From the NCBI GenBank assembly GCA_028284865.1, contig JANQQV010000006.1:1-64000 (forward strand): 64,000 bases of DNA, written 5' to 3'. This stretch comes from Rhodothermales bacterium. Its GTDB lineage: Bacteria; Bacteroidota; Rhodothermia; Rhodothermales; UBA10348. Each line of letters begins with the position of its first letter. Within the stretch, counting starts at the first letter, position 1. The notes under the pieces were generated by a model that did no database searches, was not told the DNA's origin, and saw only the letters and a list, made by a program, of their open reading frames with translations. Both the position numbers and the translations under genes were made by a program. Below, one piece after another: positions 1 through 64,000 of this stretch.

Positions 1-58
1 GCACCCCCCACCACTGAACTTCCTGGGTAGAGGGAGTGCGTCAACTGACGCTGACATC

Positions 59-89
59 GCGGCCCGGCTCCAACAAGGAGCCGGGCCGC
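59..89. terminator. GC-rich perfect hairpin, likely terminator
   Basis: A perfect 13-bp stem (GCGGCCCGGCTCC / GGAGCCGGGCCGC) closes a 5-nt AACAA loop. It sits just beyond the 3' end of the minus-strand TRIC-family gene, so it can end that transcript and perhaps also one entering from the left edge. No clear T-tract follows on either strand, so termination is inferred from the hairpin and its position. Bases 1-58 show no complete gene. Confidence 0.6.
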
Positions 90-137
90 GGTGCGTTTCT
101 GCCAAACCGTTAAAGCGTCGAGACGGAAATACCTTCG

Positions 138-755
138 CTAGTCGGTCTCTCCCACCTTGGCCTTCGGTAATCCGACTCCCCGGGTCATCGCGTAAAATCG
201 AAGTCCACTCGTCACCAGCGCGGCGATTGTGATCTGCCACGTTCCTGGAAGGCCCATCGCATCAGCCCCTAGCAGCGCCGCTCCACCTATCAGGGCGGCT
301 GTCGCGTAAAAATCGTGGCGAATGACGGCCGGCACCTCCCGAACCAGCATGTCTCTTACGACGCCGCCACCCGTAGCTGTGAGCGCCGCCATGATCATCA
401 CCCCAATGGGGCCGAGCCCGAAAGTCATTCCTTTTGCTCCTCCGATCGCTGCAAACACACCGAGGCCGATGGCATCCATGATCATGACGCGATTCCACTG
501 TGTAGCCACACGGTCCGATGCAAAGAAGACCACGAGACCTCCAGCGATACAGACTCCCAGGTAGAGTTCACTCTGGATCGCTGCCACGGGTGTCGCACCT
601 AGAAGCATATCCCGAATCATTCCGCCGCCCACACCTGTCGCGACGGCGAGGACCATGATCCCCAGCAGATCCAGATCGTGTCGCGTGGCTCGGAATGCAC
701 CGGCGATGGCGAATACAAACGTGCCGGCAATGTCCAGAATGTCGATAGTCGTCAT
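138..755 (-). CDS. TRIC / YadS-like (UPF0126) cation channel family membrane protein
   Basis: A 205-residue, almost wholly hydrophobic protein with about seven membrane segments. Two internal glycine-rich motifs, GGGMIRDML near residue 45 and GGGVVRDML near residue 130, mark the duplicated inverted halves of the bacterial trimeric intracellular cation channel family (UPF0126, YicG/YadS). Family members form trimeric potassium-permeable channels; some homologues have also been linked to glycine uptake, so the substrate here is open. The length is typical and the ATG start puts the protein directly into the first membrane helix. It is transcribed away from the hydroxyproline operon, leaving a shared 186-bp intergenic region. 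Confidence 0.88.
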   Translation of the reverse strand: MTTIDILDIAGTFVFAIAGAFRATRHDLDLLGIMVLAVATGVGGGMIRDMLLGATPVAAIQSELYLGVCIAGGLVVFFASDRVATQWNRVMIMDAIGLGVFAAIGGAKGMTFGLGPIGVMIMAALTATGGGVVRDMLVREVPAVIRHDFYATAALIGGAALLGADAMGLPGTWQITIAALVTSGLRFYAMTRGVGLPKAKVGETD

Positions 756-810
756 GTAAAGCGGTCGGTTGGGTGTCGCGCGAACTTACCTCGTGGGGGT
801 TGCCCCGTGT

Positions 811-833
811 CTGATATATCAGTAATATATCAG
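811..833. promoter_or_regulatory. AT-rich inverted repeat, candidate GntR operator
   Basis: CTGATATAT and ATATATCAG form a perfect 9-bp inverted repeat around CAGTA; the left part also contains the 12-bp palindrome CTGATATATCAG. It stands out as AT-rich in GC-rich DNA, between the divergent channel gene and the operon that encodes a GntR/FCD regulator. FCD-type GntR proteins usually bind short palindromes upstream of the operon they belong to, so this is the best candidate operator. The assignment is inferred from position and symmetry. Confidence 0.5.
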
Positions 834-941
834 AGAACGAGGTCGAATTCGCGATGCAATACGACGCGATGCGACTCCACATCATTCACGGCCGCCCTAT
901 ACAAACGCGGCACGTCAGATCCCACCAACCTGTTTTCGCTC

Positions 942-1850
942 ATGAGCACCGATTGGAAAGGCGTATTCCCCGCCGTCACCACCAAATTCAAGGAAGACTT
1001 TTCGCTGGACTACGCAGGCATTCAGAAAGGCGTCGAAGCGCAGATCGATGCCGGCGTGCACGGAATCATCACCACCGGCTCATTGGGTGAATCGTCCACG
1101 CTATCGTTCGAAGAGAAGCAGGAAGTCCTGCGCGTGGCTGTCGAAGTCGCTGACGGTCGGGTCCCCGTCCTGATGGGCGTAGCGTTCACCACCACAGCGG
1201 AAGCCTGTCGGGCTGTCGAAGACGGACAAGTCAATGGTGCCGAGGGCTTCATGGTTCTCCCTGCCATGCTGTACCCGGCCGACCGCCGTGAAACGCTGGC
1301 CCACTTCCGGACCGTTGCCAAGGCCTCGGGCAAGCCGATCATGATCTACAACAACCCGGTCGCTTACACGGTCGACTGCACCGTGGACATGCTCGAGGAA
1401 TTGGCCGAAGAGGACATGTTCGTCGCCATCAAGGAATCTTCGGATGACGTGCGACGCGTCACCGATATCATCAATCGCCTCGGCGATCGGTACCAGCTGT
1501 TCACCGGCGTCGACAACCTGGCCATGGAAAGCCTGCTCATGGGTTCGGTGGGTTGGGTCGCCGGATTGGTCTGTGCCTTCCCGCGCGAAACGGTGGCCAT
1601 CTACAACCTGATCCAGGCCGGCCGCATCGCCGAAGCCAGAGAAATCTATCGCTGGTTCAAGCCGCTTCTGGATCTGGATGTCAACGTGAAGCTGGTCCAG
1701 AACATCAAGCTCGCCGAAGTCGCTACGGGTCTGGGTACCGAAACGGTGCGCCCGCCCCGTCTTCCGCTGGTCGGAGAAGAGCGCGAACGTGTTCAAGCTG
1801 TCATCCGTCAAGGATTGGACAACCGTCCCGACGTGTCGGACTACGTGTAG
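942..1850 (+). CDS. Dihydrodipicolinate synthase-family lyase, likely pyrroline-4-hydroxy-2-carboxylate deaminase
   Basis: A 302-residue class I aldolase-type TIM barrel of the DapA/NanA family. It has the TTGSLGE substrate-binding loop near residue 45, the catalytic Tyr136 in IYNNP, and the Schiff-base Lys164 in VAIKESS. The true DapA is normally elsewhere. Next to a hydroxyproline epimerase and a D-amino-acid dehydrogenase, the best role is deamination of delta1-pyrroline-4-hydroxy-2-carboxylate to alpha-ketoglutarate semialdehyde (LhpC/HypD-type step). The ATG that begins MSTDWKGVFPAV was chosen because it gives the normal family N-terminus; the open frame extends upstream only with non-family sequence. 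The family call is sure, the exact reaction is inferred from context. Confidence 0.85.
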   Translation: MSTDWKGVFPAVTTKFKEDFSLDYAGIQKGVEAQIDAGVHGIITTGSLGESSTLSFEEKQEVLRVAVEVADGRVPVLMGVAFTTTAEACRAVEDGQVNGAEGFMVLPAMLYPADRRETLAHFRTVAKASGKPIMIYNNPVAYTVDCTVDMLEELAEEDMFVAIKESSDDVRRVTDIINRLGDRYQLFTGVDNLAMESLLMGSVGWVAGLVCAFPRETVAIYNLIQAGRIAEAREIYRWFKPLLDLDVNVKLVQNIKLAEVATGLGTETVRPPRLPLVGEERERVQAVIRQGLDNRPDVSDYV

Positions 1851-1892
1851 GACTATCCCGCCCGATGCGGACTCGTCCGGGATGATGCTGTC

Positions 1893-2558
1893 ATGACTGA
1901 ACATGCACCGACGTATGGGAATGGCGTTCGGTCGCTGGCCGATGAGGCCTACGATCGGATCGAGGAGCTGATCGTCACGCTTTCACTCCCCCCGGGACAC
2001 ACGTTTTCCGAGGGAGAACTCATCGAACGGCTCGGGATCGGGCGGACGCCCATTCGGGAGGCACTCCAGCGCATGGCCTCATATCGGATGGTGGAAGTTC
2101 AGCCGAGGCGCGGCCTGCGGATCATGGAAATCGACGCGGTCGATTACTTCAATCTTCTGGATACGCGTGCCGTTCTGGATCGGCTCCTTGCGGAGCAGGC
2201 CGCGCGTCGCATTGGCCCAGCCGAACAGGAAGCACTGCGAGACTGCGTCAGCCAGATGGAGCAGGCCGTTTGCGACGACGATATCGCTGCCTTCCTCAAA
2301 GCCGATCGGGAAGCGGACCAGCTCATCGAAGCGGCTTCGCGCAATCCATGGGCCACAAGCGCCGCGGCCCCTCTGCACCTGCACTGCCGCCGTTTCTGGA
2401 TGGTTCATCAACACCGAGCCGACATGAACAAGAGCGCCTCCCTTCATGCTGATGTCATCCGGCATATCGCGGAAGCCGACCCGGTAAAGGCTGGACATGC
2501 GTGCGATGCGTTGATAGCTTACCTCGAGTCGTTTGCCCGGCAAGCACTGGACCTCTGA
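1893..2558 (+). CDS. GntR/FCD-family transcriptional regulator
   Basis: A 221-residue protein with an N-terminal winged helix-turn-helix (LADEAYDRIEELIV then IGRTPIREALQRM near residues 50-65) and a helical FCD ligand-binding domain (residues about 85-215). The FCD domain has the spaced Asp and His residues that usually bind a metal next to the effector. It lies 42 nt after the lyase gene and 56 nt before the epimerase gene, inside the catabolic operon, so it probably senses hydroxyproline or a breakdown product and controls this operon. The inverted repeat upstream of the lyase gene is the likely binding site. Confidence 0.85.
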   Translation: MTEHAPTYGNGVRSLADEAYDRIEELIVTLSLPPGHTFSEGELIERLGIGRTPIREALQRMASYRMVEVQPRRGLRIMEIDAVDYFNLLDTRAVLDRLLAEQAARRIGPAEQEALRDCVSQMEQAVCDDDIAAFLKADREADQLIEAASRNPWATSAAAPLHLHCRRFWMVHQHRADMNKSASLHADVIRHIAEADPVKAGHACDALIAYLESFARQALDL

Positions 2559-2614
2559 TCAGTCCCGGGTGTTCGACCCTTGTCCGCCCACATCCACCTT
2601 ACTCCTCAGGCTGA

Positions 2615-3616
2615 ATGGCCGTCCATCACTTTGAATGCATAGACGCCCACACGTGCGGAAATCCGGTACGGGTGGTGCGTGTTGGCGGACCGCAACTGGA
2701 AGGCTCAACGATGATCGAACGTCGTCAGCATTTCCTACAGGAGTTCGACTGGATCCGGAATGGCCTCATGTTCGAGCCTCGCGGACACGACATGATGTCG
2801 GGCAGCATCCTGTATCCATCCACGCGCGAGGATTGTGACATTGGCGTGCTGTTCATCGAAACGAGCGGCTGCCTTCCGATGTGTGGTCACGGCACAATCG
2901 GCACCGTGACCGTGATGATCCAGGAGGGCTTGGTCACCCCCGAAACGCCCGGGCACGTGCGACTCGATACGCCCGCAGGCCGGGTCGATGTGCACTACAC
3001 GATGGACGGCGACCGGGTCGCGAGCGTGAAGCTGATCAACGTTCCATCCTTCCTGTATGTCGAAGGACTCAAGGTGGAGTGTCCGGATCTCGGCATGATC
3101 ACGGTTGATGTCGGGTACGGCGGAAATTTCTACGCCATCGTCGATCCCCAGGAAAACTATACCGACCTGTCTGACTACACCGCCGGAGATCTCATTCGGT
3201 GGAGCCCGGTCGTTCGCCATCGCATCAACGAGATCCATGAGTTCGTGCATCCCGAAGATGATCGGATTCAGGGAATGAGTCACATGCTCTGGACGGGTAA
3301 GCCGAAGCAACCAGGCTCCGATGCACGGAACGCGGTTTTCTACGGCTCCAAGGCCATCGATCGCTCTCCTTGCGGCACCGGAACGAGTAGCCGCATGGCC
3401 CAATGGGCTGCCCATGGCAAGCTCGCGAAAGGCGACACCTTCGTACACGAAAGCATCATCGGAAGTCGCTTCATCGGGAAAGTCGAAGACACCACGCGCG
3501 TTGGAGATTTCGATGCCATCATCCCGAGCATTGAAGGATGGGCACGCATCATGGGCTATAATCACATCATCATTGACGACGATGACCCATACGCGCACGG
3601 ATTCTCCGTGGTGTGA
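2615..3616 (+). CDS. 4-hydroxyproline 2-epimerase (proline racemase family)
   Basis: A 333-residue member of the proline racemase family. Both catalytic cysteines are present: Cys90 in MCGHGTIG and Cys253 in SPCGTGTS. Family members with two Cys act as racemases or epimerases, whereas the trans-3-hydroxyproline dehydratases have Thr at the second site. The Ser at position 252 and the genomic context favour conversion of trans-4-hydroxy-L-proline to cis-4-hydroxy-D-proline (LhpA/HypE-type) over proline racemase. The protein has no signal peptide, so it is cytoplasmic. The next gene encodes a D-amino-acid dehydrogenase able to take the product. Confidence 0.85.
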   Translation: MAVHHFECIDAHTCGNPVRVVRVGGPQLEGSTMIERRQHFLQEFDWIRNGLMFEPRGHDMMSGSILYPSTREDCDIGVLFIETSGCLPMCGHGTIGTVTVMIQEGLVTPETPGHVRLDTPAGRVDVHYTMDGDRVASVKLINVPSFLYVEGLKVECPDLGMITVDVGYGGNFYAIVDPQENYTDLSDYTAGDLIRWSPVVRHRINEIHEFVHPEDDRIQGMSHMLWTGKPKQPGSDARNAVFYGSKAIDRSPCGTGTSSRMAQWAAHGKLAKGDTFVHESIIGSRFIGKVEDTTRVGDFDAIIPSIEGWARIMGYNHIIIDDDDPYAHGFSVV

Positions 3617-3655
3617 CGGTCCGGGTCGGAGTACACATCAAATCAGAAAAATCGG

Positions 3656-4918
3656 ATGAGTGAGCGCTTCGACGCAGTGATAGTGGGTGGCGGGATCGTC
3701 GGCCTTTCGTGTGCCAAGTCGCTGACCGACCAGGGCGCGCGGGTCGCCGTCATTGACCGCGGTCGTTATCAGGAATCTGCCTCTACGGGCAATGCGGGTA
3801 TGATCGTTCCGAGTCACATAGTCCCGCTTTCTGCACCTGGTGTGATCGCCAAGGGCATGAAGTGGCTGATGAATCCGGAAAGCCCGCTCTACATCAAGCC
3901 GTCGGCTGATCCGGCATTCATGAAATGGCTCTGGGCCTTTCAGCGCCACTGCACGCAGGCCCATGTGGACCATGGCATTCCCGTGCTGCGGGATTCCATC
4001 CTGTCCAGCTTGCGTCTTCTCGAGGACTGGTGCTCCCTGCCAGGATTTGAGGGAGCAGGCCTGGCCAAGACCGGCCTACTCATGCTGCATCACGGCGAAA
4101 AGGCTCGGAAGGAGAACTTAGAGCTTGCCGAAATCGCAGACGAAGCAGGACTGATCGTTGAGACGCTCGATGAGGCTGGAACGCGGTCTCTTGAACCGGC
4201 GCTGAAGACTGATTTCACAGGGAGCGTGCTGTTCAAACAGGATGCGCGCGTTGATCCCGAAGGGCTCTTGCGGGCGATGGATGCCCATGTGCGCTCGCTC
4301 GGCGTATCGATCATTGATGGAAACGTACGTGGTCTCCAGAAGAGCGGACAGAAGTTCGTTGGGGTGAAGACGGACGATGCGGTCATCCAGGGCGATCAAC
4401 TGGTGATTGCCGCCGGTTCATGGACGCCAAAACTGACCAAGGGGCTGGGCACGAAGCTGCTTCTTCAACCGGCCAAGGGATACAGCGTAACCATCCCATC
4501 TGCCGAAAACGGCGGCGTGGATACCGGTATGCACATGCCTTGCCTGGTCACGGATCAGAAGATCTCCATTACTCCGATGCCCGGTGGCATCCGATTCTCG
4601 GGTACACTGGGTCTCCAGGGCTATGATCTGTCTGTCGACGAACGACGCGCAGGGCCGATCCGCCGTCATGCCGAACTGTATTGTGGTGAAGAACATGTTC
4701 GCCCGATTCCAACGTGGGCGGGACTGCGACCCGCTTCGCCCGACGGTCTGCCATTCATCGGATCCCTTCCAGGGATGGACAATGTCTGGGTCGCCTCCGG
4801 TCACGGCATGTTGGGAGTGACCCTCGGCCCCTTCACCGGCCGGATGATTGCGGACATGATGGGAGGCACCACCCCGGAAATGAACCCTTCCGCATTCCGG
4901 ATTGATCGATTCAATTGA
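3656..4918 (+). CDS. FAD-dependent D-amino-acid dehydrogenase, likely D-hydroxyproline dehydrogenase
   Basis: A 420-residue DadA/DAO-type flavoprotein. The N-terminal Rossmann dinucleotide fold is clear (AVIVGGGIVGLSCA, residues about 7-20, followed by the acidic end of strand 2 in VIDRG). A C-terminal FAD-binding element is seen in GLRPASPDGLPFIG and GHGMLGVTLGP. Lying 39 nt after the epimerase gene, it most plausibly oxidises cis-4-hydroxy-D-proline to the pyrroline that the DapA-family enzyme deaminates. A general D-amino-acid dehydrogenase role cannot be excluded. The expected alpha-ketoglutarate semialdehyde dehydrogenase is not in the window. Confidence 0.85.
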   Translation: MSERFDAVIVGGGIVGLSCAKSLTDQGARVAVIDRGRYQESASTGNAGMIVPSHIVPLSAPGVIAKGMKWLMNPESPLYIKPSADPAFMKWLWAFQRHCTQAHVDHGIPVLRDSILSSLRLLEDWCSLPGFEGAGLAKTGLLMLHHGEKARKENLELAEIADEAGLIVETLDEAGTRSLEPALKTDFTGSVLFKQDARVDPEGLLRAMDAHVRSLGVSIIDGNVRGLQKSGQKFVGVKTDDAVIQGDQLVIAAGSWTPKLTKGLGTKLLLQPAKGYSVTIPSAENGGVDTGMHMPCLVTDQKISITPMPGGIRFSGTLGLQGYDLSVDERRAGPIRRHAELYCGEEHVRPIPTWAGLRPASPDGLPFIGSLPGMDNVWVASGHGMLGVTLGPFTGRMIADMMGGTTPEMNPSAFRIDRFN

Positions 4919-4953
4919 TTGGACGCCTTTCAGTCCCCTGAACCACCCACCTC

Positions 4954-7900
4954 ATGCCCAACCGCTTGCCAGGTCGTCCTGATATAGACGCTGCTTCGGC
5001 TGCTGAATTGGCCTTGAAGCTGTTCAATGTGTCCGCGACCGCGGCTCCGCTTCCCAGCGATCGGGATCTCAACTTCAAACTGAGCGACGCGAACGGACCC
5101 ATGGGGGTCCTCAAGATCTCGAATGCCCGCGAAGATTCGGGATTCTTGCAGTTGCAGGCGGAGAGTATGCAGGCCTTGTCCCAGGCCGGACTACCTGTTG
5201 CGGACGTGTTGGGTACCGACACTGTCGAGCTGGACGGTCAGACCCATGCCGTCCGCTTCGTGTCGTGGCTCGACGGCGCGCCGCTCGGAGACGCCAACCC
5301 GATCACACGATCCATGATGGAGCAGGTCGGAGCGCTTCTGGCCCGGGTCGGTGGCGTTCTGGAATCCATGGATGGTCGTGCCGCGCCGTCGGATTTTCCT
5401 TGGAATCTGTGTCGGGCGCGAAAGACCATCGAATCCCGGCTCGAGCTGCTGGGCGATGAGGAGCAGCGACTCCTTCAGTACTTCCTCGGTCTCTACGGCG
5501 ACATGCTCGAGCCGCGCAGACACGAGCTCCCTCACCAGCTCATTCACGGCGACGCCAACGACTACAATGTCCTGGTTGGGGATGCGAAGGCAGTCGAACG
5601 GCATGTCACCGCCTTGTTGGATTTCGGGGATATGGGAAGGTCGGCGCGCGTCGGGGACCCCGCCATCGCGGCCGCCTACCTGGCATTCCACTGTACCGAC
5701 CCTGTTGAAGCCCTCGAAGCAGTGCTGGCAGGATATCATGGCGAGGCGGAGCTCGATCCGTTCGAGGTTGAGGCTTTCTTCGTGCTGGTCTCGTTGCGAC
5801 TGTGCATCAGCGTGTGCATGTCGGCCGAGCAACGCGCTGCCGAGCCGGACAACGACTATCTGTCGATCTCGGAAAAGGACGCATGGCGCACCCTGCAGGC
5901 GTTTCGCGAGGTACATCCACGACTGGTCCACTACCGCCTCCGCGCCGCGCTTGGATGGGATCCTGTTCCGGATGCTACGGCGGTGACCCAGTGGCTGGCG
6001 AACCATGCAGACGACCTGCACGAAATGGTTCGCCCCGCTGTGAACCCAACGGACGATGGCGGCCCGGCAGATCCGGTGGTATTCGATTTTTCGGTGGCCA
6101 GCCTGGACTTTGGTGCGGATTCGATCACCGTGCCGGGCCATGCAGCCGAAGACATCTGGAAGCAGTGCGGCGATGCCGTCGGCATCGGTCGTTGGGATGA
6201 GCCTCGATTGGCGTACACCGGCAGCGCATATGAAACGGCCTCGGGTGAGCGGCGAACCGTCCACATCGGAGTAGACCTTTTTCGACCAGAAGGCACACCG
6301 GTCCACGCCCCGATGGATGGCGTGGTGCATTCGTTCTGCATCCACCACGACGCCTACGACTACGGCGGATGCGTCCTTCTCGAGCACCGACCCGACGACG
6401 GCCCTGTGTTTTGGACGCTTTATGGACATTTGAGCCACGCCTCGGTCCAGCAGTTGAGCGAAGGTCAGGCCATCCAGGGCGGCGAAGCCTTTGTCGAGCT
6501 CGGACCCTTCGAAGAAAACGGGGGCTGGGTGCCGCACCTGCACTTCCAGGTGATCACGGATCGACTGGACATGGAGGCCACGTTCCCGGGCGTGGCCGCG
6601 CCGGGGCAGCGCGCGGTGTGGTTGAGTCTGTCGCCGAGTCCACGGGATTTCCCGGGCCTGGGTCCACAGTGTGAGACCCCGGCGCGGCCATCCACGTCCG
6701 ATTTGTTGGCTCGAAGGTCCAAGGTGATTTCCGACGCGCTCAGCGTTTCGTACGGCGAGAAACTGCACATCGTCCGAGGACACATGCAATGGCTCTTCGA
6801 TTCAGAGGGCCGCGCCTACCTCGATGCCGTGAACAACGTTCCTCACGTCGGACACTCCAATCCGCGGGTTGTGAATGCACTGCATCAACAGATGCGGACG
6901 CTGACCACCAATACCCGGTACCTGCACGAGAGCATTCTCGAGTATGGTGAGCGACTGACAGATCTGCTTCCCGACGGACTCGACGTGGTCTTCTTTGTCA
7001 ACTCGGGATCGGAGGCCAATGACCTGGCTATTCGGCTTGCCCGGGCATACACGGGCAAGCGCGACATGATCGTGCTCGACGGGGCCTATCACGGTAACCT
7101 GTCGTCACTAATTGCCATCAGCCCCTACAAATTCGACGGAAAAGGTGGCTCCGGTCGACCGGCTGGCACGCACGTCGTCCCCATGCCCGATCCGTTCCGG
7201 GGTGCGCATCGGGGCATGACAGCAGAGACGGGTGCGGCCTACGCGGAATCCGTTCGCTCGGTCGCGGCTGAAGGATCCATCGCCGCATTCATGGCTGAAT
7301 CCGTTCCGGGATGCGGCGGACAGATCGTACCGCCCCCTGGATACCTCGCCGGCGCGGCCCATGCCATCCGCGAAGCCGGTGGCGTGTTCATTGCTGACGA
7401 GGTCCAGGTTGGCATGGGCCGCGCCGGCAGCCACTTCTGGGGCTTCCAGATCCACGAAACGGATGACCCGGCCACACATGTCAATCCCGATATCGTCGTG
7501 CTTGGCAAACCCATCGGCAACGGTCATCCGCTGGGTGCGGTGGTCACGACTCGCGCCATCGCCGATGCGTTCAACAATGGGATGGAGTACTTCAATACTT
7601 TCGGCGGCAATCCGGCCAGCTGCGCCGTTGGCCTGGCCGTGCTGGACGAAATCCAGGATCATCAATTGCAGGCACACGCCCTCGATGTGGGTCGACACCT
7701 TCTGACCGGCCTGAAGGCTCTCGAGACCCGGCATACCATTGTCGGTCAGGTCCGCGGAGTCGGTCTGTTCGTCGGTGTCGAGCTAGTCCGCAGTCGTGAG
7801 ACGCTCGAACCTGCTGCCGAGGAAGCATCCTACGTCGCCAATCGCATGCGCCAGGAAGGCATCCTGATCTCCACGGACGGACCGCTGCACAACGTCCTCA

Positions 7901-8007
7901 AGATCAAGCCGCCCATGGTGTTCAATCACGAGGATGCTGACCGCCTGGTCGACACTCTCGACAGGATCCTGGCAGAGGACTTCGTTCGTGCTCGCGTGAG
8001 GAGCTGA
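4954..8007 (+). CDS. Kinase - M23 domain - class III PLP enzyme fusion, likely hydroxylysine kinase/phospho-lyase
   Basis: A 1017-residue three-domain protein. Residues about 1-340 are an aminoglycoside phosphotransferase/hydroxylysine-kinase-like fold, with catalytic H198-G-D200 followed by N and a DFGD magnesium motif. Residues about 415-560 are an M23/LytM-like domain with the full zinc set (H437-x3-D441 and H528-x-H530). Residues about 580-1015 are a class III aminotransferase fold with PLP Lys852 in [10 protein letters not shown]. In animals, separate kinase (HYKK) and PLP lyase (PHYKPL) proteins phosphorylate 5-hydroxylysine and then remove phosphate and ammonia to give aminoadipate semialdehyde. 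The related ETNPPL acts on phosphoethanolamine and is the main alternative. Placement 35 nt after hydroxyproline genes favours hydroxylysine. No signal peptide is seen. Confidence 0.82.
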
Positions 8008-8084
8008 GCAAAGGCGCGTCGACTCGACGCCACCGGATCTGATCCAAGAGGTCGCCACCGCGTGACGGGGTAGCCTCGATACCC

Positions 8085-8092
8085 TACATTTG
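8085..8092 (+). promoter_or_regulatory. Candidate TAnnTTTG -7 element upstream of the symporter
   Basis: TACATTTG matches the Bacteroidota -7 consensus TAnnTTTG and is placed 66 bp before the symporter ATG, in the 150-bp gap after the fusion gene. No convincing -33 TTG box is seen at the normal distance. If real, it makes the symporter separately transcribed from the catabolic operon. Confidence 0.4.
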
Positions 8093-8157
8093 CGCATCCC
8101 CGACCGCGTCCATCAGACGCCATCCTGAAGGGGTGATCATCCACAAGCGCCACGCTC

Positions 8158-9762
8158 ATGCAGTTCACCGGCCTCGACTATCTCGTATTCACGATCTACG
8201 CGCTGGGCATCGTCGCCCTCGGACTCTGGGTCTCCCGCAGAAAGGAAGGCCAGGAACGGACATCGACCGATTATTTCCTGGCCGGAAAGAGCCTTCCCTT
8301 CTGGGCAATTGGAGCCTCATTGATTGCTTCCAACATCTCGGCCGAACAGTTCATCGGAATGTCCGGCTCGGGATTCAGGGTGGGGCTGGCCATCGCGACC
8401 TACGAGTGGATGGCTGCCGTGACGCTCCTCGTCATTGCATGGTTTTTCCTCCCCATCTACCTCGAGAAGGGCATTTTCACCATGCCCCAGTTCCTGGAGA
8501 AGCGCTACGACAGCCGCGTTCGCACGTTGCTGGCCGTGTTCTGGCTTCTGGTCTACGTGTTCGTCAACCTGACCAGTGTCCTTTACCTGGGCGCCCTGGC
8601 CCTGAACGGCATCATGGGCATTTCCTTGACAACAGGCATCATCGGGTTGGCCCTGTTCGCCATGATCTACAGCGTCTATGGAGGCCTTCAAGCGGTGGCC
8701 TGGACAGATGTTGTCCAGGTGATCGTGCTCATCGGTGGCGGCCTGCTGACCACTTGGCTCGCCCTGGATGCCTACGGTGGAGACGCCGGTGTCATCGCCG
8801 GATTCTCACAGCTTTTCACGGACGTCGGTGACCGGTTCAACATGATCCTTTTCGAGGGCGAACTCATGTATACCGATGACGCCGGCCTTACCCAGGATGC
8901 GTACGATCTGCTACCGGGCCTCGGCGTCCTGCTGGGCGGCATGTGGGTCGCCAACCTGTTCTACTGGGGCTGCAACCAGTACATCATTCAGCGTGCTCTG
9001 GCTGCAAAGAGCCTCAAAGAAGCCCGTCGTGGTCTTGCATTCGCGGGCTACCTCAAGCTTCTCCTCCCGCTGATCGTAGTCATTCCGGGAATCGTGGCCT
9101 ACGCCCTGGACGCTCCCATCGACAAGGCCGATCAGGCGTATCCCTGGCTCCTGGGCACGTACCTCGGCCCCGGTCTCACGGGACTGGCCGTTGCCGCACT
9201 GGCAGCCGCCATCGTGTCTTCGCTGGCATCCATGATGAACTCGACCTCGACCATCTTCACCATGGATATCTACAAGTCGATCCTGCACGTGGATGCCCCT
9301 GAGCATCGCCTGGTGCAGGTAGGACGAACCGTCAGTGTTGTGGCCATCGTCGTAGCAGCCGCGGCTGCTTACCCGCTGCTGGGACAGATCGATCAGGCCT
9401 TTCAGTACATCCAGGAATACACCGGCTTCATCAGCCCTGGCGTTCTGGCGGTGTTCATGATGGGGCTCTTCTATAAGAAAGCATCGGCCAACGCGGCACT
9501 CTGGACGGCCATCCTGTCGATTCCGCTCTCAACGGCCATGAAATTCCTCACCCCCGACGTTCCGTTCCTGTCCCGGATGGGCTGGGTGTTCGTGATTTCG
9601 GTCGTGTTGATCGTGGTCCTTTCCAGGATGGAGAACAAAGGAAAAGACAGCGAGAAGGCCATCAACCTCGGAGGTATCCGCATGGGCGGCGATCCGATCT
9701 TCACGCTAGCCTCCTTTGGCATCCTCGGGATCACGGCCGCCCTCTACGCGATGTTCTGGTAG
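8158..9762 (+). CDS. Sodium:solute symporter (SSS family)
   Basis: A 534-residue integral membrane protein with about 14 hydrophobic segments. The N-terminus has the SSS signature region: a TDYFLAGKSLPFW motif near residues 40-52 and SNISAEQFIGMSGSGF near residues 60-75. These resemble the sugar branch (SGLT-like) of the family. The protein imports a solute with sodium. The substrate cannot be read from sequence: its position after the hydroxyproline/hydroxylysine genes suggests an amino acid, while its SGLT-like N-terminus and the sugar-dehydrogenase-like gene on the other side suggest a sugar. Family call secure, substrate unknown. Confidence 0.88.
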   Translation: MQFTGLDYLVFTIYALGIVALGLWVSRRKEGQERTSTDYFLAGKSLPFWAIGASLIASNISAEQFIGMSGSGFRVGLAIATYEWMAAVTLLVIAWFFLPIYLEKGIFTMPQFLEKRYDSRVRTLLAVFWLLVYVFVNLTSVLYLGALALNGIMGISLTTGIIGLALFAMIYSVYGGLQAVAWTDVVQVIVLIGGGLLTTWLALDAYGGDAGVIAGFSQLFTDVGDRFNMILFEGELMYTDDAGLTQDAYDLLPGLGVLLGGMWVANLFYWGCNQYIIQRALAAKSLKEARRGLAFAGYLKLLLPLIVVIPGIVAYALDAPIDKADQAYPWLLGTYLGPGLTGLAVAALAAAIVSSLASMMNSTSTIFTMDIYKSILHVDAPEHRLVQVGRTVSVVAIVVAAAAAYPLLGQIDQAFQYIQEYTGFISPGVLAVFMMGLFYKKASANAALWTAILSIPLSTAMKFLTPDVPFLSRMGWVFVISVVLIVVLSRMENKGKDSEKAINLGGIRMGGDPIFTLASFGILGITAALYAMFW

Positions 9763-9814
9763 GCGGAGTCGAGCGTTTCAAGGCTCTGATGACCTCATCA
9801 TCCGGCGTTTGCGT

Positions 9815-11455
9815 TCAGTAAACAATGACCGGCTTGGTGAGCGCATGGGTTTCATCGCGCACCACCAGGAAGTAGGTCCCTGCTGACAATCCGTCGACAG
9901 AAAGTGAAAACAGTCCAGATTCAGGGCGTGATATCCTGGACCGGATGACCTCACGCCCATCGACTGCATACAGCAGCACCTGCACGTCGCTCGCCATGCT
10001 GTCCGGTTCTTCCAGGCGAACGGTCAGTTCGTCCCGTGTAGGATTGGGATAGACAGAAAGCGTAGGTGCTTTCGAAGGAAGCGCTGACTCTGTGGCCGTG
10101 GAAGAGGGGAATGTCAACTGCCAGACACGAGCATTGGAGCCCCATTCCAGGATGTAGAGAGCGCCATCGAGCAGCACCGCATCGATCGGATTCTGGAACC
10201 CGGACGCCAGCCGCGTCGCCTGAAGGGTGGGTCCGCTCGGGGCGACTTCAATGTCCAGCATGAGAAGATCCTCGCCCTCTCCAATGAAAGGACCCAACAG
10301 ATCACTTTCCGGTCCAGTCCAGCTCAGCATCAAGCCGTTGCCTGTGTAAGGTGCCGGTAAATCACCATCCACGTCGAACACAAGACCCAGCGGAGACCGG
10401 TGTGGCGTGAATGACCCGATCGGCTGGCCGGTTGCATCGGCATCACGGATCTGGCCCGTGGATGGGTCCCGATACAGGTTTGCAACGGTTCCCACGTTGA
10501 GCACCGGATCTGTGAACGTGACGCCCGGCGGCGGGGAGGGATACGCTGGGTCGTTGTAGAAATAGTTGTTCTGTGCAGCAAACGACTGGGGATTGAGCAG
10601 CAGATCCGCGGCCGGGTCGTAATCCGGGAATTGCATGGGAGTCTCACCCAATCCCATACGCCACGGGAATCCGTAATGCTTGCCCTCCTCAAGGAGATTG
10701 AGTTCTTCCATGTCGTCACGATCCCCCGAGTTCTCCGTCCCGAAGAGGCGACCCGAGCCGTCGAATGCCATCGAAAACGTATTGCGCGTCCCATCAGCAA
10801 ACAGGTACCCGTTCGATACCAGGAAATCTTCATCGTCCTCGAGATAGAGATCCGACGCCGAAGCAGGTATTCGAAGGATGGCCGATGTCAGCGGGACTTC
10901 CCGGACTCCCGGAAACTGACCATTGCTCTCCTGCAGTTCTCCATGGTCTGTACGGGACCCGCTATTGAGAAACAGTTGCGTCTCGTCTGGACTGAGGACG
11001 ATCGAATTCAGGTTGTGATCGAAAGGCGTCTTGGAGCGCGGGAAAGGTGCGGTGGTAGCCACCGTGGACCACGTGTAATCTCCGCTTCCAGTTGGTGTAC
11101 CGCGCCGCACTACTCCGATGTTGAATCCATCCTGCGATCCGGTATCGTTCCCTACCAGATACATGGTTCCATCCGAAGCAATGGCGAGCCCCATCAGGGG
11201 ACTCGGAGTGCCGTGGATACCGCTATCGAAAAGCGGAGTGACTCTTTGATCGGACGGAGAAGGATCGAATGACGAAATCTGCCCACCCAGACCGGCCACA
11301 ATCAGGCGCTCTGAAAGCGGATCGAACGCCATTCGGACTCCGTCCACCAGGAATGCTGTCGACGTGATCTCCAGCCCGTTCTCATGAACCATAGGCTGAG
11401 CCGGGGAGGATGGGGCGATAAGACAGCAGACTGCGAGCAGGAACAGGCGACGCAT
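9815..11455 (-). CDS. Secreted glucose/sorbosone dehydrogenase-like protein with T9SS sorting domain
   Basis: A 546-residue secreted protein. It begins with a signal peptide (MRRLFLLAVCCLIAPSSPAQ), which is why this internal ATG was preferred over one 35 codons upstream. Residues about 30-440 form a six-bladed propeller of the PQQ-dependent aldose sugar dehydrogenase family, seen in DHNLNSIVLSPD, GTRNTFSMAFDGSGRLFGTE and EEGKHYGFPWRMG. The last ~80 residues are a Por-type sorting domain starting SVYPNPTRDELTV. Whether it oxidises sugars or only keeps the fold is unknown. It converges with the symporter gene and lies after a strong hairpin that separates it from the giant gene upstream. Confidence 0.82.
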   Translation of the reverse strand: MRRLFLLAVCCLIAPSSPAQPMVHENGLEITSTAFLVDGVRMAFDPLSERLIVAGLGGQISSFDPSPSDQRVTPLFDSGIHGTPSPLMGLAIASDGTMYLVGNDTGSQDGFNIGVVRRGTPTGSGDYTWSTVATTAPFPRSKTPFDHNLNSIVLSPDETQLFLNSGSRTDHGELQESNGQFPGVREVPLTSAILRIPASASDLYLEDDEDFLVSNGYLFADGTRNTFSMAFDGSGRLFGTENSGDRDDMEELNLLEEGKHYGFPWRMGLGETPMQFPDYDPAADLLLNPQSFAAQNNYFYNDPAYPSPPPGVTFTDPVLNVGTVANLYRDPSTGQIRDADATGQPIGSFTPHRSPLGLVFDVDGDLPAPYTGNGLMLSWTGPESDLLGPFIGEGEDLLMLDIEVAPSGPTLQATRLASGFQNPIDAVLLDGALYILEWGSNARVWQLTFPSSTATESALPSKAPTLSVYPNPTRDELTVRLEEPDSMASDVQVLLYAVDGREVIRSRISRPESGLFSLSVDGLSAGTYFLVVRDETHALTKPVIVY

Positions 11456-11503
11456 GAATGGCCGGGATTGAGTGGATGTATTGCGAACTAAGACCTGATG
11501 AAC

Positions 11504-11535
11504 GAAGCCGGGCTCCGCAAGCGGAGCCCGGCTTC
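11504..11535 (-). terminator. Perfect 15-bp hairpin after the giant surface-protein gene
   Basis: GAAGCCGGGCTCCGC and its exact complement flank a 2-nt AA spacer, giving a very stable stem 35 bp beyond the stop of the giant minus-strand gene and 49 bp before the dehydrogenase-like gene. The following bases are not T-rich, so it may work as a terminator or as a transcript-stabilising hairpin between the two genes. Confidence 0.65.
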
Positions 11536-11569
11536 CCAAGAGTACGAACGGAGGCGACACGATGAGGGT

Positions 11570-14500
11570 TTATTTGAGCAGCATCATCGTCTGGCTGAAG
11601 ATGCCGTCTGGTGTCGTCAGCCGATAGATGTATGCACCACTTGGTAGATCGGACGCTTCGAACGACACCTCGTGCCAACCGGGGGGCTGGAGCCCGTCGA
11701 TCAGCGTCGAGACAAGGCGACCCGAGACATCATACACCGCCAGATGTACATCTGCCGCGTGCGGCATGCCGAATCGGATCGTGGTCCGCGGATTGAACGG
11801 GTTCGGGTAGTTGCCCGCCAGTTCGAACTGCGTGGGGATTGAAGATTCGTCTTCAAGGGAGGTGAATGCGCCCCGAATGAACACGATTTCCTGCGGCGAA
11901 CTTGTCGATGTCAGCCCTTCCGGATCCGACGCAGTAACGCGTTGATACAGGGTCACCTCCGAGCCAGCAATCAAGTCGGGGACCACATTCAGCAGGTCCT
12001 GCCACGTGAGGCTGAATCCGGTTGAATCACCATCGACGGATAGCATGATGGACTCAAAAGTCTCCGAATCAGACAATTCCCACGTGTAGGTCACTTCACT
12101 CTGTTCGGGGTCACTGGCTGTTTGAGCGAGCGTGATGCGGAATCCGTCCGTCGTTTCAGCCGGATCGGATGCCGGTGATGCTCCTACCCACACAGGTCCT
12201 CCAGTCGAAGCAATGACCTGGCCGCTGCCGAATACCGGCGGTTCATTCACGTCAGAGACGGTTATGACGACCGCATAGTCAATGGTCGGGGACCCTTCCT
12301 CACCGGACCCGAAGCCGTACGAGAACTGGTCCTGCCCTACAAAGTCCATCTGAGGCGTATAGGTCAAGACACCCGACTCATTGTCAAATTCGACAGAGCC
12401 GTGCTCTCCCTGTGACAGGAACGTCGGGGGAATGATCAGACCTTCGACTTCCTCGGGCTGCGCTGCCACGACGGTGATGGACTGACCCTGGAGCGTCGAA
12501 GAGGACTGCGTGAATGCATCATCCCCACTGAAGTCGGCAACGGTGATGTGGACGGTTGCTTGGTTCTGGAGTCCGTTTTGATCGGCTACTACATACTCGA
12601 AAGAATCCTCACCTTCGAAATCGACTTCGGGTATGTAGCGGATGGATTGGTCGGTCAATACCACGGCTTTTCCTCTGGACGGGGAGCCAATCCGGATGAA
12701 ATGGACAGGCAGATCCTCAGGGTGCCGATCATTGTCGAGAACGGGTATATCAACCCACTCCGAGATGGGAGCGGATGTCTGATCATCCTCAGCAAGAGGG
12801 CCGTCCTGGACGGCGGTGACGGAAACGGTAACCAACGCTTCGGATCCCGAACCGACTCCATCCGATGCCTCATACGAGAACTGATCAATTCCGTTGAAAT
12901 CAGGAAACGGCACGTACCGTGTCGAGCCATCCTGCAAGACCTCAACCGATCCGGCTTGCGGTGGTGATGAGATGGTTACCGTCAGCGGATCACCGTCCGC
13001 ATCCGAGTCATTCGACAGAACGTCAATGTCGACTTGACCATCCTCCTCTACGGTTGCGTTGTCAGCCGTAGCCATTGGAACGGTGTTATCCGAGATCACA
13101 GGCATACCGGGGTCCTCGATCACGCCATTCACCACGAGATCATGGTCTCCACGGGCCCCATCGCGGAAGTGCAAATCAATCCGTCCCGGCGTGGTGACAA
13201 TACCCTGATCGTTCTTGACCTCCGGATGAATGATCGCGCCTGTTTGATCACTTTCTCGATACATGAAGCTGTACCAGCCAGAGAGCTCCTTTCCGGAGTC
13301 TCTTTCAACCAGGTAGATGCCATCGCTTGCAAGTACAGCCAGGTCCCCAGATCTGTTGCTTAGACGGGACGGAGACTTGAGCCCTTTGTACCAGGTGGAT
13401 ACGTTCCCGGACTCATCGATTTTTCGGATGGCATTGTTGCCCTGGTCAGTCACATACAGATCGCCGGAGGCATACACGATATCCGTCGGAGATGAAAATG
13501 TGGCTTCGGATGCTGGGCCATCCTTGAACCCGTTTGTAGACCCGGCAAACACCGTTTCCTGGCCCGTCGACAGATCGATTCTGACAATCCGGTGATCCCT
13601 GGGGCGAGTGATATAGGCGTACCCGCCCCCAACAGCCATGCCGCCATTGGCCACAAAGGACAGGGACGTGATGGACCTCACGTGGCCGAACACAAAACCT
13701 GAACGATTCTCCCTGACTCGCTCATAGACGCGCAGACTGCCAAAATCCAGGAAGTGTGATCCATCGACCTCCGTGACCCTGCCAAACCCGGCTCCCGGTA
13801 CGCCAATAGCAGCAGTCAACAAGTTATTCGGCGCGTCCCGGAATGTACCGGTTGCCGGGTCTATTATCCTTTTGCCACCAGGGCTCTTCTTGAATACCCT
13901 TCCATTGCCGTCGATCGTGGTCAACGACTGTTCCGCTCCCAACGTCTCCGCAACGGTCAGCACTGACGTATTGTAGTCAAAATTAGGGTCGCCCCCTCCC
14001 GGCCACCCAACCTGCCCTTCTGCCGACGCATCGGTCGACGTGATAGCTGAAAGACCAGCGAACGCTTTATCTCCGATCGCCTTGGGTGTCGGATTCTCGT
14101 CCAACCCGATCTGATATACGGCATTTGACGTGATCGCATAGATGGCGTTGGGGAGTCTGAGCTTCTGATCACGAGGTCCCCGGGGCTCTCGACGATTTTC
14201 CACCCAGATTCCAAAAAACGATGGATACACAAGATCAACGAAAGGGTATGCTGAGTCACAGCATACTCGCGTGGCTTTGGCGGGCTGTTCTGGAGGGATG
14301 TAGTATTCTCCGAACTTGAAGTATTCATCGACTTTCACGCCCTCCGGCAACTGGATACTCACGACAGACTTGCCATCGCTTCCCACCTGGTTGACATTGA
14401 AACTCAGGAATCCGAGTTCAGGGGTGGCCCCCTTGGGTAACTCGCCTTTCGGATCCGGGTTGGTTTCAGACGCCACTACCTGTGAGACCGTTTGTCCTTG

Positions 14501-17500
14501 TTGTGGTTGGATCAGCACGGAACGGCCGGCATTCGACCCCGCAGCGATATCAGTCAACCCATCGGCTTTCTGTACGGTCACGGTCACTTTCGCGGCGGAA
14601 TACAGGAATCCCCCACCACCATCGTCAGCTGCCCAATAGTAGAACGAGTCCGTGCCTTCGAAGAGGGTCCTCGCGGTGTACGTGAATGTGTTGTCGGTAT
14701 TCATGGTGACCGAGCCACCTGCTGTGTACATCGGGTTCTGGCCCGGCAGTCGAAACTGGAATCCATCAACTATTTCCGCAGCGTTGGCGATTCCGGTCAC
14801 CGCCACGTTGTGCATGACGCTGGCGCCCGTTGCAGACGCGTCTACAAGTTCACCCCAGCGTGCCAATGAGGGTGAATCCGTCGCGTCGGTCACCCGTCCA
14901 GCTCCAATCGGATCCAACGTTGCGGACTGGCCCCCTTTGACTGTGGCCGTCATCTCCTCGGCGACGGGAGGGTCATTGACAGGCTTGATGTCGACAAATA
15001 CCAAGCCCACTTCAGATTCGGCTCCCTGATCATCCTTGATCCAGTACTGGAAGTTGGCTGGACCGGCGTAATCCGGGAGAGCTGTTACTTCAATCTTCTT
15101 CCCGTCAATAATGCGAATGTTGGTGAACTGCTTGAACGTTCCACCATACGTCTCAAATTCTTCGGTTTGATCCACGCCGGTAATGATGAGGCTTGAGGTA
15201 TCCTCATCCGTATCGTTTGCCAGAACATCGAAAATGGCGGTTTTATCCTCGTCCATTTCGAAGTTGTCCGTTGTGGCGACGGGGATGCGATTGTCGTCAT
15301 CGATCATCGTGATTGTGACCTGCTGGGCCTGAGGCTCTGCCACGTGGTTGGAACCGTCAAGATCCACGTCCACGATGATGGTCTCGGCCGGGAATTCGCC
15401 GTCCGTGTCGTCGACGGACGTGAGGGTGACCGTTCCCTCTGTTTCGCCAGCCTTGATCGAAACGGCATCGGTTGACCACGTGAAATCATGGGAGTTCGAC
15501 GTGCTCTTGCCGGCAGCGGCCAACTGCCCGGTTGCGGTGCCGGTAAATGCCAGCTTTACCGTGGCATCTCGCTCCATCGCTTCCGCAAGGGTGATCGTCA
15601 GCGTCACCGACCCATCCTTCTCTGCGATCTCCGTTGCACTGGTTGCCAAAGTGACCGCGGGCGGTGTCTCGTCGTCGGTGATGGTGATTGCGGCTAATGA
15701 AGGTGTGGGCACCGTTGCGCCTCCCCCGGTAGCCGACAACACGCCATACAAGATCGCTTCCGGGCCTTCGTAGAGGTTGTCATCGATGCCGTAGACGGTC
15801 ATTTGTGACTCCGTTTCCCCGGCATCAATAACGACCTGGGTTGCCGGCTGACCAAAGTCATCTGTCGAGGCGGTACCCACAGCATCATCGCGGCTGATTG
15901 GAACCGTGACATCTTCAAAAGTGGGATGGGATAACTTCGCACCTACACGTACCAGACCTCCCTTCTCGGCAACCTCTGCAGCACTGGTCGAAATGGTGAC
16001 GGTCGGTGGGTCATCGTTGTCTATGATGTCCAGGGACGCCGAAGCCGGAGCGCCGGCCGTCACGTCGGTCGAACCGGGACCGTCCACTTCGAAGATGGCA
16101 GTCTCGTTGGCAGTGCCTTCGTAGATGTTGTCTTCGAATGCACTCATTTTGACGGTGCCTGTCGTTTCGCCTTTCGGAATCTCGAAGGACATGCCGAGCG
16201 TGCCCAGATCAAACTTGAAGTTCGCGTTGCCAGCGTCTGTCGGATCGAAAAAGAAATCATTCGCCTGCGAGGCGAATGACGCGGTTCCCCCGACCGGCTT
16301 GAGTTTGACGACGACATCCTTGCCACTGGCCTCAGAGAGCGTGGCCGTCAGTGTCGAAGTGTCCTGTCCGTCCTCATTTATTGTGGGACTGCTGAGACTC
16401 AGAATAGCCGTCGGGGGAGCGTCGTCGTCCGTGATCGTGGTCGTCACCTGCTGGGCCGTGGCCTCGGTGGCATTGGTCGTCCCCGTGATGTCCACAATGA
16501 CCGTTTCGTCGGGCTCATCCGTCGTGTCCTGGACCGGAGTCACATTTACCGTTCCGGTCGTGTTGCCCGCCGCAATCGCGATCTGTACGCCACTCCGCGC
16601 ATAGTCGGCAGGGTGCATGGCGGTGCCGGTGAATCCGAGATCCACTGTGACGGCCCGTTCACTTGCTTGAGCCAATGTGGCGGTCACGGTGGCCGTTTCG
16701 GCCGCCTCGGAAATGTTGGCCTTATCGATCGACAGCGTCACATTCGGCGGCGCATCATCGTCCGTGATCGTCGTCGATTGTTGCTGGGTGCCACTCTCCG
16801 TTCCGTTGGTCACCGTTCGGATTTCGACCACTACCAGTTCATCGTCCTCATCAACGGTGTCCTGCGTAGCCGTGATGGTCATCGCTCCGGAGACCGAGCC
16901 GGGCGCGATGCTGACCGGGTGACCACCGACCGCATAGTCTACACCAAGTGTTGCAGTTTCTCCCGGACCCACGCCCAATCCCACGGTGACCGTATTGGCG
17001 GAATAGTCACTCAGTGAGGCCGTGAACGTGGCTACGCCGCCTGCCTCAGCAATGGACGCCACATCCCGGGTCAGCGCGACGGTCGGCGAGAAGTCGTCGT
17101 CGAGGACACCGAATGCTATCTGTTGCGTCCCGCTTTCTGAACCGTCCACGACAGCGGTGATGTCCACAAAAATCAGCTCGGTCCCTTCGCTCGCGCCATC
17201 ATCGGTGGCTGTAATGCCGACGGCAGTATTGGCGGACGTATTGCCGGCAGGAATCGTCACTGAGGTCGAAGCGCTGGCATTGTAGTCCACGCCGTTCGTG
17301 GAGTTACCGGAATAGGCCAGTGTCACAACCACGTCCTGCGGACTGGGCGCGGGAATATTGACCGTAACCGTGCCCGTACCCCCATTCTCTACCATCGACT
17401 TGAAGGCTCCCGTTGTCAATGCAGCATTGCCCGACAACGTGACCTGAGGTCCATCGTCATCATCGATGGTCGTCGTGACCTGCTGTACACCGTTCTCGCT

Positions 17501-18148
17501 GGCACCAGTGACGCTCGTGATGTCCACAATCACCGTTTCATCAGCCTCGTCGGTGGCATCCGCGTTCGCGCTGATGGTCATCGTCCCGGTGGTCTGACCG
17601 GATGTGATGGTGATGGACGAGGCGCTGGTGGTGCGGTCCCCAGCCGCTGCGGTACCCGTGAATCCGAGGTTGACCGTGACATCCGATCCCACTGTCGCTG
17701 AAATGGTCGCAGTGACCGTCGCAACGCCACCGGTCTCCGAAATCGTCGGGTTGTCGACGCTCAACGAAACGGTCGGCCCAGCCGCCGCGGCAAACGTCGG
17801 GTAGCTTGGGCCGAATGCTCCGAACGTGCTGAACGTGGCGCCAACCGGGGTGACCGTGTCGTCGAATGAGTAGTAATAGGCTGAAAAAAGTTCAGGAAGA
17901 CCACCCGTGTCGATCACGACCCATGCTGTTTCAAACGCATTCCACCGAGTTGTCAGTGACCCGTTGGTATACGAGGTTTTCCCATCGACCGCCGCACCAG
18001 CCGTCCACGAGCCGTTGACCGGAGCGTGGCTCGCGCCCGAAGCCGTGAGGTTCTGGGCGAAGGCCTGGTTCGAAAAGCCAAAAAACAGAGCGATGAAGAA
18101 GCACGAGATACATAGATCCCGTACGTGCGGCCGGAGTGTGCGTGACAT
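11570..18148 (-). CDS. Giant secreted Calx-beta / cadherin-like / NHL surface protein with T9SS sorting domain
   Basis: About 2192 residues. The chosen ATG gives a signal peptide (MSRTLRPHV... ending SNQAFAQ). After a short start domain come seven Calx-beta repeats (about 124-950), each ending near a D/E-rich 'TITDDD' edge typical of calcium binding. Cadherin/VCBS-like domains follow (NRIPVATTDNF onward, to about 1220). A domain beginning near 1240 and ending with DLHFRDGARGDHDLVVNGVI near 1680 resembles the choice-of-anchor U family but is interrupted by ~340 residues of NHL-type propeller (DHRIVRIDLSTGQ, SPTDIVYASGDLYVTDQGN). Further cadherin-like domains lead to a Por sorting domain (GNYPNPFNPRTTI, from about 2109). 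A calcium-dependent adhesin or surface-layer protein is likely; ligand unknown. Confidence 0.85.
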   Translation of the reverse strand: MSRTLRPHVRDLCISCFFIALFFGFSNQAFAQNLTASGASHAPVNGSWTAGAAVDGKTSYTNGSLTTRWNAFETAWVVIDTGGLPELFSAYYYSFDDTVTPVGATFSTFGAFGPSYPTFAAAAGPTVSLSVDNPTISETGGVATVTATISATVGSDVTVNLGFTGTAAAGDRTTSASSITITSGQTTGTMTISANADATDEADETVIVDITSVTGASENGVQQVTTTIDDDDGPQVTLSGNAALTTGAFKSMVENGGTGTVTVNIPAPSPQDVVVTLAYSGNSTNGVDYNASASTSVTIPAGNTSANTAVGITATDDGASEGTELIFVDITAVVDGSESGTQQIAFGVLDDDFSPTVALTRDVASIAEAGGVATFTASLSDYSANTVTVGLGVGPGETATLGVDYAVGGHPVSIAPGSVSGAMTITATQDTVDEDDELVVVEIRTVTNGTESGTQQQSTTITDDDAPPNVTLSIDKANISEAAETATVTATLAQASERAVTVDLGFTGTAMHPADYARSGVQIAIAAGNTTGTVNVTPVQDTTDEPDETVIVDITGTTNATEATAQQVTTTITDDDAPPTAILSLSSPTINEDGQDTSTLTATLSEASGKDVVVKLKPVGGTASFASQANDFFFDPTDAGNANFKFDLGTLGMSFEIPKGETTGTVKMSAFEDNIYEGTANETAIFEVDGPGSTDVTAGAPASASLDIIDNDDPPTVTISTSAAEVAEKGGLVRVGAKLSHPTFEDVTVPISRDDAVGTASTDDFGQPATQVVIDAGETESQMTVYGIDDNLYEGPEAILYGVLSATGGGATVPTPSLAAITITDDETPPAVTLATSATEIAEKDGSVTLTITLAEAMERDATVKLAFTGTATGQLAAAGKSTSNSHDFTWSTDAVSIKAGETEGTVTLTSVDDTDGEFPAETIIVDVDLDGSNHVAEPQAQQVTITMIDDDNRIPVATTDNFEMDEDKTAIFDVLANDTDEDTSSLIITGVDQTEEFETYGGTFKQFTNIRIIDGKKIEVTALPDYAGPANFQYWIKDDQGAESEVGLVFVDIKPVNDPPVAEEMTATVKGGQSATLDPIGAGRVTDATDSPSLARWGELVDASATGASVMHNVAVTGIANAAEIVDGFQFRLPGQNPMYTAGGSVTMNTDNTFTYTARTLFEGTDSFYYWAADDGGGGFLYSAAKVTVTVQKADGLTDIAAGSNAGRSVLIQPQQGQTVSQVVASETNPDPKGELPKGATPELGFLSFNVNQVGSDGKSVVSIQLPEGVKVDEYFKFGEYYIPPEQPAKATRVCCDSAYPFVDLVYPSFFGIWVENRREPRGPRDQKLRLPNAIYAITSNAVYQIGLDENPTPKAIGDKAFAGLSAITSTDASAEGQVGWPGGGDPNFDYNTSVLTVAETLGAEQSLTTIDGNGRVFKKSPGGKRIIDPATGTFRDAPNNLLTAAIGVPGAGFGRVTEVDGSHFLDFGSLRVYERVRENRSGFVFGHVRSITSLSFVANGGMAVGGGYAYITRPRDHRIVRIDLSTGQETVFAGSTNGFKDGPASEATFSSPTDIVYASGDLYVTDQGNNAIRKIDESGNVSTWYKGLKSPSRLSNRSGDLAVLASDGIYLVERDSGKELSGWYSFMYRESDQTGAIIHPEVKNDQGIVTTPGRIDLHFRDGARGDHDLVVNGVIEDPGMPVISDNTVPMATADNATVEEDGQVDIDVLSNDSDADGDPLTVTISSPPQAGSVEVLQDGSTRYVPFPDFNGIDQFSYEASDGVGSGSEALVTVSVTAVQDGPLAEDDQTSAPISEWVDIPVLDNDRHPEDLPVHFIRIGSPSRGKAVVLTDQSIRYIPEVDFEGEDSFEYVVADQNGLQNQATVHITVADFSGDDAFTQSSSTLQGQSITVVAAQPEEVEGLIIPPTFLSQGEHGSVEFDNESGVLTYTPQMDFVGQDQFSYGFGSGEEGSPTIDYAVVITVSDVNEPPVFGSGQVIASTGGPVWVGASPASDPAETTDGFRITLAQTASDPEQSEVTYTWELSDSETFESIMLSVDGDSTGFSLTWQDLLNVVPDLIAGSEVTLYQRVTASDPEGLTSTSSPQEIVFIRGAFTSLEDESSIPTQFELAGNYPNPFNPRTTIRFGMPHAADVHLAVYDVSGRLVSTLIDGLQPPGWHEVSFEASDLPSGAYIYRLTTPDGIFSQTMMLLK

Positions 18149-18287
18149 GGTGGGAGAGGGCGCTGAGGGCGGGTTCGGGGTCGGAAGAATCGAAACCACC
18201 TAGATAGGGGAATCCCCTTTATGCAACAACTCCGAATGGCCCGCTTCTCAAGGAGGAAGCTTGATCCCAATCGCCAGCGCCCGACTC

Positions 18288-20684
18288 CTACTCGTAGCGC
18301 AGCGACTCGACGGGGTCTGCGGAGGCCGTCCGACGCGCTTGCCACCCGACCGTGAACAGCGCAATGATCAGCGCGGCCATGCCGGCCATGGCGAACACCC
18401 ACCAGGCGATATCAATGCGATATGGGAAAGGCTCGAGCCACTGTTTCAACCCGTAGACCGTAGCCGGTATCGAAAACAGGAGGCCCACAACGACGAGCAT
18501 CGCGAACTCCCGTGAAAGCAGGGTCACGAGCGAGCCCACCGAGGCGCCAAGGACTTTGCGGATGCCGACTTCTTTGGTCCGCTGCTGAGCCGTGAAGGAT
18601 GCCAGGCCGAACAAGCCGAGACATGCGATGAAAATGGCGAGTCCGGCAAAGATGGAGAACACGTTGCGCAATCTGATCTCCTGCTGATACTGCCGATTGA
18701 AATCGTCGTCGAGGAAGAATGACTCGGCTGAGTAAGCCGGAAACAGCGACCCCCAGAGCGATGTGGCGGCCTCGACAGCGGCCTGCGCATCCTGCCCTGC
18801 GATGCGGAGCGAGAGGAAGTTGTTCACCCGATCTGTCGGAAAGATCATCGTCGGCTGAATGGCTGTCTTCAGCGATTGGTGATGGTAGTCCGCCACCACA
18901 CCGATCACACGTCGACCGGAGCCACCGAGCGTGAATTGCTTGCCCAGGGCGTCCTCGGGGGACGACCATCCCACGTAGCGGACCAACTGTTCATTGATGA
19001 TCAGCGCATCGTCCAGATCGGTTGCGTAATCCCGGGAGAATGAGCGACCGGCCACCACCTCGATTCCGTAGTTCTCGAAGAAGTCGTAGCCCACATTCAG
19101 GTTGGCCGCGCTTCGGATATCGTCTTCAGCCAGGTCTTCGGTCAAGAACAACAGCCTTCCCGCTCCCCGACCCGGAATGTTCGCCGAGAAACTGGCTTGT
19201 TGGACCTGGGACAGGGCTCCGAATTCGCTGAGGACGGTTTCAACGCGGGGATGCAGGTCGTTGCGGGGCGTGGTCTGCACATCAAGCACCAGCATCTGCT
19301 CCTTGTCAAAACCAAGCGCACGATTCTGCATGAAGTCGAGCTGCTGACGGACCACAATCGTCCCGGCAATCAGACCGATGGAGATCGCGAACTGCAACGC
19401 GACAAGGCTCTTTCGAACGATAGCTCCCGTCTTTGTGCTGTGGTTGGAGCCTTTCAATACGTCCACCGGATTGAATCCGGAAAGGAGGAACGCCGGGTAC
19501 AACGCACCCAGTATGCCGCTGCCCAGCGCGGCGAGAACCAGAATCCCCAGCAGTTCTGGAGCGAACAGGTCGACGCGGGAAAGCGACTTGGAAGCAATGT
19601 CATTCAGAACACCAAGCGCACCGGCAGCCAACAGGAGTCCCAGCACGAGGGACAAAGAGGACAGCACCACGGACTCGCCCACGAACTGGGCGATAAGCGA
19701 ACCACGAGACGAACCGATGGCTTTTCGCACACCCACTTCCCGCGCGCGCTCCATGGAGCGCGCGGTAGCCAGGTTGGTGAAGTTGATGCCGGCCAAGAGG
19801 AGAATGAAGATGCCGACAGCCGAAAAGACCCAGACCTGGGTCATGTCTCCGGTCGGTCCAATCCCCGCATCCAGATCCGAACGCAAGTAGATGTCCGACA
19901 GCGGCTCCAAATTGAGGAAGGCCTTGAATCCGAACTGATCCAGCGGCTCGCCGAAGTACTCATGTGGGAGGCCGTGGATACGTTCTTCGAGTGCTGGAAA
20001 GTCTACGTTCGGAGCCGTCTTGATATACGTCAGCAGGCCGAGGTTCAGCCACGCATTGTCTTCGGGGACGCGCTGCAGTCGGGTGGCATACGAGATGAAC
20101 ATGTCCGCCTCGATATGCGAGGTACGCGGCATGTCCTCAATAACGGCCGTCACCTCGTAATTGAGGGAGTCATTCAGGACCAGCGTCTGTCCGACGGCCG
20201 AATGACTGCCGAAGTACTTCTCAGAAGTCGATTCCGTGATCACCATCGTGCCCGGTCGCACCAGGTGCCCGTCCTCCGGACCCTCGACAACAGGCATGGT
20301 GAAGATGTCGAACAGCTCCGGCTCGGCGTACCACATCTGATCATCGAAGAAGTACTGGCCATCTTTGAGCACTTTGGCTCCAAAGCTGGTCATTCGTACA
20401 ACCGATTCCACACCGGGCACCTCATTGCGAATGGTCAGGCCCACCGGCGACGAAACCACGGCAAACCGATCCTCTCCTCCCGTAGGTGGCTGCCCAAGGA
20501 ATGTTACCCGGTAGACCCGATCAGCATCTTCATGATGGGTGTCGTAGCTCAGTTCGTCCTGGACGAAAAGCGTGATCAATGCGAAGCACGCCAGGCCAAC
20601 GGCGAGTCCGAACCCATTGATGAATGAGTGGAGGGGCCGCTTCATGAATGAGCGGATGGCCAGGCGGGAATGACGGATCAACAT
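18288..20684 (-). CDS. FtsX/MacB-type ABC transporter permease
   Basis: A 798-residue permease of the MacB/FtsX duplicated type. A first helix in FINGFGLAVGLACFALITLF is followed by a large periplasmic MacB core domain (about 45-280), then three helices ending in a REVGVRKAIGSSRGSLIAQF loop. A second periplasmic domain follows (about 420-670), then a final three-helix FtsX unit with KEVGIRKVLGASVGSLVTLL. Such proteins work with a separate ATPase in mechanotransmission or efflux across the envelope; no ATPase is next to it. It is divergent from a PadR regulator and a second permease, so control may be shared. The start matches the standard N-terminus of the family. Confidence 0.88.
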   Translation of the reverse strand: MLIRHSRLAIRSFMKRPLHSFINGFGLAVGLACFALITLFVQDELSYDTHHEDADRVYRVTFLGQPPTGGEDRFAVVSSPVGLTIRNEVPGVESVVRMTSFGAKVLKDGQYFFDDQMWYAEPELFDIFTMPVVEGPEDGHLVRPGTMVITESTSEKYFGSHSAVGQTLVLNDSLNYEVTAVIEDMPRTSHIEADMFISYATRLQRVPEDNAWLNLGLLTYIKTAPNVDFPALEERIHGLPHEYFGEPLDQFGFKAFLNLEPLSDIYLRSDLDAGIGPTGDMTQVWVFSAVGIFILLLAGINFTNLATARSMERAREVGVRKAIGSSRGSLIAQFVGESVVLSSLSLVLGLLLAAGALGVLNDIASKSLSRVDLFAPELLGILVLAALGSGILGALYPAFLLSGFNPVDVLKGSNHSTKTGAIVRKSLVALQFAISIGLIAGTIVVRQQLDFMQNRALGFDKEQMLVLDVQTTPRNDLHPRVETVLSEFGALSQVQQASFSANIPGRGAGRLLFLTEDLAEDDIRSAANLNVGYDFFENYGIEVVAGRSFSRDYATDLDDALIINEQLVRYVGWSSPEDALGKQFTLGGSGRRVIGVVADYHHQSLKTAIQPTMIFPTDRVNNFLSLRIAGQDAQAAVEAATSLWGSLFPAYSAESFFLDDDFNRQYQQEIRLRNVFSIFAGLAIFIACLGLFGLASFTAQQRTKEVGIRKVLGASVGSLVTLLSREFAMLVVVGLLFSIPATVYGLKQWLEPFPYRIDIAWWVFAMAGMAALIIALFTVGWQARRTASADPVESLRYE

Positions 20685-20861
20685 GACGGGGCGGTTCTGG
20701 TCAGCAACGAACGTAATGCGTCTTCACGATCGACTGCGCTGCTCGAGTGTCTTCACTTCCCGGGCAATATCGCATTAACGGGACACACGACTGGGTATTG
20801 TGTTGCTGAGAGGCATTTATGGGGATTCAAGCGCCCTATGACAGGTCTGGGCTATTTCTTG

Positions 20862-20876
20862 TAACTTTGTAAAAGT
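20862..20876 (+). promoter_or_regulatory. PadR-gene promoter with overlapping palindrome (candidate operator)
   Basis: TAACTTTG matches the Bacteroidota TAnnTTTG -7 consensus, 47 bp before the PadR start codon. It overlaps a perfect inverted repeat ACTTT-gta-AAAGT. PadR proteins typically repress their own operon through short AT-rich dyads placed over the promoter, so this arrangement fits an autoregulatory operator. No clear -33 box is seen. Function is inferred from sequence and position. Confidence 0.55.
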
Positions 20877-20915
20877 AATAGCCGTACCTGCTGCAATTCC
20901 ATCCAACACGCGACC

Positions 20916-21257
20916 ATGCCCGGCCCAGAACAACTCGGAACGCTTGAAGAACTGGTACTCCTCACGGTGTGCTCATTGGGCGATGATGCCTACGGCGTCA
21001 GCGTCCACCAGCACCTGGTGGAAGTCAGTGGACGAACGGTCAGCCTCGGAGCGATCCACACGACCCTGTATCGACTCCAGGATAAGGGCTTCCTGGACTC
21101 CGAGATGGGAGGCGCCAGTGCCACCCGCGGTGGCCGGCGCAAGCGGCTCTTCCGGGCGACTGGTGCCGGAGTTGAAGCCCTTCGGGCGGCGCGTTCGCTA
21201 CGCAATCAGCTTTGGGATAGCATTCCCAGACTGGGCACCAATCTCCAGTTCTCGTGA
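20916..21257 (+). CDS. PadR-family transcriptional regulator
   Basis: A 113-residue winged-helix protein of the short PadR type. It shows the family pattern LGTLEELVLLTV, then DAYGVSVHQHL and SLGAIHTTLYRLQDKGFLDSE (recognition helix and start of the wing), and RRKRLFRATGAGVEAL. Short PadR proteins dimerise through a C-terminal helix and repress membrane-transport genes until an effector binds. It overlaps the following permease by 4 nt (GTGA), so the two are translationally coupled. This pairing is a known arrangement for permeases with an N-terminal prefix domain. Confidence 0.9.
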   Translation: MPGPEQLGTLEELVLLTVCSLGDDAYGVSVHQHLVEVSGRTVSLGAIHTTLYRLQDKGFLDSEMGGASATRGGRRKRLFRATGAGVEALRAARSLRNQLWDSIPRLGTNLQFS

Positions 21258-23896
21258 ACCCGGCCACGCCACAACTTCCCTGCCTGCTGATCTGGCTGGT
21301 AGAGCGCTTCTGTGACGAGGCGCTCGTGGAGGAATTCTGCGGTGATCTGGCGGAGCTGCATGCCCTTCGCGCAAACGCGCCTTTCGCAGGACTTCGCATT
21401 TGGTTCGATGGATTGTCCCTGCTGCGCGTCCATTTTCGTCGCCAGCGTCGTCCCGCCCCTTTCTTCCTTTCGCCTTCCATGCTACGCAACTATTTCCTCG
21501 TCGCCGTCCGGTCCCTGAAACGGCATGCTGCGTTCACGTCCATCAATGTCGTTGGACTTTCGTTCAGCATGGCCGTGGCACTCATCCTGATGTTGTTCAT
21601 TCGCCAATCCGAACACACGGATGAATTCCACGAGCACTCCGATAGGGTTGTGCGCGTCTATTCGGACTTCAAGGCCTCGTTCAACCGGTCCAATGCCCTC
21701 TACGGTACGAGTCCAGCCAGCTTGGCAGACCTGATGGAATCATCCATCCCCGGCGTCGAGAAGGTGGCAAGGTTGCGCGACGGTTTCCGTGGGACCCTTC
21801 AAGTCGGCGATACGGGTCTTCCATTGAATGGTCTCTGGGCCGACCCCGGATTCTTTGATCTGTTCTCATTTGCCCTTGCGTCCGGAGACCCCGCCACTGC
21901 CCTGTCCGAGCCCGGTTCGATCGTACTCTCGCCCGCCGAAGCAAAGAAATTTTTTGGTGGTGCGGATCCTCTCGGGCAGACCATGTCCGTCGTGGGAGAC
22001 CGGGAATACACGGTGACCGGCGTCCTCGAACGCGATGACTATCCGTCGATCATCCCGGTTACCGCCATCGCATCGTACGCCTCTCTCGAAAGTGATCCCG
22101 ATCAGGCGGAGATGCTGAGCCTCTGGTACGCTTCGATCTATCGCTCCTACACCTTCGCGCTATTGGGTGAAGACACCCGAATTGACGATGTCCAGGGTGC
22201 CGTCCGGGACTTCATTCCGGTGCACTTCTCCAGCTTCGAAAACAACCAGCTCCATGACCTCGTGGTGCAACCCCTGGAAGACATCAGCCTTGGTGTCCAG
22301 ATGGGCAACGAACTGGGCGCAAACCTGCCTCGAGGAGCGGCGTGGTTCCTGGTCACCCTGGCAATGGTGATCCTGTTGACCGCCTGTTTCAACTATGTCG
22401 GTCTGACAGTCAGCCGTTCACTGAAACGCTCCCGGGAAGTGGGTGTGCGCAAAGTATTCGGCGCGGCTCGGTCCCATATTTCCTCCCAGTTCCTCTTCGA
22501 AACCGTTGTGGTTTCTGCGCTCAGCGCACTCTTTGCCATCGTGCTGCTCCAATGGCTCGTCCCGGCGTTCAACAGCCTGTCATTCGTTTCAATGGCTGGC
22601 TTGTCGTTGACCCTCGACTGGGCGGGAGATCCGGGTCTGTACGGTTTTTTCGCCTTGTTCACGCTTTCCGTGGCCATAATTGCCGGTGCTTACCCTGCGC
22701 TGTTCCTATCGCGTTTCCGTCCTGCCATTGCGGTGAAAGGACTGGCCGCCATCTCCGGTGGAAACGGCTCCCGGCTTCGAAAGGGGTTGGTCGTGGTCCA
22801 GTTCGCCATTTCCCTCGTCTTCCTGATCATTGCCGTCACCATGGTGCGGCAGGCCCGCTACATGCAGCAGAGCGACTACGGATTCCAGGAAGAGAACGTG
22901 GTCAATGTGCGGCTCTTCGACGTGCCTTTCGACCGCTTCCAAGCGCGTGTCTCGCAAAGTGCCAACGTAGAGAGCGTTTCTGGCATGTCGATCATTCCAG
23001 CGATGGGATCCCGCTCAGACGTCTGGGTGTCCGTTCCCGGCGCCGCCGATGACGATAACGTCAAGGGGTATCAATTCAGCATCGACGCCAACCTGATCGA
23101 CAATCTGGAATTGACGCTACTCGCTGGATCCAACGTTCCGGATACCGCACCATTCTCGGACAGCCGATCTGTCGTGGTCAACGAGACACTCCTCTCGCAG
23201 TTGCAGCTGGGTTCAGCAGTGGAAGCCGTAGGCAAAACGTTCATCATGGGGGACTCGACGCGCGTGCAGATTGCGGGCGTCCTCAAGGACTTTCACGCCG
23301 ATGATCTGTCCAATCCGATGGCACCATACATCTTCCTTTACGATCCAGGAAATCTCCGATGGGCAAACGTGCGCCTGGCCCCGGGCCGGATGGAAGCAGG
23401 GATGCAGGACATCCGGGAAGCTTGGACAGCCATGGGCCATCCAAGAGCCGTGGACATGGCCCAGTTCGAGGTTCAGTTGAAAGAGAACTTCACCAACCTG
23501 ATGACCCGGGACATGTATCGGCTGATCGGCTTCATCGCCCTTTTGGCCGTGATCATTGCATGTCTAGGGTTGCTCGGAATCGCTTCGTACAACGTCGAAA
23601 GTCGGACCCGGGAGATCAGTATCCGGAAAGTGCTCGGCGCGGATGCGCGGACCGTTGTGTTGCTGCTGTCTCGAGAATTCCTGATCCTGATCGGGATCGC
23701 CACGGTGCTGGCACTACCCATCGGGTGGTTCCTGGCCAATGACTGGCTCCAAGGATTTGCTTATCGCATCAATCCAGGGCCCGGGACGCTCGGTCTTGGC
23801 CTGGGAATCCTGCTCGTGATTGCAGCTGTTTCCATTGGATCGCAGACCCTCAAGGCAGCGCTATCCAATCCCATCGAGCACCTGCACGCGGAGTGA
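21254..23896 (+). CDS. FtsX/MacB-type permease with N-terminal permease prefix domain
   Basis: An 880-residue permease starting at a GTG that overlaps the PadR stop codon. Residues about 1-75 form a soluble prefix (LIWLVERFCDEALVEEFCGDLAELHALRA, split here as two parts) of the kind called permease prefix domain 2. The usual MacB/FtsX layout follows: first helix near SINVVGLSFSMAVALIL, large periplasmic domain, three-helix unit with REVGVRKVFGAARSHISSQF, second periplasmic domain and a final unit with REISIRKVLGADARTVVLLL. No ATPase gene accompanies it. It is a paralogue of the divergent minus-strand permease. The prefix domain may be a regulatory contact point, possibly with PadR. Confidence 0.87.
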   Translation: MNPATPQLPCLLIWLVERFCDEALVEEFCGDLAELHALRANAPFAGLRIWFDGLSLLRVHFRRQRRPAPFFLSPSMLRNYFLVAVRSLKRHAAFTSINVVGLSFSMAVALILMLFIRQSEHTDEFHEHSDRVVRVYSDFKASFNRSNALYGTSPASLADLMESSIPGVEKVARLRDGFRGTLQVGDTGLPLNGLWADPGFFDLFSFALASGDPATALSEPGSIVLSPAEAKKFFGGADPLGQTMSVVGDREYTVTGVLERDDYPSIIPVTAIASYASLESDPDQAEMLSLWYASIYRSYTFALLGEDTRIDDVQGAVRDFIPVHFSSFENNQLHDLVVQPLEDISLGVQMGNELGANLPRGAAWFLVTLAMVILLTACFNYVGLTVSRSLKRSREVGVRKVFGAARSHISSQFLFETVVVSALSALFAIVLLQWLVPAFNSLSFVSMAGLSLTLDWAGDPGLYGFFALFTLSVAIIAGAYPALFLSRFRPAIAVKGLAAISGGNGSRLRKGLVVVQFAISLVFLIIAVTMVRQARYMQQSDYGFQEENVVNVRLFDVPFDRFQARVSQSANVESVSGMSIIPAMGSRSDVWVSVPGAADDDNVKGYQFSIDANLIDNLELTLLAGSNVPDTAPFSDSRSVVVNETLLSQLQLGSAVEAVGKTFIMGDSTRVQIAGVLKDFHADDLSNPMAPYIFLYDPGNLRWANVRLAPGRMEAGMQDIREAWTAMGHPRAVDMAQFEVQLKENFTNLMTRDMYRLIGFIALLAVIIACLGLLGIASYNVESRTREISIRKVLGADARTVVLLLSREFLILIGIATVLALPIGWFLANDWLQGFAYRINPGPGTLGLGLGILLVIAAVSIGSQTLKAALSNPIEHLHAE

Positions 23897-23900
23897 CGGG

Positions 23901-25523
23901 TTACGCCTGGGCGACCACGCCGGCAAACCGCACTCCGGCAAGTTCGGCCACGTCCCGTTTCCAACTGGTCAGATCGCGGGAATTGAAACCGGACAGCGAG
24001 TCATGGCCGCACGCACGGGCCAGAACGTTCATCAGTCCAACGGTTGCAATGAACCAGTTACGCAATCGCGCAGCGGATGCCTGCACGACCAAACGGGAGC
24101 GAAGGTGGTCTTTCTGAGTCGCGATGCCCACAGGGCAATTGTTGGTATGACAAGCACGCATGCCCAGGCAGCCGATGGCCTGCAGAGCGGAATTCGAGAC
24201 GGCAATGGCATCCGCGCCCAGTGCCAGCGCCTTGACGAAATCACTTTCCTTGCGCAGCCCTCCGGTGATGATGAGGGTCACATCCGGAGCGACCCGATCG
24301 AGGTGGGCGCGCGCCCGCGCAAGAGCGGCCATGGTGGGTACGGAGATGTTGTCCTTGAACACATCGGGCGCTGCACCCGTCGCCCCACCGCGTCCATCCA
24401 GGATGATGTAGTCGGCGGACGCCTCCAGCGCAAAATCGATGTCATCTTCGATGTGCTGAGCGCTGAGCTTGAACCCGATGGGGATGCCGCCGCTTGCCTC
24501 GCGCACCTGATCCGCCAGCTGTTTGAAATCCGCGGCCGTGAATAGATCCGGAAACGCCGGCGGTGAAATGGCCGCCGTGCCTTCCTCGAGTCCGCGCACC
24601 TCGGCAATCTTCCCGATCACCTTTTCGCCCGGGAGGTGGCCGCCCGTACCGGTCTTTGCGCCCTGGCCACCTTTGAAGTGGAATGCCTGGCAAGAGGCAG
24701 CCTTGTCCAGGGACCAGCCGAATTTACCGGAGGCCAATTCGTAGAAGTACCGCGAATTGGCCGCTTTTTCCTCAGGTAGCATGCCCCCTTCACCCGAGCA
24801 AATACCTGTGCCCGCAAGCTCTGCGCCCGTTGCCAGGGACACTTTGGCCTCCTCACTCAGCGCCCCAAAGCTCATGTCTGAAACGAAGAGGGGAATCTCA
24901 AGTGTGAGCGGCTTCTTGGCCCGAGGACCGATCACCACGGAGGTGTTGATGGCGGCATCGTCAGCCAAGGGTCTTCGTGACAACTGGGCTGTCAGGATCT
25001 GAAGGTCGTCCCACCGAGGGAGCTCCGTCAGTGGGACGCCCATGGCCGAAACAGGGCCGTGATGCCCCACTGAGGACAACCCATCACGAGCCAGTTGCTG
25101 GATATGCCGGTTGTGTGGTTCTTCCGGCGTACCGTGAACGTCCTGGTACAAGCCGAGGTATTCGTCGCGGTCGTAGGGCTGAGGGTGGTCCTTCGCCCAG
25201 GCGGCAATTTCGTCGGCATCCACGAGGACCTGGTCAGACGCCTGATCAATGACGGCCGTGAATTTGGCCAGCACCTCATTGTTGGCGTATTCGCTTACTC
25301 CTGTATCTACGCGGTAATCCCAGTTGTGCAGACCGCAGATCAGATTTTGACCATCCACGAATCCATCCGATAGCAACGCGCCGCGGTGCAGGCATCGTCC
25401 GTAGAGAACAGATACGTTGTCATCAAATCGGATAACGACCAGATCTACGCCCGAGACCAGGGCATACGCTGGTTCACGGTCAGCAAGCGCGGACCAGGAC
25501 GCGACGGGAGTCGAAGCGGACAT
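23901..25523 (-). CDS. Rieske [2Fe-2S] domain fused to a glutamate synthase-type FMN domain
   Basis: A 540-residue two-domain protein. Residues about 5-105 are a Rieske ferredoxin domain with all ligands (C44-x-H46 and C63-x2-H66). Residues about 150-530 are the FMN-binding TIM barrel of glutamate synthase large subunit, with FVSDMSFGALSEEAK, GEGGMLPEE, the KGGQGAKTGTGG flavin loop and a [3Fe-4S] cysteine set C452-x5-C458-x4-C463. The amidotransferase domain is absent, so it cannot use glutamine by itself. An electron-transfer oxidoreductase is likely, with the Rieske centre replacing the usual redox partner; substrate unknown. It converges with the permease gene, with only 4 nt between the stops. 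Confidence 0.85.
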   Translation of the reverse strand: MSASTPVASWSALADREPAYALVSGVDLVVIRFDDNVSVLYGRCLHRGALLSDGFVDGQNLICGLHNWDYRVDTGVSEYANNEVLAKFTAVIDQASDQVLVDADEIAAWAKDHPQPYDRDEYLGLYQDVHGTPEEPHNRHIQQLARDGLSSVGHHGPVSAMGVPLTELPRWDDLQILTAQLSRRPLADDAAINTSVVIGPRAKKPLTLEIPLFVSDMSFGALSEEAKVSLATGAELAGTGICSGEGGMLPEEKAANSRYFYELASGKFGWSLDKAASCQAFHFKGGQGAKTGTGGHLPGEKVIGKIAEVRGLEEGTAAISPPAFPDLFTAADFKQLADQVREASGGIPIGFKLSAQHIEDDIDFALEASADYIILDGRGGATGAAPDVFKDNISVPTMAALARARAHLDRVAPDVTLIITGGLRKESDFVKALALGADAIAVSNSALQAIGCLGMRACHTNNCPVGIATQKDHLRSRLVVQASAARLRNWFIATVGLMNVLARACGHDSLSGFNSRDLTSWKRDVAELAGVRFAGVVAQA

Positions 25524-25592
25524 GGAGCTCCTCGGTAATGATTTGAATGGGGCAGAAGACGTCGACGATCAGCACGTCAACGATGTGCGGCT

Positions 25593-25937
25593 TCAGTCGT
25601 CGCTTTTCTTGCGGTGCAAGTGGATCTCTCTGGAGATCCACATGGCCGCCAAACCAGCAGCTGATCCAAGGATCGCGACCAAGCCCCAGAGATTGCCCGG
25701 CCCGTCTTCGCGAAACACAAATCCCAACAGCAGAAGGCCGATCCACAGCATGGCCACGAAAACCAGCCCGCCCAATCTGGCCTGATTGGCTGGCACCGGT
25801 TGCCACCCCAGATAAATGCCCTGAAGGACTACCAGGATCAGGAACGTCCAGAAGCCGCCTACAACCGGGAGATACAGGAATGCGCTGACGAATACGGCAG
25901 CGAGGCCTGTCGTTACCATCCATTGTCTATCGTCCAT
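25593..25937 (-). CDS. Small integral membrane protein of unknown function
   Basis: A 114-residue protein with three to four predicted membrane helices (WMVTTGLAAVFVSAFLYLPV, FWTFLILVVLQGIYLGW, LGGLVFVAMLWIGLLLLGFVF and LWGLVAILGSAAGLAAMWI) and a charged C-terminus ending EIHLHRKKSDD. I do not recognise a family. A competing frame over the same DNA gives a polar, arginine-rich product and was dismissed. It lies between the Rieske-GltS gene and the sugar isomerase gene, on the same strand as both. Confidence 0.65.
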   Translation of the reverse strand: MDDRQWMVTTGLAAVFVSAFLYLPVVGGFWTFLILVVLQGIYLGWQPVPANQARLGGLVFVAMLWIGLLLLGFVFREDGPGNLWGLVAILGSAAGLAAMWISREIHLHRKKSDD

Positions 25938-25990
25938 CGTCGTAGTCAGGTCGTGTTGAGGGTGCCGATCGTCAGCCTTTGGTCGAAAGT

Positions 25991-26992
25991 CTAGTCTTCA
26001 GAGAACGCTGCGTCAAATGCGGTATCGGAAGGAGCAAAGTCGATGCTCCGCACGAATTCGCATGCTTCTGCTGCCCCGTGCTCCCGGTCCATGCCGATGT
26101 CTTCCCATTCGACGGAAAGCGGACCATCATAGCCGATGCGATTCAAGGCTCGGATGATCTCTTCGAAGTCGATGCTTCCTCGACCGAGCGAGCGGAAATC
26201 CCAGTGCCGTCTTGCATCTCCAAAAGCCGTGTGGCCACCGAACACACCCGCCTCCGTGGCCCGGTCCGACCACCAGACATCCTTCATGTGCGCGTGGAAG
26301 ATGCGGTCGCCGAACTTGAGAATGAACGCGACATAATCGACGCCTTGATACCCGAAGTGACTCGGGTCGTAATTGAAGCCAAATGACGGGCGATGAGCCA
26401 TCGCTTCCAAGGTCCGTTCTGCCGAGGCAATGTCAAATGCGATCTCGGCTGGATGGACTTCCAGCGCGAATCGCACGCCGACCTCATCAAAGACATCCAT
26501 GATGGGATTCCATCGAACGGCCAGGTCGGCATACCCGGCGTCGATCATGCCATCCGGAATCGGTGGAAATCCGTAGACGAGGTGCCAAATGGATGAGCCC
26601 GTGAATCCGTTGACTACTTTCACGCCCAGTTTGGCCGCCGCGCGCGCCGTGTCTTTCATTTCCTGTGCGGCCCGCTGGCGGACACCTTCCGGATCGCCGT
26701 CGCCCCAGACGTGCGGAGGAAGGATGGCCTTGTGACGCGCGTCGATGCGATCGCAGACGGCTTGCCCAACGAGGTGCGTTGAGATGGACCAGACCTTCAA
26801 ACCGTAGCGGGCCAGCAGGTCATGGCGACCCTGGCAATAGTCAGGTTCGGCCAGCGCACGTTGGACGTCGAAATGATCGCCCCAACAGGCCAGCTCAAGC
26901 CCATCATAGCCCCAGGAAGCGGCTTTTTCGGCGAGCGTTTCGAGAGGGAGATCGGCCCATTGGCCAGTGAACAGGGTTACGGGACGGGACAT
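25991..26992 (-). CDS. Sugar phosphate isomerase/epimerase (xylose isomerase-like TIM barrel)
   Basis: A 333-residue AP-endonuclease-2/xylose-isomerase-type TIM barrel. Metal-ligand regions of the family are visible: [13 protein letters not shown] (Glu), [13 protein letters not shown] (Asp, His), [10 protein letters not shown] (His) and [12 protein letters not shown] (Glu). The ATG before [14 protein letters not shown] was chosen, giving the usual first beta strand. It follows the Gfo/Idh/MocA oxidoreductase gene by 95 nt on the same strand. Such pairs usually oxidise and isomerise or cleave a sugar or cyclitol; the substrate is not evident. Confidence 0.87.
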
Positions 26993-27087
26993 GATGGGTA
27001 GTTGGACTGAATGGGGTCGCAATCGGAAAAAAGAGGGCTTTCAGCGCAACTCAGGATACGAACGAGTGAACTTTCGGGAGTACCCGA

Positions 27088-28254
27088 TCACGCTGGCGGA
27101 TCATACGATGCATCCACCCAAGCGCGGCGGTTGCTGCTCTCGATGGCCGTGTGAATGAAGTGCACACCGCGGGCCCCATCCTGCACGGTCGGATAGTCAG
27201 GATTGTCTGGCGTATCACCGGCATCCACAGCTCGAATCGCACGGCCAGCTTCCTGATAGATGTTCGCAAATGCCTCGATGAAGCCTTCTGGGTGACCAGC
27301 GGGAAGTCGCATACCCATTTTTGCGGCATCTGCCAGGTATCCATTTCCATTCTTGAAAATCTGCTCGGGGCCGTCCTGGCTGCGGACGTACAGCCAGGTC
27401 GGGTGCTCCTGTTTCCACTCCAGCCCGGCTTTGGATCCGTACACCCGGATCGTGAGATCATTTTCCTCTCCCTGGGAGATCTGTGAGCAATACAGAATGC
27501 CTCTCGCGCCGCCCTTGTACCGTATCAGGATGGCTGCGTCATCTTCGAGCGCGCGCCCCTCCACGACCGTACCCAGGTCAGCGATCATCTCGTCCATCTC
27601 CAGACCGGTGATGTACTGGACCAGGTTTTCGCAATGGGTACCGATGTCACCAAGAGCCGACGACGCGCCCGCTTTCTCGGGATCCGAGCGCCACGCCGCC
27701 TGCTTCTGGCCCGTCGCCTCAAGCAGCGTGGAGAGCCATCCCTGCGGATACTCGACGACTACCTTCCGGACGTCGCCCAACTCACCCGACGCGATCAGGT
27801 GACGGGCCTGCTTGACCATGGGATAGCCCGTGTAGTTGTGCGTCAGTGCAAAAACGCGGCCGGTGCGTGACACGGTTTCGCAGAGATCTTCGGCCTCTTC
27901 GACCGTCATCGTCATGGGCTTGTCGCAGACCACATGAAAGCCTGCTTCCAACGCTGCTTTCGCTACCGGGTGATGCAGGAAGTTCGGGGTCACGATACTG
28001 ACGAAGTCGATCCGGTCCTCGGTGCGAGCGGCCTCTTGAGCAATCATGTCTTGCCAGGATCCATAGACCCTGGAAGCATCCAGATACAGCTCCTCGCCAG
28101 CCTGCCGGGATTTCTCTTCGGAACTGGAGAATGCTCCGGCCACCAATTCCATGTGCCCGTCCAGCTCAGCGGCCATGCGGTGGACGGCTCCGATGAAGGC
28201 TCCGGGGCCTCCCCCAACCATGGCGTAACGCAGTTTCCGTTCAGACGATTGCAT
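27088..28254 (-). CDS. Gfo/Idh/MocA-family oxidoreductase
   Basis: A 388-residue NAD(P)-dependent sugar or cyclitol dehydrogenase. The N-terminal Rossmann fold has a glycine-rich turn in MVGGGPGAFIGAVH. The catalytic-lysine motif is present as CDKPMTMT, and the C-terminal barrel carries GDIGTHCENLV, where Asp and His are the usual catalytic pair. It heads the minus-strand group with the TIM-barrel isomerase. It is divergent from the two-component system, whose promoter shares the 130-bp gap. Confidence 0.88.
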   Translation of the reverse strand: MQSSERKLRYAMVGGGPGAFIGAVHRMAAELDGHMELVAGAFSSSEEKSRQAGEELYLDASRVYGSWQDMIAQEAARTEDRIDFVSIVTPNFLHHPVAKAALEAGFHVVCDKPMTMTVEEAEDLCETVSRTGRVFALTHNYTGYPMVKQARHLIASGELGDVRKVVVEYPQGWLSTLLEATGQKQAAWRSDPEKAGASSALGDIGTHCENLVQYITGLEMDEMIADLGTVVEGRALEDDAAILIRYKGGARGILYCSQISQGEENDLTIRVYGSKAGLEWKQEHPTWLYVRSQDGPEQIFKNGNGYLADAAKMGMRLPAGHPEGFIEAFANIYQEAGRAIRAVDAGDTPDNPDYPTVQDGARGVHFIHTAIESSNRRAWVDASYDPPA

Positions 28255-28343
28255 GGGCTCGAAAAGGTCTTGAGTTCGATTTGAAGAATTAATTCGGCAG
28301 GTTTGTTAACCTTGCGATAAACTGCCCCACGGGGTCCCCCCGC

Positions 28344-28351
28344 TACTTTTG
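28344..28351 (+). promoter_or_regulatory. Candidate TAnnTTTG promoter of the two-component operon
   Basis: TACTTTTG fits the Bacteroidota -7 consensus and lies 34 bp before the ATG chosen for the response regulator. The longer reading frame begins at 28349, within this element, which supports the downstream ATG as the true start. No -33 box is obvious. Confidence 0.45.
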
Positions 28352-28384
28352 CGGATCCCCTGGCACGCATTGAATCCCTGTCCA

Positions 28385-29098
28385 ATGACCGGACCCATCT
28401 CAGGCCGAAGCTCACCGCTCATCCTCGTCGTCGACGATGAGGAGGACATCCTTGAGCTGGTCAAGTATAACCTGAAAAAGGAAGGATTCGATGTCCATTG
28501 CGCAGAGAATGGTGTCGAGGCACTCGAACGGGCCAAGGAGTCCATTCCCGACGTGATCGTGATGGACATCATGATGCCGGAGATGGACGGAATCGAGGCG
28601 TCGAGGCGCCTGCGCGAACACGCCAAGCTCCGTGCCATTCCGATCCTGATGCTCACTGCGCGTAGTGCCGAGACCGATCAGGTCCAGGGCCTGGATGCCG
28701 GAGCAGACATCTACCTGACCAAACCGGTCTCCATCCCCGTTCTCACCAGCCAGATCAAGGCGCTGCTTCGCGGCGCCAAGCGATACGAGATGCCCGTGGA
28801 CATCTTGCGTATTGCCGACCTGGAAATCGACCGGGACCGCTTTGAAGTCCGCAGGGAGGGAACGCAAGATGCCATCCGCCTTGCCCGCAAAGAGTTCGAA
28901 CTACTGTACTTCTTTGCTTCCCGACCCGGCCGCGTCTTTTCCCGTCAAGACCTCCTCGATCAGGTCTGGGGCCACGATGTTTATGTCGTCGACCGCACAG
29001 TAGACGTGCACGTGCGCAAGATCCGAGAGAAAATCGGCGAGCATTATATTGAAACCGTCAAAGGTGTCGGTTACCGATTCACGGACCAGTACACCTGA
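28385..29098 (+). CDS. OmpR/PhoB-type response regulator
   Basis: A 237-residue two-domain regulator. The receiver domain (about 15-130) has the acidic pocket DDEED, the phosphoacceptor Asp61 in MDIMMPEMDG, a conserved Thr-Ala in MLTARS and the Lys in LTKPVS. The C-terminal winged helix (about 145-235) has RKEFELLYFFASRPGRVFSR and VVDRTVDVHVRKIREKIG, then VKGVGYRF. It is followed after 58 nt by a PhoR-like kinase gene. PhoB/PhoR-type phosphate control is a reasonable guess from the domain types, but no phosphate genes are adjacent. Confidence 0.92.
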   Translation: MTGPISGRSSPLILVVDDEEDILELVKYNLKKEGFDVHCAENGVEALERAKESIPDVIVMDIMMPEMDGIEASRRLREHAKLRAIPILMLTARSAETDQVQGLDAGADIYLTKPVSIPVLTSQIKALLRGAKRYEMPVDILRIADLEIDRDRFEVRREGTQDAIRLARKEFELLYFFASRPGRVFSRQDLLDQVWGHDVYVVDRTVDVHVRKIREKIGEHYIETVKGVGYRFTDQYT

Positions 29099-29156
29099 AT
29101 TCTCGGTTCCACGACCTTCGCCAGGTCGTACTTCTCCAGTCATCCCCACCGCTTCC

Positions 29157-30269
29157 ATGGCCGACGCCCAGCCGGCTCCTGATATCGGCAAAATGCTCGA
29201 TACGTCCACGTCTCCGCTGGGCCATCGCTTGGCGCTGAAGATTGGATTGTCGGCTGGAGGAGGCATGCTGTTCCTTTGCGTATTTCTCACGCTGCTTTGG
29301 ACGCCATGGACGATCTGGGTCTCCGTGATCGCCGTGACAACGACCTTTCTGGGCGCCTACATCGCCACCTTCTATCACGCTTCCTCCCGTTTGGAGTTGG
29401 CGCGAAAGGTCCTGAAGAACATCCGAAAGCACGACTTCGAGACCCTGGATCTGGCTCAGGTAGAGCGCGGCGATGAGCTCAACGACATCATCCGTCAGGT
29501 CTATCGGACCGGCCGTGTCCTGGAGCGGGAGTTTTCCGAGCTCAAGAAGATGGAGACCTACCGGAAGGACTTCCTGGGCAACATTTCGCATGAGTTGAAG
29601 ACGCCCATCTTCTCCATCCGAGGTTTTGCCGAGACCCTGCGCGAGGGTGCGATGGACGACCCCGAAGTGAAGCACTCCTTCGTGGAGAAGATCATTCGCA
29701 ATGCGGATCGGCTTTCCAATCTGGCCAAAGACCTCTCCGAGATTGCCCGGCTCGAAACCGGTCAGCTCGAGATGGAAAAGACCGCCTTCAGCATGAAGCG
29801 CCTCGTCAACGATGTGGTGGAGTCTGTCGAGCCGCAGGCAAAAGAGCGTTCCATCAAGATCAAGAAGTCCATCGAGAGCAAGCTGCCCCCGGTCTACGGC
29901 GATCCATCCCAGATCCGGCAGGTGGTCGTCAACCTCGTCGACAATGCCATCAAATATTCGAATGAGGGCGGGGTCGTTTCGGTCCGACTTCGTTCCAGGC
30001 GAAAACGAGAAGTCGTGGAGTTCTCGGTACGCGATCAGGGTGTGGGTGTGTCGAAAGAAGACCTCGCCCGGCTCACCGAGCGGTTCTTCCGCGTCGACAA
30101 AAGCCGATCCCGCTCAGCCGGCGGAACAGGGCTTGGGCTTTCCATCGTGAAACACATCCTGGCTGCCCACAACCAAGAGCTTGCTGTATCCAGCGCACTC
30201 GGCAAAGGGTCGACCTTCAGCTTCCTGCTGGGCGTAGCCCTCGTGGATGAAGCCGATACGTACGACTGA
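29157..30269 (+). CDS. Sensor histidine kinase, PhoR-like
   Basis: A 370-residue membrane kinase. Two helices (about 25-70) span the membrane with almost no periplasmic loop, so it probably senses a membrane or partner signal. A short linker leads to the dimerisation helix with His145 in NISHELKTPI. The ATPase domain has the N box NLVDNAIKYS, G1 DQGVGVSKED, F box FFRVDKSRSRS and G2 GGTGLGLSIV. An ATG giving MADAQPAPD was chosen; earlier in-frame starts overlap the regulator gene. It is co-transcribed with the response regulator. Confidence 0.9.
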   Translation: MADAQPAPDIGKMLDTSTSPLGHRLALKIGLSAGGGMLFLCVFLTLLWTPWTIWVSVIAVTTTFLGAYIATFYHASSRLELARKVLKNIRKHDFETLDLAQVERGDELNDIIRQVYRTGRVLEREFSELKKMETYRKDFLGNISHELKTPIFSIRGFAETLREGAMDDPEVKHSFVEKIIRNADRLSNLAKDLSEIARLETGQLEMEKTAFSMKRLVNDVVESVEPQAKERSIKIKKSIESKLPPVYGDPSQIRQVVVNLVDNAIKYSNEGGVVSVRLRSRRKREVVEFSVRDQGVGVSKEDLARLTERFFRVDKSRSRSAGGTGLGLSIVKHILAAHNQELAVSSALGKGSTFSFLLGVALVDEADTYD

Positions 30270-30341
30270 TCTCCCTGTGCGTCGAGCGCATTCGCAGCCG
30301 ACCGAGTCCTTTTTTTCGGACCCCGTGACCCCATCCCCGCC

Positions 30342-31088
30342 ATGAGACAAGCCTACCAACTGTCCCGTCCGCAGAAACTCTTTGTCGTCTGCACGGCCAT
30401 CTTCCTGACCGCGCTGGTCATTGCCGAGGCAACCGCCAGCAAATTCTTTACGGCATTCACGCTTCCGTTCACGGTCACCATCCTGGGGATGGAGTTCAAT
30501 GAAGTGGTGATGACCGCTGGTGTCATTGCCTTTCCCATCACGTTCATCATCACCGACCTGCTCAACGAGTATTTCGGCAAGCCCGGAATCCGGTTTGTGA
30601 CATGGGTCGGGATGACGATGATCATTTTCGAATTCGGCTTGCTCCAGGTGGCGATGGCCGTTCCCACGGCGGATATCTCCCCGGTGCCAGGAGAAGCATT
30701 CGATACCGTCTTCGGCGCAACGGGGCGTGTCATCTTCGGAAGTCTGGTCGCCTACACCATCGGTCAGTTGGCCGACATCACCCTGTTCCACTGGCTTCGC
30801 GGACTGACCAAAGGCAAGCATCTCTGGCTTCGCGCCACAGGATCCACGTTCGGATCGCAATTCCTGGACACGTTCATTGTGCTGACGGTTGCGTTCTGGG
30901 GTCAGCTTGCCTTCGCCGAGATCGTCGCCATCACGCTCTTCAACTACTCCTACAAGTTCATCATTGCCGTGGTCATCACGCCCGTCATTTACGGCGCCCA
31001 CTGGGTGATGGATCGGTATCTCGGGCATGAGTTGGCGGAAGAACTGATCCACGCCGCCGAAGAAGGAACGTCCGTTCGGCCGGTCTGA
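30342..31088 (+). CDS. Queuosine precursor transporter, VUT/YhhQ family
   Basis: A 248-residue membrane protein with about six helices, matching the VUT family (vitamin uptake transporter, formerly DUF165). The hallmark TDLLNEYFGKPGIRFVTWVG follows helix 3, and GSTFGSQFLDTFIVLTVAF is in the second half. YhhQ imports queuosine precursors (preQ0/preQ1) used for tRNA modification. I see no preQ1 riboswitch in the 72-nt leader. It lies downstream of the kinase gene on the same strand. Confidence 0.88.
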   Translation: MRQAYQLSRPQKLFVVCTAIFLTALVIAEATASKFFTAFTLPFTVTILGMEFNEVVMTAGVIAFPITFIITDLLNEYFGKPGIRFVTWVGMTMIIFEFGLLQVAMAVPTADISPVPGEAFDTVFGATGRVIFGSLVAYTIGQLADITLFHWLRGLTKGKHLWLRATGSTFGSQFLDTFIVLTVAFWGQLAFAEIVAITLFNYSYKFIIAVVITPVIYGAHWVMDRYLGHELAEELIHAAEEGTSVRPV

Positions 31089-31318
31089 CTTGCCCGTGAT
31101 CCGTGAGCTCGGCATTTCCCGTTGGCGGGCATGCAGAATGACCTGTCCGGAAGCGGTTTCCGAGACGTGGTATTGTTAGTTTCCGGGGCTTCACTCTTTG
31201 CGTTGCTGATGGCGAAGTCCATTCAGGTTCTCACCATCTGGACCAGGCTCAAATCAGGCACGCGGGAATGACGCCCTCAACGGATTCGTCCAATCCCGGA
31301 CGCCCTCTCGAACTCGAC

Positions 31319-33205
31319 ATGCCGACCTGCCACATGGCCACCGCCCCATTGGTCCGTTTTCGCCCCGCTCTTTTGACTGCAGCCCTGTGCTTTGTGCTCG
31401 CAGTCAGCGTGCAGGCCCAACCGGTTACCCAACCGTTCACGTTCAATATTTCGGCCCATGACCTGCCTGCCATCCAGAATGGATCAGCAGGATGGGGTGA
31501 TTTCGATGGGGACGGCGATCTGGATTTGCTCCTCTCTGGTTCGACCGGAGTTGAAGCCAGCACCCACCTTTTTGTCAATCAGGGCAAACAGGATGACCTG
31601 CATCGCTTCGATGCCCTGGTCGGTCCCTTCCATCAGGTTCTCTATTCCACCTCTTCATTCGCGGATATTGATGGGGACGGGGATCTCGACGTGCTCGTTG
31701 CAGGCTCCACGACGGACAGTTGGCCGTATGTGGCGTCCACACGTCTGTACCGATTACAGTCGCTCGGACCGGTGGAAGTTGTTGAAGAGCATGGTTTGCC
31801 AGACCTGCACTCGGCTTCGTCCGCATGGGCCGATTTGGACAACGATGGGGACATGGACGTAGTGATGACCGGGGTGACGTCGGATGATGTCGGCACGACG
31901 GTGATCGGATACAACCGCGGCGATGGCACATTCGACGCGCACACGGACGTTCTGACCGGCATCGGCTACGGAGATGTTGCCGTGGGAGATATCGATGGCG
32001 ACCTGGACGCCGATGTAGTGATTTCCGGCGCATCGGACAATGGCTTCATCACGCAGGTACTGCGCAACGATGGCGGCGCGTTCACGGCGGTGGATGGCAA
32101 CTTCCCAACGGTCGCGTTTTCCTCTGTCGACCTCGGCGACTATGACGACGACGGCGATCTGGACCTGGTCGTCTCCGGAGGCAGCGTTTCCGAACTGATT
32201 TTCGAGGGGCAGCTTCAGATCTGGGACAACATCGGCGGATCTTTCACGCCTTCCTCCCACGAACTGCCCGGCGTTCTTGCCGGCGACGTCACCTGGGGTG
32301 ACTACGATCACGACGGCGATCTGGACCTGCTGGTCTTTGGCGCCGAAGCAGCCATTGGTCGGCGCGCAGCCCGTATCTATCGCAATGATGGCGCAGCCGG
32401 GTTCATCCCCGCTTCCCTGCTGGTCGGTGCCGTTTTTGCAGATGCCGAATTCGGTGATTTTGATGGCGATGGCGACCTGGACCTGATCTCGACAGGAAGC
32501 TCCAGCCTCGGGCCGTCGATCACCAACATCTATGAGAACCACCGCCAGGTCATTCCCGAGCTGCCCGGCGCACCGTCTTCGCTGACGGCCAAAGTGGACG
32601 ACCGACAGGCTCTCCTTTCCTGGCAAGCCACCGCGAGCGACGACCACGTCCAGCAGACGTTCAACGTCCGTGTAGGCACCACGCCTGGCGCCTCCGACGT
32701 GGTTTCAGCCATGGCTGATCCAAGCACCGGTCGCAAGTGGACAAGCGGCCCTGGAAATGCATCCATCTCGGACACGTTCTTGCTGGCCAACCTTCCGGAT
32801 GGAACGTACTACTGGAGCGTTCAGGCCGTGAACAATGCCTTCCTGGCTTCTGGATTCGCAGCCGAAGGAACGTTCAGTGTAAACGGCAGCCTGTCCACCG
32901 ATACCGAGACCGACATCTCGATTCCGACCCGGTTTGCGGTCCACACGAACTACCCGAACCCGTTCACATCGCGAACCACCATCCGGTATGACCTGCCCGA
33001 AGCAGCCACGGTTCGCTTCCGGGTGTACAGTGTCCTGGGACAGGAAGTCCACGCTTCCACCATCGGTGTCCGACCACCGGGGCAACACCAACTGGATTGG
33101 GATGGCCGCTCGGGTGCCGGTTCGCAGCTCAGTTCGGGCATCTACTTCTACGAAATCCAGGCCGACGGCGCTTCTGCTACCGGCACCATGACTCTGGTAC
33201 GCTAA
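31319..33205 (+). CDS. Secreted FG-GAP/VCBS-repeat protein with fibronectin-like and T9SS domains
   Basis: About 628 residues from the chosen ATG, with a signal peptide ending VSVQAQ; ATGs 17 codons earlier and 5 codons later are possible. Seven or so FG-GAP/VCBS repeats (DxDxDGDxDLL, such as GDFDGDGDLDLLLSG and GDYDDDGDLDLVVSG) make a calcium-binding propeller over residues about 30-415. A fibronectin type III-like domain follows (ASDDHVQQTFNVRVG). A Por sorting domain starts at HTNYPNPFTSRTTI. Likely exported through T9SS and held at the cell surface; ligand unknown. The next gene is a shorter paralogue. Confidence 0.84.
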   Translation: MPTCHMATAPLVRFRPALLTAALCFVLAVSVQAQPVTQPFTFNISAHDLPAIQNGSAGWGDFDGDGDLDLLLSGSTGVEASTHLFVNQGKQDDLHRFDALVGPFHQVLYSTSSFADIDGDGDLDVLVAGSTTDSWPYVASTRLYRLQSLGPVEVVEEHGLPDLHSASSAWADLDNDGDMDVVMTGVTSDDVGTTVIGYNRGDGTFDAHTDVLTGIGYGDVAVGDIDGDLDADVVISGASDNGFITQVLRNDGGAFTAVDGNFPTVAFSSVDLGDYDDDGDLDLVVSGGSVSELIFEGQLQIWDNIGGSFTPSSHELPGVLAGDVTWGDYDHDGDLDLLVFGAEAAIGRRAARIYRNDGAAGFIPASLLVGAVFADAEFGDFDGDGDLDLISTGSSSLGPSITNIYENHRQVIPELPGAPSSLTAKVDDRQALLSWQATASDDHVQQTFNVRVGTTPGASDVVSAMADPSTGRKWTSGPGNASISDTFLLANLPDGTYYWSVQAVNNAFLASGFAAEGTFSVNGSLSTDTETDISIPTRFAVHTNYPNPFTSRTTIRYDLPEAATVRFRVYSVLGQEVHASTIGVRPPGQHQLDWDGRSGAGSQLSSGIYFYEIQADGASATGTMTLVR

Positions 33206-33210
33206 GGACA

Positions 33211-34461
33211 ATGACGATGGATCTGAGACCTGCGGTGACGGCCTCCCGGTCGAAACGATGGATGGCCTTGGTCGCTTGCTTGCTGTTGGCGCTGCCAGCA
33301 TTCGGACAACGGCAGATTGCCGGTGTCATTGGCATGCCCCCTGTGCGCTTTGGCGCCTTGGCGGCCGCAGACTATGACGGAGATGGAGATGAGGATGTAT
33401 TCCTCACGGGCGAACTGGAGAACGGCGACGTGCACGCTGCCTTGTACCAGTTCGTTGAGCGACGGGTAACGCCGATTCCAATGGCAAGCGACCGGATCGA
33501 CGCCATCTATCAGCGCGTGGATTTTCCAAAGCGCGACCTCAAAGGAGGTTCAGTCGTCTGGCGTGACCTGAACAATGATGGACAGCCCGATATCCTCGTC
33601 ACGGGTCTGGCCGTTGAGGAGGCCACGACCACGTCCACAGTCTTCCGGCCGGCCACCGACATCTATATCAACGGTGGCGGGACGTTTTTCGTCAACGGCA
33701 CCTCCGGCCTTCCAGGTGTGCACCGCAGTCGAGCCGATGCGGCCGATTTCAACGGTGATGGCCTCATGGACGTGGTGCTCGGCGGGGAGTCGGACAACGG
33801 CCTGATTATGGGCGTCTGGCTGGGTGATGGCAGCGGCTCATTCACTCCTGGACCCACCACGTTTGAACCCTTGGCGCTTTCGTCGTTAGGCATTTCGGAC
33901 ATGGACGAGGACGGCGACATGGACTTCATCGTCGGAGGGTTTACCTCGTCGGGCCGACCCACCGTTCGACTCTTCGAGAATGACGGCAATGCCGGATTCA
34001 CGCGGGTCGAAGCCGGCTTTCCAGAACTGTATTTCGCTGCAGCAGCTTTCGGCGACATCGACTTCGATAACGATGCCGACATCATCGTATCAGGCGGCCA
34101 GCTGGCCCCAACTATCCTTCGCGGAGAAACCCATGTTTTCCGCAATCAGGGAAGCAATACCTACAACGGCTTCCTCTCAGGCCTCACCGGCCTGTTCGGC
34201 GGCGGTGCCATGTTCCGAGACATGGACGGCGACCGCGACCTGGACTTCGTGACGTGGGGTCAGGAAGATCTGAGCGACCCGGAAGGGCAGAAGCTGCAGG
34301 TGTTCGAGAACATCGACCTAAGCTTCCTGCAGATCTCTGACTTGCGAGGTGTTCTCTTCGGTGCCCTCGACTGGTTCGATTCAGACGGGAACGGGCGCCT
34401 CGACATCCTGGTCACGGGCGAACAGGAAGGGTCACTGACGATCGTCCTCTACGAGTTCTAG
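33211..34461 (+). CDS. Secreted FG-GAP/VCBS-repeat protein lacking a sorting domain
   Basis: A 416-residue protein that starts 6 nt after its larger neighbour, so the two are co-transcribed. A signal peptide (KRWMALVACLLLALPAFGQ) is followed by repeated DYDGDGDEDVFLTG-type FG-GAP units, with the last ending LDILVTGEQEGS. Unlike its neighbour it stops right after the propeller, with no fibronectin or Por domain. It may stay in the periplasm or pair with the surface protein. The stop codon overlaps that of the convergent aminotransferase gene. Confidence 0.82.
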   Translation: MTMDLRPAVTASRSKRWMALVACLLLALPAFGQRQIAGVIGMPPVRFGALAAADYDGDGDEDVFLTGELENGDVHAALYQFVERRVTPIPMASDRIDAIYQRVDFPKRDLKGGSVVWRDLNNDGQPDILVTGLAVEEATTTSTVFRPATDIYINGGGTFFVNGTSGLPGVHRSRADAADFNGDGLMDVVLGGESDNGLIMGVWLGDGSGSFTPGPTTFEPLALSSLGISDMDEDGDMDFIVGGFTSSGRPTVRLFENDGNAGFTRVEAGFPELYFAAAAFGDIDFDNDADIIVSGGQLAPTILRGETHVFRNQGSNTYNGFLSGLTGLFGGGAMFRDMDGDRDLDFVTWGQEDLSDPEGQKLQVFENIDLSFLQISDLRGVLFGALDWFDSDGNGRLDILVTGEQEGSLTIVLYEF

Positions 34462-35378
34462 ATCCCGACGGGGACCTTCGTCAGCCATCCGTGCGGGTCG
34501 TTGCCATGGTGCACGATGTCGAAGAAGGCGGTCTGCATGCGCTCCGTGATCTCACCCCGGCGACCGGATCCGATGACATGGTGGTCGATCGAACGGACGG
34601 GCGTGACTTCAGCTGCCGTACCGGTAAAGAAGACCTCATCAGCGATGTAAAGGGCTTCGCGCGGAATGAGTCCTTCGCGAACCTCCAGTCCCATGTCCTT
34701 CGCGAGCTGAACGATACTGCTGCGCGTGATTCCGGGAAGGATGGACGTGGCGACCGGAGCCGTGTAGAGCACGCCGTCCTTTACGACGAAGATGTTCTCG
34801 CCTGAACCCTCAGCCACGTGGCCGTCCACGCTCAGCATGATGCCCTCGGTGAAGCCGCTGAGCACAGCGTCCATCTTGACCAATCCGGCATTGAGGTAGT
34901 TTCCACCAGCCTTGGCCATGGACGGGAAGGTATTCGGCGCCATGCGATTCCAGGATGCGACGTGTACGTCTACACCCAACTCGAGGGCCTCAGGTCCCAG
35001 GTAGGCGCCCCATTCCCACACGGCAATGATTGTGTGCACGGGATTGTTGTATGGGTTCACTCCCATAGGTCCCATGGCGCGGTATGACAGCGGGCGAATG
35101 TAGCACGCCTCCAGTCCCGACCGCACGATGGTGTCAATGACGGCCTGCTCGAGCTCTTCCCGCGTGTACCCCAGGTCCATCCGGTAGATGCGCGCCGAAT
35201 CGATCTGGCGCTGCATATGCTCAGGATGGCGGAAAATGGCTGATCCCTTGTCCGTCTTGTAGCACCGAATGCCTTCGAACACGGACGTGCCGTAGTGCAT
35301 GGCGTGGGTCAGAACGTGGACATTTGCGTCGTCAAACGGGACAAACTCACCGTTCATCCAGATATCAGCCTTGGTCAT
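34458..35378 (-). CDS. ilvE: Branched-chain amino acid aminotransferase
   Basis: A 306-residue fold-type IV PLP enzyme, the normal length for the family. Signatures are MTKADIWMNGEFVPFDDANVHVLTHAMHYG (split here: N-terminal WMNGEFVPF and HVLTHAMHYG), SVFEGIRCY, the Lys-containing MAKAGGNYLNA and VAEGSGENIF. It makes and degrades leucine, isoleucine and valine by transamination with glutamate. The internal ATG was preferred because the longer frame adds 54 residues of non-family sequence that overlap the upstream hairpin. No other isoleucine/valine genes are nearby. Confidence 0.93.
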   Translation of the reverse strand: MTKADIWMNGEFVPFDDANVHVLTHAMHYGTSVFEGIRCYKTDKGSAIFRHPEHMQRQIDSARIYRMDLGYTREELEQAVIDTIVRSGLEACYIRPLSYRAMGPMGVNPYNNPVHTIIAVWEWGAYLGPEALELGVDVHVASWNRMAPNTFPSMAKAGGNYLNAGLVKMDAVLSGFTEGIMLSVDGHVAEGSGENIFVVKDGVLYTAPVATSILPGITRSSIVQLAKDMGLEVREGLIPREALYIADEVFFTGTAAEVTPVRSIDHHVIGSGRRGEITERMQTAFFDIVHHGNDPHGWLTKVPVGI

Positions 35379-35471
35379 GTATCCGCGGGTTGGGGTGGGG
35401 AAAGAACGTTTACCGGACAGGCCGGTTGGCGCGGGAAACGGGACTCCAGCGCCAGTTTGAGAATACTGAAA

Positions 35472-35501
35472 GCGGCGCGGAAAAGTTCTTTTCCGCGCCG
35501 C
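35472..35501 (-). terminator. 13-bp perfect hairpin closing the receptor/lipoprotein operon
   Basis: GCGGCGCGGAAAA and its exact complement flank a GTTC loop. The stem contains an A/T block near the loop. It is placed after the minus-strand TonB receptor/lipoprotein genes and before ilvE, where a terminator is expected. Apart from this the 251-bp gap shows no clear gene. Confidence 0.6.
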
Positions 35502-35629
35502 ACAATGATGTGAATCCTGTGTGGGGTGTGGATCCGGCAAGGGGTTCGAGCCCCGCGTGATTCCTGCGCAGGCCGTGCCGCGCGTTCAGACCGATTGAGG
35601 ATCAGTCCAGGGAGATCAGACCAGGAAAA

Positions 35630-36553
35630 TCAGTCGGAGGTCAGGTCACGCTTCCCGGGATATGTGTAGCCGATCAACGAGGTGATATTGGGCTCCAGCG
35701 TCCACTCGTAGGTGTACTGATTGACCGAGCCAAAGAAGCCAAATCCGCCATCCACGTTGGAGAACGTACCCGGCTGGACAAGGACCTCCCGGTCAAAGAC
35801 GCCATCAGGAGGTCGCCAGGAATCAGAGGTCATGGTCAGGCGCATGCCCACCGACATCAGGAATGGCTCGGCGTCATCAGAAACGCCCAGTTCCCGCGTG
35901 ACATCTTCTTTGTCATCCGTCAGGCGAACCAGGACTTCCCATTTGTCACCCTGAACAATCTGACCGAATTGATCGCCGACGTTGCCATAAGGAATGACCG
36001 CATCAAGGAAGGGTCGGCCAGGTGCGGAGTTGAGGAATCGATACCACACTTCCACACGGAATGGCGGGAAGTCCACATCCGTCCAGCGGATCTTCTGGAA
36101 TACGGCGGCTACGGAGATCGTCGGTTCATCCAGCTCCACACCGGCAACGGTGGGGATGGTGGTTGAAGCCTGCGCGCGATTGCCATCCTCCCGGGCAACG
36201 GTCAACTCATACGTCCACCCAGGAATGGGTCGGAATGGAGCGTGAAATACGTGCCCTGTGGATCCGTCGTCGTACGTGACCACCGAGTCCTGCCAGGTGA
36301 TGACTTGTCCGGACTCGACTTCAAGGCTCGTAACCGTTGCGTCGATCGTGCCAGCTTCAAGACCGGCAAAGTCTGTTCGCAGCGGAATCACCCGCACGAA
36401 CTGTTGATCAGATGCGGTGTCGAGATAGCCGAAAATCGTGAAGTAGCGATCCTCTTCGACAAACGGGTTGACCTGGTCCTCACAGCCGGTGCCGAAGACC
36501 ACAGTCATCAGCAGGATGGGAAGAAGCGCAAGGGACGTCAGACGGATTCGCAT
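35630..36553 (-). CDS. DUF4249-like lipoprotein (copy 1)
   Basis: A 307-residue lipoprotein: signal peptide and lipobox VFGTGCEDQ place the lipidated Cys near residue 24. The sequence CEDQVNPFVEEDRYFTIFGYLD and the later beta-rich pattern resemble DUF4249 proteins, which in Bacteroidota are encoded next to TonB-dependent receptors. It follows copy 1 of the receptor gene by 53 nt. It shares layout and end sequence (GGFGFFGSVNQYTYEW) with the second lipoprotein in the window (SSGLGFFGSVGQYRYTW), showing that the two are paralogues. Probably an outer-membrane partner of the receptor. Confidence 0.7.
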   Translation of the reverse strand: MRIRLTSLALLPILLMTVVFGTGCEDQVNPFVEEDRYFTIFGYLDTASDQQFVRVIPLRTDFAGLEAGTIDATVTSLEVESGQVITWQDSVVTYDDGSTGHVFHAPFRPIPGWTYELTVAREDGNRAQASTTIPTVAGVELDEPTISVAAVFQKIRWTDVDFPPFRVEVWYRFLNSAPGRPFLDAVIPYGNVGDQFGQIVQGDKWEVLVRLTDDKEDVTRELGVSDDAEPFLMSVGMRLTMTSDSWRPPDGVFDREVLVQPGTFSNVDGGFGFFGSVNQYTYEWTLEPNITSLIGYTYPGKRDLTSD

Positions 36554-36606
36554 GGAGCCAGCAGATTGAGGCGCGGAGTGGGTCGCTGTTCGGGTACCTG
36601 TTTCCA

Positions 36607-38898
36607 TTATTTGTACTCCAGTTTCAGGCCCACAGTCGGGATGAGGGGCAGCTGATCGACGCGACGCAGCGTGAAGAGATCGAGATAGAACAGATTGCGG
36701 CGATCGTATGCATTCAGCAATCCGGTCTGGATCGTCAGGAACGTCGTAGGTCCTACCCGGAATTCGCGATCCATGGAAAGGTCGAGACGGTGGTAGGTAG
36801 GCAGGCGGCCTGTGTATGGGCGGCCGTAAAGCACGCGCTCTTCGCCAGGCACCTCGGTCACGGTCACGAGCGAATCGAGCAACACGAAGCGATCAAACCC
36901 GAGCGATTCGTTGAAAGGCAAGCCGGAACCGAACTGCCAGCGAGCCGACAGATTGACCCCTTTGATGACCACATTTGCCATCACATTGAGCTGATCCTTG
37001 CGGTCGTGCGGCGGAGCGTAGGCCACCGCGTCGTCTCCCGTCAGCAGCTGCAGGGCACGAGCTGTGGTTTTATATTCGACTTCGGAGCGGCCCCAGCTGA
37101 CCGTCGCCTGGAATTTTTCCGTGCTTCCGACTTCCATTCGCAGGTCAAAGCCGCGTGCCGTCCCGTCAGCAATCTGCACGTTCGTGGTGAACCGCGGGAA
37201 GGCCGTCCATTCCGGTACATTCAGGTTCTGGAGGTCCTTGTAGAAGCCCTCCGCCGAGAGGCGTACCCATCTGGCCGGCTCAATCCGATAACCTGCAATG
37301 AGGTGACGTGCCTCCGGAATCGATCCGAAAGGTGCGGCCGTCCAGGCGGTGAAAATGTCCCCGGCGTCACGGCGGTCGTTCAGGCCGGTAATCTCCTGGT
37401 GATAGATGCCGGCTGCGGTCGAAATTCGGTGGATGCCCTGATTCCAGACGATGCGCAAGCGCGGTTCGAGGAAGGTCTCCCCTTTCGACGGGAAGGACTG
37501 CAGGCGAACACCCGGCTGGATATTGAGGCCTTCAACCGGCTTGAATTCCGGCTCGAAGTAGGCACCCACTTCCGTGATGAATTCCTTCTGGAGCTGCACA
37601 TTCTGGAAGAGTCCGCCCAGATTGGCGTCGAGCTGTGAGGAGCTGAGAAAGATCCCCCAGTTGAAGTTGTTCGGGCCCACGTAATGCGTCACGTTGGCCT
37701 GGAAGGCGAAGATGCTCGCCTCGGTGGAGCGAAGCGGGTCGCCTGGAGGCCCGAATTCGTTGACCAGCGACGAGTAGCTCGTCACGATCTCGGCAAATAC
37801 GGGAAGGGTGGCTGGAAGGAAAAGGAAGCGGGAGCCAACAGCCAGGTTTTCCCAATTCACCTCATCCTGGGTGATACCATCGGAATCCTCGTTGAGCGGG
37901 TTGATGCCGAGGCGACCATTGTCCGTGGTCCGAATGCCCGAAATGGACCACTGGGCACTCTTGCCCAGGTTGGCGTGGATCTTGGCAAAGGCGTCGTCAA
38001 ACTTGAACGGCAGCGGCTCATCAATCAGCTTGGCGGCGCCTTGCTCGATGACCGATCTGCGATAGGAACCCAGGAAGGACACCTTGCCGGGGACGATGGG
38101 GCCTTCGAGACGTGCCGAGCTCACGAATGGAGCAATCGTAACGGCACCCACGGCCCGGCGCTTGTTACCGGTTCGCGCTGTGATATCGATGACCGAAGAC
38201 AGACGACCTCCAAACTTGCCCCCGTATCCGCCAGCGTAGACATCCGCTGTATTGATGATGTCCGATGGGAAGGCCGAGAAGAAACCGACCACGTGGAACG
38301 GCTGGAAGATCTGCATCCCGTCCAGCATCACCAGGTTCTGAGTGGGCTCGCCTCCCCGGATGAACAGCTGACCGCCTCGGTCACCCTGAGAAACAACGCC
38401 GGGAAGCGCCGTCAGGTAGTTGACCAGGTCAGCAGAAATGTCTGGTGCCGGGACCAGCGAGATGTCTGCCGGGCGAACGGTTTGCAGACCGGCTGTGACG
38501 TTGGCCGCACCAGCCGTTTCACGGGCCCCCTCCACCACAACTTCTCCAAGCTCGGTATCCTCGACGTCCATCTCGATGGAGAGCGTCTGGATTTCCCCGG
38601 CAACGATCGTGACGGACTGCTCAAAGTCAGTGAACCCGATGAAGGTAGCGCGGAGCTGATACGTACCAGCCGGGACGCGGGAAATGGCATAGAAGCCATC
38701 GGTGTCGGAAGCATTCCCGTAGAGGTCGCCAGCGGCGTTGGTCAGGATGACGTTCACACCCGGCAAGGGCTGTCCGTCGGAAGCGTCTGTGACGAAGCCG
38801 CGAATGGTACCATTCTGGGCGGCAGCGGGACCTGCTGCAAAGAGCAACAGGATGATGAGAAGACGAACCGGAAGCGGAACGCGGAGAAGCGGTTGCAA
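36607..38898 (-). CDS. TonB-dependent receptor with carboxypeptidase-like N-terminal domain (copy 1)
   Basis: A 763-residue outer-membrane receptor. A signal peptide (VRLLIILLLFAAGPAAAQ) is followed by a carboxypeptidase regulatory-like beta-sandwich (GFVTDASDGQPLPGVNVIL). The plug domain has SQGDRGGQLFIRGGEPTQNLVMLDGM, here in two parts around GQLFIRGG. A C-terminal beta barrel ends in aromatic-rich strands. The start is a TTG; no in-frame ATG is seen for a long stretch upstream, and the TTG gives a good signal peptide. The substrate is unknown. It is a tandem paralogue of the receptor gene just upstream. Confidence 0.88.
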   Translation of the reverse strand: MQPLLRVPLPVRLLIILLLFAAGPAAAQNGTIRGFVTDASDGQPLPGVNVILTNAAGDLYGNASDTDGFYAISRVPAGTYQLRATFIGFTDFEQSVTIVAGEIQTLSIEMDVEDTELGEVVVEGARETAGAANVTAGLQTVRPADISLVPAPDISADLVNYLTALPGVVSQGDRGGQLFIRGGEPTQNLVMLDGMQIFQPFHVVGFFSAFPSDIINTADVYAGGYGGKFGGRLSSVIDITARTGNKRRAVGAVTIAPFVSSARLEGPIVPGKVSFLGSYRRSVIEQGAAKLIDEPLPFKFDDAFAKIHANLGKSAQWSISGIRTTDNGRLGINPLNEDSDGITQDEVNWENLAVGSRFLFLPATLPVFAEIVTSYSSLVNEFGPPGDPLRSTEASIFAFQANVTHYVGPNNFNWGIFLSSSQLDANLGGLFQNVQLQKEFITEVGAYFEPEFKPVEGLNIQPGVRLQSFPSKGETFLEPRLRIVWNQGIHRISTAAGIYHQEITGLNDRRDAGDIFTAWTAAPFGSIPEARHLIAGYRIEPARWVRLSAEGFYKDLQNLNVPEWTAFPRFTTNVQIADGTARGFDLRMEVGSTEKFQATVSWGRSEVEYKTTARALQLLTGDDAVAYAPPHDRKDQLNVMANVVIKGVNLSARWQFGSGLPFNESLGFDRFVLLDSLVTVTEVPGEERVLYGRPYTGRLPTYHRLDLSMDREFRVGPTTFLTIQTGLLNAYDRRNLFYLDLFTLRRVDQLPLIPTVGLKLEYK

Positions 38899-39026
38899 TG
38901 AGTCGGGGGTGTTGGTCGGGAAAGCCGAAAAGGTACGGTCTGACGATGTCAGAAAGTAGGCGGGATCAGGGTAATTCCCCCGAACCTCGACCTACCCTTG
39001 ACGACTCAAAAGGGGCTCACATTCCC

Positions 39027-39902
39027 TTACTGGGAATCGATCCATCCCATGGCCGCTACGGTCTCGGCATCCAGGTCCCAGGTGTAGCGATATTGCCCCA
39101 CGGAGCCGAAGAATCCGAGTCCGGAAGAGACAGTAGTTTGCGTCGGATTGAACCACTCTGGACCGGGCAAATCAAAGCTCAATTCGATACGTCTGAATTG
39201 AACCCCGGACTCATCCAGATCCCGCCCCAGCTGGTTCATCACATTGAACCGATCCGACCAGTAGTTCACTTTCAGGTTCGCCTCCGTAATCGGTGTTTCT
39301 GACAGGCGCCCGTAAGAAACGGAAATCGTCTCTGGCTCGGATTCCCCGATATCGATCACGGTGTAGTGGACGAATACGATTTCTGGAGCCCCATTGATAC
39401 CCAACAGGTACAGCGTCTGCGTTCGATTGTCCTCATCGCCCTCTGCAGGGTCAATCAAGAATCGTGGCTGTTCCGGGACAAGTGTTCGGGCTTCCGCAAT
39501 GATGTCGCCATCCCGTGAGACCTCCAGCCGATACTCGGCTCCGGCTTCTGGGGTGAAGTTGGCGACGAATACGGAGATCGGATCGCCGGCTTCATTCGTA
39601 GCCAGCGAATCACTCCATTCCTGGAAGGTCGCCGTGCCCACTTTGATACTGCGAACCCGAAGGTCACCGGCTTCCGGAGTCTGATCCAGAATGGTAGAGC
39701 GAAGAGACTCGAGCCGGACTACCTGGCGGTCAGTACGCATGTCGAGGAATCCGTAGACGGCCACCGCATCGATCCGGTCTTCGGCAATGGGCTCCACGGT
39801 GTTGTCACACGCCGAAACGAGCATCAAGGACAGGACCAGCAGGATCGCGCCGTATCCGTTCGCCTTGCTCAGCGTCCAGCTATGTCTGCGGGTTCGCATC
39901 AT
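39027..39902 (-). CDS. DUF4249-like lipoprotein (copy 2)
   Basis: A 291-residue lipoprotein with lipobox LMLVSACDNT and a beta-rich mature part. Its ATG overlaps the stop of receptor copy 2 (ATGA), so translation is coupled; a second ATG follows immediately. The end of the protein (SSGLGFFGSVGQYRYTWDLD) closely matches the copy 1 lipoprotein, evidence of duplication of the whole receptor/lipoprotein unit. Likely held in the outer membrane as a receptor partner. Confidence 0.7.
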   Translation of the reverse strand: MMRTRRHSWTLSKANGYGAILLVLSLMLVSACDNTVEPIAEDRIDAVAVYGFLDMRTDRQVVRLESLRSTILDQTPEAGDLRVRSIKVGTATFQEWSDSLATNEAGDPISVFVANFTPEAGAEYRLEVSRDGDIIAEARTLVPEQPRFLIDPAEGDEDNRTQTLYLLGINGAPEIVFVHYTVIDIGESEPETISVSYGRLSETPITEANLKVNYWSDRFNVMNQLGRDLDESGVQFRRIELSFDLPGPEWFNPTQTTVSSGLGFFGSVGQYRYTWDLDAETVAAMGWIDSQ

Positions 39903-42250
39903 CGCATGTCCACCCGGATGCCCATGCTCGGGATGAGTGGGAGCTGATCCACACGGCTACCCGAGAAGATGTTGTACTCGAAGATGTTCGCGCGGTCGTA
40001 GACGTTGATGACGCCGGCCTGGAAGGTGAGGTCTGCCTGACGAAGCAGCACTTTGTGCTCAAGTGTCACATCCAGTCGATGATACGTGGGCATGCGCCCG
40101 CCGTAGGGCTGGGCACGAGAGACGAGCGTGGTACCGACATCATCCAAGAACTGATCTGACGCGGGCTCGTCCAGCTCCAAGCCGGTGTAGTAGCCGTTGA
40201 CCTGTGTGAACGGAAGGCCTGAGCCGAACTGCCATCGACTGCCGAATGCCCACGATCCAATCGTGAGCCGCATCGTGGCGCCTAGCTGATGGCGACGATC
40301 GTGCGGCGGATTGAATTCGAGTCTGGGTAGCAGGATCGACTGACCCGTGCCCGCCAGGAAAATGGCGCGTGAGCGTTGGACGGGTCGCACGTAGTCGACT
40401 TTGGAATGGCCGTACGTGGCAGAGAAATACAACCAACGTGTTGTGACTTCGGTTTTCAGGTCCACGCCCTCCGCCCGCCCGTTGACCTGGGAGAACTCGG
40501 CCAGTACACCGACTTCGTCAGAAAAAACGGGAAACGAGAGATCTGAAAGATCTTTGCGGTACCCCTCGACAGAAAGCTCCAACCACCGAACCGGACGCAT
40601 CTGCCATCCCGCGATGTAATGGATGGCCCGAGGAACCGGCGTTCCGCGTGGCGAGGCCGTCCAGACAGTGAACACATCGGACACATCCTGCTCGTTGTTC
40701 AGGCCGACGATCTGCTGGTGATAACGGCCCCAGGCCAGACTGAGCTTGTGGCGACTGCCCGTTCCGCCGGGCAAGAAGAGCAACCGCGCACGCGGAGCGA
40801 TCGTCCGGCGCAGCCCTCTCGAGAATGCCTCGATGCGGACACCCGGCTCCAGCTGCAGGTATTCACTCGGGACCCAACGCGCTTCGAAGAATCCACCCCC
40901 ACTGCTGACACCGGTACTGACCTGACTGCGCCCGCGGCCGAGACTGAAGTCGAAAAAGTTGGTGTTGCCGAAGATGCCGAAGTTGATCTGGTTGGCGCCC
41001 AGCAGGTAGGTGAATCCGATATTCAGCACGAATTCGGAGACGTCAGCCACCCGGATCTCATCCTCGGTTTGGCGATACCGACTCTCCAGGGAGGAGTAGT
41101 ACACAGAGAGCTCGGACATGACCGCAGCATCCTCGGGGATGTAGAGGTAGCGGCCTCCGTAGGCCTCGTTCTTCCATGTCGAACGGCGAACTTCGGCCAG
41201 GACATCCGAATCGTCACCGCTGTTGAGGTACCCCGTATCTGACGTCCTCAAGGCGGTGAACGCCACGCTTGAGGTCTGATTCAGATAGGCGTGGAACTTG
41301 GCAAAGCGGTCTCCAAACTGGAAGGGCAACTCTTCGCCCAGAAGCTGTGGCGCAACGCGATCAATGATGGACTCGCGAGCGGAAAGGACGAGGGAGGCCT
41401 CGTTCTTCAGAACCGGCACTTCGAGTCGAATCCCGCTCATGAACGGAGCGATCGAGGCAGATCCGGAAACGTGCTCTTTGCTTCCGTTTCGCGTGCGGAT
41501 ATCAATAACGGACGAAATGCGACCTCCATACCGGGCATTGAAGCCGCCAGCGTAGACATCCGTCGTGGCGATGATGTCGGCAGGAAATGCGCTGTAGAAG
41601 CCGACCACATGGAACGGCTGGAAAATGCGCATGCCGTCCAGCAGCACAAGGTTCTGGGTCGGCGTACCACCGCGAACAAACAGCTGACCGCCTCGATCAC
41701 CAGTAGCCACCACTCCGGGAAGCGTCAGCAGATAGCCGGCCAGGTCGTACGTCACGTCCGGCATGGGTACGCGCGCCAGATCACCAGGGCGGATCGTTTC
41801 CAGACCGGCGACATACCGCTCGGAATCCTCACGCTGCGACTCCACGATCAGTTCTTCAAGCAGCGTCCGGGTCGGTGCGAGACGAATCTCGACGGGCTCA
41901 TCGACCGGTAGCTGGACGGTCGTCCGATTCACCTCGTAGCCCACGAAAGAGGCCTCCAAGACGTACGTCCCTCCTGCAAGTCCCGAAAATCGGAATCGTC
42001 CATCTCCGTCTGCGACATTGCCTGCAACCCGCTCGGTTCCCCGGATGACCAGCACCGTAGCTCCGGGAAGTCCGTCACCGCTTTCCGCGTCGATGACCCG
42101 TCCGCGCAGGACTTGGGCGTGTGCTGAGTCGAGGCCTATACCCAACAAGACCGGGCCGAATACGACCAGGCCGATCAGGAGCAATCGGTGGAGTGGGTGT
42201 CGGAAAGACACGGGAGGAAGTGTGGGTCTGGGGCAAGACGACGATCCCAT
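39899..42250 (-). CDS. TonB-dependent receptor with carboxypeptidase-like N-terminal domain (copy 2)
   Basis: A 783-residue outer-membrane receptor. The signal segment (HRLLLIGLVVFGPVLLGIG) is followed by a carboxypeptidase regulatory-like domain (VIDAESGDGLPGATVLV), a plug with ATGDRGGQLFVRGGTPTQN and a beta barrel. It is clearly paralogous to copy 1: the plug motif, the QNLVLLDGMRIFQPFHVVGF segment and the closing DQLPLIPSMGI (copy 1: DQLPLIPTVGL) are shared. The ATG before GSSSCPRP was preferred to a TTG three codons earlier. Substrate unknown. Confidence 0.87.
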   Translation of the reverse strand: MGSSSCPRPTLPPVSFRHPLHRLLLIGLVVFGPVLLGIGLDSAHAQVLRGRVIDAESGDGLPGATVLVIRGTERVAGNVADGDGRFRFSGLAGGTYVLEASFVGYEVNRTTVQLPVDEPVEIRLAPTRTLLEELIVESQREDSERYVAGLETIRPGDLARVPMPDVTYDLAGYLLTLPGVVATGDRGGQLFVRGGTPTQNLVLLDGMRIFQPFHVVGFYSAFPADIIATTDVYAGGFNARYGGRISSVIDIRTRNGSKEHVSGSASIAPFMSGIRLEVPVLKNEASLVLSARESIIDRVAPQLLGEELPFQFGDRFAKFHAYLNQTSSVAFTALRTSDTGYLNSGDDSDVLAEVRRSTWKNEAYGGRYLYIPEDAAVMSELSVYYSSLESRYRQTEDEIRVADVSEFVLNIGFTYLLGANQINFGIFGNTNFFDFSLGRGRSQVSTGVSSGGGFFEARWVPSEYLQLEPGVRIEAFSRGLRRTIAPRARLLFLPGGTGSRHKLSLAWGRYHQQIVGLNNEQDVSDVFTVWTASPRGTPVPRAIHYIAGWQMRPVRWLELSVEGYRKDLSDLSFPVFSDEVGVLAEFSQVNGRAEGVDLKTEVTTRWLYFSATYGHSKVDYVRPVQRSRAIFLAGTGQSILLPRLEFNPPHDRRHQLGATMRLTIGSWAFGSRWQFGSGLPFTQVNGYYTGLELDEPASDQFLDDVGTTLVSRAQPYGGRMPTYHRLDVTLEHKVLLRQADLTFQAGVINVYDRANIFEYNIFSGSRVDQLPLIPSMGIRVDMR

Positions 42251-42405
42251 ACGCAACAAGCGCCGGCAGGATCACCGTGCGCACGATAATACGACGCAGT
42301 GGAAAACGGTCGGAACGAGAACCCGAACCGTCGCCAGGGGTAGATGAATGACGATAGAGGCCTCGAAAGCGCCTCGCTCCCATCCCGAAGTCTGACCGGA
42401 TAGCG

Positions 42406-42651
42406 ATGAAAACGCCAGCTCGCAGAATCCTTCTGATCGTTATCGGAGTGTTTCTGTTGTTCGTAGCGATCGACTCAATCGGTACGTTTGATTCAAGGCC
42501 GTACTTCGAGGTACCGCATGGAAATCACTCGCACTATGTGCCTAAGGACTGCGATCCTCCCCTTGGTGTATCGGATGCTCCCACGCGCGAGCCAGGACCA
42601 AACGAGCGTATCACATGCGAGGGGCAGATCGTACCCATCGAGGCCCCTTGA
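42406..42651 (+). CDS. Small membrane-anchored protein, unknown function
   Basis: An 81-residue protein with one N-terminal helix (RILLIVIGVFLLFVAIDSI) and a short polar C-terminal part containing the His-rich VPHGNHSHYVPKDCDPP and EPGPNERITCEGQIVP. Two cysteines might form a disulfide outside the membrane. I recognise no family. It stands alone on the plus strand between divergent/convergent neighbours and ends 4 nt before the acetyltransferase stop. The start gives a good membrane anchor. Confidence 0.6.
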   Translation: MKTPARRILLIVIGVFLLFVAIDSIGTFDSRPYFEVPHGNHSHYVPKDCDPPLGVSDAPTREPGPNERITCEGQIVPIEAP

Positions 42652-42655
42652 CGCT

Positions 42656-43147
42656 TCAGCCAGTCCCCGCCAAGGCTTCGATTTCCGCGCGCTTCAGCCG
42701 CATGGTCTCCCACTCGGATAGCATGGTTGCGCCGAGCTGATCGTAAAAGGATATGGCCGGCTCATTCCAGTCCAGCACGTTCCATTCCAGTCGCTGACAG
42801 CCGCGATCCCGAGCGATACCTGCAAGCTTCCTGAACAGCGCCAGCCCGACTCCTTTGCCCCGGTAGTCGGGTTCGACGAACAGGTCTTCCAGAAACAGAC
42901 CAAAGTTGGTCAGGAAGGTCGAGTAGTTGTGGAAGAACAGTGCAAACCCGATGCACTTTCCTGTGCTTCCTTCGTGGGCCACGAGTGCTTCGATTCGGGG
43001 AGTCGCTTTTTCTGAAAGCTGATGGGCAAGTGTATCGACATCCGGATTGGACTCATGGCGTAGGCGCTCGTACTCGGCGAGGCTGTTGATCAGCCTGACG
43101 AGATCTGGAGCATCGGAAGGCGTGGCCGGGCGAATCGAAAACGACAT
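42656..43147 (-). CDS. GNAT N-acetyltransferase, SSAT/thialysine acetyltransferase-like
   Basis: A 163-residue single-domain acetyltransferase. The acetyl-CoA loop is in LFVEPDYRGKGVGLALF and the HNYSTFLTNFGLFLEDLFV segment is typical of spermidine/thialysine acetyltransferases (SSAT family). WNVLDWNEPAISFYDQLGA completes the C-terminal GNAT motif. It transfers acetyl groups to a small amine such as a polyamine or thialysine; the precise substrate is not shown by the sequence. Confidence 0.87.
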   Translation of the reverse strand: MSFSIRPATPSDAPDLVRLINSLAEYERLRHESNPDVDTLAHQLSEKATPRIEALVAHEGSTGKCIGFALFFHNYSTFLTNFGLFLEDLFVEPDYRGKGVGLALFRKLAGIARDRGCQRLEWNVLDWNEPAISFYDQLGATMLSEWETMRLKRAEIEALAGTG

Positions 43148-43194
43148 CGTCTGAAGATGAAGGTGGGTATCGGCGATTTGAGACAGTCGTATCG

Positions 43195-45375
43195 CTACTG
43201 AACGATGATCAGCTGTTCGTTGACCATCCTGCCAGCACGAACACGCAGAAGATAGCGGCCGGCCGCCACCTCAGGAACGGAAAGGCGATACTCGGTCCGG
43301 CCGACCGCAAGTTCGGTGTGCCAGACCCGTCGCCCCATCATGTCGAACAGGACGGCGCTGCCAGCGGACTGAATGGCATCATGGCCCCGTGCTTGTCCCA
43401 GCGAGGGCACTCGAATAGTGATCGGACCGCCTGGCTGTGCGGGATGGGGTGCCACAACGACTTCCCACTCAGGAGGTGACACCCACTCGACATCCGTGCC
43501 GGAAATCACGGCGGTCTCGCCGCGAAGGATCCAGCGTTCAGGATCCACCTGGACCCCAATCGGGCGAGCCGGTAGCGGGATGTCGATGACCTGCGTCCGA
43601 TCCGAGACGTCGACCAGGACTTCGTAGGTGAAGTGATCAGATTCGACCCAGAGGGGCAGTTGAACCTGAAAGGCCTGCACCGAAGACTCCGTCCCTGTCT
43701 GAATCTGATCCAACTCGACCCGCAACGCGTGGTTGGAGCCCTGCGAAATGTCCTCCCAGGCCATGCGCCATCGGGGTTCACCCGCTCCCTCAGTCACCCA
43801 TTGCTCGAAAAACACGGACCAATCCTGACCGGTCACGGACTCGACGACATGCTTGAATTGCTCGGTCGTTCCGTTTCCATATCGAACTTCGGGCGCTTCT
43901 GCCCACGCACGCAGAATGGATCGGAAAGCCGGGTCACCAACCTGCTTTCGAATCATCCTCAGCACCATCCACCCTTTTGCATACACGCGACCATGGGTGA
44001 ACATGTCGGATGCATCGCTGGTGTCGGCCAAAACCAAGGACCCCTCGGCCGTGAGGGCCCGGCTGTAGTAGATATCGAACAGGATATCCCTGACTGGAGT
44101 GAAGTCGGTATCGGCTTCGAACGTCAGCATCTCCCCCAGCGTGGCGAAGCCCTCATTGAGCCACAAATCCCGCCAGCTGGCCGGCGTGACGGCATTGCCG
44201 TACCACTGATGGGCCAGCTCATGGGCAATCAACTCAATGCCGATGTTTCCCATCGAACTGAGCGTTTGATGCTCCATGCCCCCACGAAACGTGACATGGG
44301 CGTTGCCATACTTCTCATCCGCGAACGGATATGGCCCGAACCAGCGTTCCTGTATGGCCATGGCGTGCGGAGTCAGGCGCCAACCACTGGCCGCGTTGAT
44401 CCCCTCGACCGCAGGTATGTCTCGGAAGGCGTAGTTCTCGATGGGAAACCGCGCCGAGCCGAATTCCTGCGCGAGATCGAACGGGCGGTCGTAGACGTCC
44501 ACATGTCTATCGTATTCTCCGGCCGCAATCGAGACGAGGTACGTGGCGATGGGATAGCGATGCATCCAGTCGAACGTGGTCGTGCCGTTTTCGTGGGCCA
44601 CTTCGGACTCAAGCAATCCATTCGAGGCAGCCATCATGTGGGAGGGCACCGTCAGCGTGACCCGTACGGAGTCGGCTTTGTCCACCGGATGATCTTCTGT
44701 CGGCCACCAGGCCGAGGCACCGTACGGCTCGGAGAGGGTCCAGATGAACTCATCTCCCTCGTGTCGTTCTCCGGAAGCGTATCCGCCCGCCGAGTCATCC
44801 CACTCCGGATTGCCGCGGTAGACAATATCGAATCCGACTTGTTGACCGGCTTCGAGCCCACCCTCCGGTACGATGAACAGCTTGTTCGGACTTTGAATCG
44901 GTGAGTGCTCCCAGGAAAGCGATCGGCCGTCACTCGCCAGTACGATCATGACTTCCATGTTTGCATCGAGATCGAGGTCAACCGTGTCGATGGACGCAGT
45001 CGCCTGCCCGCTGACCCGAACATGGCCCATCAACTCCGGGTCGCGCAGGCGGTCCAGATTGAGGTTCAAGTGATAGAACGAAACGTCGAACGCGTCCTGG
45101 CGAACACGCGCTACACCGGTGGCCTTGTTCGATCGCGGCTCGAGCGTGGACGGGGATCCTGTCTGGAATGCACTCTGGAATACCCCGTGGGGCATCCCGA
45201 CGACCAGTTCGTCGAAACCCACTGTAGAAGCTGTTGCACTTGCGGATAGCCGCTCGATGCGCTCCGCCGAAACAACGACCGGCTCAGAGGTCTGCCGTGC
45301 AAACCCGTCGGCTGGCAATAAGGCCATGCCCAGTGTCAGCAGGAAGGCTGACAGGCGATGTGGTACGGAATGCAT
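43195..45375 (-). CDS. Secreted M1-family metallo-aminopeptidase with T9SS sorting domain
   Basis: A 726-residue secreted peptidase. After the signal peptide (FLLTLGMALLPADGFARQ) comes the M1 beta-saddle domain and the catalytic domain, with the exopeptidase motif GGMEHQ and zinc ligands H385-E386-x2-H389 and E408 (HELAHQWYG then WLNEGFATLGE). A C-terminal segment of ~90 residues (VVVAPHPAQPGG ... GRYLLRVRAGR) is a Por-like sorting domain, somewhat diverged from the usual YPNP start. It trims N-terminal amino acids from peptides outside the cell, fitting a protein-feeding lifestyle. Confidence 0.88.
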   Translation of the reverse strand: MHSVPHRLSAFLLTLGMALLPADGFARQTSEPVVVSAERIERLSASATASTVGFDELVVGMPHGVFQSAFQTGSPSTLEPRSNKATGVARVRQDAFDVSFYHLNLNLDRLRDPELMGHVRVSGQATASIDTVDLDLDANMEVMIVLASDGRSLSWEHSPIQSPNKLFIVPEGGLEAGQQVGFDIVYRGNPEWDDSAGGYASGERHEGDEFIWTLSEPYGASAWWPTEDHPVDKADSVRVTLTVPSHMMAASNGLLESEVAHENGTTTFDWMHRYPIATYLVSIAAGEYDRHVDVYDRPFDLAQEFGSARFPIENYAFRDIPAVEGINAASGWRLTPHAMAIQERWFGPYPFADEKYGNAHVTFRGGMEHQTLSSMGNIGIELIAHELAHQWYGNAVTPASWRDLWLNEGFATLGEMLTFEADTDFTPVRDILFDIYYSRALTAEGSLVLADTSDASDMFTHGRVYAKGWMVLRMIRKQVGDPAFRSILRAWAEAPEVRYGNGTTEQFKHVVESVTGQDWSVFFEQWVTEGAGEPRWRMAWEDISQGSNHALRVELDQIQTGTESSVQAFQVQLPLWVESDHFTYEVLVDVSDRTQVIDIPLPARPIGVQVDPERWILRGETAVISGTDVEWVSPPEWEVVVAPHPAQPGGPITIRVPSLGQARGHDAIQSAGSAVLFDMMGRRVWHTELAVGRTEYRLSVPEVAAGRYLLRVRAGRMVNEQLIIVQ

Positions 45376-45528
45376 GAAGACGCGCGAACCTCGTTCTCGT
45401 GTTCACTCCGCCCGTGTAGGTCGGTTCCGCTCTGCCCGCTCCGTGGGGCCCAAAGTGAATCTCCACCCGGATTCTCCCGTTCAGAACCCTTCCTCCCCAT
45501 GTAAAACCCGTCATCCCGTCACGTTGCC

Positions 45529-46878
45529 ATGGAATCCCGCCCAGCCTTTTGCTTTCGACTACCTCGCCTGGTCTGCCTGACCATCTTGTTGACGTTTGTT
45601 GCGCCAGGACTCGTCCACGCTCAATCAAGCGTCACCGCATTCGTCGATGTACACGTCGTCCCGATGGACTCAGAGCGTGTCCTTGAGCGTCACACGGTCC
45701 TTGTCGAAGACGAGCGAATCATGGAAGTCGGGCCGAGTACCGACGTGACGATCCCGGCCAATGCCACCGTGATCAACGGTGAGGGAAAGTACCTGATGCC
45801 CGGCCTCGCCGAGATGCATGGTCACATTCCCCCTCCGTCGCAACCTATGTCAGCCATTGAGGAGACGCTTTTTCTCTATGCGGCCAATGGTATCACGACC
45901 GTCCGCGGCATGCTGGGCTACCCGGGGCAGCTGGATCTGAAAGCGCGTGCGAACGCTGGCGAAATCTGGTCGCCCACGCTGTATCTGGCAGGGCCCAGCT
46001 TCAACGGCAGTACCGTTTCTACCCCCGAGCAGGCGGTACAGCGCGTCCAGCAGCAGGTGGATGAAGGGTGGGACCTGCTGAAGATCCATCCTGGCCTGTC
46101 GGTGCCCCAATATGACGCCATGGCGGAAACGGCCCATGAACTCGGCATCACGTTCGGCGGTCACGTACCTGCCGCTGTGGGCCTGGATCACGCACTGGAC
46201 ATGGGTCAGGAGACGTTCGACCATGTTGACGGATACGTCGAAGCGCTCGGTGGCGGACAGTCACCGATCAACATTATGGAACTGAACCGGCTGGTTCAGA
46301 AGACAATCGACAAGGGCGCTTGGGTCGTTCCGACCATGGCGCTGTGGGAAACCCTGTTCTTGACCACTCCCCTGGACGAACTCCAGTCCTACGATGAGCT
46401 GAAGTATGTCTCGCAAGCAGCCGTGGATTCGTGGTCGAATCAATACCGGGGGCGCCGGGCCACGGCCCAGTTCGTGCCTCCAAGCAATCAGGCTGTCATC
46501 GACGCTCGCATGCAGGTGCTGGCTGCGTTGTCAGACGCTGGGGCCCGGATCCTGATGGGCACCGATGCGCCTCAGCAGTTTTCCGTGCCTGGGTTTTCGC
46601 TTCATCGTGAGCTGCTCGTCATGGCGGACGCGGACATGACACCCTATGAAATCATGGTCACCGGCACGCGCCATGTGGGATCGTACTTCGCCCACAAGGA
46701 CACGTTTGGCTTGGTCGCCGAGGGCCACCGCGCCGACTTGCTGCTCGTGAATGACAATCCTCTCGAGGACGTTGCGCATATCGCAGACCACGAAGGAGTG
46801 ATGGTCCGAGGTCGCTGGCTCTCACGCGAGGCAATTGACGAGCGGTTGGCCACCATCGAGGCGCGTCACGCCAGATAG
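45529..46878 (+). CDS. Secreted amidohydrolase family protein
   Basis: A 449-residue metal-dependent hydrolase of the imidazolonepropionase/prolidase-like group. It has a signal peptide (LTILLTFVAPGLVHAQ), the beta-strand metal motif LAEMHGHIPPP, a His in FGGHVPAAVGLDHALDM and DHVDGY, and the catalytic Asp in LMGTDAPQ. The C-terminal strand AEGHRADLLLVNDNPLEDV is typical. Related secreted enzymes cleave Xaa-Pro dipeptides or act on other amides; the substrate here is unknown. A role in peptide use fits the adjacent aminopeptidase, which is divergent. Confidence 0.85.
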   Translation: MESRPAFCFRLPRLVCLTILLTFVAPGLVHAQSSVTAFVDVHVVPMDSERVLERHTVLVEDERIMEVGPSTDVTIPANATVINGEGKYLMPGLAEMHGHIPPPSQPMSAIEETLFLYAANGITTVRGMLGYPGQLDLKARANAGEIWSPTLYLAGPSFNGSTVSTPEQAVQRVQQQVDEGWDLLKIHPGLSVPQYDAMAETAHELGITFGGHVPAAVGLDHALDMGQETFDHVDGYVEALGGGQSPINIMELNRLVQKTIDKGAWVVPTMALWETLFLTTPLDELQSYDELKYVSQAAVDSWSNQYRGRRATAQFVPPSNQAVIDARMQVLAALSDAGARILMGTDAPQQFSVPGFSLHRELLVMADADMTPYEIMVTGTRHVGSYFAHKDTFGLVAEGHRADLLLVNDNPLEDVAHIADHEGVMVRGRWLSREAIDERLATIEARHAR

Positions 46879-46881
46879 CGA

Positions 46882-47094
46882 CTACTCGTCTCGCAGGATC
46901 TCATGGAACTCCGTCGTTCCGTCGCGCAGCATGCGGCGAACGTAAGGGTGGCACAACCGGCAATTGACACCAAATTCCCGCACGGCCTGCAGCGATTCAA
47001 TCGTATCCGCACCAGTCCGCTCCGCCGCCTCTTTGAGTTCGGTGAAGGGGACCTTGCTGCAAATGCATCGATCGATACAGACGGCCGAGGCCAT
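46882..47094 (-). CDS. BFD-like [2Fe-2S] protein
   Basis: A 70-residue protein with the BFD-type cysteine pattern: CIDRCICSKVPF at the start and NCRLCHPYV near residue 45. Such small proteins bind a [2Fe-2S] cluster and pass electrons or sense iron. It begins 5 nt after the stop of the propeller lipoprotein gene in the cobalamin-riboswitch operon, so it is probably co-expressed with them. A link to corrinoid reduction is possible but speculative. Confidence 0.8.
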   Translation of the reverse strand: MASAVCIDRCICSKVPFTELKEAAERTGADTIESLQAVREFGVNCRLCHPYVRRMLRDGTTEFHEILRDE

Positions 47095-47099
47095 AAGAC

Positions 47100-48209
47100 T
47101 CAGTTCAAGGTGATGGAGGAAATGGAGGCTCCTGCGGGGAAGCTCGAAATCGGGGTGCCGTCGCGGCTAAGAATCTCGACCGTTCCGGCGGCTGCATAGT
47201 CCGGAAATCGACCGGCACTCGACACGGGAAAACGACCAACATAGAGTTGGTCACGCCCTGCATCATACGCGACGCCCGAAAGTCCGATGAGCGAGGCACG
47301 ACCCGAGAGGTCCAGTGTGTCTGTAACCCGGACGTCATCAACGTCAATGACGACGAGCTGTTCACTGGATGAGAGCATGACGAATAGCTCATCGGTGGCC
47401 TCCGAGTACGACGCGCTGACCGTGCCATTTGTCGAACCCGCCTGACCGGAGAGAACGATTCTGTCCGTGACGACAAAGTCTTCGTTGAACATCACTACTT
47501 GTCCGGGAGTGGTTTCCAGAATCTGGGTAAAGTCAGCCGAATAGACGGTTTTGCCTGAACAAACCAGGATCAGGCGATCGTCTCCTGTGAAGAGATCCCG
47601 CGGCCCATCGCAGCCAGTTTCGACTGAAGTTGCATCTCCTCCAGACGCGGCAATACGACTAAGGGTCGTCCCGGCGCCCAGTGAGCCATTGTTGGCTACT
47701 ACGACAGAACCCTCCCAGTAAGCGATGCCCTCCGGCACCTCGCCAACCTGAACGGAGCGCGCGATGGAGCCGTCTTCAGCCAGCGCGATGGCGTTTCCTG
47801 GAGACCCGAAAGCGAATGTGCTGACCCAGATCAGGTCGTCCACCCGAACGAGATCCCGAGGACTGTCAAACCCGCTCCATTGCACGCCCGTTGACTGGCC
47901 GGATTCGTCCATCACATCAATCCTGCCGGGTCCGAACGTATTGATGAGTGCAAGAACGCGATCACCATCCATCGCCACGCCCTGGACGAATCCGGCCAGC
48001 GAGCCACCCTGAACCGTCGCGGCCGTTTCCGGGTCGTGAAACGTGAGATGTCCGTTCTGGTCAGAGAAATTGCCGCCGTTGGCCACGATCACGCCAGACG
48101 CTTCGGGAAGTGACGTGTCATCGTCGCCCCCCAGAACGTCGCAGCCGGAAAGAACGAGAGCGAACAGTACCAGGAAGGACAGAAAGCGAGTGAAGTGCGG
48201 GGGTTTCAT
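47100..48209 (-). CDS. Beta-propeller surface lipoprotein, BtuG-like candidate
   Basis: A 369-residue lipoprotein (lipobox LVLSGCDVL) whose mature part is a YncE-type propeller with repeated blades (VQGVAMDGDRVLALINT, VPEGIAYWEGSVVVANNG, SGVAYDAGRDQLYVGRF). It follows a TonB receptor gene in an operon headed by a cobalamin riboswitch. In gut Bacteroides, the surface propeller lipoprotein BtuG captures B12 for BtuB, so a BtuG-like role is the best guess. I infer it from fold and context; orthology is unproven. Confidence 0.75.
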   Translation of the reverse strand: MKPPHFTRFLSFLVLFALVLSGCDVLGGDDDTSLPEASGVIVANGGNFSDQNGHLTFHDPETAATVQGGSLAGFVQGVAMDGDRVLALINTFGPGRIDVMDESGQSTGVQWSGFDSPRDLVRVDDLIWVSTFAFGSPGNAIALAEDGSIARSVQVGEVPEGIAYWEGSVVVANNGSLGAGTTLSRIAASGGDATSVETGCDGPRDLFTGDDRLILVCSGKTVYSADFTQILETTPGQVVMFNEDFVVTDRIVLSGQAGSTNGTVSASYSEATDELFVMLSSSEQLVVIDVDDVRVTDTLDLSGRASLIGLSGVAYDAGRDQLYVGRFPVSSAGRFPDYAAAGTVEILSRDGTPISSFPAGASISSITLN

Positions 48210-48258
48210 GATAGCGGGGTTGGTGAGATTGGAACAGGTTTAAAGGAGAGCTCGGCCC

Positions 48259-50235
48259 TCAGGAATGAGGCCGTTTGAAAAGGGGCGTCGGAAGTAGCGT
48301 GATTGAGAAATGCCACTCCCGGCCCGGCATGGGCATCCACGGAGAGGATTCTCTGGATCGATTGGTCACATTCAGCAGACTGGTCGCCACGCGGATCGGG
48401 ACCTTTCCGAATCGTAGTCGGGCTTGCATTCCCAGGTCGAGTTCGGAGAAAGCATCCAGCCATTGGGATTCGTCGGTGGCCGTGAATCGCCTACCCGTGT
48501 GGTGCCATGCGATAAAGGCGCCCCATCGATCCCTATTGTGCTCCACCTCGAACCCGCCCGTGTGAGGGGTCGTGTATCGAAGCCGATTGCCGTAAGAGGC
48601 GGCCAGAGGATTGGAGTGATCTCGTTGATCGATCACGGCGGCAGAGGACGAGACCTTCCAGTGTGTGGCCGGCTCCCAGTCCAATACCATCTCCACACCC
48701 CGACCTCGCACCTGAGCGATGTTGTCTGCCGTCCAGATATGGCGTGCATTGCCGGAGAGTGCAGGCCGCCAGCTGATCCGGTCGTTGATGTGACTCATGA
48801 ATGCCGTCAAACGAGCGCGGATGGGCGCGATTTCCGGACCTACCGTGGCGGCCACAAATCCTTCGGCTTGCCAGCCCTTTTCTGGTTCGAGATCTGGCGA
48901 TCCGCCGGGCTCCCAGAATCGCTCATTCAAGGTGGGCAGGCGGTACACGGTGCCGAGCGAAAAGCCCGTGAGCAGCCTGTCCCAAGACCGACTTGAAAGG
49001 TGGAGGGAGGGAGAGATCCGCTGATGCGTACGATTTGATGTCGGTGCAGAAACCGGTACCGATGCCTCGGAACGCTGCCGAACTCCTTGCATCTTGAGGG
49101 CGATGGATCCCACATCAACAACACGCTCGAGCGAGAGCCGTGCGGATGCTTCATTCTGTTGGGTGCGCTGTCTGTTGTGGACTCGTGCATGCCTCGCCTC
49201 CACGTCAAATGCTGCAATCCATGAATGGCCCAGCACCCTTGAAGCCGAAGTCGTCCAGACGTATTCGGCGACCCGGCTTCGCAGTGAATCGGTTCGTTCC
49301 GGGCGATAGTGAAACGTCGACCGGGTAGTCGAGAGCCGGACGTTTATCGGCATATCCGCAAATGAACCGCTCAACCCGACGGATGCGAGGACAAATGTGT
49401 CATCCTGTCGCGCGCCCGGAGCTACGGCATTGGCAAGTGCTGGAATGCCTCGATTGACTTCCGAACCGAGTAGCGTGACTTGCAACGCGACGGGGTGGGA
49501 CGATGCCGACGATTCGCCGTCGTTGGGTCCGCTTGGCCATTCTTGGCGAACCGATAGGAATCCTGAAATGGATTGGCGATCGCTATCCAGCCTGCGAATC
49601 TGCGAGCGAGTGGAGCTAAGCGGATCTTGGTATGGGAAATCGCCCTCATATCGGGTCGTGGCCACCGATGAAGTGATGCTGCGATGACTGCTACTCCAGT
49701 TTCCTTCGCCGTTCAGATTCAACGATCCGAACGAGCCCGTGGAGAAGGTCACGCTGGAGGTCGTCGCGGCACCTGAATCCAGAGAGATCGTGCCGCCCGG
49801 CGCCGAAGCAGTTGAAGTGAACGTCGAGGCCCCTGAGATGAGCGCCGAAGAGAGTACGGCAGGAGGTAGAACGGACAGGTCAAAAGAGCCCGTAGACGGA
49901 TTCATCAAGCGCACGCCATCGAGTTCGATGCGCGTCGATGCAGCACCCAGGCCTCTTAGGGACGCCATGGCCGCTCCTGTTGGGCCAGCTTGTCTGAGAT
50001 CCAGCCCCGGAGCGAATTGCAGCATCCGGAGTGCGTTTCCGGTAGTGCTGACAGAAAGACGATGGCGGTCAACCCGGGTAGCGCCGTACAGAATGGACTG
50101 CTCCCAAGCCGCAGCTTCTACCTCGATGGTAGGCAGCACCACGACCGAATCTTGCGCCTGCCCGAATACCGGGCTCGCTATGACAAGCGCGCAAAAGCAG
50201 CAGGCAACGACCTGCAAAAAGCGATGACCGAACAT
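48259..50235 (-). CDS. TonB-dependent receptor under cobalamin riboswitch control (BtuB-like)
   Basis: A 658-residue outer-membrane receptor with signal peptide (FLQVVACCFCALVIASPVFGQ), a TonB-box-like VVVLPTIEVEA stretch, a plug domain (MASLRGLGAASTRIELDGVRL) and a beta barrel. It lacks the carboxypeptidase-like N-terminal domain of the other two receptors in the window, as expected for vitamin receptors. The leader RNA is a cobalamin riboswitch, so it most likely imports B12 or other corrinoids. An ATG ten codons into the longer frame was chosen because it starts the signal peptide. Confidence 0.85.
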   Translation of the reverse strand: MFGHRFLQVVACCFCALVIASPVFGQAQDSVVVLPTIEVEAAAWEQSILYGATRVDRHRLSVSTTGNALRMLQFAPGLDLRQAGPTGAAMASLRGLGAASTRIELDGVRLMNPSTGSFDLSVLPPAVLSSALISGASTFTSTASAPGGTISLDSGAATTSSVTFSTGSFGSLNLNGEGNWSSSHRSITSSVATTRYEGDFPYQDPLSSTRSQIRRLDSDRQSISGFLSVRQEWPSGPNDGESSASSHPVALQVTLLGSEVNRGIPALANAVAPGARQDDTFVLASVGLSGSFADMPINVRLSTTRSTFHYRPERTDSLRSRVAEYVWTTSASRVLGHSWIAAFDVEARHARVHNRQRTQQNEASARLSLERVVDVGSIALKMQGVRQRSEASVPVSAPTSNRTHQRISPSLHLSSRSWDRLLTGFSLGTVYRLPTLNERFWEPGGSPDLEPEKGWQAEGFVAATVGPEIAPIRARLTAFMSHINDRISWRPALSGNARHIWTADNIAQVRGRGVEMVLDWEPATHWKVSSSAAVIDQRDHSNPLAASYGNRLRYTTPHTGGFEVEHNRDRWGAFIAWHHTGRRFTATDESQWLDAFSELDLGMQARLRFGKVPIRVATSLLNVTNRSRESSPWMPMPGREWHFSITLLPTPLFKRPHS

Positions 50236-50387
50236 GAAAAAGGGTCTGTACCTCAGATTCCTCAACTTGCTCAGATGAGGAAGGCACAGACCCGACGGAC
50301 ATCAACCGTATCCACCGATTCGGGACACGGGAAAATGATTCGACGGTGCCAGTACCTCTTATCCCGGAGGTGTTGGACACCATTCGA

Positions 50388-50580
50388 GGGACCGGTCTCC
50401 TGACTCGTGATGGTTCTCCCACGCCCCTCTGGATTCGACCTTCCCGGCGATCTGCAGTCACGCAGACCCAACCAGTGGTCGTTCCATCTTCGGGGTGTGA
50501 CCTATCACACACAGTTGCGGGTACAGCTCCGGCTACCCAGAGAGTGTTGGTCTCTGGCCCGGATTCCCTGCAATTGACCT
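50388..50580 (-). ncRNA. Cobalamin riboswitch
   Basis: On the minus strand the leader contains the core elements in order: AGGGAATCCGGGCC, the conserved GGAGCTGTACCCGCAACTGT near 50511-50530, an inner stem region, and GAGTCAGGAGACC near 50394-50406. These match the cobalamin riboswitch consensus. It lies about 150 nt before the TonB receptor start codon and should lower expression when cobalamin is plentiful. Outer limits are approximate. A TAACTTGC sequence near 50622-50629 on this strand could be its promoter. The rest of the 50236-50730 gap shows no gene. Confidence 0.9.
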
Positions 50581-50730
50581 TGGCCAATTGCGTCCGTCGA
50601 ACGATTTGCAAAGAGCGAGCCGCAAGTTACTCTAGGCCGGGTGCTCGCGTCAAGAACATCCCGCGCTTGCTGTTCGTTTGTTTGGTCTCGAGCCCGTTCC
50701 GTTTTGTTGCCTTCCTTTTCCCCTGCTCTC

Positions 50731-52131
50731 GTGCGCACATTCCTATACGTGATATTCGCTGGGCTACTGCTCGCGCAGCCGTCATTTGCGCGCCAGGACG
50801 CCGAGCCGATGCAAGTGGATCTGGTCACCGCTATGACCCGATCCCTCGAGATCAGTCCCGAAGTCGATGCTGCTGAAGCCAAGCGCGCTTTTGCTGATGC
50901 GCGTTTGTCACTGGCACACGCATCGCGGTTTCTGACGGAATTCTCAGCCACCACGGCCCATGCCGTGGCTCCCGGGATCGACAATCCGAATGGGACGCCT
51001 GCCAATCGACTCTACCTCGACCCCGATGTGCGCAACGATTGGGAGGATCTCTCACCGTTCAACCGTATCGAGTTTGAAGCCATTCAGCCCATCTGGACCT
51101 GGGGTGAACTGGGGAGTTCCATCGATGCCGCTCGTGCAGGTGTCGCCATCGACGTGGCTGGAGTGCGCATGACCGAGGACGAGGTCCTTGAGCGCTCAGC
51201 AGAGTTGTACTACAGCCTTCAGCTGGCCGACGCACTGGGGCGCCTGACCCGAGAGGCCGGCGACATTGTCGAGCAGGCGAAAGACGAAATCGATCGACTG
51301 CTTGAGGAGGGCGCCTCCGACGTGGACTACGCAGACCTCTTTCAGGTTGAGATCACGGAGCAGGAGTTTCTTCAGCGCGTCGTGGAAGTCGAGGAAAGCC
51401 GCAAGCTGGCGCGCGCCGCGCTCTCCCGACAGCTCTTTCTGCCCTCGGGCCAAACGGTCGAAGCCGTCGCCCAAGTGTTGGATCCGATCGTGATCGAACT
51501 GCGTGATCTTCCGACATGGGAAGCGCTTGCGCTGGCAGACCGCCCCGAATTGGCCCAGGCTCAGGCCGGGATGTCGGCCCGCGAATCGCTGGTCGAAGTA
51601 GCCCGCTCGGATTACTATCCGAAGCTCTTTCTGGGAATCTCAGGAAAGTGGGCCTACGCAGCTGACCGCGAACGCCAACGCAATCCCTATGTCAGCGACC
51701 CCTTTCTGTCTCGAGGAGTCCAGACCGGACTGGCCCTTCGCCAGAATCTGAACTTGGGCCAGACGCGTGCAAAGGTTCGTCAGGCCGAGGCCGAGCATCT
51801 TGAAGTGCGTTCCCAGTCCGAGGCCCTGCGCCAACTGGTGCTGTTCGAGGTCGAAGAAGCCTATCGCCGGGTGTTGATTGCGCAGGCCGCGGTCTCAGCA
51901 AGAGAAGAAGCCCTCTTGATTTCGAAACGCTGGTTGCGGGACGAACAGATCAACTTCGACCTCGACCTGGGAGACACGGAAAACCTGGTGCGGGCCGTAC
52001 GCGACAACCTGAGCTTGCAGGCGCAACGCGAGCAGGCTGTATTCGACTACAATGTGGCCGTCATCCGTTTGCTGCGCCAGACTGGCCAGTTGAAAAGCGC
52101 CTTGCAGGATGGCACGCTACTTGGACTATAG
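50731..52131 (+). CDS. TolC-family outer-membrane channel protein
   Basis: About 466 residues from a GTG start that gives a signal peptide (FLYVIFAGLLLAQPSFARQ); a GTG 30 codons earlier is possible but adds a cysteine- and arginine-rich stretch. The mature protein is long alpha-helical coiled-coil with two outer membrane efflux repeats: VDLVTAMTRSLEISPEVDAAEAKRA-type start, PELAQAQAGMSARESLVEVARSDYYPKLFLG in the middle and a helical end. It forms an outer-membrane exit duct for an efflux pump or type I exporter. The following MlaC-like gene is on the same strand. Confidence 0.85.
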   Translation: MRTFLYVIFAGLLLAQPSFARQDAEPMQVDLVTAMTRSLEISPEVDAAEAKRAFADARLSLAHASRFLTEFSATTAHAVAPGIDNPNGTPANRLYLDPDVRNDWEDLSPFNRIEFEAIQPIWTWGELGSSIDAARAGVAIDVAGVRMTEDEVLERSAELYYSLQLADALGRLTREAGDIVEQAKDEIDRLLEEGASDVDYADLFQVEITEQEFLQRVVEVEESRKLARAALSRQLFLPSGQTVEAVAQVLDPIVIELRDLPTWEALALADRPELAQAQAGMSARESLVEVARSDYYPKLFLGISGKWAYAADRERQRNPYVSDPFLSRGVQTGLALRQNLNLGQTRAKVRQAEAEHLEVRSQSEALRQLVLFEVEEAYRRVLIAQAAVSAREEALLISKRWLRDEQINFDLDLGDTENLVRAVRDNLSLQAQREQAVFDYNVAVIRLLRQTGQLKSALQDGTLLGL

Positions 52132-52188
52132 TCCGGTAGAACCGAACCAATCACCGATTACGGGCTCCAATGGCCCGAACCACCAACG

Positions 52189-52809
52189 ATGATGTCCACC
52201 CGAGTATACATTCTGGCTGCCCTGCTGACGCTTCTGCTTGGCACCACCGTCGTGCTGCCGGCCGCAGCCCAACAGGCTTCCGAAAGCGAAGCCATTCGAA
52301 CCATGCTCCTCGAGCGCGAGGCCGATATCAAGGAGATCATGGGCGACGATGATGAACTGAGCGATTCCCAAATGGACGCCCTTCGCGGAGCCGTCAACAA
52401 CATGTTTGATTTTGGGGCCATGGGTCGCGAAGCCCTCGGACGTCACTGGGACGAGCTGACCGCCGAGCGGCAGCAGGAGTTTGTGGACGTCTTTGCCGAA
52501 ATCGTCCGCTATCAGAGCTTGGCCGACGTGGATATCTACCGGGCTCAGGTTACTTACGAAGACATCACCGTCACGGGTGACAAGGCGCACGTTGTCACGA
52601 CCACCGTGTACAAGGACGTGCCGACCATTGTCGAATATGCCCTGCAGCGCAGTTCTGACGCGTGGCTAGCCACCGACGTGGTTCTCGATGAGGTCAGCAC
52701 GGTGGAAGGATACAGCCGCTCTTTCCAGTCCTACATCCGGAAGCGCGGCTTCGATGCGCTGATGGACAACCTGAACAAGCGCCTCGAACGAAACCGCTCT
52801 GAAACCTGA
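52189..52809 (+). CDS. MlaC/Ttg2D-like periplasmic phospholipid-binding protein
   Basis: A 206-residue protein with signal peptide (YILAALLTLLLGTTVVLPAAAQQ). The mature part matches the MlaC fold: FDFGAMGREALGRHWDELTAERQQEFVDVF, split here around the ALGRHW motif, followed by alternating strands and the closing GYSRSFQSYIRKRGFDALMDNL. In other bacteria MlaC carries phospholipids between inner and outer membranes. The usual mlaEFD genes are not adjacent, so its partners lie elsewhere, or it serves the TolC-type protein. Confidence 0.85.
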   Translation: MMSTRVYILAALLTLLLGTTVVLPAAAQQASESEAIRTMLLEREADIKEIMGDDDELSDSQMDALRGAVNNMFDFGAMGREALGRHWDELTAERQQEFVDVFAEIVRYQSLADVDIYRAQVTYEDITVTGDKAHVVTTTVYKDVPTIVEYALQRSSDAWLATDVVLDEVSTVEGYSRSFQSYIRKRGFDALMDNLNKRLERNRSET

Positions 52810-52874
52810 GTCTGAGGCGATGAACAATCCCCCAATGGTCGCGTTCTCATGCGTTCAGGGTCACTCATCGTCCA

Positions 52875-53885
52875 TTGCGGGTTCGCTACGTGGAAGGCTA
52901 CGTACTCCACACCTACGGAACGGAAAAGTATCTGCGCCACGCGGTCGCGTCGGTTCTTACGCTTCGGCGTCATGACACGGACCGCCCTGTAGCGCTGTAC
53001 GCAGACCCGAGCCAGATCAAGCGTCTGCGCGAACTCGGACTGGATTCCCTCTTCGCCGTGCTTGAGGAGCTGCCGAAGGATCACCAGTCGATCGTGGGCT
53101 TCAAGCACCATCTGGATCGATTCCGGCCGTTCGAGCGCAACCTGTACGTGGACTCCGACATCGTCTGGTGTCGCAATCCGAATCCGCTCTGGACGAGGCT
53201 TTCGGCATACGACTTCACCGCAACCGGTCTGCACAAAGCGGACTTCTGGTTCGGAGGACCCAAAGGCCTGGGCATCCTGGTCGACAAACTGTTCGATCGG
53301 CGACGACGCACCATGCGGCGCTTCGGCCTCACCTACCTCCCCCGGGTCCAGGCGGGCATGATCTACGCCTCTGGCGAACGCGCGGTCTCGGAAGCCATGA
53401 CGGCCGCGCGGGATTTCCTGTCTCGTCGTCGGGATACCCATTTCCGTAGTCGCCTCGACGAGGGACGCTCCGAAGAAAGCTGTGAATGGAGCCTGGCCAT
53501 GGCCATGAGCTACCTCGACCTGCCCATATTTGACTGGTTTCAGGGTCAGGACAGTCCCCAGTTGGACTTCATTGAGGGTTTCGTCGAGCACGATGCCGAT
53601 TTCAACACGGTTCGCTGCCGTCACTATGCAGACGACTTCGTCCATGGTCTGCGCGGTTTGCCCGCGCTCGGCATTCGCGACGCCCTCGTTCGCATGTTTG
53701 CCCGATTCCCGGGTCGTGGCGACTTCATGTGGGTCACGCCTTTTGCCCTCCACTTCGGGTGGATCCATCACAAAGAGCCGTTCTATGACCTGGCCGATCG
53801 GCTTTGGGAGGCCGAACTCAGTCAGCGGGGTGTCAGCGGCGATGGAGAGCGGACCGATGTATCGGTATCCGTCAGTGCTTCCTGA
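52875..53885 (+). CDS. Glycosyltransferase-like protein (GT-A type)
   Basis: About 336 residues. The N-terminal half has a GT-A-like layout with a DSD metal/nucleotide motif in NLYVDSDIVWCRNPNPLW, then a region rich in Trp, Phe and Gly (KADFWFGGPKG). There is no in-frame ATG: the frame is open from a TGA at 52821, and the best starts are TTG (used here) or a GTG five codons later. Donor and acceptor are unknown. It follows the MlaC-like gene by 65 nt on the same strand. Confidence 0.72.
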   Translation: MRVRYVEGYVLHTYGTEKYLRHAVASVLTLRRHDTDRPVALYADPSQIKRLRELGLDSLFAVLEELPKDHQSIVGFKHHLDRFRPFERNLYVDSDIVWCRNPNPLWTRLSAYDFTATGLHKADFWFGGPKGLGILVDKLFDRRRRTMRRFGLTYLPRVQAGMIYASGERAVSEAMTAARDFLSRRRDTHFRSRLDEGRSEESCEWSLAMAMSYLDLPIFDWFQGQDSPQLDFIEGFVEHDADFNTVRCRHYADDFVHGLRGLPALGIRDALVRMFARFPGRGDFMWVTPFALHFGWIHHKEPFYDLADRLWEAELSQRGVSGDGERTDVSVSVSAS

Positions 53886-53988
53886 GAAACGGTTGATTCA
53901 AACCCGTGCCAAGCCAGATTCCGTAGAGTGCTGCCCGGTCAAGTCCGTCCACCCAAAGCGATAGCGATCCGCTACCCAATCAATCTGT

Positions 53989-55884
53989 TTACCCAACTTG
54001 GAGCAGGTGCAACACGAATCGGACCTGATCCCAGTTGAAGAGTGACCATCCGATCATGGCTACAGCGCCAACAACCAGCGGGTGAACCAGCCACACGATT
54101 CCGACGACCCATGGGGCTACGTTTGTGATCTTGAACAGATCGTACGACGTGCGGATCGTGGCCCAGAAGGCCGTGGCAATCCAGGCCATTGCCAGCAGCA
54201 GAATGGACCAGGCCGGGTTGCCTTGGGTTGCCTGCAATGTCATGGCCAGCGGTAGCAAAATCAGCACTTGCCAGCGGGGCCAGGAGGCCAGCATGAGTGC
54301 TTGACTGGGCAGCAATCGGGCTCGGCGACCTGTGACGACCATCCAGATCCCCATCCAAATGGACGTCGAAATGAGGGTTGCACTTCCGATCAGTACAGTC
54401 AGCACAAACGGCGCGTTCATGATGGAGGTGATGGAATCCCTCGTCCCCTCGCCCAAAAGGCGATGCCAGTGAACCGCCAACGGAAGGTCCTTCAGACCGA
54501 TGATGACGAAGGACCCGATAAGGCCGATCGAAAGCCCGGTCACCGTGAGAATGGCTGTGCTGGTCAGCGGCAGCACTTCCCGCGCTTCACGGACAGCGTT
54601 TCGAAAGAAGCCGTGGGCGAAGAAGTAGCGCGGAATCATTCCCCGGAATCGGGGACTTCCCGCGTACATCAGGGCAGCCAGTGACAGCATGAGCCACCCC
54701 AATACAGAAAACCAGGGTCGAGCTTCTTCCAACTCATTTCCCCGGTCGAAGGCAAATGTGTCCTGCAGACCAAGCAGGATCCCGCGCACGACCTGCAGCG
54801 CAGGCCGTGGATCAGATTCAGACGTGTACAGTCCGTAGTCACGTCCCCATGGATCGGGCAGGTCAGCTGCACCCGAAGGTTGGTCGCGCCACCGATGCAC
54901 GAATACGTGGGAAAGCGAAGAGCCTCGTACCCGATTCAAGGCATCCTCCATGAAACGGGCTTGAGCATGTGAACTGCCCAAAACGGCCCAACCCTGTGCA
55001 TCAGGCCGCGTGATCGCCGTACCCAGGCCGGCCACCCCGCGGCGAATGCTCGATTCAGCACCCGCGCGCTCAACGGCCCGATCCAGACGTTCGAGATCAC
55101 CGAAAGGTGAAAGATGATCATCCAATACGAAGTCCACCGACGCGTAGCAGCGATCACCCTCGCCGAATTGCGTCGTGTAGTACGCCTCTCTTCCTTCCTG
55201 ATTGATGCGCTCCGCAACCCGGTCTATCGCGTCGCACGCGCTGGTCGATCGTGTATCGGACAGACGCGTGATACCGATCGGGCCGGCGGAGGCATATCCC
55301 CTTCCGGCCTCGAACAGCAGTGTGAGCAGGGAGTCGCTCGTGGCCAGCTCGCGGGTGAGCGCTCCAGCACCAAGCTGGGTGATCGGCAGCTCGATGAACA
55401 GCGTCAGACCCAGGGACTCGGCCAAGGCATAGAATTCGCGATCGAATACCGGCGGCATCCGCACTGCGGAGAACCCGACTTCGGCAATTTCCACCAGGTC
55501 GCCCGCTGCATCCATGAAGTCGCCTGACGCCACCCAATCGACTCCAATAATGGGTCCGGCGAAGGTGGCAGGCGCAGCGGAGAAATCTTGCCCTGTGTTT
55601 GGCTCGTACTGCGCGAGGGCGCGCTGATCCATACCCATCCACACCAGCAGCACGAGAATGCCGATGCAAGTGCGAGAAAGAAAGTTGACGCGTCGGATCA
55701 CAGGTGACGATGGACTACGTGCGGCCGGTGGATGGGCTGTGGGTCTCAGGGGTGCCTGAGGTGTGTCTGAAGTGTTCGGGGAGCGAGCCAGGAGAGAGCA
55801 GTATGCCTGATGCGAATCTGGTGTCTGCAAAATAGGGGATCGTCCGTTACCAGCCCTCGAACGATCGACGTCCATATTGATCAT
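53989..55884 (-). CDS. Glycoside-hydrolase-like barrel plus multi-helix membrane protein
   Basis: A 631-residue protein in two parts. A hydrophobic segment (CIGILVLLVWMGMDQRALAQ) near residue 75 leads to ~300 extracytoplasmic residues that look like a glycoside hydrolase TIM barrel (IIGVDWVASGDFMDAA, GFSAVRMPPVFDREFYALAESLGLTLFIELP). The second half has about six membrane helices (from WFSVLGWLMLSLAALMYAG) resembling YIP1-type domains. Catalytic acids cannot be assigned with confidence. Two ATGs at this end are possible (nine bases apart); longer frames would run through the ftsZ terminator. Function unknown, perhaps polysaccharide handling. Confidence 0.65.
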   Translation of the reverse strand: MINMDVDRSRAGNGRSPILQTPDSHQAYCSLLARSPNTSDTPQAPLRPTAHPPAARSPSSPVIRRVNFLSRTCIGILVLLVWMGMDQRALAQYEPNTGQDFSAAPATFAGPIIGVDWVASGDFMDAAGDLVEIAEVGFSAVRMPPVFDREFYALAESLGLTLFIELPITQLGAGALTRELATSDSLLTLLFEAGRGYASAGPIGITRLSDTRSTSACDAIDRVAERINQEGREAYYTTQFGEGDRCYASVDFVLDDHLSPFGDLERLDRAVERAGAESSIRRGVAGLGTAITRPDAQGWAVLGSSHAQARFMEDALNRVRGSSLSHVFVHRWRDQPSGAADLPDPWGRDYGLYTSESDPRPALQVVRGILLGLQDTFAFDRGNELEEARPWFSVLGWLMLSLAALMYAGSPRFRGMIPRYFFAHGFFRNAVREAREVLPLTSTAILTVTGLSIGLIGSFVIIGLKDLPLAVHWHRLLGEGTRDSITSIMNAPFVLTVLIGSATLISTSIWMGIWMVVTGRRARLLPSQALMLASWPRWQVLILLPLAMTLQATQGNPAWSILLLAMAWIATAFWATIRTSYDLFKITNVAPWVVGIVWLVHPLVVGAVAMIGWSLFNWDQVRFVLHLLQVG

Positions 55885-55911
55885 TTCGGCTGGTATGACC
55901 TGCACCAATTG

Positions 55912-55952
55912 GACTAAAAAAGTGGCGCGGGCCCCCTTTCGGGGGCCCGCGC
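55912..55952 (-). terminator. Intrinsic terminator of the division cluster
   Basis: On the minus strand a perfect 12-bp stem (GCGCGGGCCCCC / GGGGGCCCGCGC, loop GAAA on that strand) is followed by CACTTTTTTAG, a classic Rho-independent terminator. It lies about 190 nt beyond the ftsZ stop, closing the murD-ftsZ run, and just before the next minus-strand gene. The gap between it and ftsZ holds no gene that I can see. Confidence 0.92.
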
Positions 55953-56140
55953 GCTCCATACCGAACCAACCACACCTGATACTCCTACAGCCCACGAGCA
56001 TCAGGCTCCACCGACCTTGCTCAGGGGTCGGTCACAGCTCAAAGCCGTCAGTGGAGGGTTCGATCTCCATCGAAGCACACCTCAGCGAACCGCCTTCGGA
56101 GGTGCTGAACGCCGGTTGTACTTCGAATCTCTGGTCTCCG

Positions 56141-57418
56141 TCAGTCCATCATCTTGCGAAGGAATGCCGGGACTTCATTGTCAGACTCATCGCTTTCATC
56201 GGAGGAAGCGATTTCGTCACGCTTCAGCAGACGGACCCGCGTCGGCGATTCACTAGGGGTCTCGCTCGGACCACCATCGCCGTCACCCGAGCCCACGCTC
56301 AGGGATGAACCGCGACGTTCGTACGCAGGCGTATCGAGGGTCTTCAGCCCTTCCTCTCCCTTGTAAGGAATCGGATTCTGCGTGTAGGTCGGCGTGACGT
56401 CGAGAATCTTCTGCTGGCGCTTCGGCGCTTTCTGAGTGGCTTTCTCGAATCCGGTTGCGATGACGGTGATGCGCAGTTCGTCGCCCATGTTCTCGTCAAT
56501 CACGGTACCGAAGATGACTTCCACATCATCACCCGCTTCTTCCTGGATGATGGCCGTAGCCTGTGTCGCCTCACGGATACCCAGGCTCGGGCCGGCCGTG
56601 ATGTTGACCAGGACGTTGCGGGCACCATTGATGGTCAGTCCATCCAGCAGCGGGCTGGACAGCGCCTCGCGCGCGGCGCGCTCGGCGCGATTCTCGCCAG
56701 CGGAAATAGCCGCACCCATGAGGGCCGTGCCACCGCTGCGCATCGTCGTCTTGACGTCAGCGAAGTCAAGGTTGATCAGACCGTGGACCGTGATCAAGTC
56801 CGAAATCCCGCGCGTGGCATTGTAGAGCACGTCATCAGCTTTACCGAACGCTTCCAGCATGGACGTGTCTTCCCCGGCAATGTCGAGGAGACGCTCGTTC
56901 GGGATGATGATCAAGGTATCGACGTTCTGCTTGAGCAGATCGATGCCTGCCTGAGCCGACTTGGAGCGACGAGGACCTTCGCAAACGAATGGCTTGGTCA
57001 CGATGGCGACCGACAGGATGCCGAGGTCTTTACAGATGGCAGCCACGATCGGGGCGCCACCGGTACCGGTGCCGCCGCCCATGCCAGCCGTGATGAACAC
57101 CATGTCGAAGCCACGCAGGGCTTCCTCGAGTTCATGACGACTCTCTTCGACTGCTTCCGCGCCGATCCCTGGTCGTGCACCAGCTCCGAGACCCTTCGTC
57201 AGGCCGCGACCAGCCTGGATCTTGAACGGTGCCAGGTTGGCATCGAGCGCCTGGGAATCGGTGTTGATGGCATAAAAGTCCACCCCCGTGATCCCCTTGC
57301 TGATCATGTTGTTGACGGCATTGCCGCCGCCACCACCCACGCCGACGACGCAGATTTTGGCTTCTTCATTTGCCGCGTCATCGAACGCGAAATGGCTGCT
57401 GAACAAGTTGTTATCCAT
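56141..57418 (-). CDS. ftsZ: Cell division protein FtsZ
   Basis: A 425-residue tubulin homologue that polymerises into the division ring. The GTPase domain has the N-terminal VGVGGGGGNAVNNMI, the tubulin signature GGGTGTGGAP and the T7 region NLDFADVKTTMR. A variable, acidic linker leads to a C-terminal peptide EVPAFLRKMMD that binds FtsA and resembles that of Bacteroidota FtsZ. It is the last gene of the division cluster, 74 nt after ftsA, and is followed by a strong terminator. Confidence 0.97.
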   Translation of the reverse strand: MDNNLFSSHFAFDDAANEEAKICVVGVGGGGGNAVNNMISKGITGVDFYAINTDSQALDANLAPFKIQAGRGLTKGLGAGARPGIGAEAVEESRHELEEALRGFDMVFITAGMGGGTGTGGAPIVAAICKDLGILSVAIVTKPFVCEGPRRSKSAQAGIDLLKQNVDTLIIIPNERLLDIAGEDTSMLEAFGKADDVLYNATRGISDLITVHGLINLDFADVKTTMRSGGTALMGAAISAGENRAERAAREALSSPLLDGLTINGARNVLVNITAGPSLGIREATQATAIIQEEAGDDVEVIFGTVIDENMGDELRITVIATGFEKATQKAPKRQQKILDVTPTYTQNPIPYKGEEGLKTLDTPAYERRGSSLSVGSGDGDGGPSETPSESPTRVRLLKRDEIASSDESDESDNEVPAFLRKMMD

Positions 57419-57492
57419 TGATTTCTCCGAAGAACATGTTGGCTGTATGATGTCCGGTCCGGTTGAGCGGCCAGTCCGAACGTTTGCTCCGA

Positions 57493-58755
57493 TCAGAGCT
57501 CATTGAACCACCCCATCATGGCGCGCTTGATCTTCCCGACGACGTTGTCTCCCCCGGCCGAGGGATCCGTCGCGTCGAGATGATTCGTCCTGAATGGCGT
57601 GTTTCCAATCATTTCCGGGCGGAGTCCGTAGAGCACGAGCCCCACACCGGTTGCGTATTTGGGATCAGACACCTCCTGGACAAGGCCGGCTGTCAAGCCC
57701 ATCGGCCGTCCGATACGTGCGTCAATTCCCAAAATTTCTGCGGCCAATTCGGCCGTTCCTTTGGTCATGGATCCTCCGCCTGTCAGCACCGCCCCGGCGG
57801 ATAGATGACGGGAGAACCCACTACGTTTGATTTCGATGGCAGCGATCTCGAGGATTTCCTCTAGGCGCGGCTGGATGATCTGGGCAAGCGTCGAGCGTCC
57901 GACCCGCTTTTCATTGCGCCCGCCAACACCCGGGATGGCGATTTCCTCTTCCGGCGCCATCTCTACGATGGCCGTTCCGAATTCGCACTTCAGGGCTTCG
58001 GCCTGATCGCGCATCACACCCAGGCCTTTGCGGATGTCGTCTGTGACCTTGTTGCCGGCCACGGCCACGACGGCTGTGTGGCGGATCGTGTTGTCTTCGA
58101 ACACGGCGATGTCTGTCGTTCCACCGCCGATGTCAATCAGGGCAACACCGACTTCTTTTTCGTCCTGGTGCAGCACGGCAAAGGAGGAACCGAGCGGTTC
58201 GAGCACGATGTCGGCCACTTCATAGCCCGCTTTCTCCACACAGCGGTAGATATTCTTGGCCGCCGAGACGAGACCGGTGATGATGTGCACGTTCGCCTCG
58301 AGGCGCACGCCACTCATGCCGACTGGATCAGCCACGCCGTCCTGCCCATCCACGATGAACTCCTGCGGAATGACGTGCAGGATTTCGCGATCGGCGGGCA
58401 TGGCTACGTGCGTCGTGTCCTCGAGCAGACGCTGGACGTCGCCTTCGGTGATTTCCCCGTCACGACCGGAAATCGTGATCACGCCACGAGACTGGAAGCT
58501 CTGGACATGATCACCGGCGATACCCACGATCACATTGCGCACGGTGACCCCGGCCATACGCTCTGCTTCCTCGATCGCATCACGGACCGCGGCAACGGTC
58601 TTGTCGATATTCACCACGACGCCGCGATTGAGCCCCTCGGATTCGGCCACACCGACCCCGAGGACCTGGACGCGGTCCAGCTCATCTGATGTCGCGACAA
58701 CGGCACATACTTTCGTTGTGCCTATGTCCAATCCGACGACGATTTTCTCACTCAT
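57493..58755 (-). CDS. ftsA: Cell division protein FtsA
   Basis: A 420-residue actin-fold protein that tethers FtsZ to the membrane. It has the ATPase phosphate motifs VVGLDIGTTKVCAVV near the start and VALIDIGGGTTDIAVFEDN in the middle, plus SHS2-type subdomain 1C between. The C-terminal KIKRAMMGWFNEL is an amphipathic membrane-targeting helix. Its start overlaps the end of ftsQ by 8 nt. Confidence 0.96.
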   Translation of the reverse strand: MSEKIVVGLDIGTTKVCAVVATSDELDRVQVLGVGVAESEGLNRGVVVNIDKTVAAVRDAIEEAERMAGVTVRNVIVGIAGDHVQSFQSRGVITISGRDGEITEGDVQRLLEDTTHVAMPADREILHVIPQEFIVDGQDGVADPVGMSGVRLEANVHIITGLVSAAKNIYRCVEKAGYEVADIVLEPLGSSFAVLHQDEKEVGVALIDIGGGTTDIAVFEDNTIRHTAVVAVAGNKVTDDIRKGLGVMRDQAEALKCEFGTAIVEMAPEEEIAIPGVGGRNEKRVGRSTLAQIIQPRLEEILEIAAIEIKRSGFSRHLSAGAVLTGGGSMTKGTAELAAEILGIDARIGRPMGLTAGLVQEVSDPKYATGVGLVLYGLRPEMIGNTPFRTNHLDATDPSAGGDNVVGKIKRAMMGWFNEL

Positions 58756-59536
58756 TGGTATTGTTGGTTAGGTCGTTGGTGTACCCCGGTCGGGGGCTTT
58801 CCTGTACGACGACTTGGCCGTCAAAACGGAGGTCCAGACGCTCGTATTGCTTGTCCGCATGCTGTAGGACCTGTTGGTCCCAGAACATGAGCAGCTTGTC
58901 AAACCTGTGGGCGAAATCATCCTCGCCGAGAACGGCGGGAATGCTTCCATGCGGCGGGGCAGGCGTGAGATGGACGGTCCATCCTTCCTCTCCCCAAACG
59001 AATTCCGAAAACAGGGCGTCCATGCGACTGGATGCGGACGAAAGGTCGCGGATCAGTTGGCGCGTGGGTTCGTGATTGACCGGTTGCATCGGGTGCCATA
59101 CCTGTGATCGGGCGAACAACAGCGGCACGTCGTAGCGAGCCTGATCGGTGACGGGTAGGCGCCAGCCGTCTTTGTCTACCCAATAGGCGGCGCGCCCCTC
59201 GGCAGTCATCAGCAGTGCGATTGGCTCACGCTCCTCGACATTCACGTCGAGCACGCCCGATGGCAGTCGCGCCACATCCGCCACGCGAATCCAAGGGTGC
59301 CGGACGACCCGGTCTTCCAGCATCACCGCGTTCAAGTCGAACATCACGGCTCCCGTATCCACGCGCAGCAGGTCGAGGATTTCTTCTTCCTGGACATTGA
59401 CGTGTCCCTGGATGCGGATCTCCTGCAAGGTGACTTGTTGCACCCACTGCCAGGCGGTCCATCCGCCCCCTGCCAGCACGGCAAGGAGCAAGGCGCCGGC
59501 AAAGGCGCTTCCGAGTGTGCGTCGTCTATCCGTCAT
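58748..59536 (-). CDS. ftsQ: Cell division protein FtsQ/DivIB
   Basis: A 262-residue bitopic protein: a single N-terminal membrane helix (SAFAGALLLAVLAGGGWTAW) followed by a POTRA domain (LQEIRIQGHVNVQEEEILDLL), then a FtsQ-type beta domain (PWIRVADVARLPSGVLDVNVEER). It connects the FtsBL complex and late divisome. Sequence conservation is low, as usual, but position between murC and ftsA secures the call. The ATG before TDRRRTL overlaps the end of murC by 11 nt. Confidence 0.9.
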   Translation of the reverse strand: MTDRRRTLGSAFAGALLLAVLAGGGWTAWQWVQQVTLQEIRIQGHVNVQEEEILDLLRVDTGAVMFDLNAVMLEDRVVRHPWIRVADVARLPSGVLDVNVEEREPIALLMTAEGRAAYWVDKDGWRLPVTDQARYDVPLLFARSQVWHPMQPVNHEPTRQLIRDLSSASSRMDALFSEFVWGEEGWTVHLTPAPPHGSIPAVLGEDDFAHRFDKLLMFWDQQVLQHADKQYERLDLRFDGQVVVQESPRPGYTNDLTNNTNE

Positions 59537-61013
59537 GGCGACCCTCCCCGGCTTGGACTTCGACGGCTTGGATATCAAGAGTGACATCCGTGTCGACCCC
59601 TTCCATCTCGATCAGACGATTTGCGATAGCCCGATTCTGACGCCAAATGTCGCCGGCGCCCAGAGTCAGGATGACGTCTCCCGGACGACTCAATTCAAGC
59701 ACCGTATCGACCAAGTTCTCCTTGACCGGCTCGTACGTCACATCCGGATGGCCCGCTGCCCGTGCAGCATCAGCTATCAGTTTGCCGGTTACGCCCGGTT
59801 CGGGTGCTTCGCGGGCCGGATAGATACCCATGCAGACCAGTACATCCGCATCGAAGAACGATCCACCGAATTCCGTCACGAACTGACGCGTCCGCGAATA
59901 CAGATGCGGCTGAAAAACAGCAACCAGGCGACGATCCGGCCAGCATCCCGCTGCCGCATCGAGCGTCGCCCGCACCTCAGTCGGGTGATGGGCATAGTCA
60001 TCGATCACCAACCGTTCTGATGCGTCAGCAATCTCGTGCATCCGGCGATCCACCCCATCAAATGAGGCCACGCCGCTGGCAATTTCGTCGAACTGCATGT
60101 CCAGCTCAAGCCCAACTGCAATGGCCGCAAGCGCATTGAGCACGTTGTGACGCCCTGGGGCGTTGAGGACGATGGGACCCAGCTTGGTATCGCCCTCCCA
60201 CAGATCGAAGGTCATCCGCGGACCATCCTGCAGGATGTTCTCGGCCCGGATGTGCGCCCCACGCAGCGTGCCATAGGTCACGACCCGGCGATCGATCTCG
60301 GGCAGAATGCCCCGCACATTGTCGTCGTCCAGGCAGCAAATCGCAGCACCGAAGAAAGGGACACTCGTCGCGTACTGAATGAAGGCCTGCCGGATATCGT
60401 CCAGATCCCGATAACAATCGAGGTGGTCGGCATCAATATTGGTGATGACGGCCAACGCTGGAGTCAGGCGCAGGAAGGTCCTGTCGTATTCGTCAGCCTC
60501 AATCAGGATGATATCCCCTTCGCCGGACACGGCATTCGATCCGAATGCAGCCACTTTACCTCCCACAATCACCGTGGGATCGAATGCGCCCGCGCTGATC
60601 ACGTGACCAGCCATGGTCGTCGTAGTCGTCTTCCCGTGCGTTCCGGCAATCCCGACGCCGAACTTCATGCGCATCAGCTCACCGAGCATCTCACTACGCG
60701 CAATCACTGGAATGCGGGCGCTGCGAGCGGCCATCGTTTCCGGGTTTTCCGCAGGATCGACGGCCGATGAATGAACGACCACGCAGGCACCTTTCTCCTG
60801 TCCGGCCTCGTGACCCAGATGAATACGGGCGCCGGATTCTTCCAAATGCCGCGTCACGGCGCTTTCGTTCAGGTCAGATCCGCTGACCTCATACCCCCGT
60901 CGCAACAGGACTTCGGCAATCGAGCTCATCCCGATTCCCCCGATACCCACCATGTGGACATGGCGGATGCGGCCAAAAATGGGCTGGCGGCGATGCATGG
61001 ATTGCGAATTCAT
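59526..61013 (-). CDS. murC: UDP-N-acetylmuramate--L-alanine ligase
   Basis: A 495-residue Mur ligase that adds L-alanine to UDP-MurNAc with ATP. The N-terminal Rossmann domain has VHMVGIGGIGMSSIAEVLL; the ATP loop is GTHGKTTTTTM; the central domain includes EADEYDRTFL and TNIDADHLDCY; the C-terminal domain has DDYAHHPTEV. The ATG before NSQSMHRRQ was chosen, overlapping the stop of murG by 4 nt. The longer frame upstream lies inside murG. Confidence 0.96.
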   Translation of the reverse strand: MNSQSMHRRQPIFGRIRHVHMVGIGGIGMSSIAEVLLRRGYEVSGSDLNESAVTRHLEESGARIHLGHEAGQEKGACVVVHSSAVDPAENPETMAARSARIPVIARSEMLGELMRMKFGVGIAGTHGKTTTTTMAGHVISAGAFDPTVIVGGKVAAFGSNAVSGEGDIILIEADEYDRTFLRLTPALAVITNIDADHLDCYRDLDDIRQAFIQYATSVPFFGAAICCLDDDNVRGILPEIDRRVVTYGTLRGAHIRAENILQDGPRMTFDLWEGDTKLGPIVLNAPGRHNVLNALAAIAVGLELDMQFDEIASGVASFDGVDRRMHEIADASERLVIDDYAHHPTEVRATLDAAAGCWPDRRLVAVFQPHLYSRTRQFVTEFGGSFFDADVLVCMGIYPAREAPEPGVTGKLIADAARAAGHPDVTYEPVKENLVDTVLELSRPGDVILTLGAGDIWRQNRAIANRLIEMEGVDTDVTLDIQAVEVQAGEGRHDG

Positions 61014-62140
61014 GCGATTCGACCTCCAGCCAATTCGAGTACATCCCGTGCGATATCCGCAGCCGCATCCGGGCGTGCGAGACGCCGGGCCTCTTTTCCC
61101 ATCCGCTCCAGGCGATCCGTGTCGTCCAGCAGCGTCGTGATGGTTGAGCGGAATGAATCGGCGAGCTCGGATTCGGGCAGCAATTGAGCGGCACCAGCGC
61201 GCTCGAGACTCCTCGCATTGCGCGTCTGATGATCTTCTGCCACATTCGGCGAAGGTATCAGCAACGCGGCGGACCCCGTGAGCATCAGCTCCGAACACGT
61301 CGAAGCGCCAGCGCGACAAACCACCAGATCGGCAGCATTGTAGGCCATGTCCATTCTCGACACGTAGCGTAGCAGGCGCAGATTGGCGTGTTCGGGGATC
61401 GATTCCTTGAATCGATCGAAGTAGCGATCCCCAGTCTGCCAGATCACCGCCGTCCCGCGGCGTGCGAGCAGCGTGCGAACACAGCCTGCCATGGCTTCAT
61501 TCATCGCCTGGCTTCCCAGACTGCCACCGGTCATGAATACGACCCGATCCGCGTCTTGAAGATCGAAGTGCCGGCGAGCCTCCTCGGCCGACGGCAACGT
61601 GAGCGACGTTCGTACCGGATTGCCCGTCAATCGACAACGATCCCCCATTCCGTTCGGGACCGCCTCCTGGAAAGCGACATGGATGCGATCGGCAAACCGG
61701 ATGCCCACCCGATTCGTCAGCCCCATGAAGGCGTTCTGTTCTTGCAACACAACCGGCCGACTCAGTGCCCTGGCGGCCAGAATGACGGGAAGCGCCACAT
61801 ACCCACCCGTTCCGACAATCACATCTGCGTCGAAGTGGCGGATCAGGGCATGAGCCTCGACCAGACCTCGAGCGACCACGAATGGCATGGTCAGATTCTT
61901 GGCGCTCAGCTTGCGCTGAAGGCCACGTACGGAGACGTGGTGAATGGCATACCCGGCTTCGGGCACGATGCGCCACTCAATGTTGGATCGGGATCCTGCA
62001 AACTCCACCACGGCCCGGGGGGCTTTCTCGCGGATGGCGTCGGCAATGGCAATGGCCGGGTATGCGTGGCCTCCCGTGCCGCCTCCGACCATCAGGATGC
62101 GTGGTGCGTCCGCGCGTGCTATGAGACTCCGGGTGCTCAT
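61010..62140 (-). CDS. murG: Undecaprenyl-PP-MurNAc-pentapeptide GlcNAc transferase
   Basis: A 376-residue GT-B glycosyltransferase that adds GlcNAc to lipid I, making lipid II, on the inner membrane. Signatures are the N-terminal glycine loop MVGGGTGGHAYPAIAIADAI, GTGGYVALPVILAA, and the C-terminal donor site GGSLGSQAMNEAM and RAGASTCSELMLTGSAALLIP. Both ends overlap neighbours by 4 nt (ATGA type), so ftsW, murG and murC are translationally coupled. Confidence 0.97.
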   Translation of the reverse strand: MSTRSLIARADAPRILMVGGGTGGHAYPAIAIADAIREKAPRAVVEFAGSRSNIEWRIVPEAGYAIHHVSVRGLQRKLSAKNLTMPFVVARGLVEAHALIRHFDADVIVGTGGYVALPVILAARALSRPVVLQEQNAFMGLTNRVGIRFADRIHVAFQEAVPNGMGDRCRLTGNPVRTSLTLPSAEEARRHFDLQDADRVVFMTGGSLGSQAMNEAMAGCVRTLLARRGTAVIWQTGDRYFDRFKESIPEHANLRLLRYVSRMDMAYNAADLVVCRAGASTCSELMLTGSAALLIPSPNVAEDHQTRNARSLERAGAAQLLPESELADSFRSTITTLLDDTDRLERMGKEARRLARPDAAADIARDVLELAGGRIA

Positions 62141-63285
62141 ACGCCGAGATCCACCTGCCTTGAGATATTGAGCAGAATACCCGCCATCATGCCGTTGGCG
62201 AGAAGGGACGTCCCTCCATAGGAGACGAACGGCAGCGGAAGTCCGGTCACCGGCAAGACGCCGGCGGAGACGCCCGCGTGAACGAACCCGTAGAAGGTCA
62301 GCATGACCACGATGCCGACGGCCAGGAAGAGACCGAGGGGGTCAGGCGCCTTTCGCGCCACCCGGAGCATGCCCCGGAAGAGGATGACCAGGAAGAGTCC
62401 GAGCAGGAAGAACGCTCCGACCACGCCGTACTCCTCAGCGATGATGGCGTAGATGAAGTCGTTGTAGGGCGCTGGCAGCCAATCGCGCTGGGTGCTCTTG
62501 CCGGGGCCTACTCCGAAGAGTCCACCGTGGGCGATGGCCAGTCGGGCTTGTTCGGACTGGAATTGCTCGTCCGATTTGGAGAACACCTCTTCGGCCGTCG
62601 TGTGCGGGAAGAGCTTGATACCGACATAGGCTTCGAGACGTGCAGCTCGTTGCGGTGAGGTGGCCAGCATGCCGTAGGCCAGGATGGCGCCGAGAATCCC
62701 GACCATCATGATCTGAGCGACGCTGACCCGGGCCACGAAACACATTACCAGAACCGAGGTCAGCACCACGGCCGACGTCGAGAGATCTGAAATCCCGATG
62801 GCCGCAATCGTGATCATGATCCAGATGAAGATCGGGGCGAACGATCGGGTGAAGGACTTGATGTAGACCTGCTTTTGCGAAAGCAGCGAGGCCACATACA
62901 GGATCAGGGAGACCTTGGCCAGATCAGAGGGCTGGAACATCAATCCCGCCAGATTCAGCCAGCGGGCGGCACCCCCACTCACAACTCCCACGACCTGGAC
63001 CGCGACAAGCAATCCGATCGATGCGATAAGCATGTAGCGTGAGTACTTGGCCAGGACCCGGTAGTTGATCACGGAGAAAAGCCCCATGGCGCCGAGTGCC
63101 AGGCCGACCCGGAAAAGGTGCTTGAACAGCAGAGCCTCGTTGTCGCCACCGCCTTTCGTTTCGGCGAGATACCCGATCGCGCTGTACACCGACACAATGC
63201 CGATGGCACACAGCAGCAAGATGGCCCAGAGGACGAATTTGTCCACTGCGCCGGAGTCGGGACCGCGAAAAGTCAGGACCTGCAT
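62137..63285 (-). CDS. ftsW: SEDS peptidoglycan polymerase FtsW
   Basis: A 382-residue protein with about ten membrane helices of the SEDS family. Hallmarks are LAGLMFQPSDLAKVSLILY, the extracellular loop GLFGVGPGKSTQRDWLPAPYNDFIYAIIAEE (in parts GVGPGKSTQ and PYNDFIYAIIAEE), and the last helices with LPLPFVSYGGTSLLANGM. It polymerises lipid II with its partner PBP during division. The following murD stop is 38 nt away upstream. Confidence 0.96.
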   Translation of the reverse strand: MQVLTFRGPDSGAVDKFVLWAILLLCAIGIVSVYSAIGYLAETKGGGDNEALLFKHLFRVGLALGAMGLFSVINYRVLAKYSRYMLIASIGLLVAVQVVGVVSGGAARWLNLAGLMFQPSDLAKVSLILYVASLLSQKQVYIKSFTRSFAPIFIWIMITIAAIGISDLSTSAVVLTSVLVMCFVARVSVAQIMMVGILGAILAYGMLATSPQRAARLEAYVGIKLFPHTTAEEVFSKSDEQFQSEQARLAIAHGGLFGVGPGKSTQRDWLPAPYNDFIYAIIAEEYGVVGAFFLLGLFLVILFRGMLRVARKAPDPLGLFLAVGIVVMLTFYGFVHAGVSAGVLPVTGLPLPFVSYGGTSLLANGMMAGILLNISRQVDLGV

Positions 63286-63323
63286 GAGGATGGTGGTTGA
63301 GAGCGAATCTCAGGTGGTTGATG

Positions 63324-64000
63324 TCAGATGTTCGAGACGAGCTGTTTGAACTGGTCTCCCCGGTCCTCGAAAGAGGCAAACATGTCGAATGAGGCGCAGG
63401 CGGGTGAGAGTAGAACCACATCGCCTTGCTGAGCCAGGAGGTGGGCCAGGTGAACCGCGTCGGCCAGCGACTCGGCCCTGACGGCATCCTCGACATGAGG
63501 ACCCAATTGAGTATGAATCGTCTCGGCCGCTTCCCCGATCGTGATCAGGGCGCGAACCCGCTCTTTGACCAGTGGCGTCAGCTTGTGGTAGTCATTGCCC
63601 TTGTCCCGGCCACCGGCGATCAGGATTACCGGTTCGCGGAAGCTCTCGAGCGCGTACCAGACCGCATTCACGTTGGTCGCTTTGGAGTCGTTCACGTAAC
63701 GGACTCCGTCCACCTCCCGAACCGATTCGAGCCGGTGCGGAACGCCCTCGAAGGTGCGAAGGCTTTCTCTCATGACGTCGCTTCTCACCTCTACGACACG
63801 TGCTGCTACCGCTGCCGCCAGCGAGTTGTACACGTTGTGCCGGCCTCGCAAGGCCAGGTCGTTTGGTTGCATCAGCGTTTCCTCCATGTTGTCGATGCGC
63901 AGGGTCAGATATCCGTCTTTCAGATATCCTGCTGCATCGGAGTGTTCAGGGGTTGTGGCCACGTCGGTGGTCGTGATCCCGAAAGCGCGGGGGCCCTCGC
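63324..64000 (-). CDS. murD: UDP-N-acetylmuramoylalanine--D-glutamate ligase, C-terminal part (cut by window edge)
   Basis: The last ~225 residues of a Mur ligase; the frame stays open to the edge of the window, so the N-terminal Rossmann and most of the ATP domain are outside. Visible features are GRHNVYNSLAAAVAARV, GVPHRLESVREVDGVRYVNDSKATN (shown in parts), the GGRDKGNDY loop and the C-terminal LSPACASFDMFASFEDRGDQF, which together are typical of MurD. It adds D-glutamate to UDP-MurNAc-L-Ala. It is upstream of ftsW in the standard order murD-ftsW-murG-murC. An internal GTG at 63962 is not the start. Confidence 0.95.
   Translation of the reverse strand, partial: EGPRAFGITTTDVATTPEHSDAAGYLKDGYLTLRIDNMEETLMQPNDLALRGRHNVYNSLAAAVAARVVEVRSDVMRESLRTFEGVPHRLESVREVDGVRYVNDSKATNVNAVWYALESFREPVILIAGGRDKGNDYHKLTPLVKERVRALITIGEAAETIHTQLGPHVEDAVRAESLADAVHLAHLLAQQGDVVLLSPACASFDMFASFEDRGDQFKQLVSNI

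Follow-up and report, generated by a model that had tools for sequence, protein, structure and literature searches.

The 64-kb stretch of DNA analyzed here (the window) carries what we judge, with a probability of about 0.87, to be an operon for vitamin B12 uptake by a BtuB-BtuG system under riboswitch control, whose surface proteins would bind corrinoids. The last gene of the operon encodes a BFD-like [2Fe-2S] ferredoxin. Within the literature searched, no report linked BFD with a cobalamin riboswitch or described the ferredoxin as part of a B12 operon.

The features of the operon are listed in Table 1. The receptor and propeller genes were separated by 49 nt and the propeller and BFD genes by 5 nt. 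Downstream of the BFD gene, an amidohydrolase gene (45529-46878) was located on the opposite strand, with the stops of the two genes 3 nt apart.

Table 1. Features of the putative B12 uptake operon, with positions in the window
Feature	Position	Strand	Basis
Operon: riboswitch, TonB receptor, propeller lipoprotein, BFD-like [2Fe-2S] protein, in this order	46882-50629	-	
Cobalamin riboswitch aptamer	50373-50612	-	RF00174, 61.3 bits, E 9.8e-13, model positions 1-189 (full)
P13-type hairpin ACCTCCGGGATAAGAGGT; expression platform begins here	50354-50371	-	Sequence
Predicted intrinsic terminator: hairpin 50293-50242 and U-run TTTTT 50241-50237	50237-50293	-	Folding
BtuB-like TonB-dependent receptor	48259-50235	-	PF07715 and PF00593
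BtuG-like beta-propeller lipoprotein, 369 aa	47100-48209	-	BtuG profile, AF2 model, Foldseek, VIA
BFD-like [2Fe-2S] protein, 70 aa	46882-47094	-	PF04324; Cys10, Cys12, Cys45, Cys48

The operon span had been named by an earlier sequence-only reading and proved correct. Its riboswitch claim was confirmed by an RF00174 match above the gathering score, with both core strings that it had pointed to lying within the aptamer. The naming of the three proteins also held, based on Plug and TonB_dep_Rec domains in the receptor, a signal peptide and lipobox in the propeller protein, and a PF04324 match over the cut-off in the small protein.

The aptamer was the sole Rfam match in the window, and this full-length match exceeded the gathering score of 31.5 bits. 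The terminator hairpin had a folding energy of -32.3 kcal/mol (z -5.5), its U-run ended one base ahead of the receptor ATG, and the same layout was repeated in 29 of 39 loci. Riboswitch control appears to operate via transcription termination. The 3' arm of P13 was complementary to the 5' arm of the terminator at z < -1.5 in 19 of 22 relatives, in which the two arms can form a possible antiterminator; in the window's own leader, the z-score of this pairing was only -0.6. The leader hairpin, detected by folding, was missing from the output of a consensus terminator scan, probably owing to its interrupted stem and long loop.

The receptor gene was taken to start at ATG 50235, with TTG 50265 upstream as a possible alternative. 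At E <= 1e-3, the only PDB relatives of the receptor were four BtuB sequences of BtuBG complexes (8bmx, 8p97, 8p98, and 8blw; E 8e-20 to 1e-11), and its nearest solved relatives are thus the BtuBs of the B. theta complexes. The best NCBIfam match was TIGR01779 (TonB-B12), whose equivalog cut-off was not reached (71.5 bits versus 599.7). Therefore, we named the receptor BtuB-like, of the Bacteroides type, and not an enterobacterial BtuB equivalog. These matches support its assignment as a putative BtuB of the type that pairs with BtuG.

The homology of the propeller to BtuG became visible at the level of a family profile, which was built from 39 relatives. The window propeller alone had no Pfam match, single-sequence searches of NCBIfam and PDB were not significant, and its best E-value against BtuG was 0.28, also not significant. 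In support of homology to BtuG1-3, the family profile matched all 12 BtuG sequences in PDB along their full length, covering about 320-350 residues, with E-values between 1e-25 and 1e-28, compared to E 1e-8 for YncE. The AF2 model of the propeller (pLDDT 94) displayed a fold like 3dsm and 8bai. All of Foldseek ranks 1-16 were BtuG chains (E 7e-16 to 5e-13), and all of VIA ranks 1-11 were BtuG (Z 32-34), including a superposition with Z 33.9 and rmsd 2.4 over 299 residues. The sequence-only reading had predicted that the propeller would match BtuG in structure, and such a match was found by both structure searches as well as by the profile. The gene lies beside a btuB-like gene under a cobalamin riboswitch.

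The propeller carried a signal peptide and the lipobox LSGC, in which Cys23 was followed by the acidic stretch DVLGGDDD; an export signal with a lipobox Cys predicts a surface lipoprotein, as for BtuG. The lipobox Cys was aligned to Cys32 of BtuG2 in 32 of 39 propeller relatives, and exactly the other 7 had a type IX secretion (T9SS) sorting tail. Since one or the other anchor was present in all 39, the pattern argues that surface placement of the propeller is what selection probably maintains.

Among the relatives' loci, the receptor adjoined the propeller in 40 of 40, and a riboswitch was upstream in 38 of 40, the contig ending inside the receptor gene in the other two. The operon order was seen again in about 40 other loci and, by coordinates, in 70 genomes. 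This recurrence indicates that the arrangement is more than chance. B12-binding-domain enzymes were present in all 36 genomes surveyed, MetH-sized frames in nearly all, and a PduO-type adenosyltransferase in 34, and CbiC, the marker used for de novo B12 synthesis, was found in 0 of 36.

The BFD-like protein matched PF04324 just above the cut-off (26.5 bits versus 26; E 8.2e-6), as did 35 of 35 BFD relatives, among which C10, C12, C45, and C48 were invariant. It did not reach the Bfd equivalog NF007803 (13.6 bits versus 75). No signal peptide was found, which suggests a cytosolic protein. Of the 73 Rhodothermales genomes with both genes, 70 carried BFD immediately after the propeller gene and on its strand, as judged by coordinates. 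A Fisher test of their co-occurrence gave p 7e-6, a value that ignores shared ancestry and was not relied on. The sequence-only reading, to which the conserved operon link was not visible, had offered no function for this protein.

A candidate B12 enzyme near BFD in another locus (L089), NrdJ, was rejected. This ribonucleotide reductase was best matched by the class I model TIGR02506 (733.8 bits, over its cut-off), with TIGR02504 below its cut-off, and gave no evidence of a B12 enzyme near BFD. DUF6580, which follows BFD in one locus (L090, riboswitch-BtuB-BtuG-BFD-DUF6580), was not mentioned in the literature searched; a search of 36 genomes gave no match, but the control genomes gave none either.

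In the proposed mechanism, low adenosylcobalamin would let the leader antiterminate, and the operon would be expressed. At high adenosylcobalamin, the aptamer would hold the P13 hairpin, and the terminator would form before the receptor start codon. The BtuG-like propeller would capture corrinoids at the surface and cover the BtuB-like receptor like a lid, and the receptor, energized by TonB, would pass them into the periplasm. In the cytosol, the BFD-like protein would most likely donate electrons to the imported corrinoid, either for Co(III) reduction before adenosylation or for re-reduction of B12 enzymes such as MetH. At somewhat less than even odds, we tentatively regard it as a dedicated B12-assimilation ferredoxin of B12-salvaging lineages. 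Co-regulated with uptake, it would deliver electrons to Co(III)/Co(II) corrinoid after import, so that the corrinoid can be adenosylated or MetH activated.

It is conceivable, though on balance doubtful, that BFD is instead a general ferredoxin, or one of the bacterioferritin type, without any particular function in B12 metabolism, which joined the end of the B12 operon early in the Rhodothermales and was inherited since. Among solved structures, the predicted BFD model matched only Pseudomonas Bfd. BFD lies beside dcd and rsmE, away from B12 genes, in Balneolaceae, has no B12 context in Sericytochromatia, and persists in six genomes that lack the riboswitch, receptor, and propeller. However, the order is held across about 70 genomes of many families while other neighbors vary, and in L077 and L078, which have no propeller, BFD comes after the receptor (riboswitch-receptor-BFD). 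It also stands behind metH in the B12 cluster of a distant genome (L086, riboswitch-BtuG-BtuB-DUF6580-metH-BFD), and one would hardly expect an iron-storage partner to be controlled by a riboswitch that B12 represses. The metH-BFD adjacency in this distant genome would also fit an unlikely reading in which BFD serves MetH alone and re-reduces cob(II)alamin, not newly imported Co(III) corrinoid. The six genomes without the uptake operon likewise retain MetH-sized frames, together with the adenosyltransferase, a combination that also favors the broader corrinoid role proposed above; however, the metH link occurs in one genome only, and one family (f3) has B12 enzymes and the operon with BFD absent. 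The f3 family, and the placement of BFD away from B12 genes in Balneolaceae and Sericytochromatia, also count against the broader role.

For the uptake proteins, the predicted upper-ligand pocket of the propeller differs from that of BtuG2. Mapped by sequence alignment and not by coordinates, W194, W272, and Y316 of BtuG2 correspond to L/F, A/T, and G/S in the propeller family, the latter two replacements being found in most relatives. The position of Y335, which bonds the adenosyl group of the ligand in BtuG2 (PMC10404256), was aromatic in 39 of 39. The propeller might accordingly be a BtuG homologue without tight corrinoid binding, serving as a structural lid, or one favoring bulky upper ligands such as adenosylcobalamin via a wider pocket; given an overall fold close to BtuG and the alignment-based mapping, we consider this improbable. 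Import of another ligand, such as a siderophore or haem, with an incidental riboswitch link is very improbable: siderophore and haem receptor models matched the receptor weakly, but the riboswitch recurs upstream in the relatives' loci, the best NCBIfam match was TonB-B12, and all PDB relatives were BtuB.

The putative B12 uptake operon shares with the gut Bacteroides BtuB-BtuG systems (B. theta loci 1-3; PMC6143338, PMC10404256) a cobalamin riboswitch, a BtuB-type receptor beside a seven-bladed, acidic propeller lipoprotein, full-length homology, the best fold match, and cells that use B12, probably without making it. In contrast, it belongs to a non-gut lineage (NCBI phylum now Rhodothermota), identity is 14-17%, three of the four named pocket aromatics of BtuG2 are replaced, and some members are T9SS-anchored. 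Furthermore, the operon lacks btuC/D/F and BtuH (no BtuCD-F-like inner-membrane transporter was found within it) and adds the BFD ferredoxin. No relative of a BtuF-like protein from another locus (L067) was found in the window's genome. The beta-propellers BtuK1 (9s6c), which also binds B12, and YncE were clearly weaker matches than BtuG. The BFD-like protein shares the [2Fe-2S] domain, CxC...CxxC spacing, and predicted fold with P. aeruginosa Bfd (4e6k, 6e6r), but differs in its 19% identity, N-terminus, conserved IDRCxC and PYVRRML, and B12 operon context. RACo and other activating enzymes (PMC6739815) are a functional precedent only, for dedicated electron delivery to corrinoid; these activators are ATP-dependent, and no homology was seen or is claimed.

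From a search among bacteria of the human gut, an earlier study (PMC6143338) described BtuG as restricted to the Bacteroidetes phylum and discussed it as a means of competing against the B12 carriers of the host. No report joining BtuG with Rhodothermus was found in the literature searched. The BtuB-BtuG-like pair was present throughout the Rhodothermales, including relatives of Rhodothermus, Salinibacter, and Longimonas. These results suggest that BtuG-type capture at the cell surface is not confined to the gut, and its proposed extension to Rhodothermales is supported by the BtuG fold and profile match, the BtuB-type receptor, and the riboswitch.

To our knowledge, the physiological corrinoid reductant is known in few bacteria. 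A co-regulated ferredoxin in B12-salvaging genomes, with the putative steps that would link it to B12, makes the question of the corrinoid reductant accessible to experiment.

The operon lies on the minus strand (50629-46882), and its order is a riboswitch, a leader hairpin, a receptor gene, a propeller gene, and a BFD gene. The intergenic gaps are 49 nt between receptor and propeller and 5 nt between propeller and BFD, and the gene 3' of BFD is convergent. The coordinates and riboswitch core strings of the sequence-only reading proved correct in the window sequence, and the cobalamin riboswitch and BFD-like [2Fe-2S] protein that it named were borne out by Rfam and Pfam matches. The aptamer was the sole Rfam match across the 64-kb window.

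Features of the cobalamin riboswitch operon
Feature	Position	Strand	Details
Cobalamin riboswitch aptamer	50612-50373	minus	Rfam match 61.3 bits, E 9.8e-13
P13-type hairpin ACCTCCGGGATAAGAGGT	50371-50354	minus	between aptamer and receptor ATG
Strong leader hairpin	50293-50242	minus	folding -32.3 kcal/mol, z -5.5
TonB-dependent receptor	50235-48259	minus	
Propeller lipoprotein	48209-47100	minus	
BFD-like [2Fe-2S] protein, 70 aa	47094-46882	minus	PF04324, E 8.2e-6

Searched as a single sequence, the window propeller had no Pfam or NCBIfam match and matched BtuG weakly in the PDB. Of 114 Rhodothermales genomes, 82 held relatives by single sequence and 86 by profile. A profile of 39 of these relatives (A1) matched all twelve BtuG sequences in the PDB over ~320-350 residues (E 1e-25 to 1e-28), whereas YncE and other propellers scored 1e-8 or worse, and the good score of archaeal 1l0q arose only from four short repeat stretches. 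The BtuG likeness that had been suggested was also found in structure comparison with an AlphaFold2 model (pLDDT 94.0). The best 16 Foldseek matches were chains of BtuG1, BtuG2, and BtuG3 (E 7e-16 to 5e-13), followed by BtuK1, and the best 11 VIA matches were chains of the same three proteins (Z 32.3-33.9, rmsd 2.4-2.8 Å, ~300 residues). Judged by profile and predicted structure, the window propeller is a BtuG homologue. The mature protein carries 47 acidic and 16 basic residues, which agrees with the description of a negatively charged face on BtuG (PMC10404256).

According to the same source, W194, W272, and Y316 of BtuG2 narrow the upper-ligand cavity, and Y335 bonds the adenosyl group. In the sequence alignment, these four positions are mostly L/F, A/T, G/S, and Y/F in Rhodothermales propellers, and the position of Y335 is aromatic in 39/39. 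Because the cavity-narrowing residues are replaced, the upper-ligand cavity is probably wider than that of BtuG2.

All 39 propellers carry exactly one of two surface signals. Of these, 32 have a lipid cysteine at the position that aligns to BtuG2 Cys32, and the other seven (L046, L049, L051-L055) lack the lipid cysteine and lipobox and have a C-terminal T9SS type A sorting domain instead. Elsewhere in the window, a T9SS-tailed GSDH protein (9815-11560) adjoins a 2209-aa protein with Big_9, cadherin-like, and Calx-beta domains (11570-18199, minus), and a single frame (4954-8007, plus) holds APH phosphotransferase, M23 peptidase, and class III aminotransferase domains.

The only PDB relatives of the window receptor at E <= 1e-3 were BtuBs of BtuBG complexes (8bmx, 8p97, 8p98, 8blw). 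It scored 71.5 bits against the enterobacterial BtuB equivalog, far below the cut-off of 599.7, and because of this it is called, on sequence, BtuB-like of Bacteroides type.

In 40 propeller loci read in other Rhodothermales (L031-L070), the receptor adjoins the propeller in every case and BFD is adjacent in 35. The riboswitch is present in 38, and the other two loci end inside the receptor gene. Propeller and BFD occur together in 73 of the 114 genomes, with BFD directly downstream on the same strand in 70. Among the remaining three, the two genes are truly separate in G035 alone; in G055 each lies at the end of a contig, and in G018 a propeller fragment adjoins BFD where the contig stops. 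Named carriers include Longimonas halophila, Salinibacter altiplanensis, Salinivenus, and Rhodothermus. Two BtuG-like propellers and a BFD gene share one locus in L121 (5519-8356), G033, and G047, and flank BFD in L121 and G047. A PIG-L/BshB-like deacetylase gene lies 3' of BFD in loci of several families (L036, L037, L040, L047, L058, L061, L062, L064); in some of them, genes for a response regulator and another membrane protein come next.

In the leader, TTTTT directly follows the strong hairpin, and the receptor ATG begins one base further. This terminator-like layout, abutting the start codon, recurs in 29/39 loci, of which at least two (L043, L055) look fortuitous; the consensus is GGCCCGnnCCTCn4TTGAGGTnCGGGC-T6. 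The P13 3' arm can pair with the terminator 5' arm in relatives (z < -1.5 in 19/22, mean -2.4, from mononucleotide shuffles among loci that share descent), and the window's own pairing is weak (z -0.6). Because of this complementarity in relatives, the leader fits a terminator/antiterminator switch that would respond to ligand.

No signal peptide is present in the BFD protein. Its four cysteines are invariant (CxC...CxxC), the conserved motifs are IDRCxC and PYVxxML, and its predicted structure (pLDDT 82) matched only Pseudomonas Bfd among solved proteins. In G105 and G107 (L077, L078), which have the riboswitch and receptor and no propeller, BFD follows the receptor by ~25 nt. G357, from a distant lineage of the phylum, has the cluster riboswitch-BtuG-BtuB-DUF6580-metH-BFD, and G128 has riboswitch-BtuB-BtuG-BFD-DUF6580. 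In six genomes (G089, G095, G100, G101, G103, G104; L071-L076), riboswitch, receptor, and propeller are lost and BFD is kept in place, next to TolC, MlaC-type, and glycosyltransferase-like genes, which border the window operon as well. Across the 36 genomes examined, B12-binding-domain proteins scored over the cut-off in all, with MetH-sized frames in nearly all; PduO-type adenosyltransferase was found in 34, and CbiC in 0/36. From these loci, clusters, operon losses, and the enzyme survey, BFD goes with cells that use B12 and probably salvage it, and not strictly with the BtuBG uptake route. Family f3, with the operon and B12 enzymes and without BFD, counts against a simple link, as do Balneolaceae and Sericytochromatia, in which BFD lies away from B12 genes.

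As separate observations, L071-L076 represent a natural loss of uptake genes between BFD and TolC, with B12 enzymes still present. Balneolaceae loci (L081-L085, L122) show a tight dcd-BFD-rsmE order. In Sericytochromatia/Cyanobacteria MAGs (L113, L114), BFD relatives are convergent with a proline/alanine-rich small protein, and no B12 genes were recognised nearby. A decayed BFD-like frame without the CxC motif directly follows the propeller in the G098 locus L034 (6543-6334, minus).

In the proposed pathway, the propeller would capture corrinoid and the receptor would pass it, both on strong homology to the proteins in PMC10404256. BFD may then pass electrons for cytosolic corrinoid reduction (probability about 0.4), after which adenosylation would follow and would shut the leader. 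Dedicated proteins passing electrons to corrinoids are known (PMC6739815); homology of BFD with them is not claimed. The window operon encodes no inner-membrane transporter. Several f13 genomes (L048, L066, L067) have a substrate-binding-protein-like gene between propeller and BFD; in L067 a DUF6580-like frame was recognised by eye, and the BtuF-like protein encoded in L067 had no relative in the window's genome. DUF6580 membrane proteins also lie inside riboswitch-headed B12 operons (L086:7056-7610, L090:8819-9427) and are candidates for the inner-membrane B12 importer.

The literature search, covering few subscription journals, found no paper linking Rhodothermus to BtuG or a cobalamin riboswitch to a BFD ferredoxin. 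DUF4465, a different B12-binding family, has been reported to show a parallel spread outside the gut (PMC13398666). BtuG homologues were reported as exclusive to Bacteroidetes on the basis of 313 gut genomes (PMC6143338), and NCBI now lists Rhodothermales under the phylum Rhodothermota. The present propeller family extends the range of BtuG homologues to Rhodothermales, beyond that gut-genome survey.
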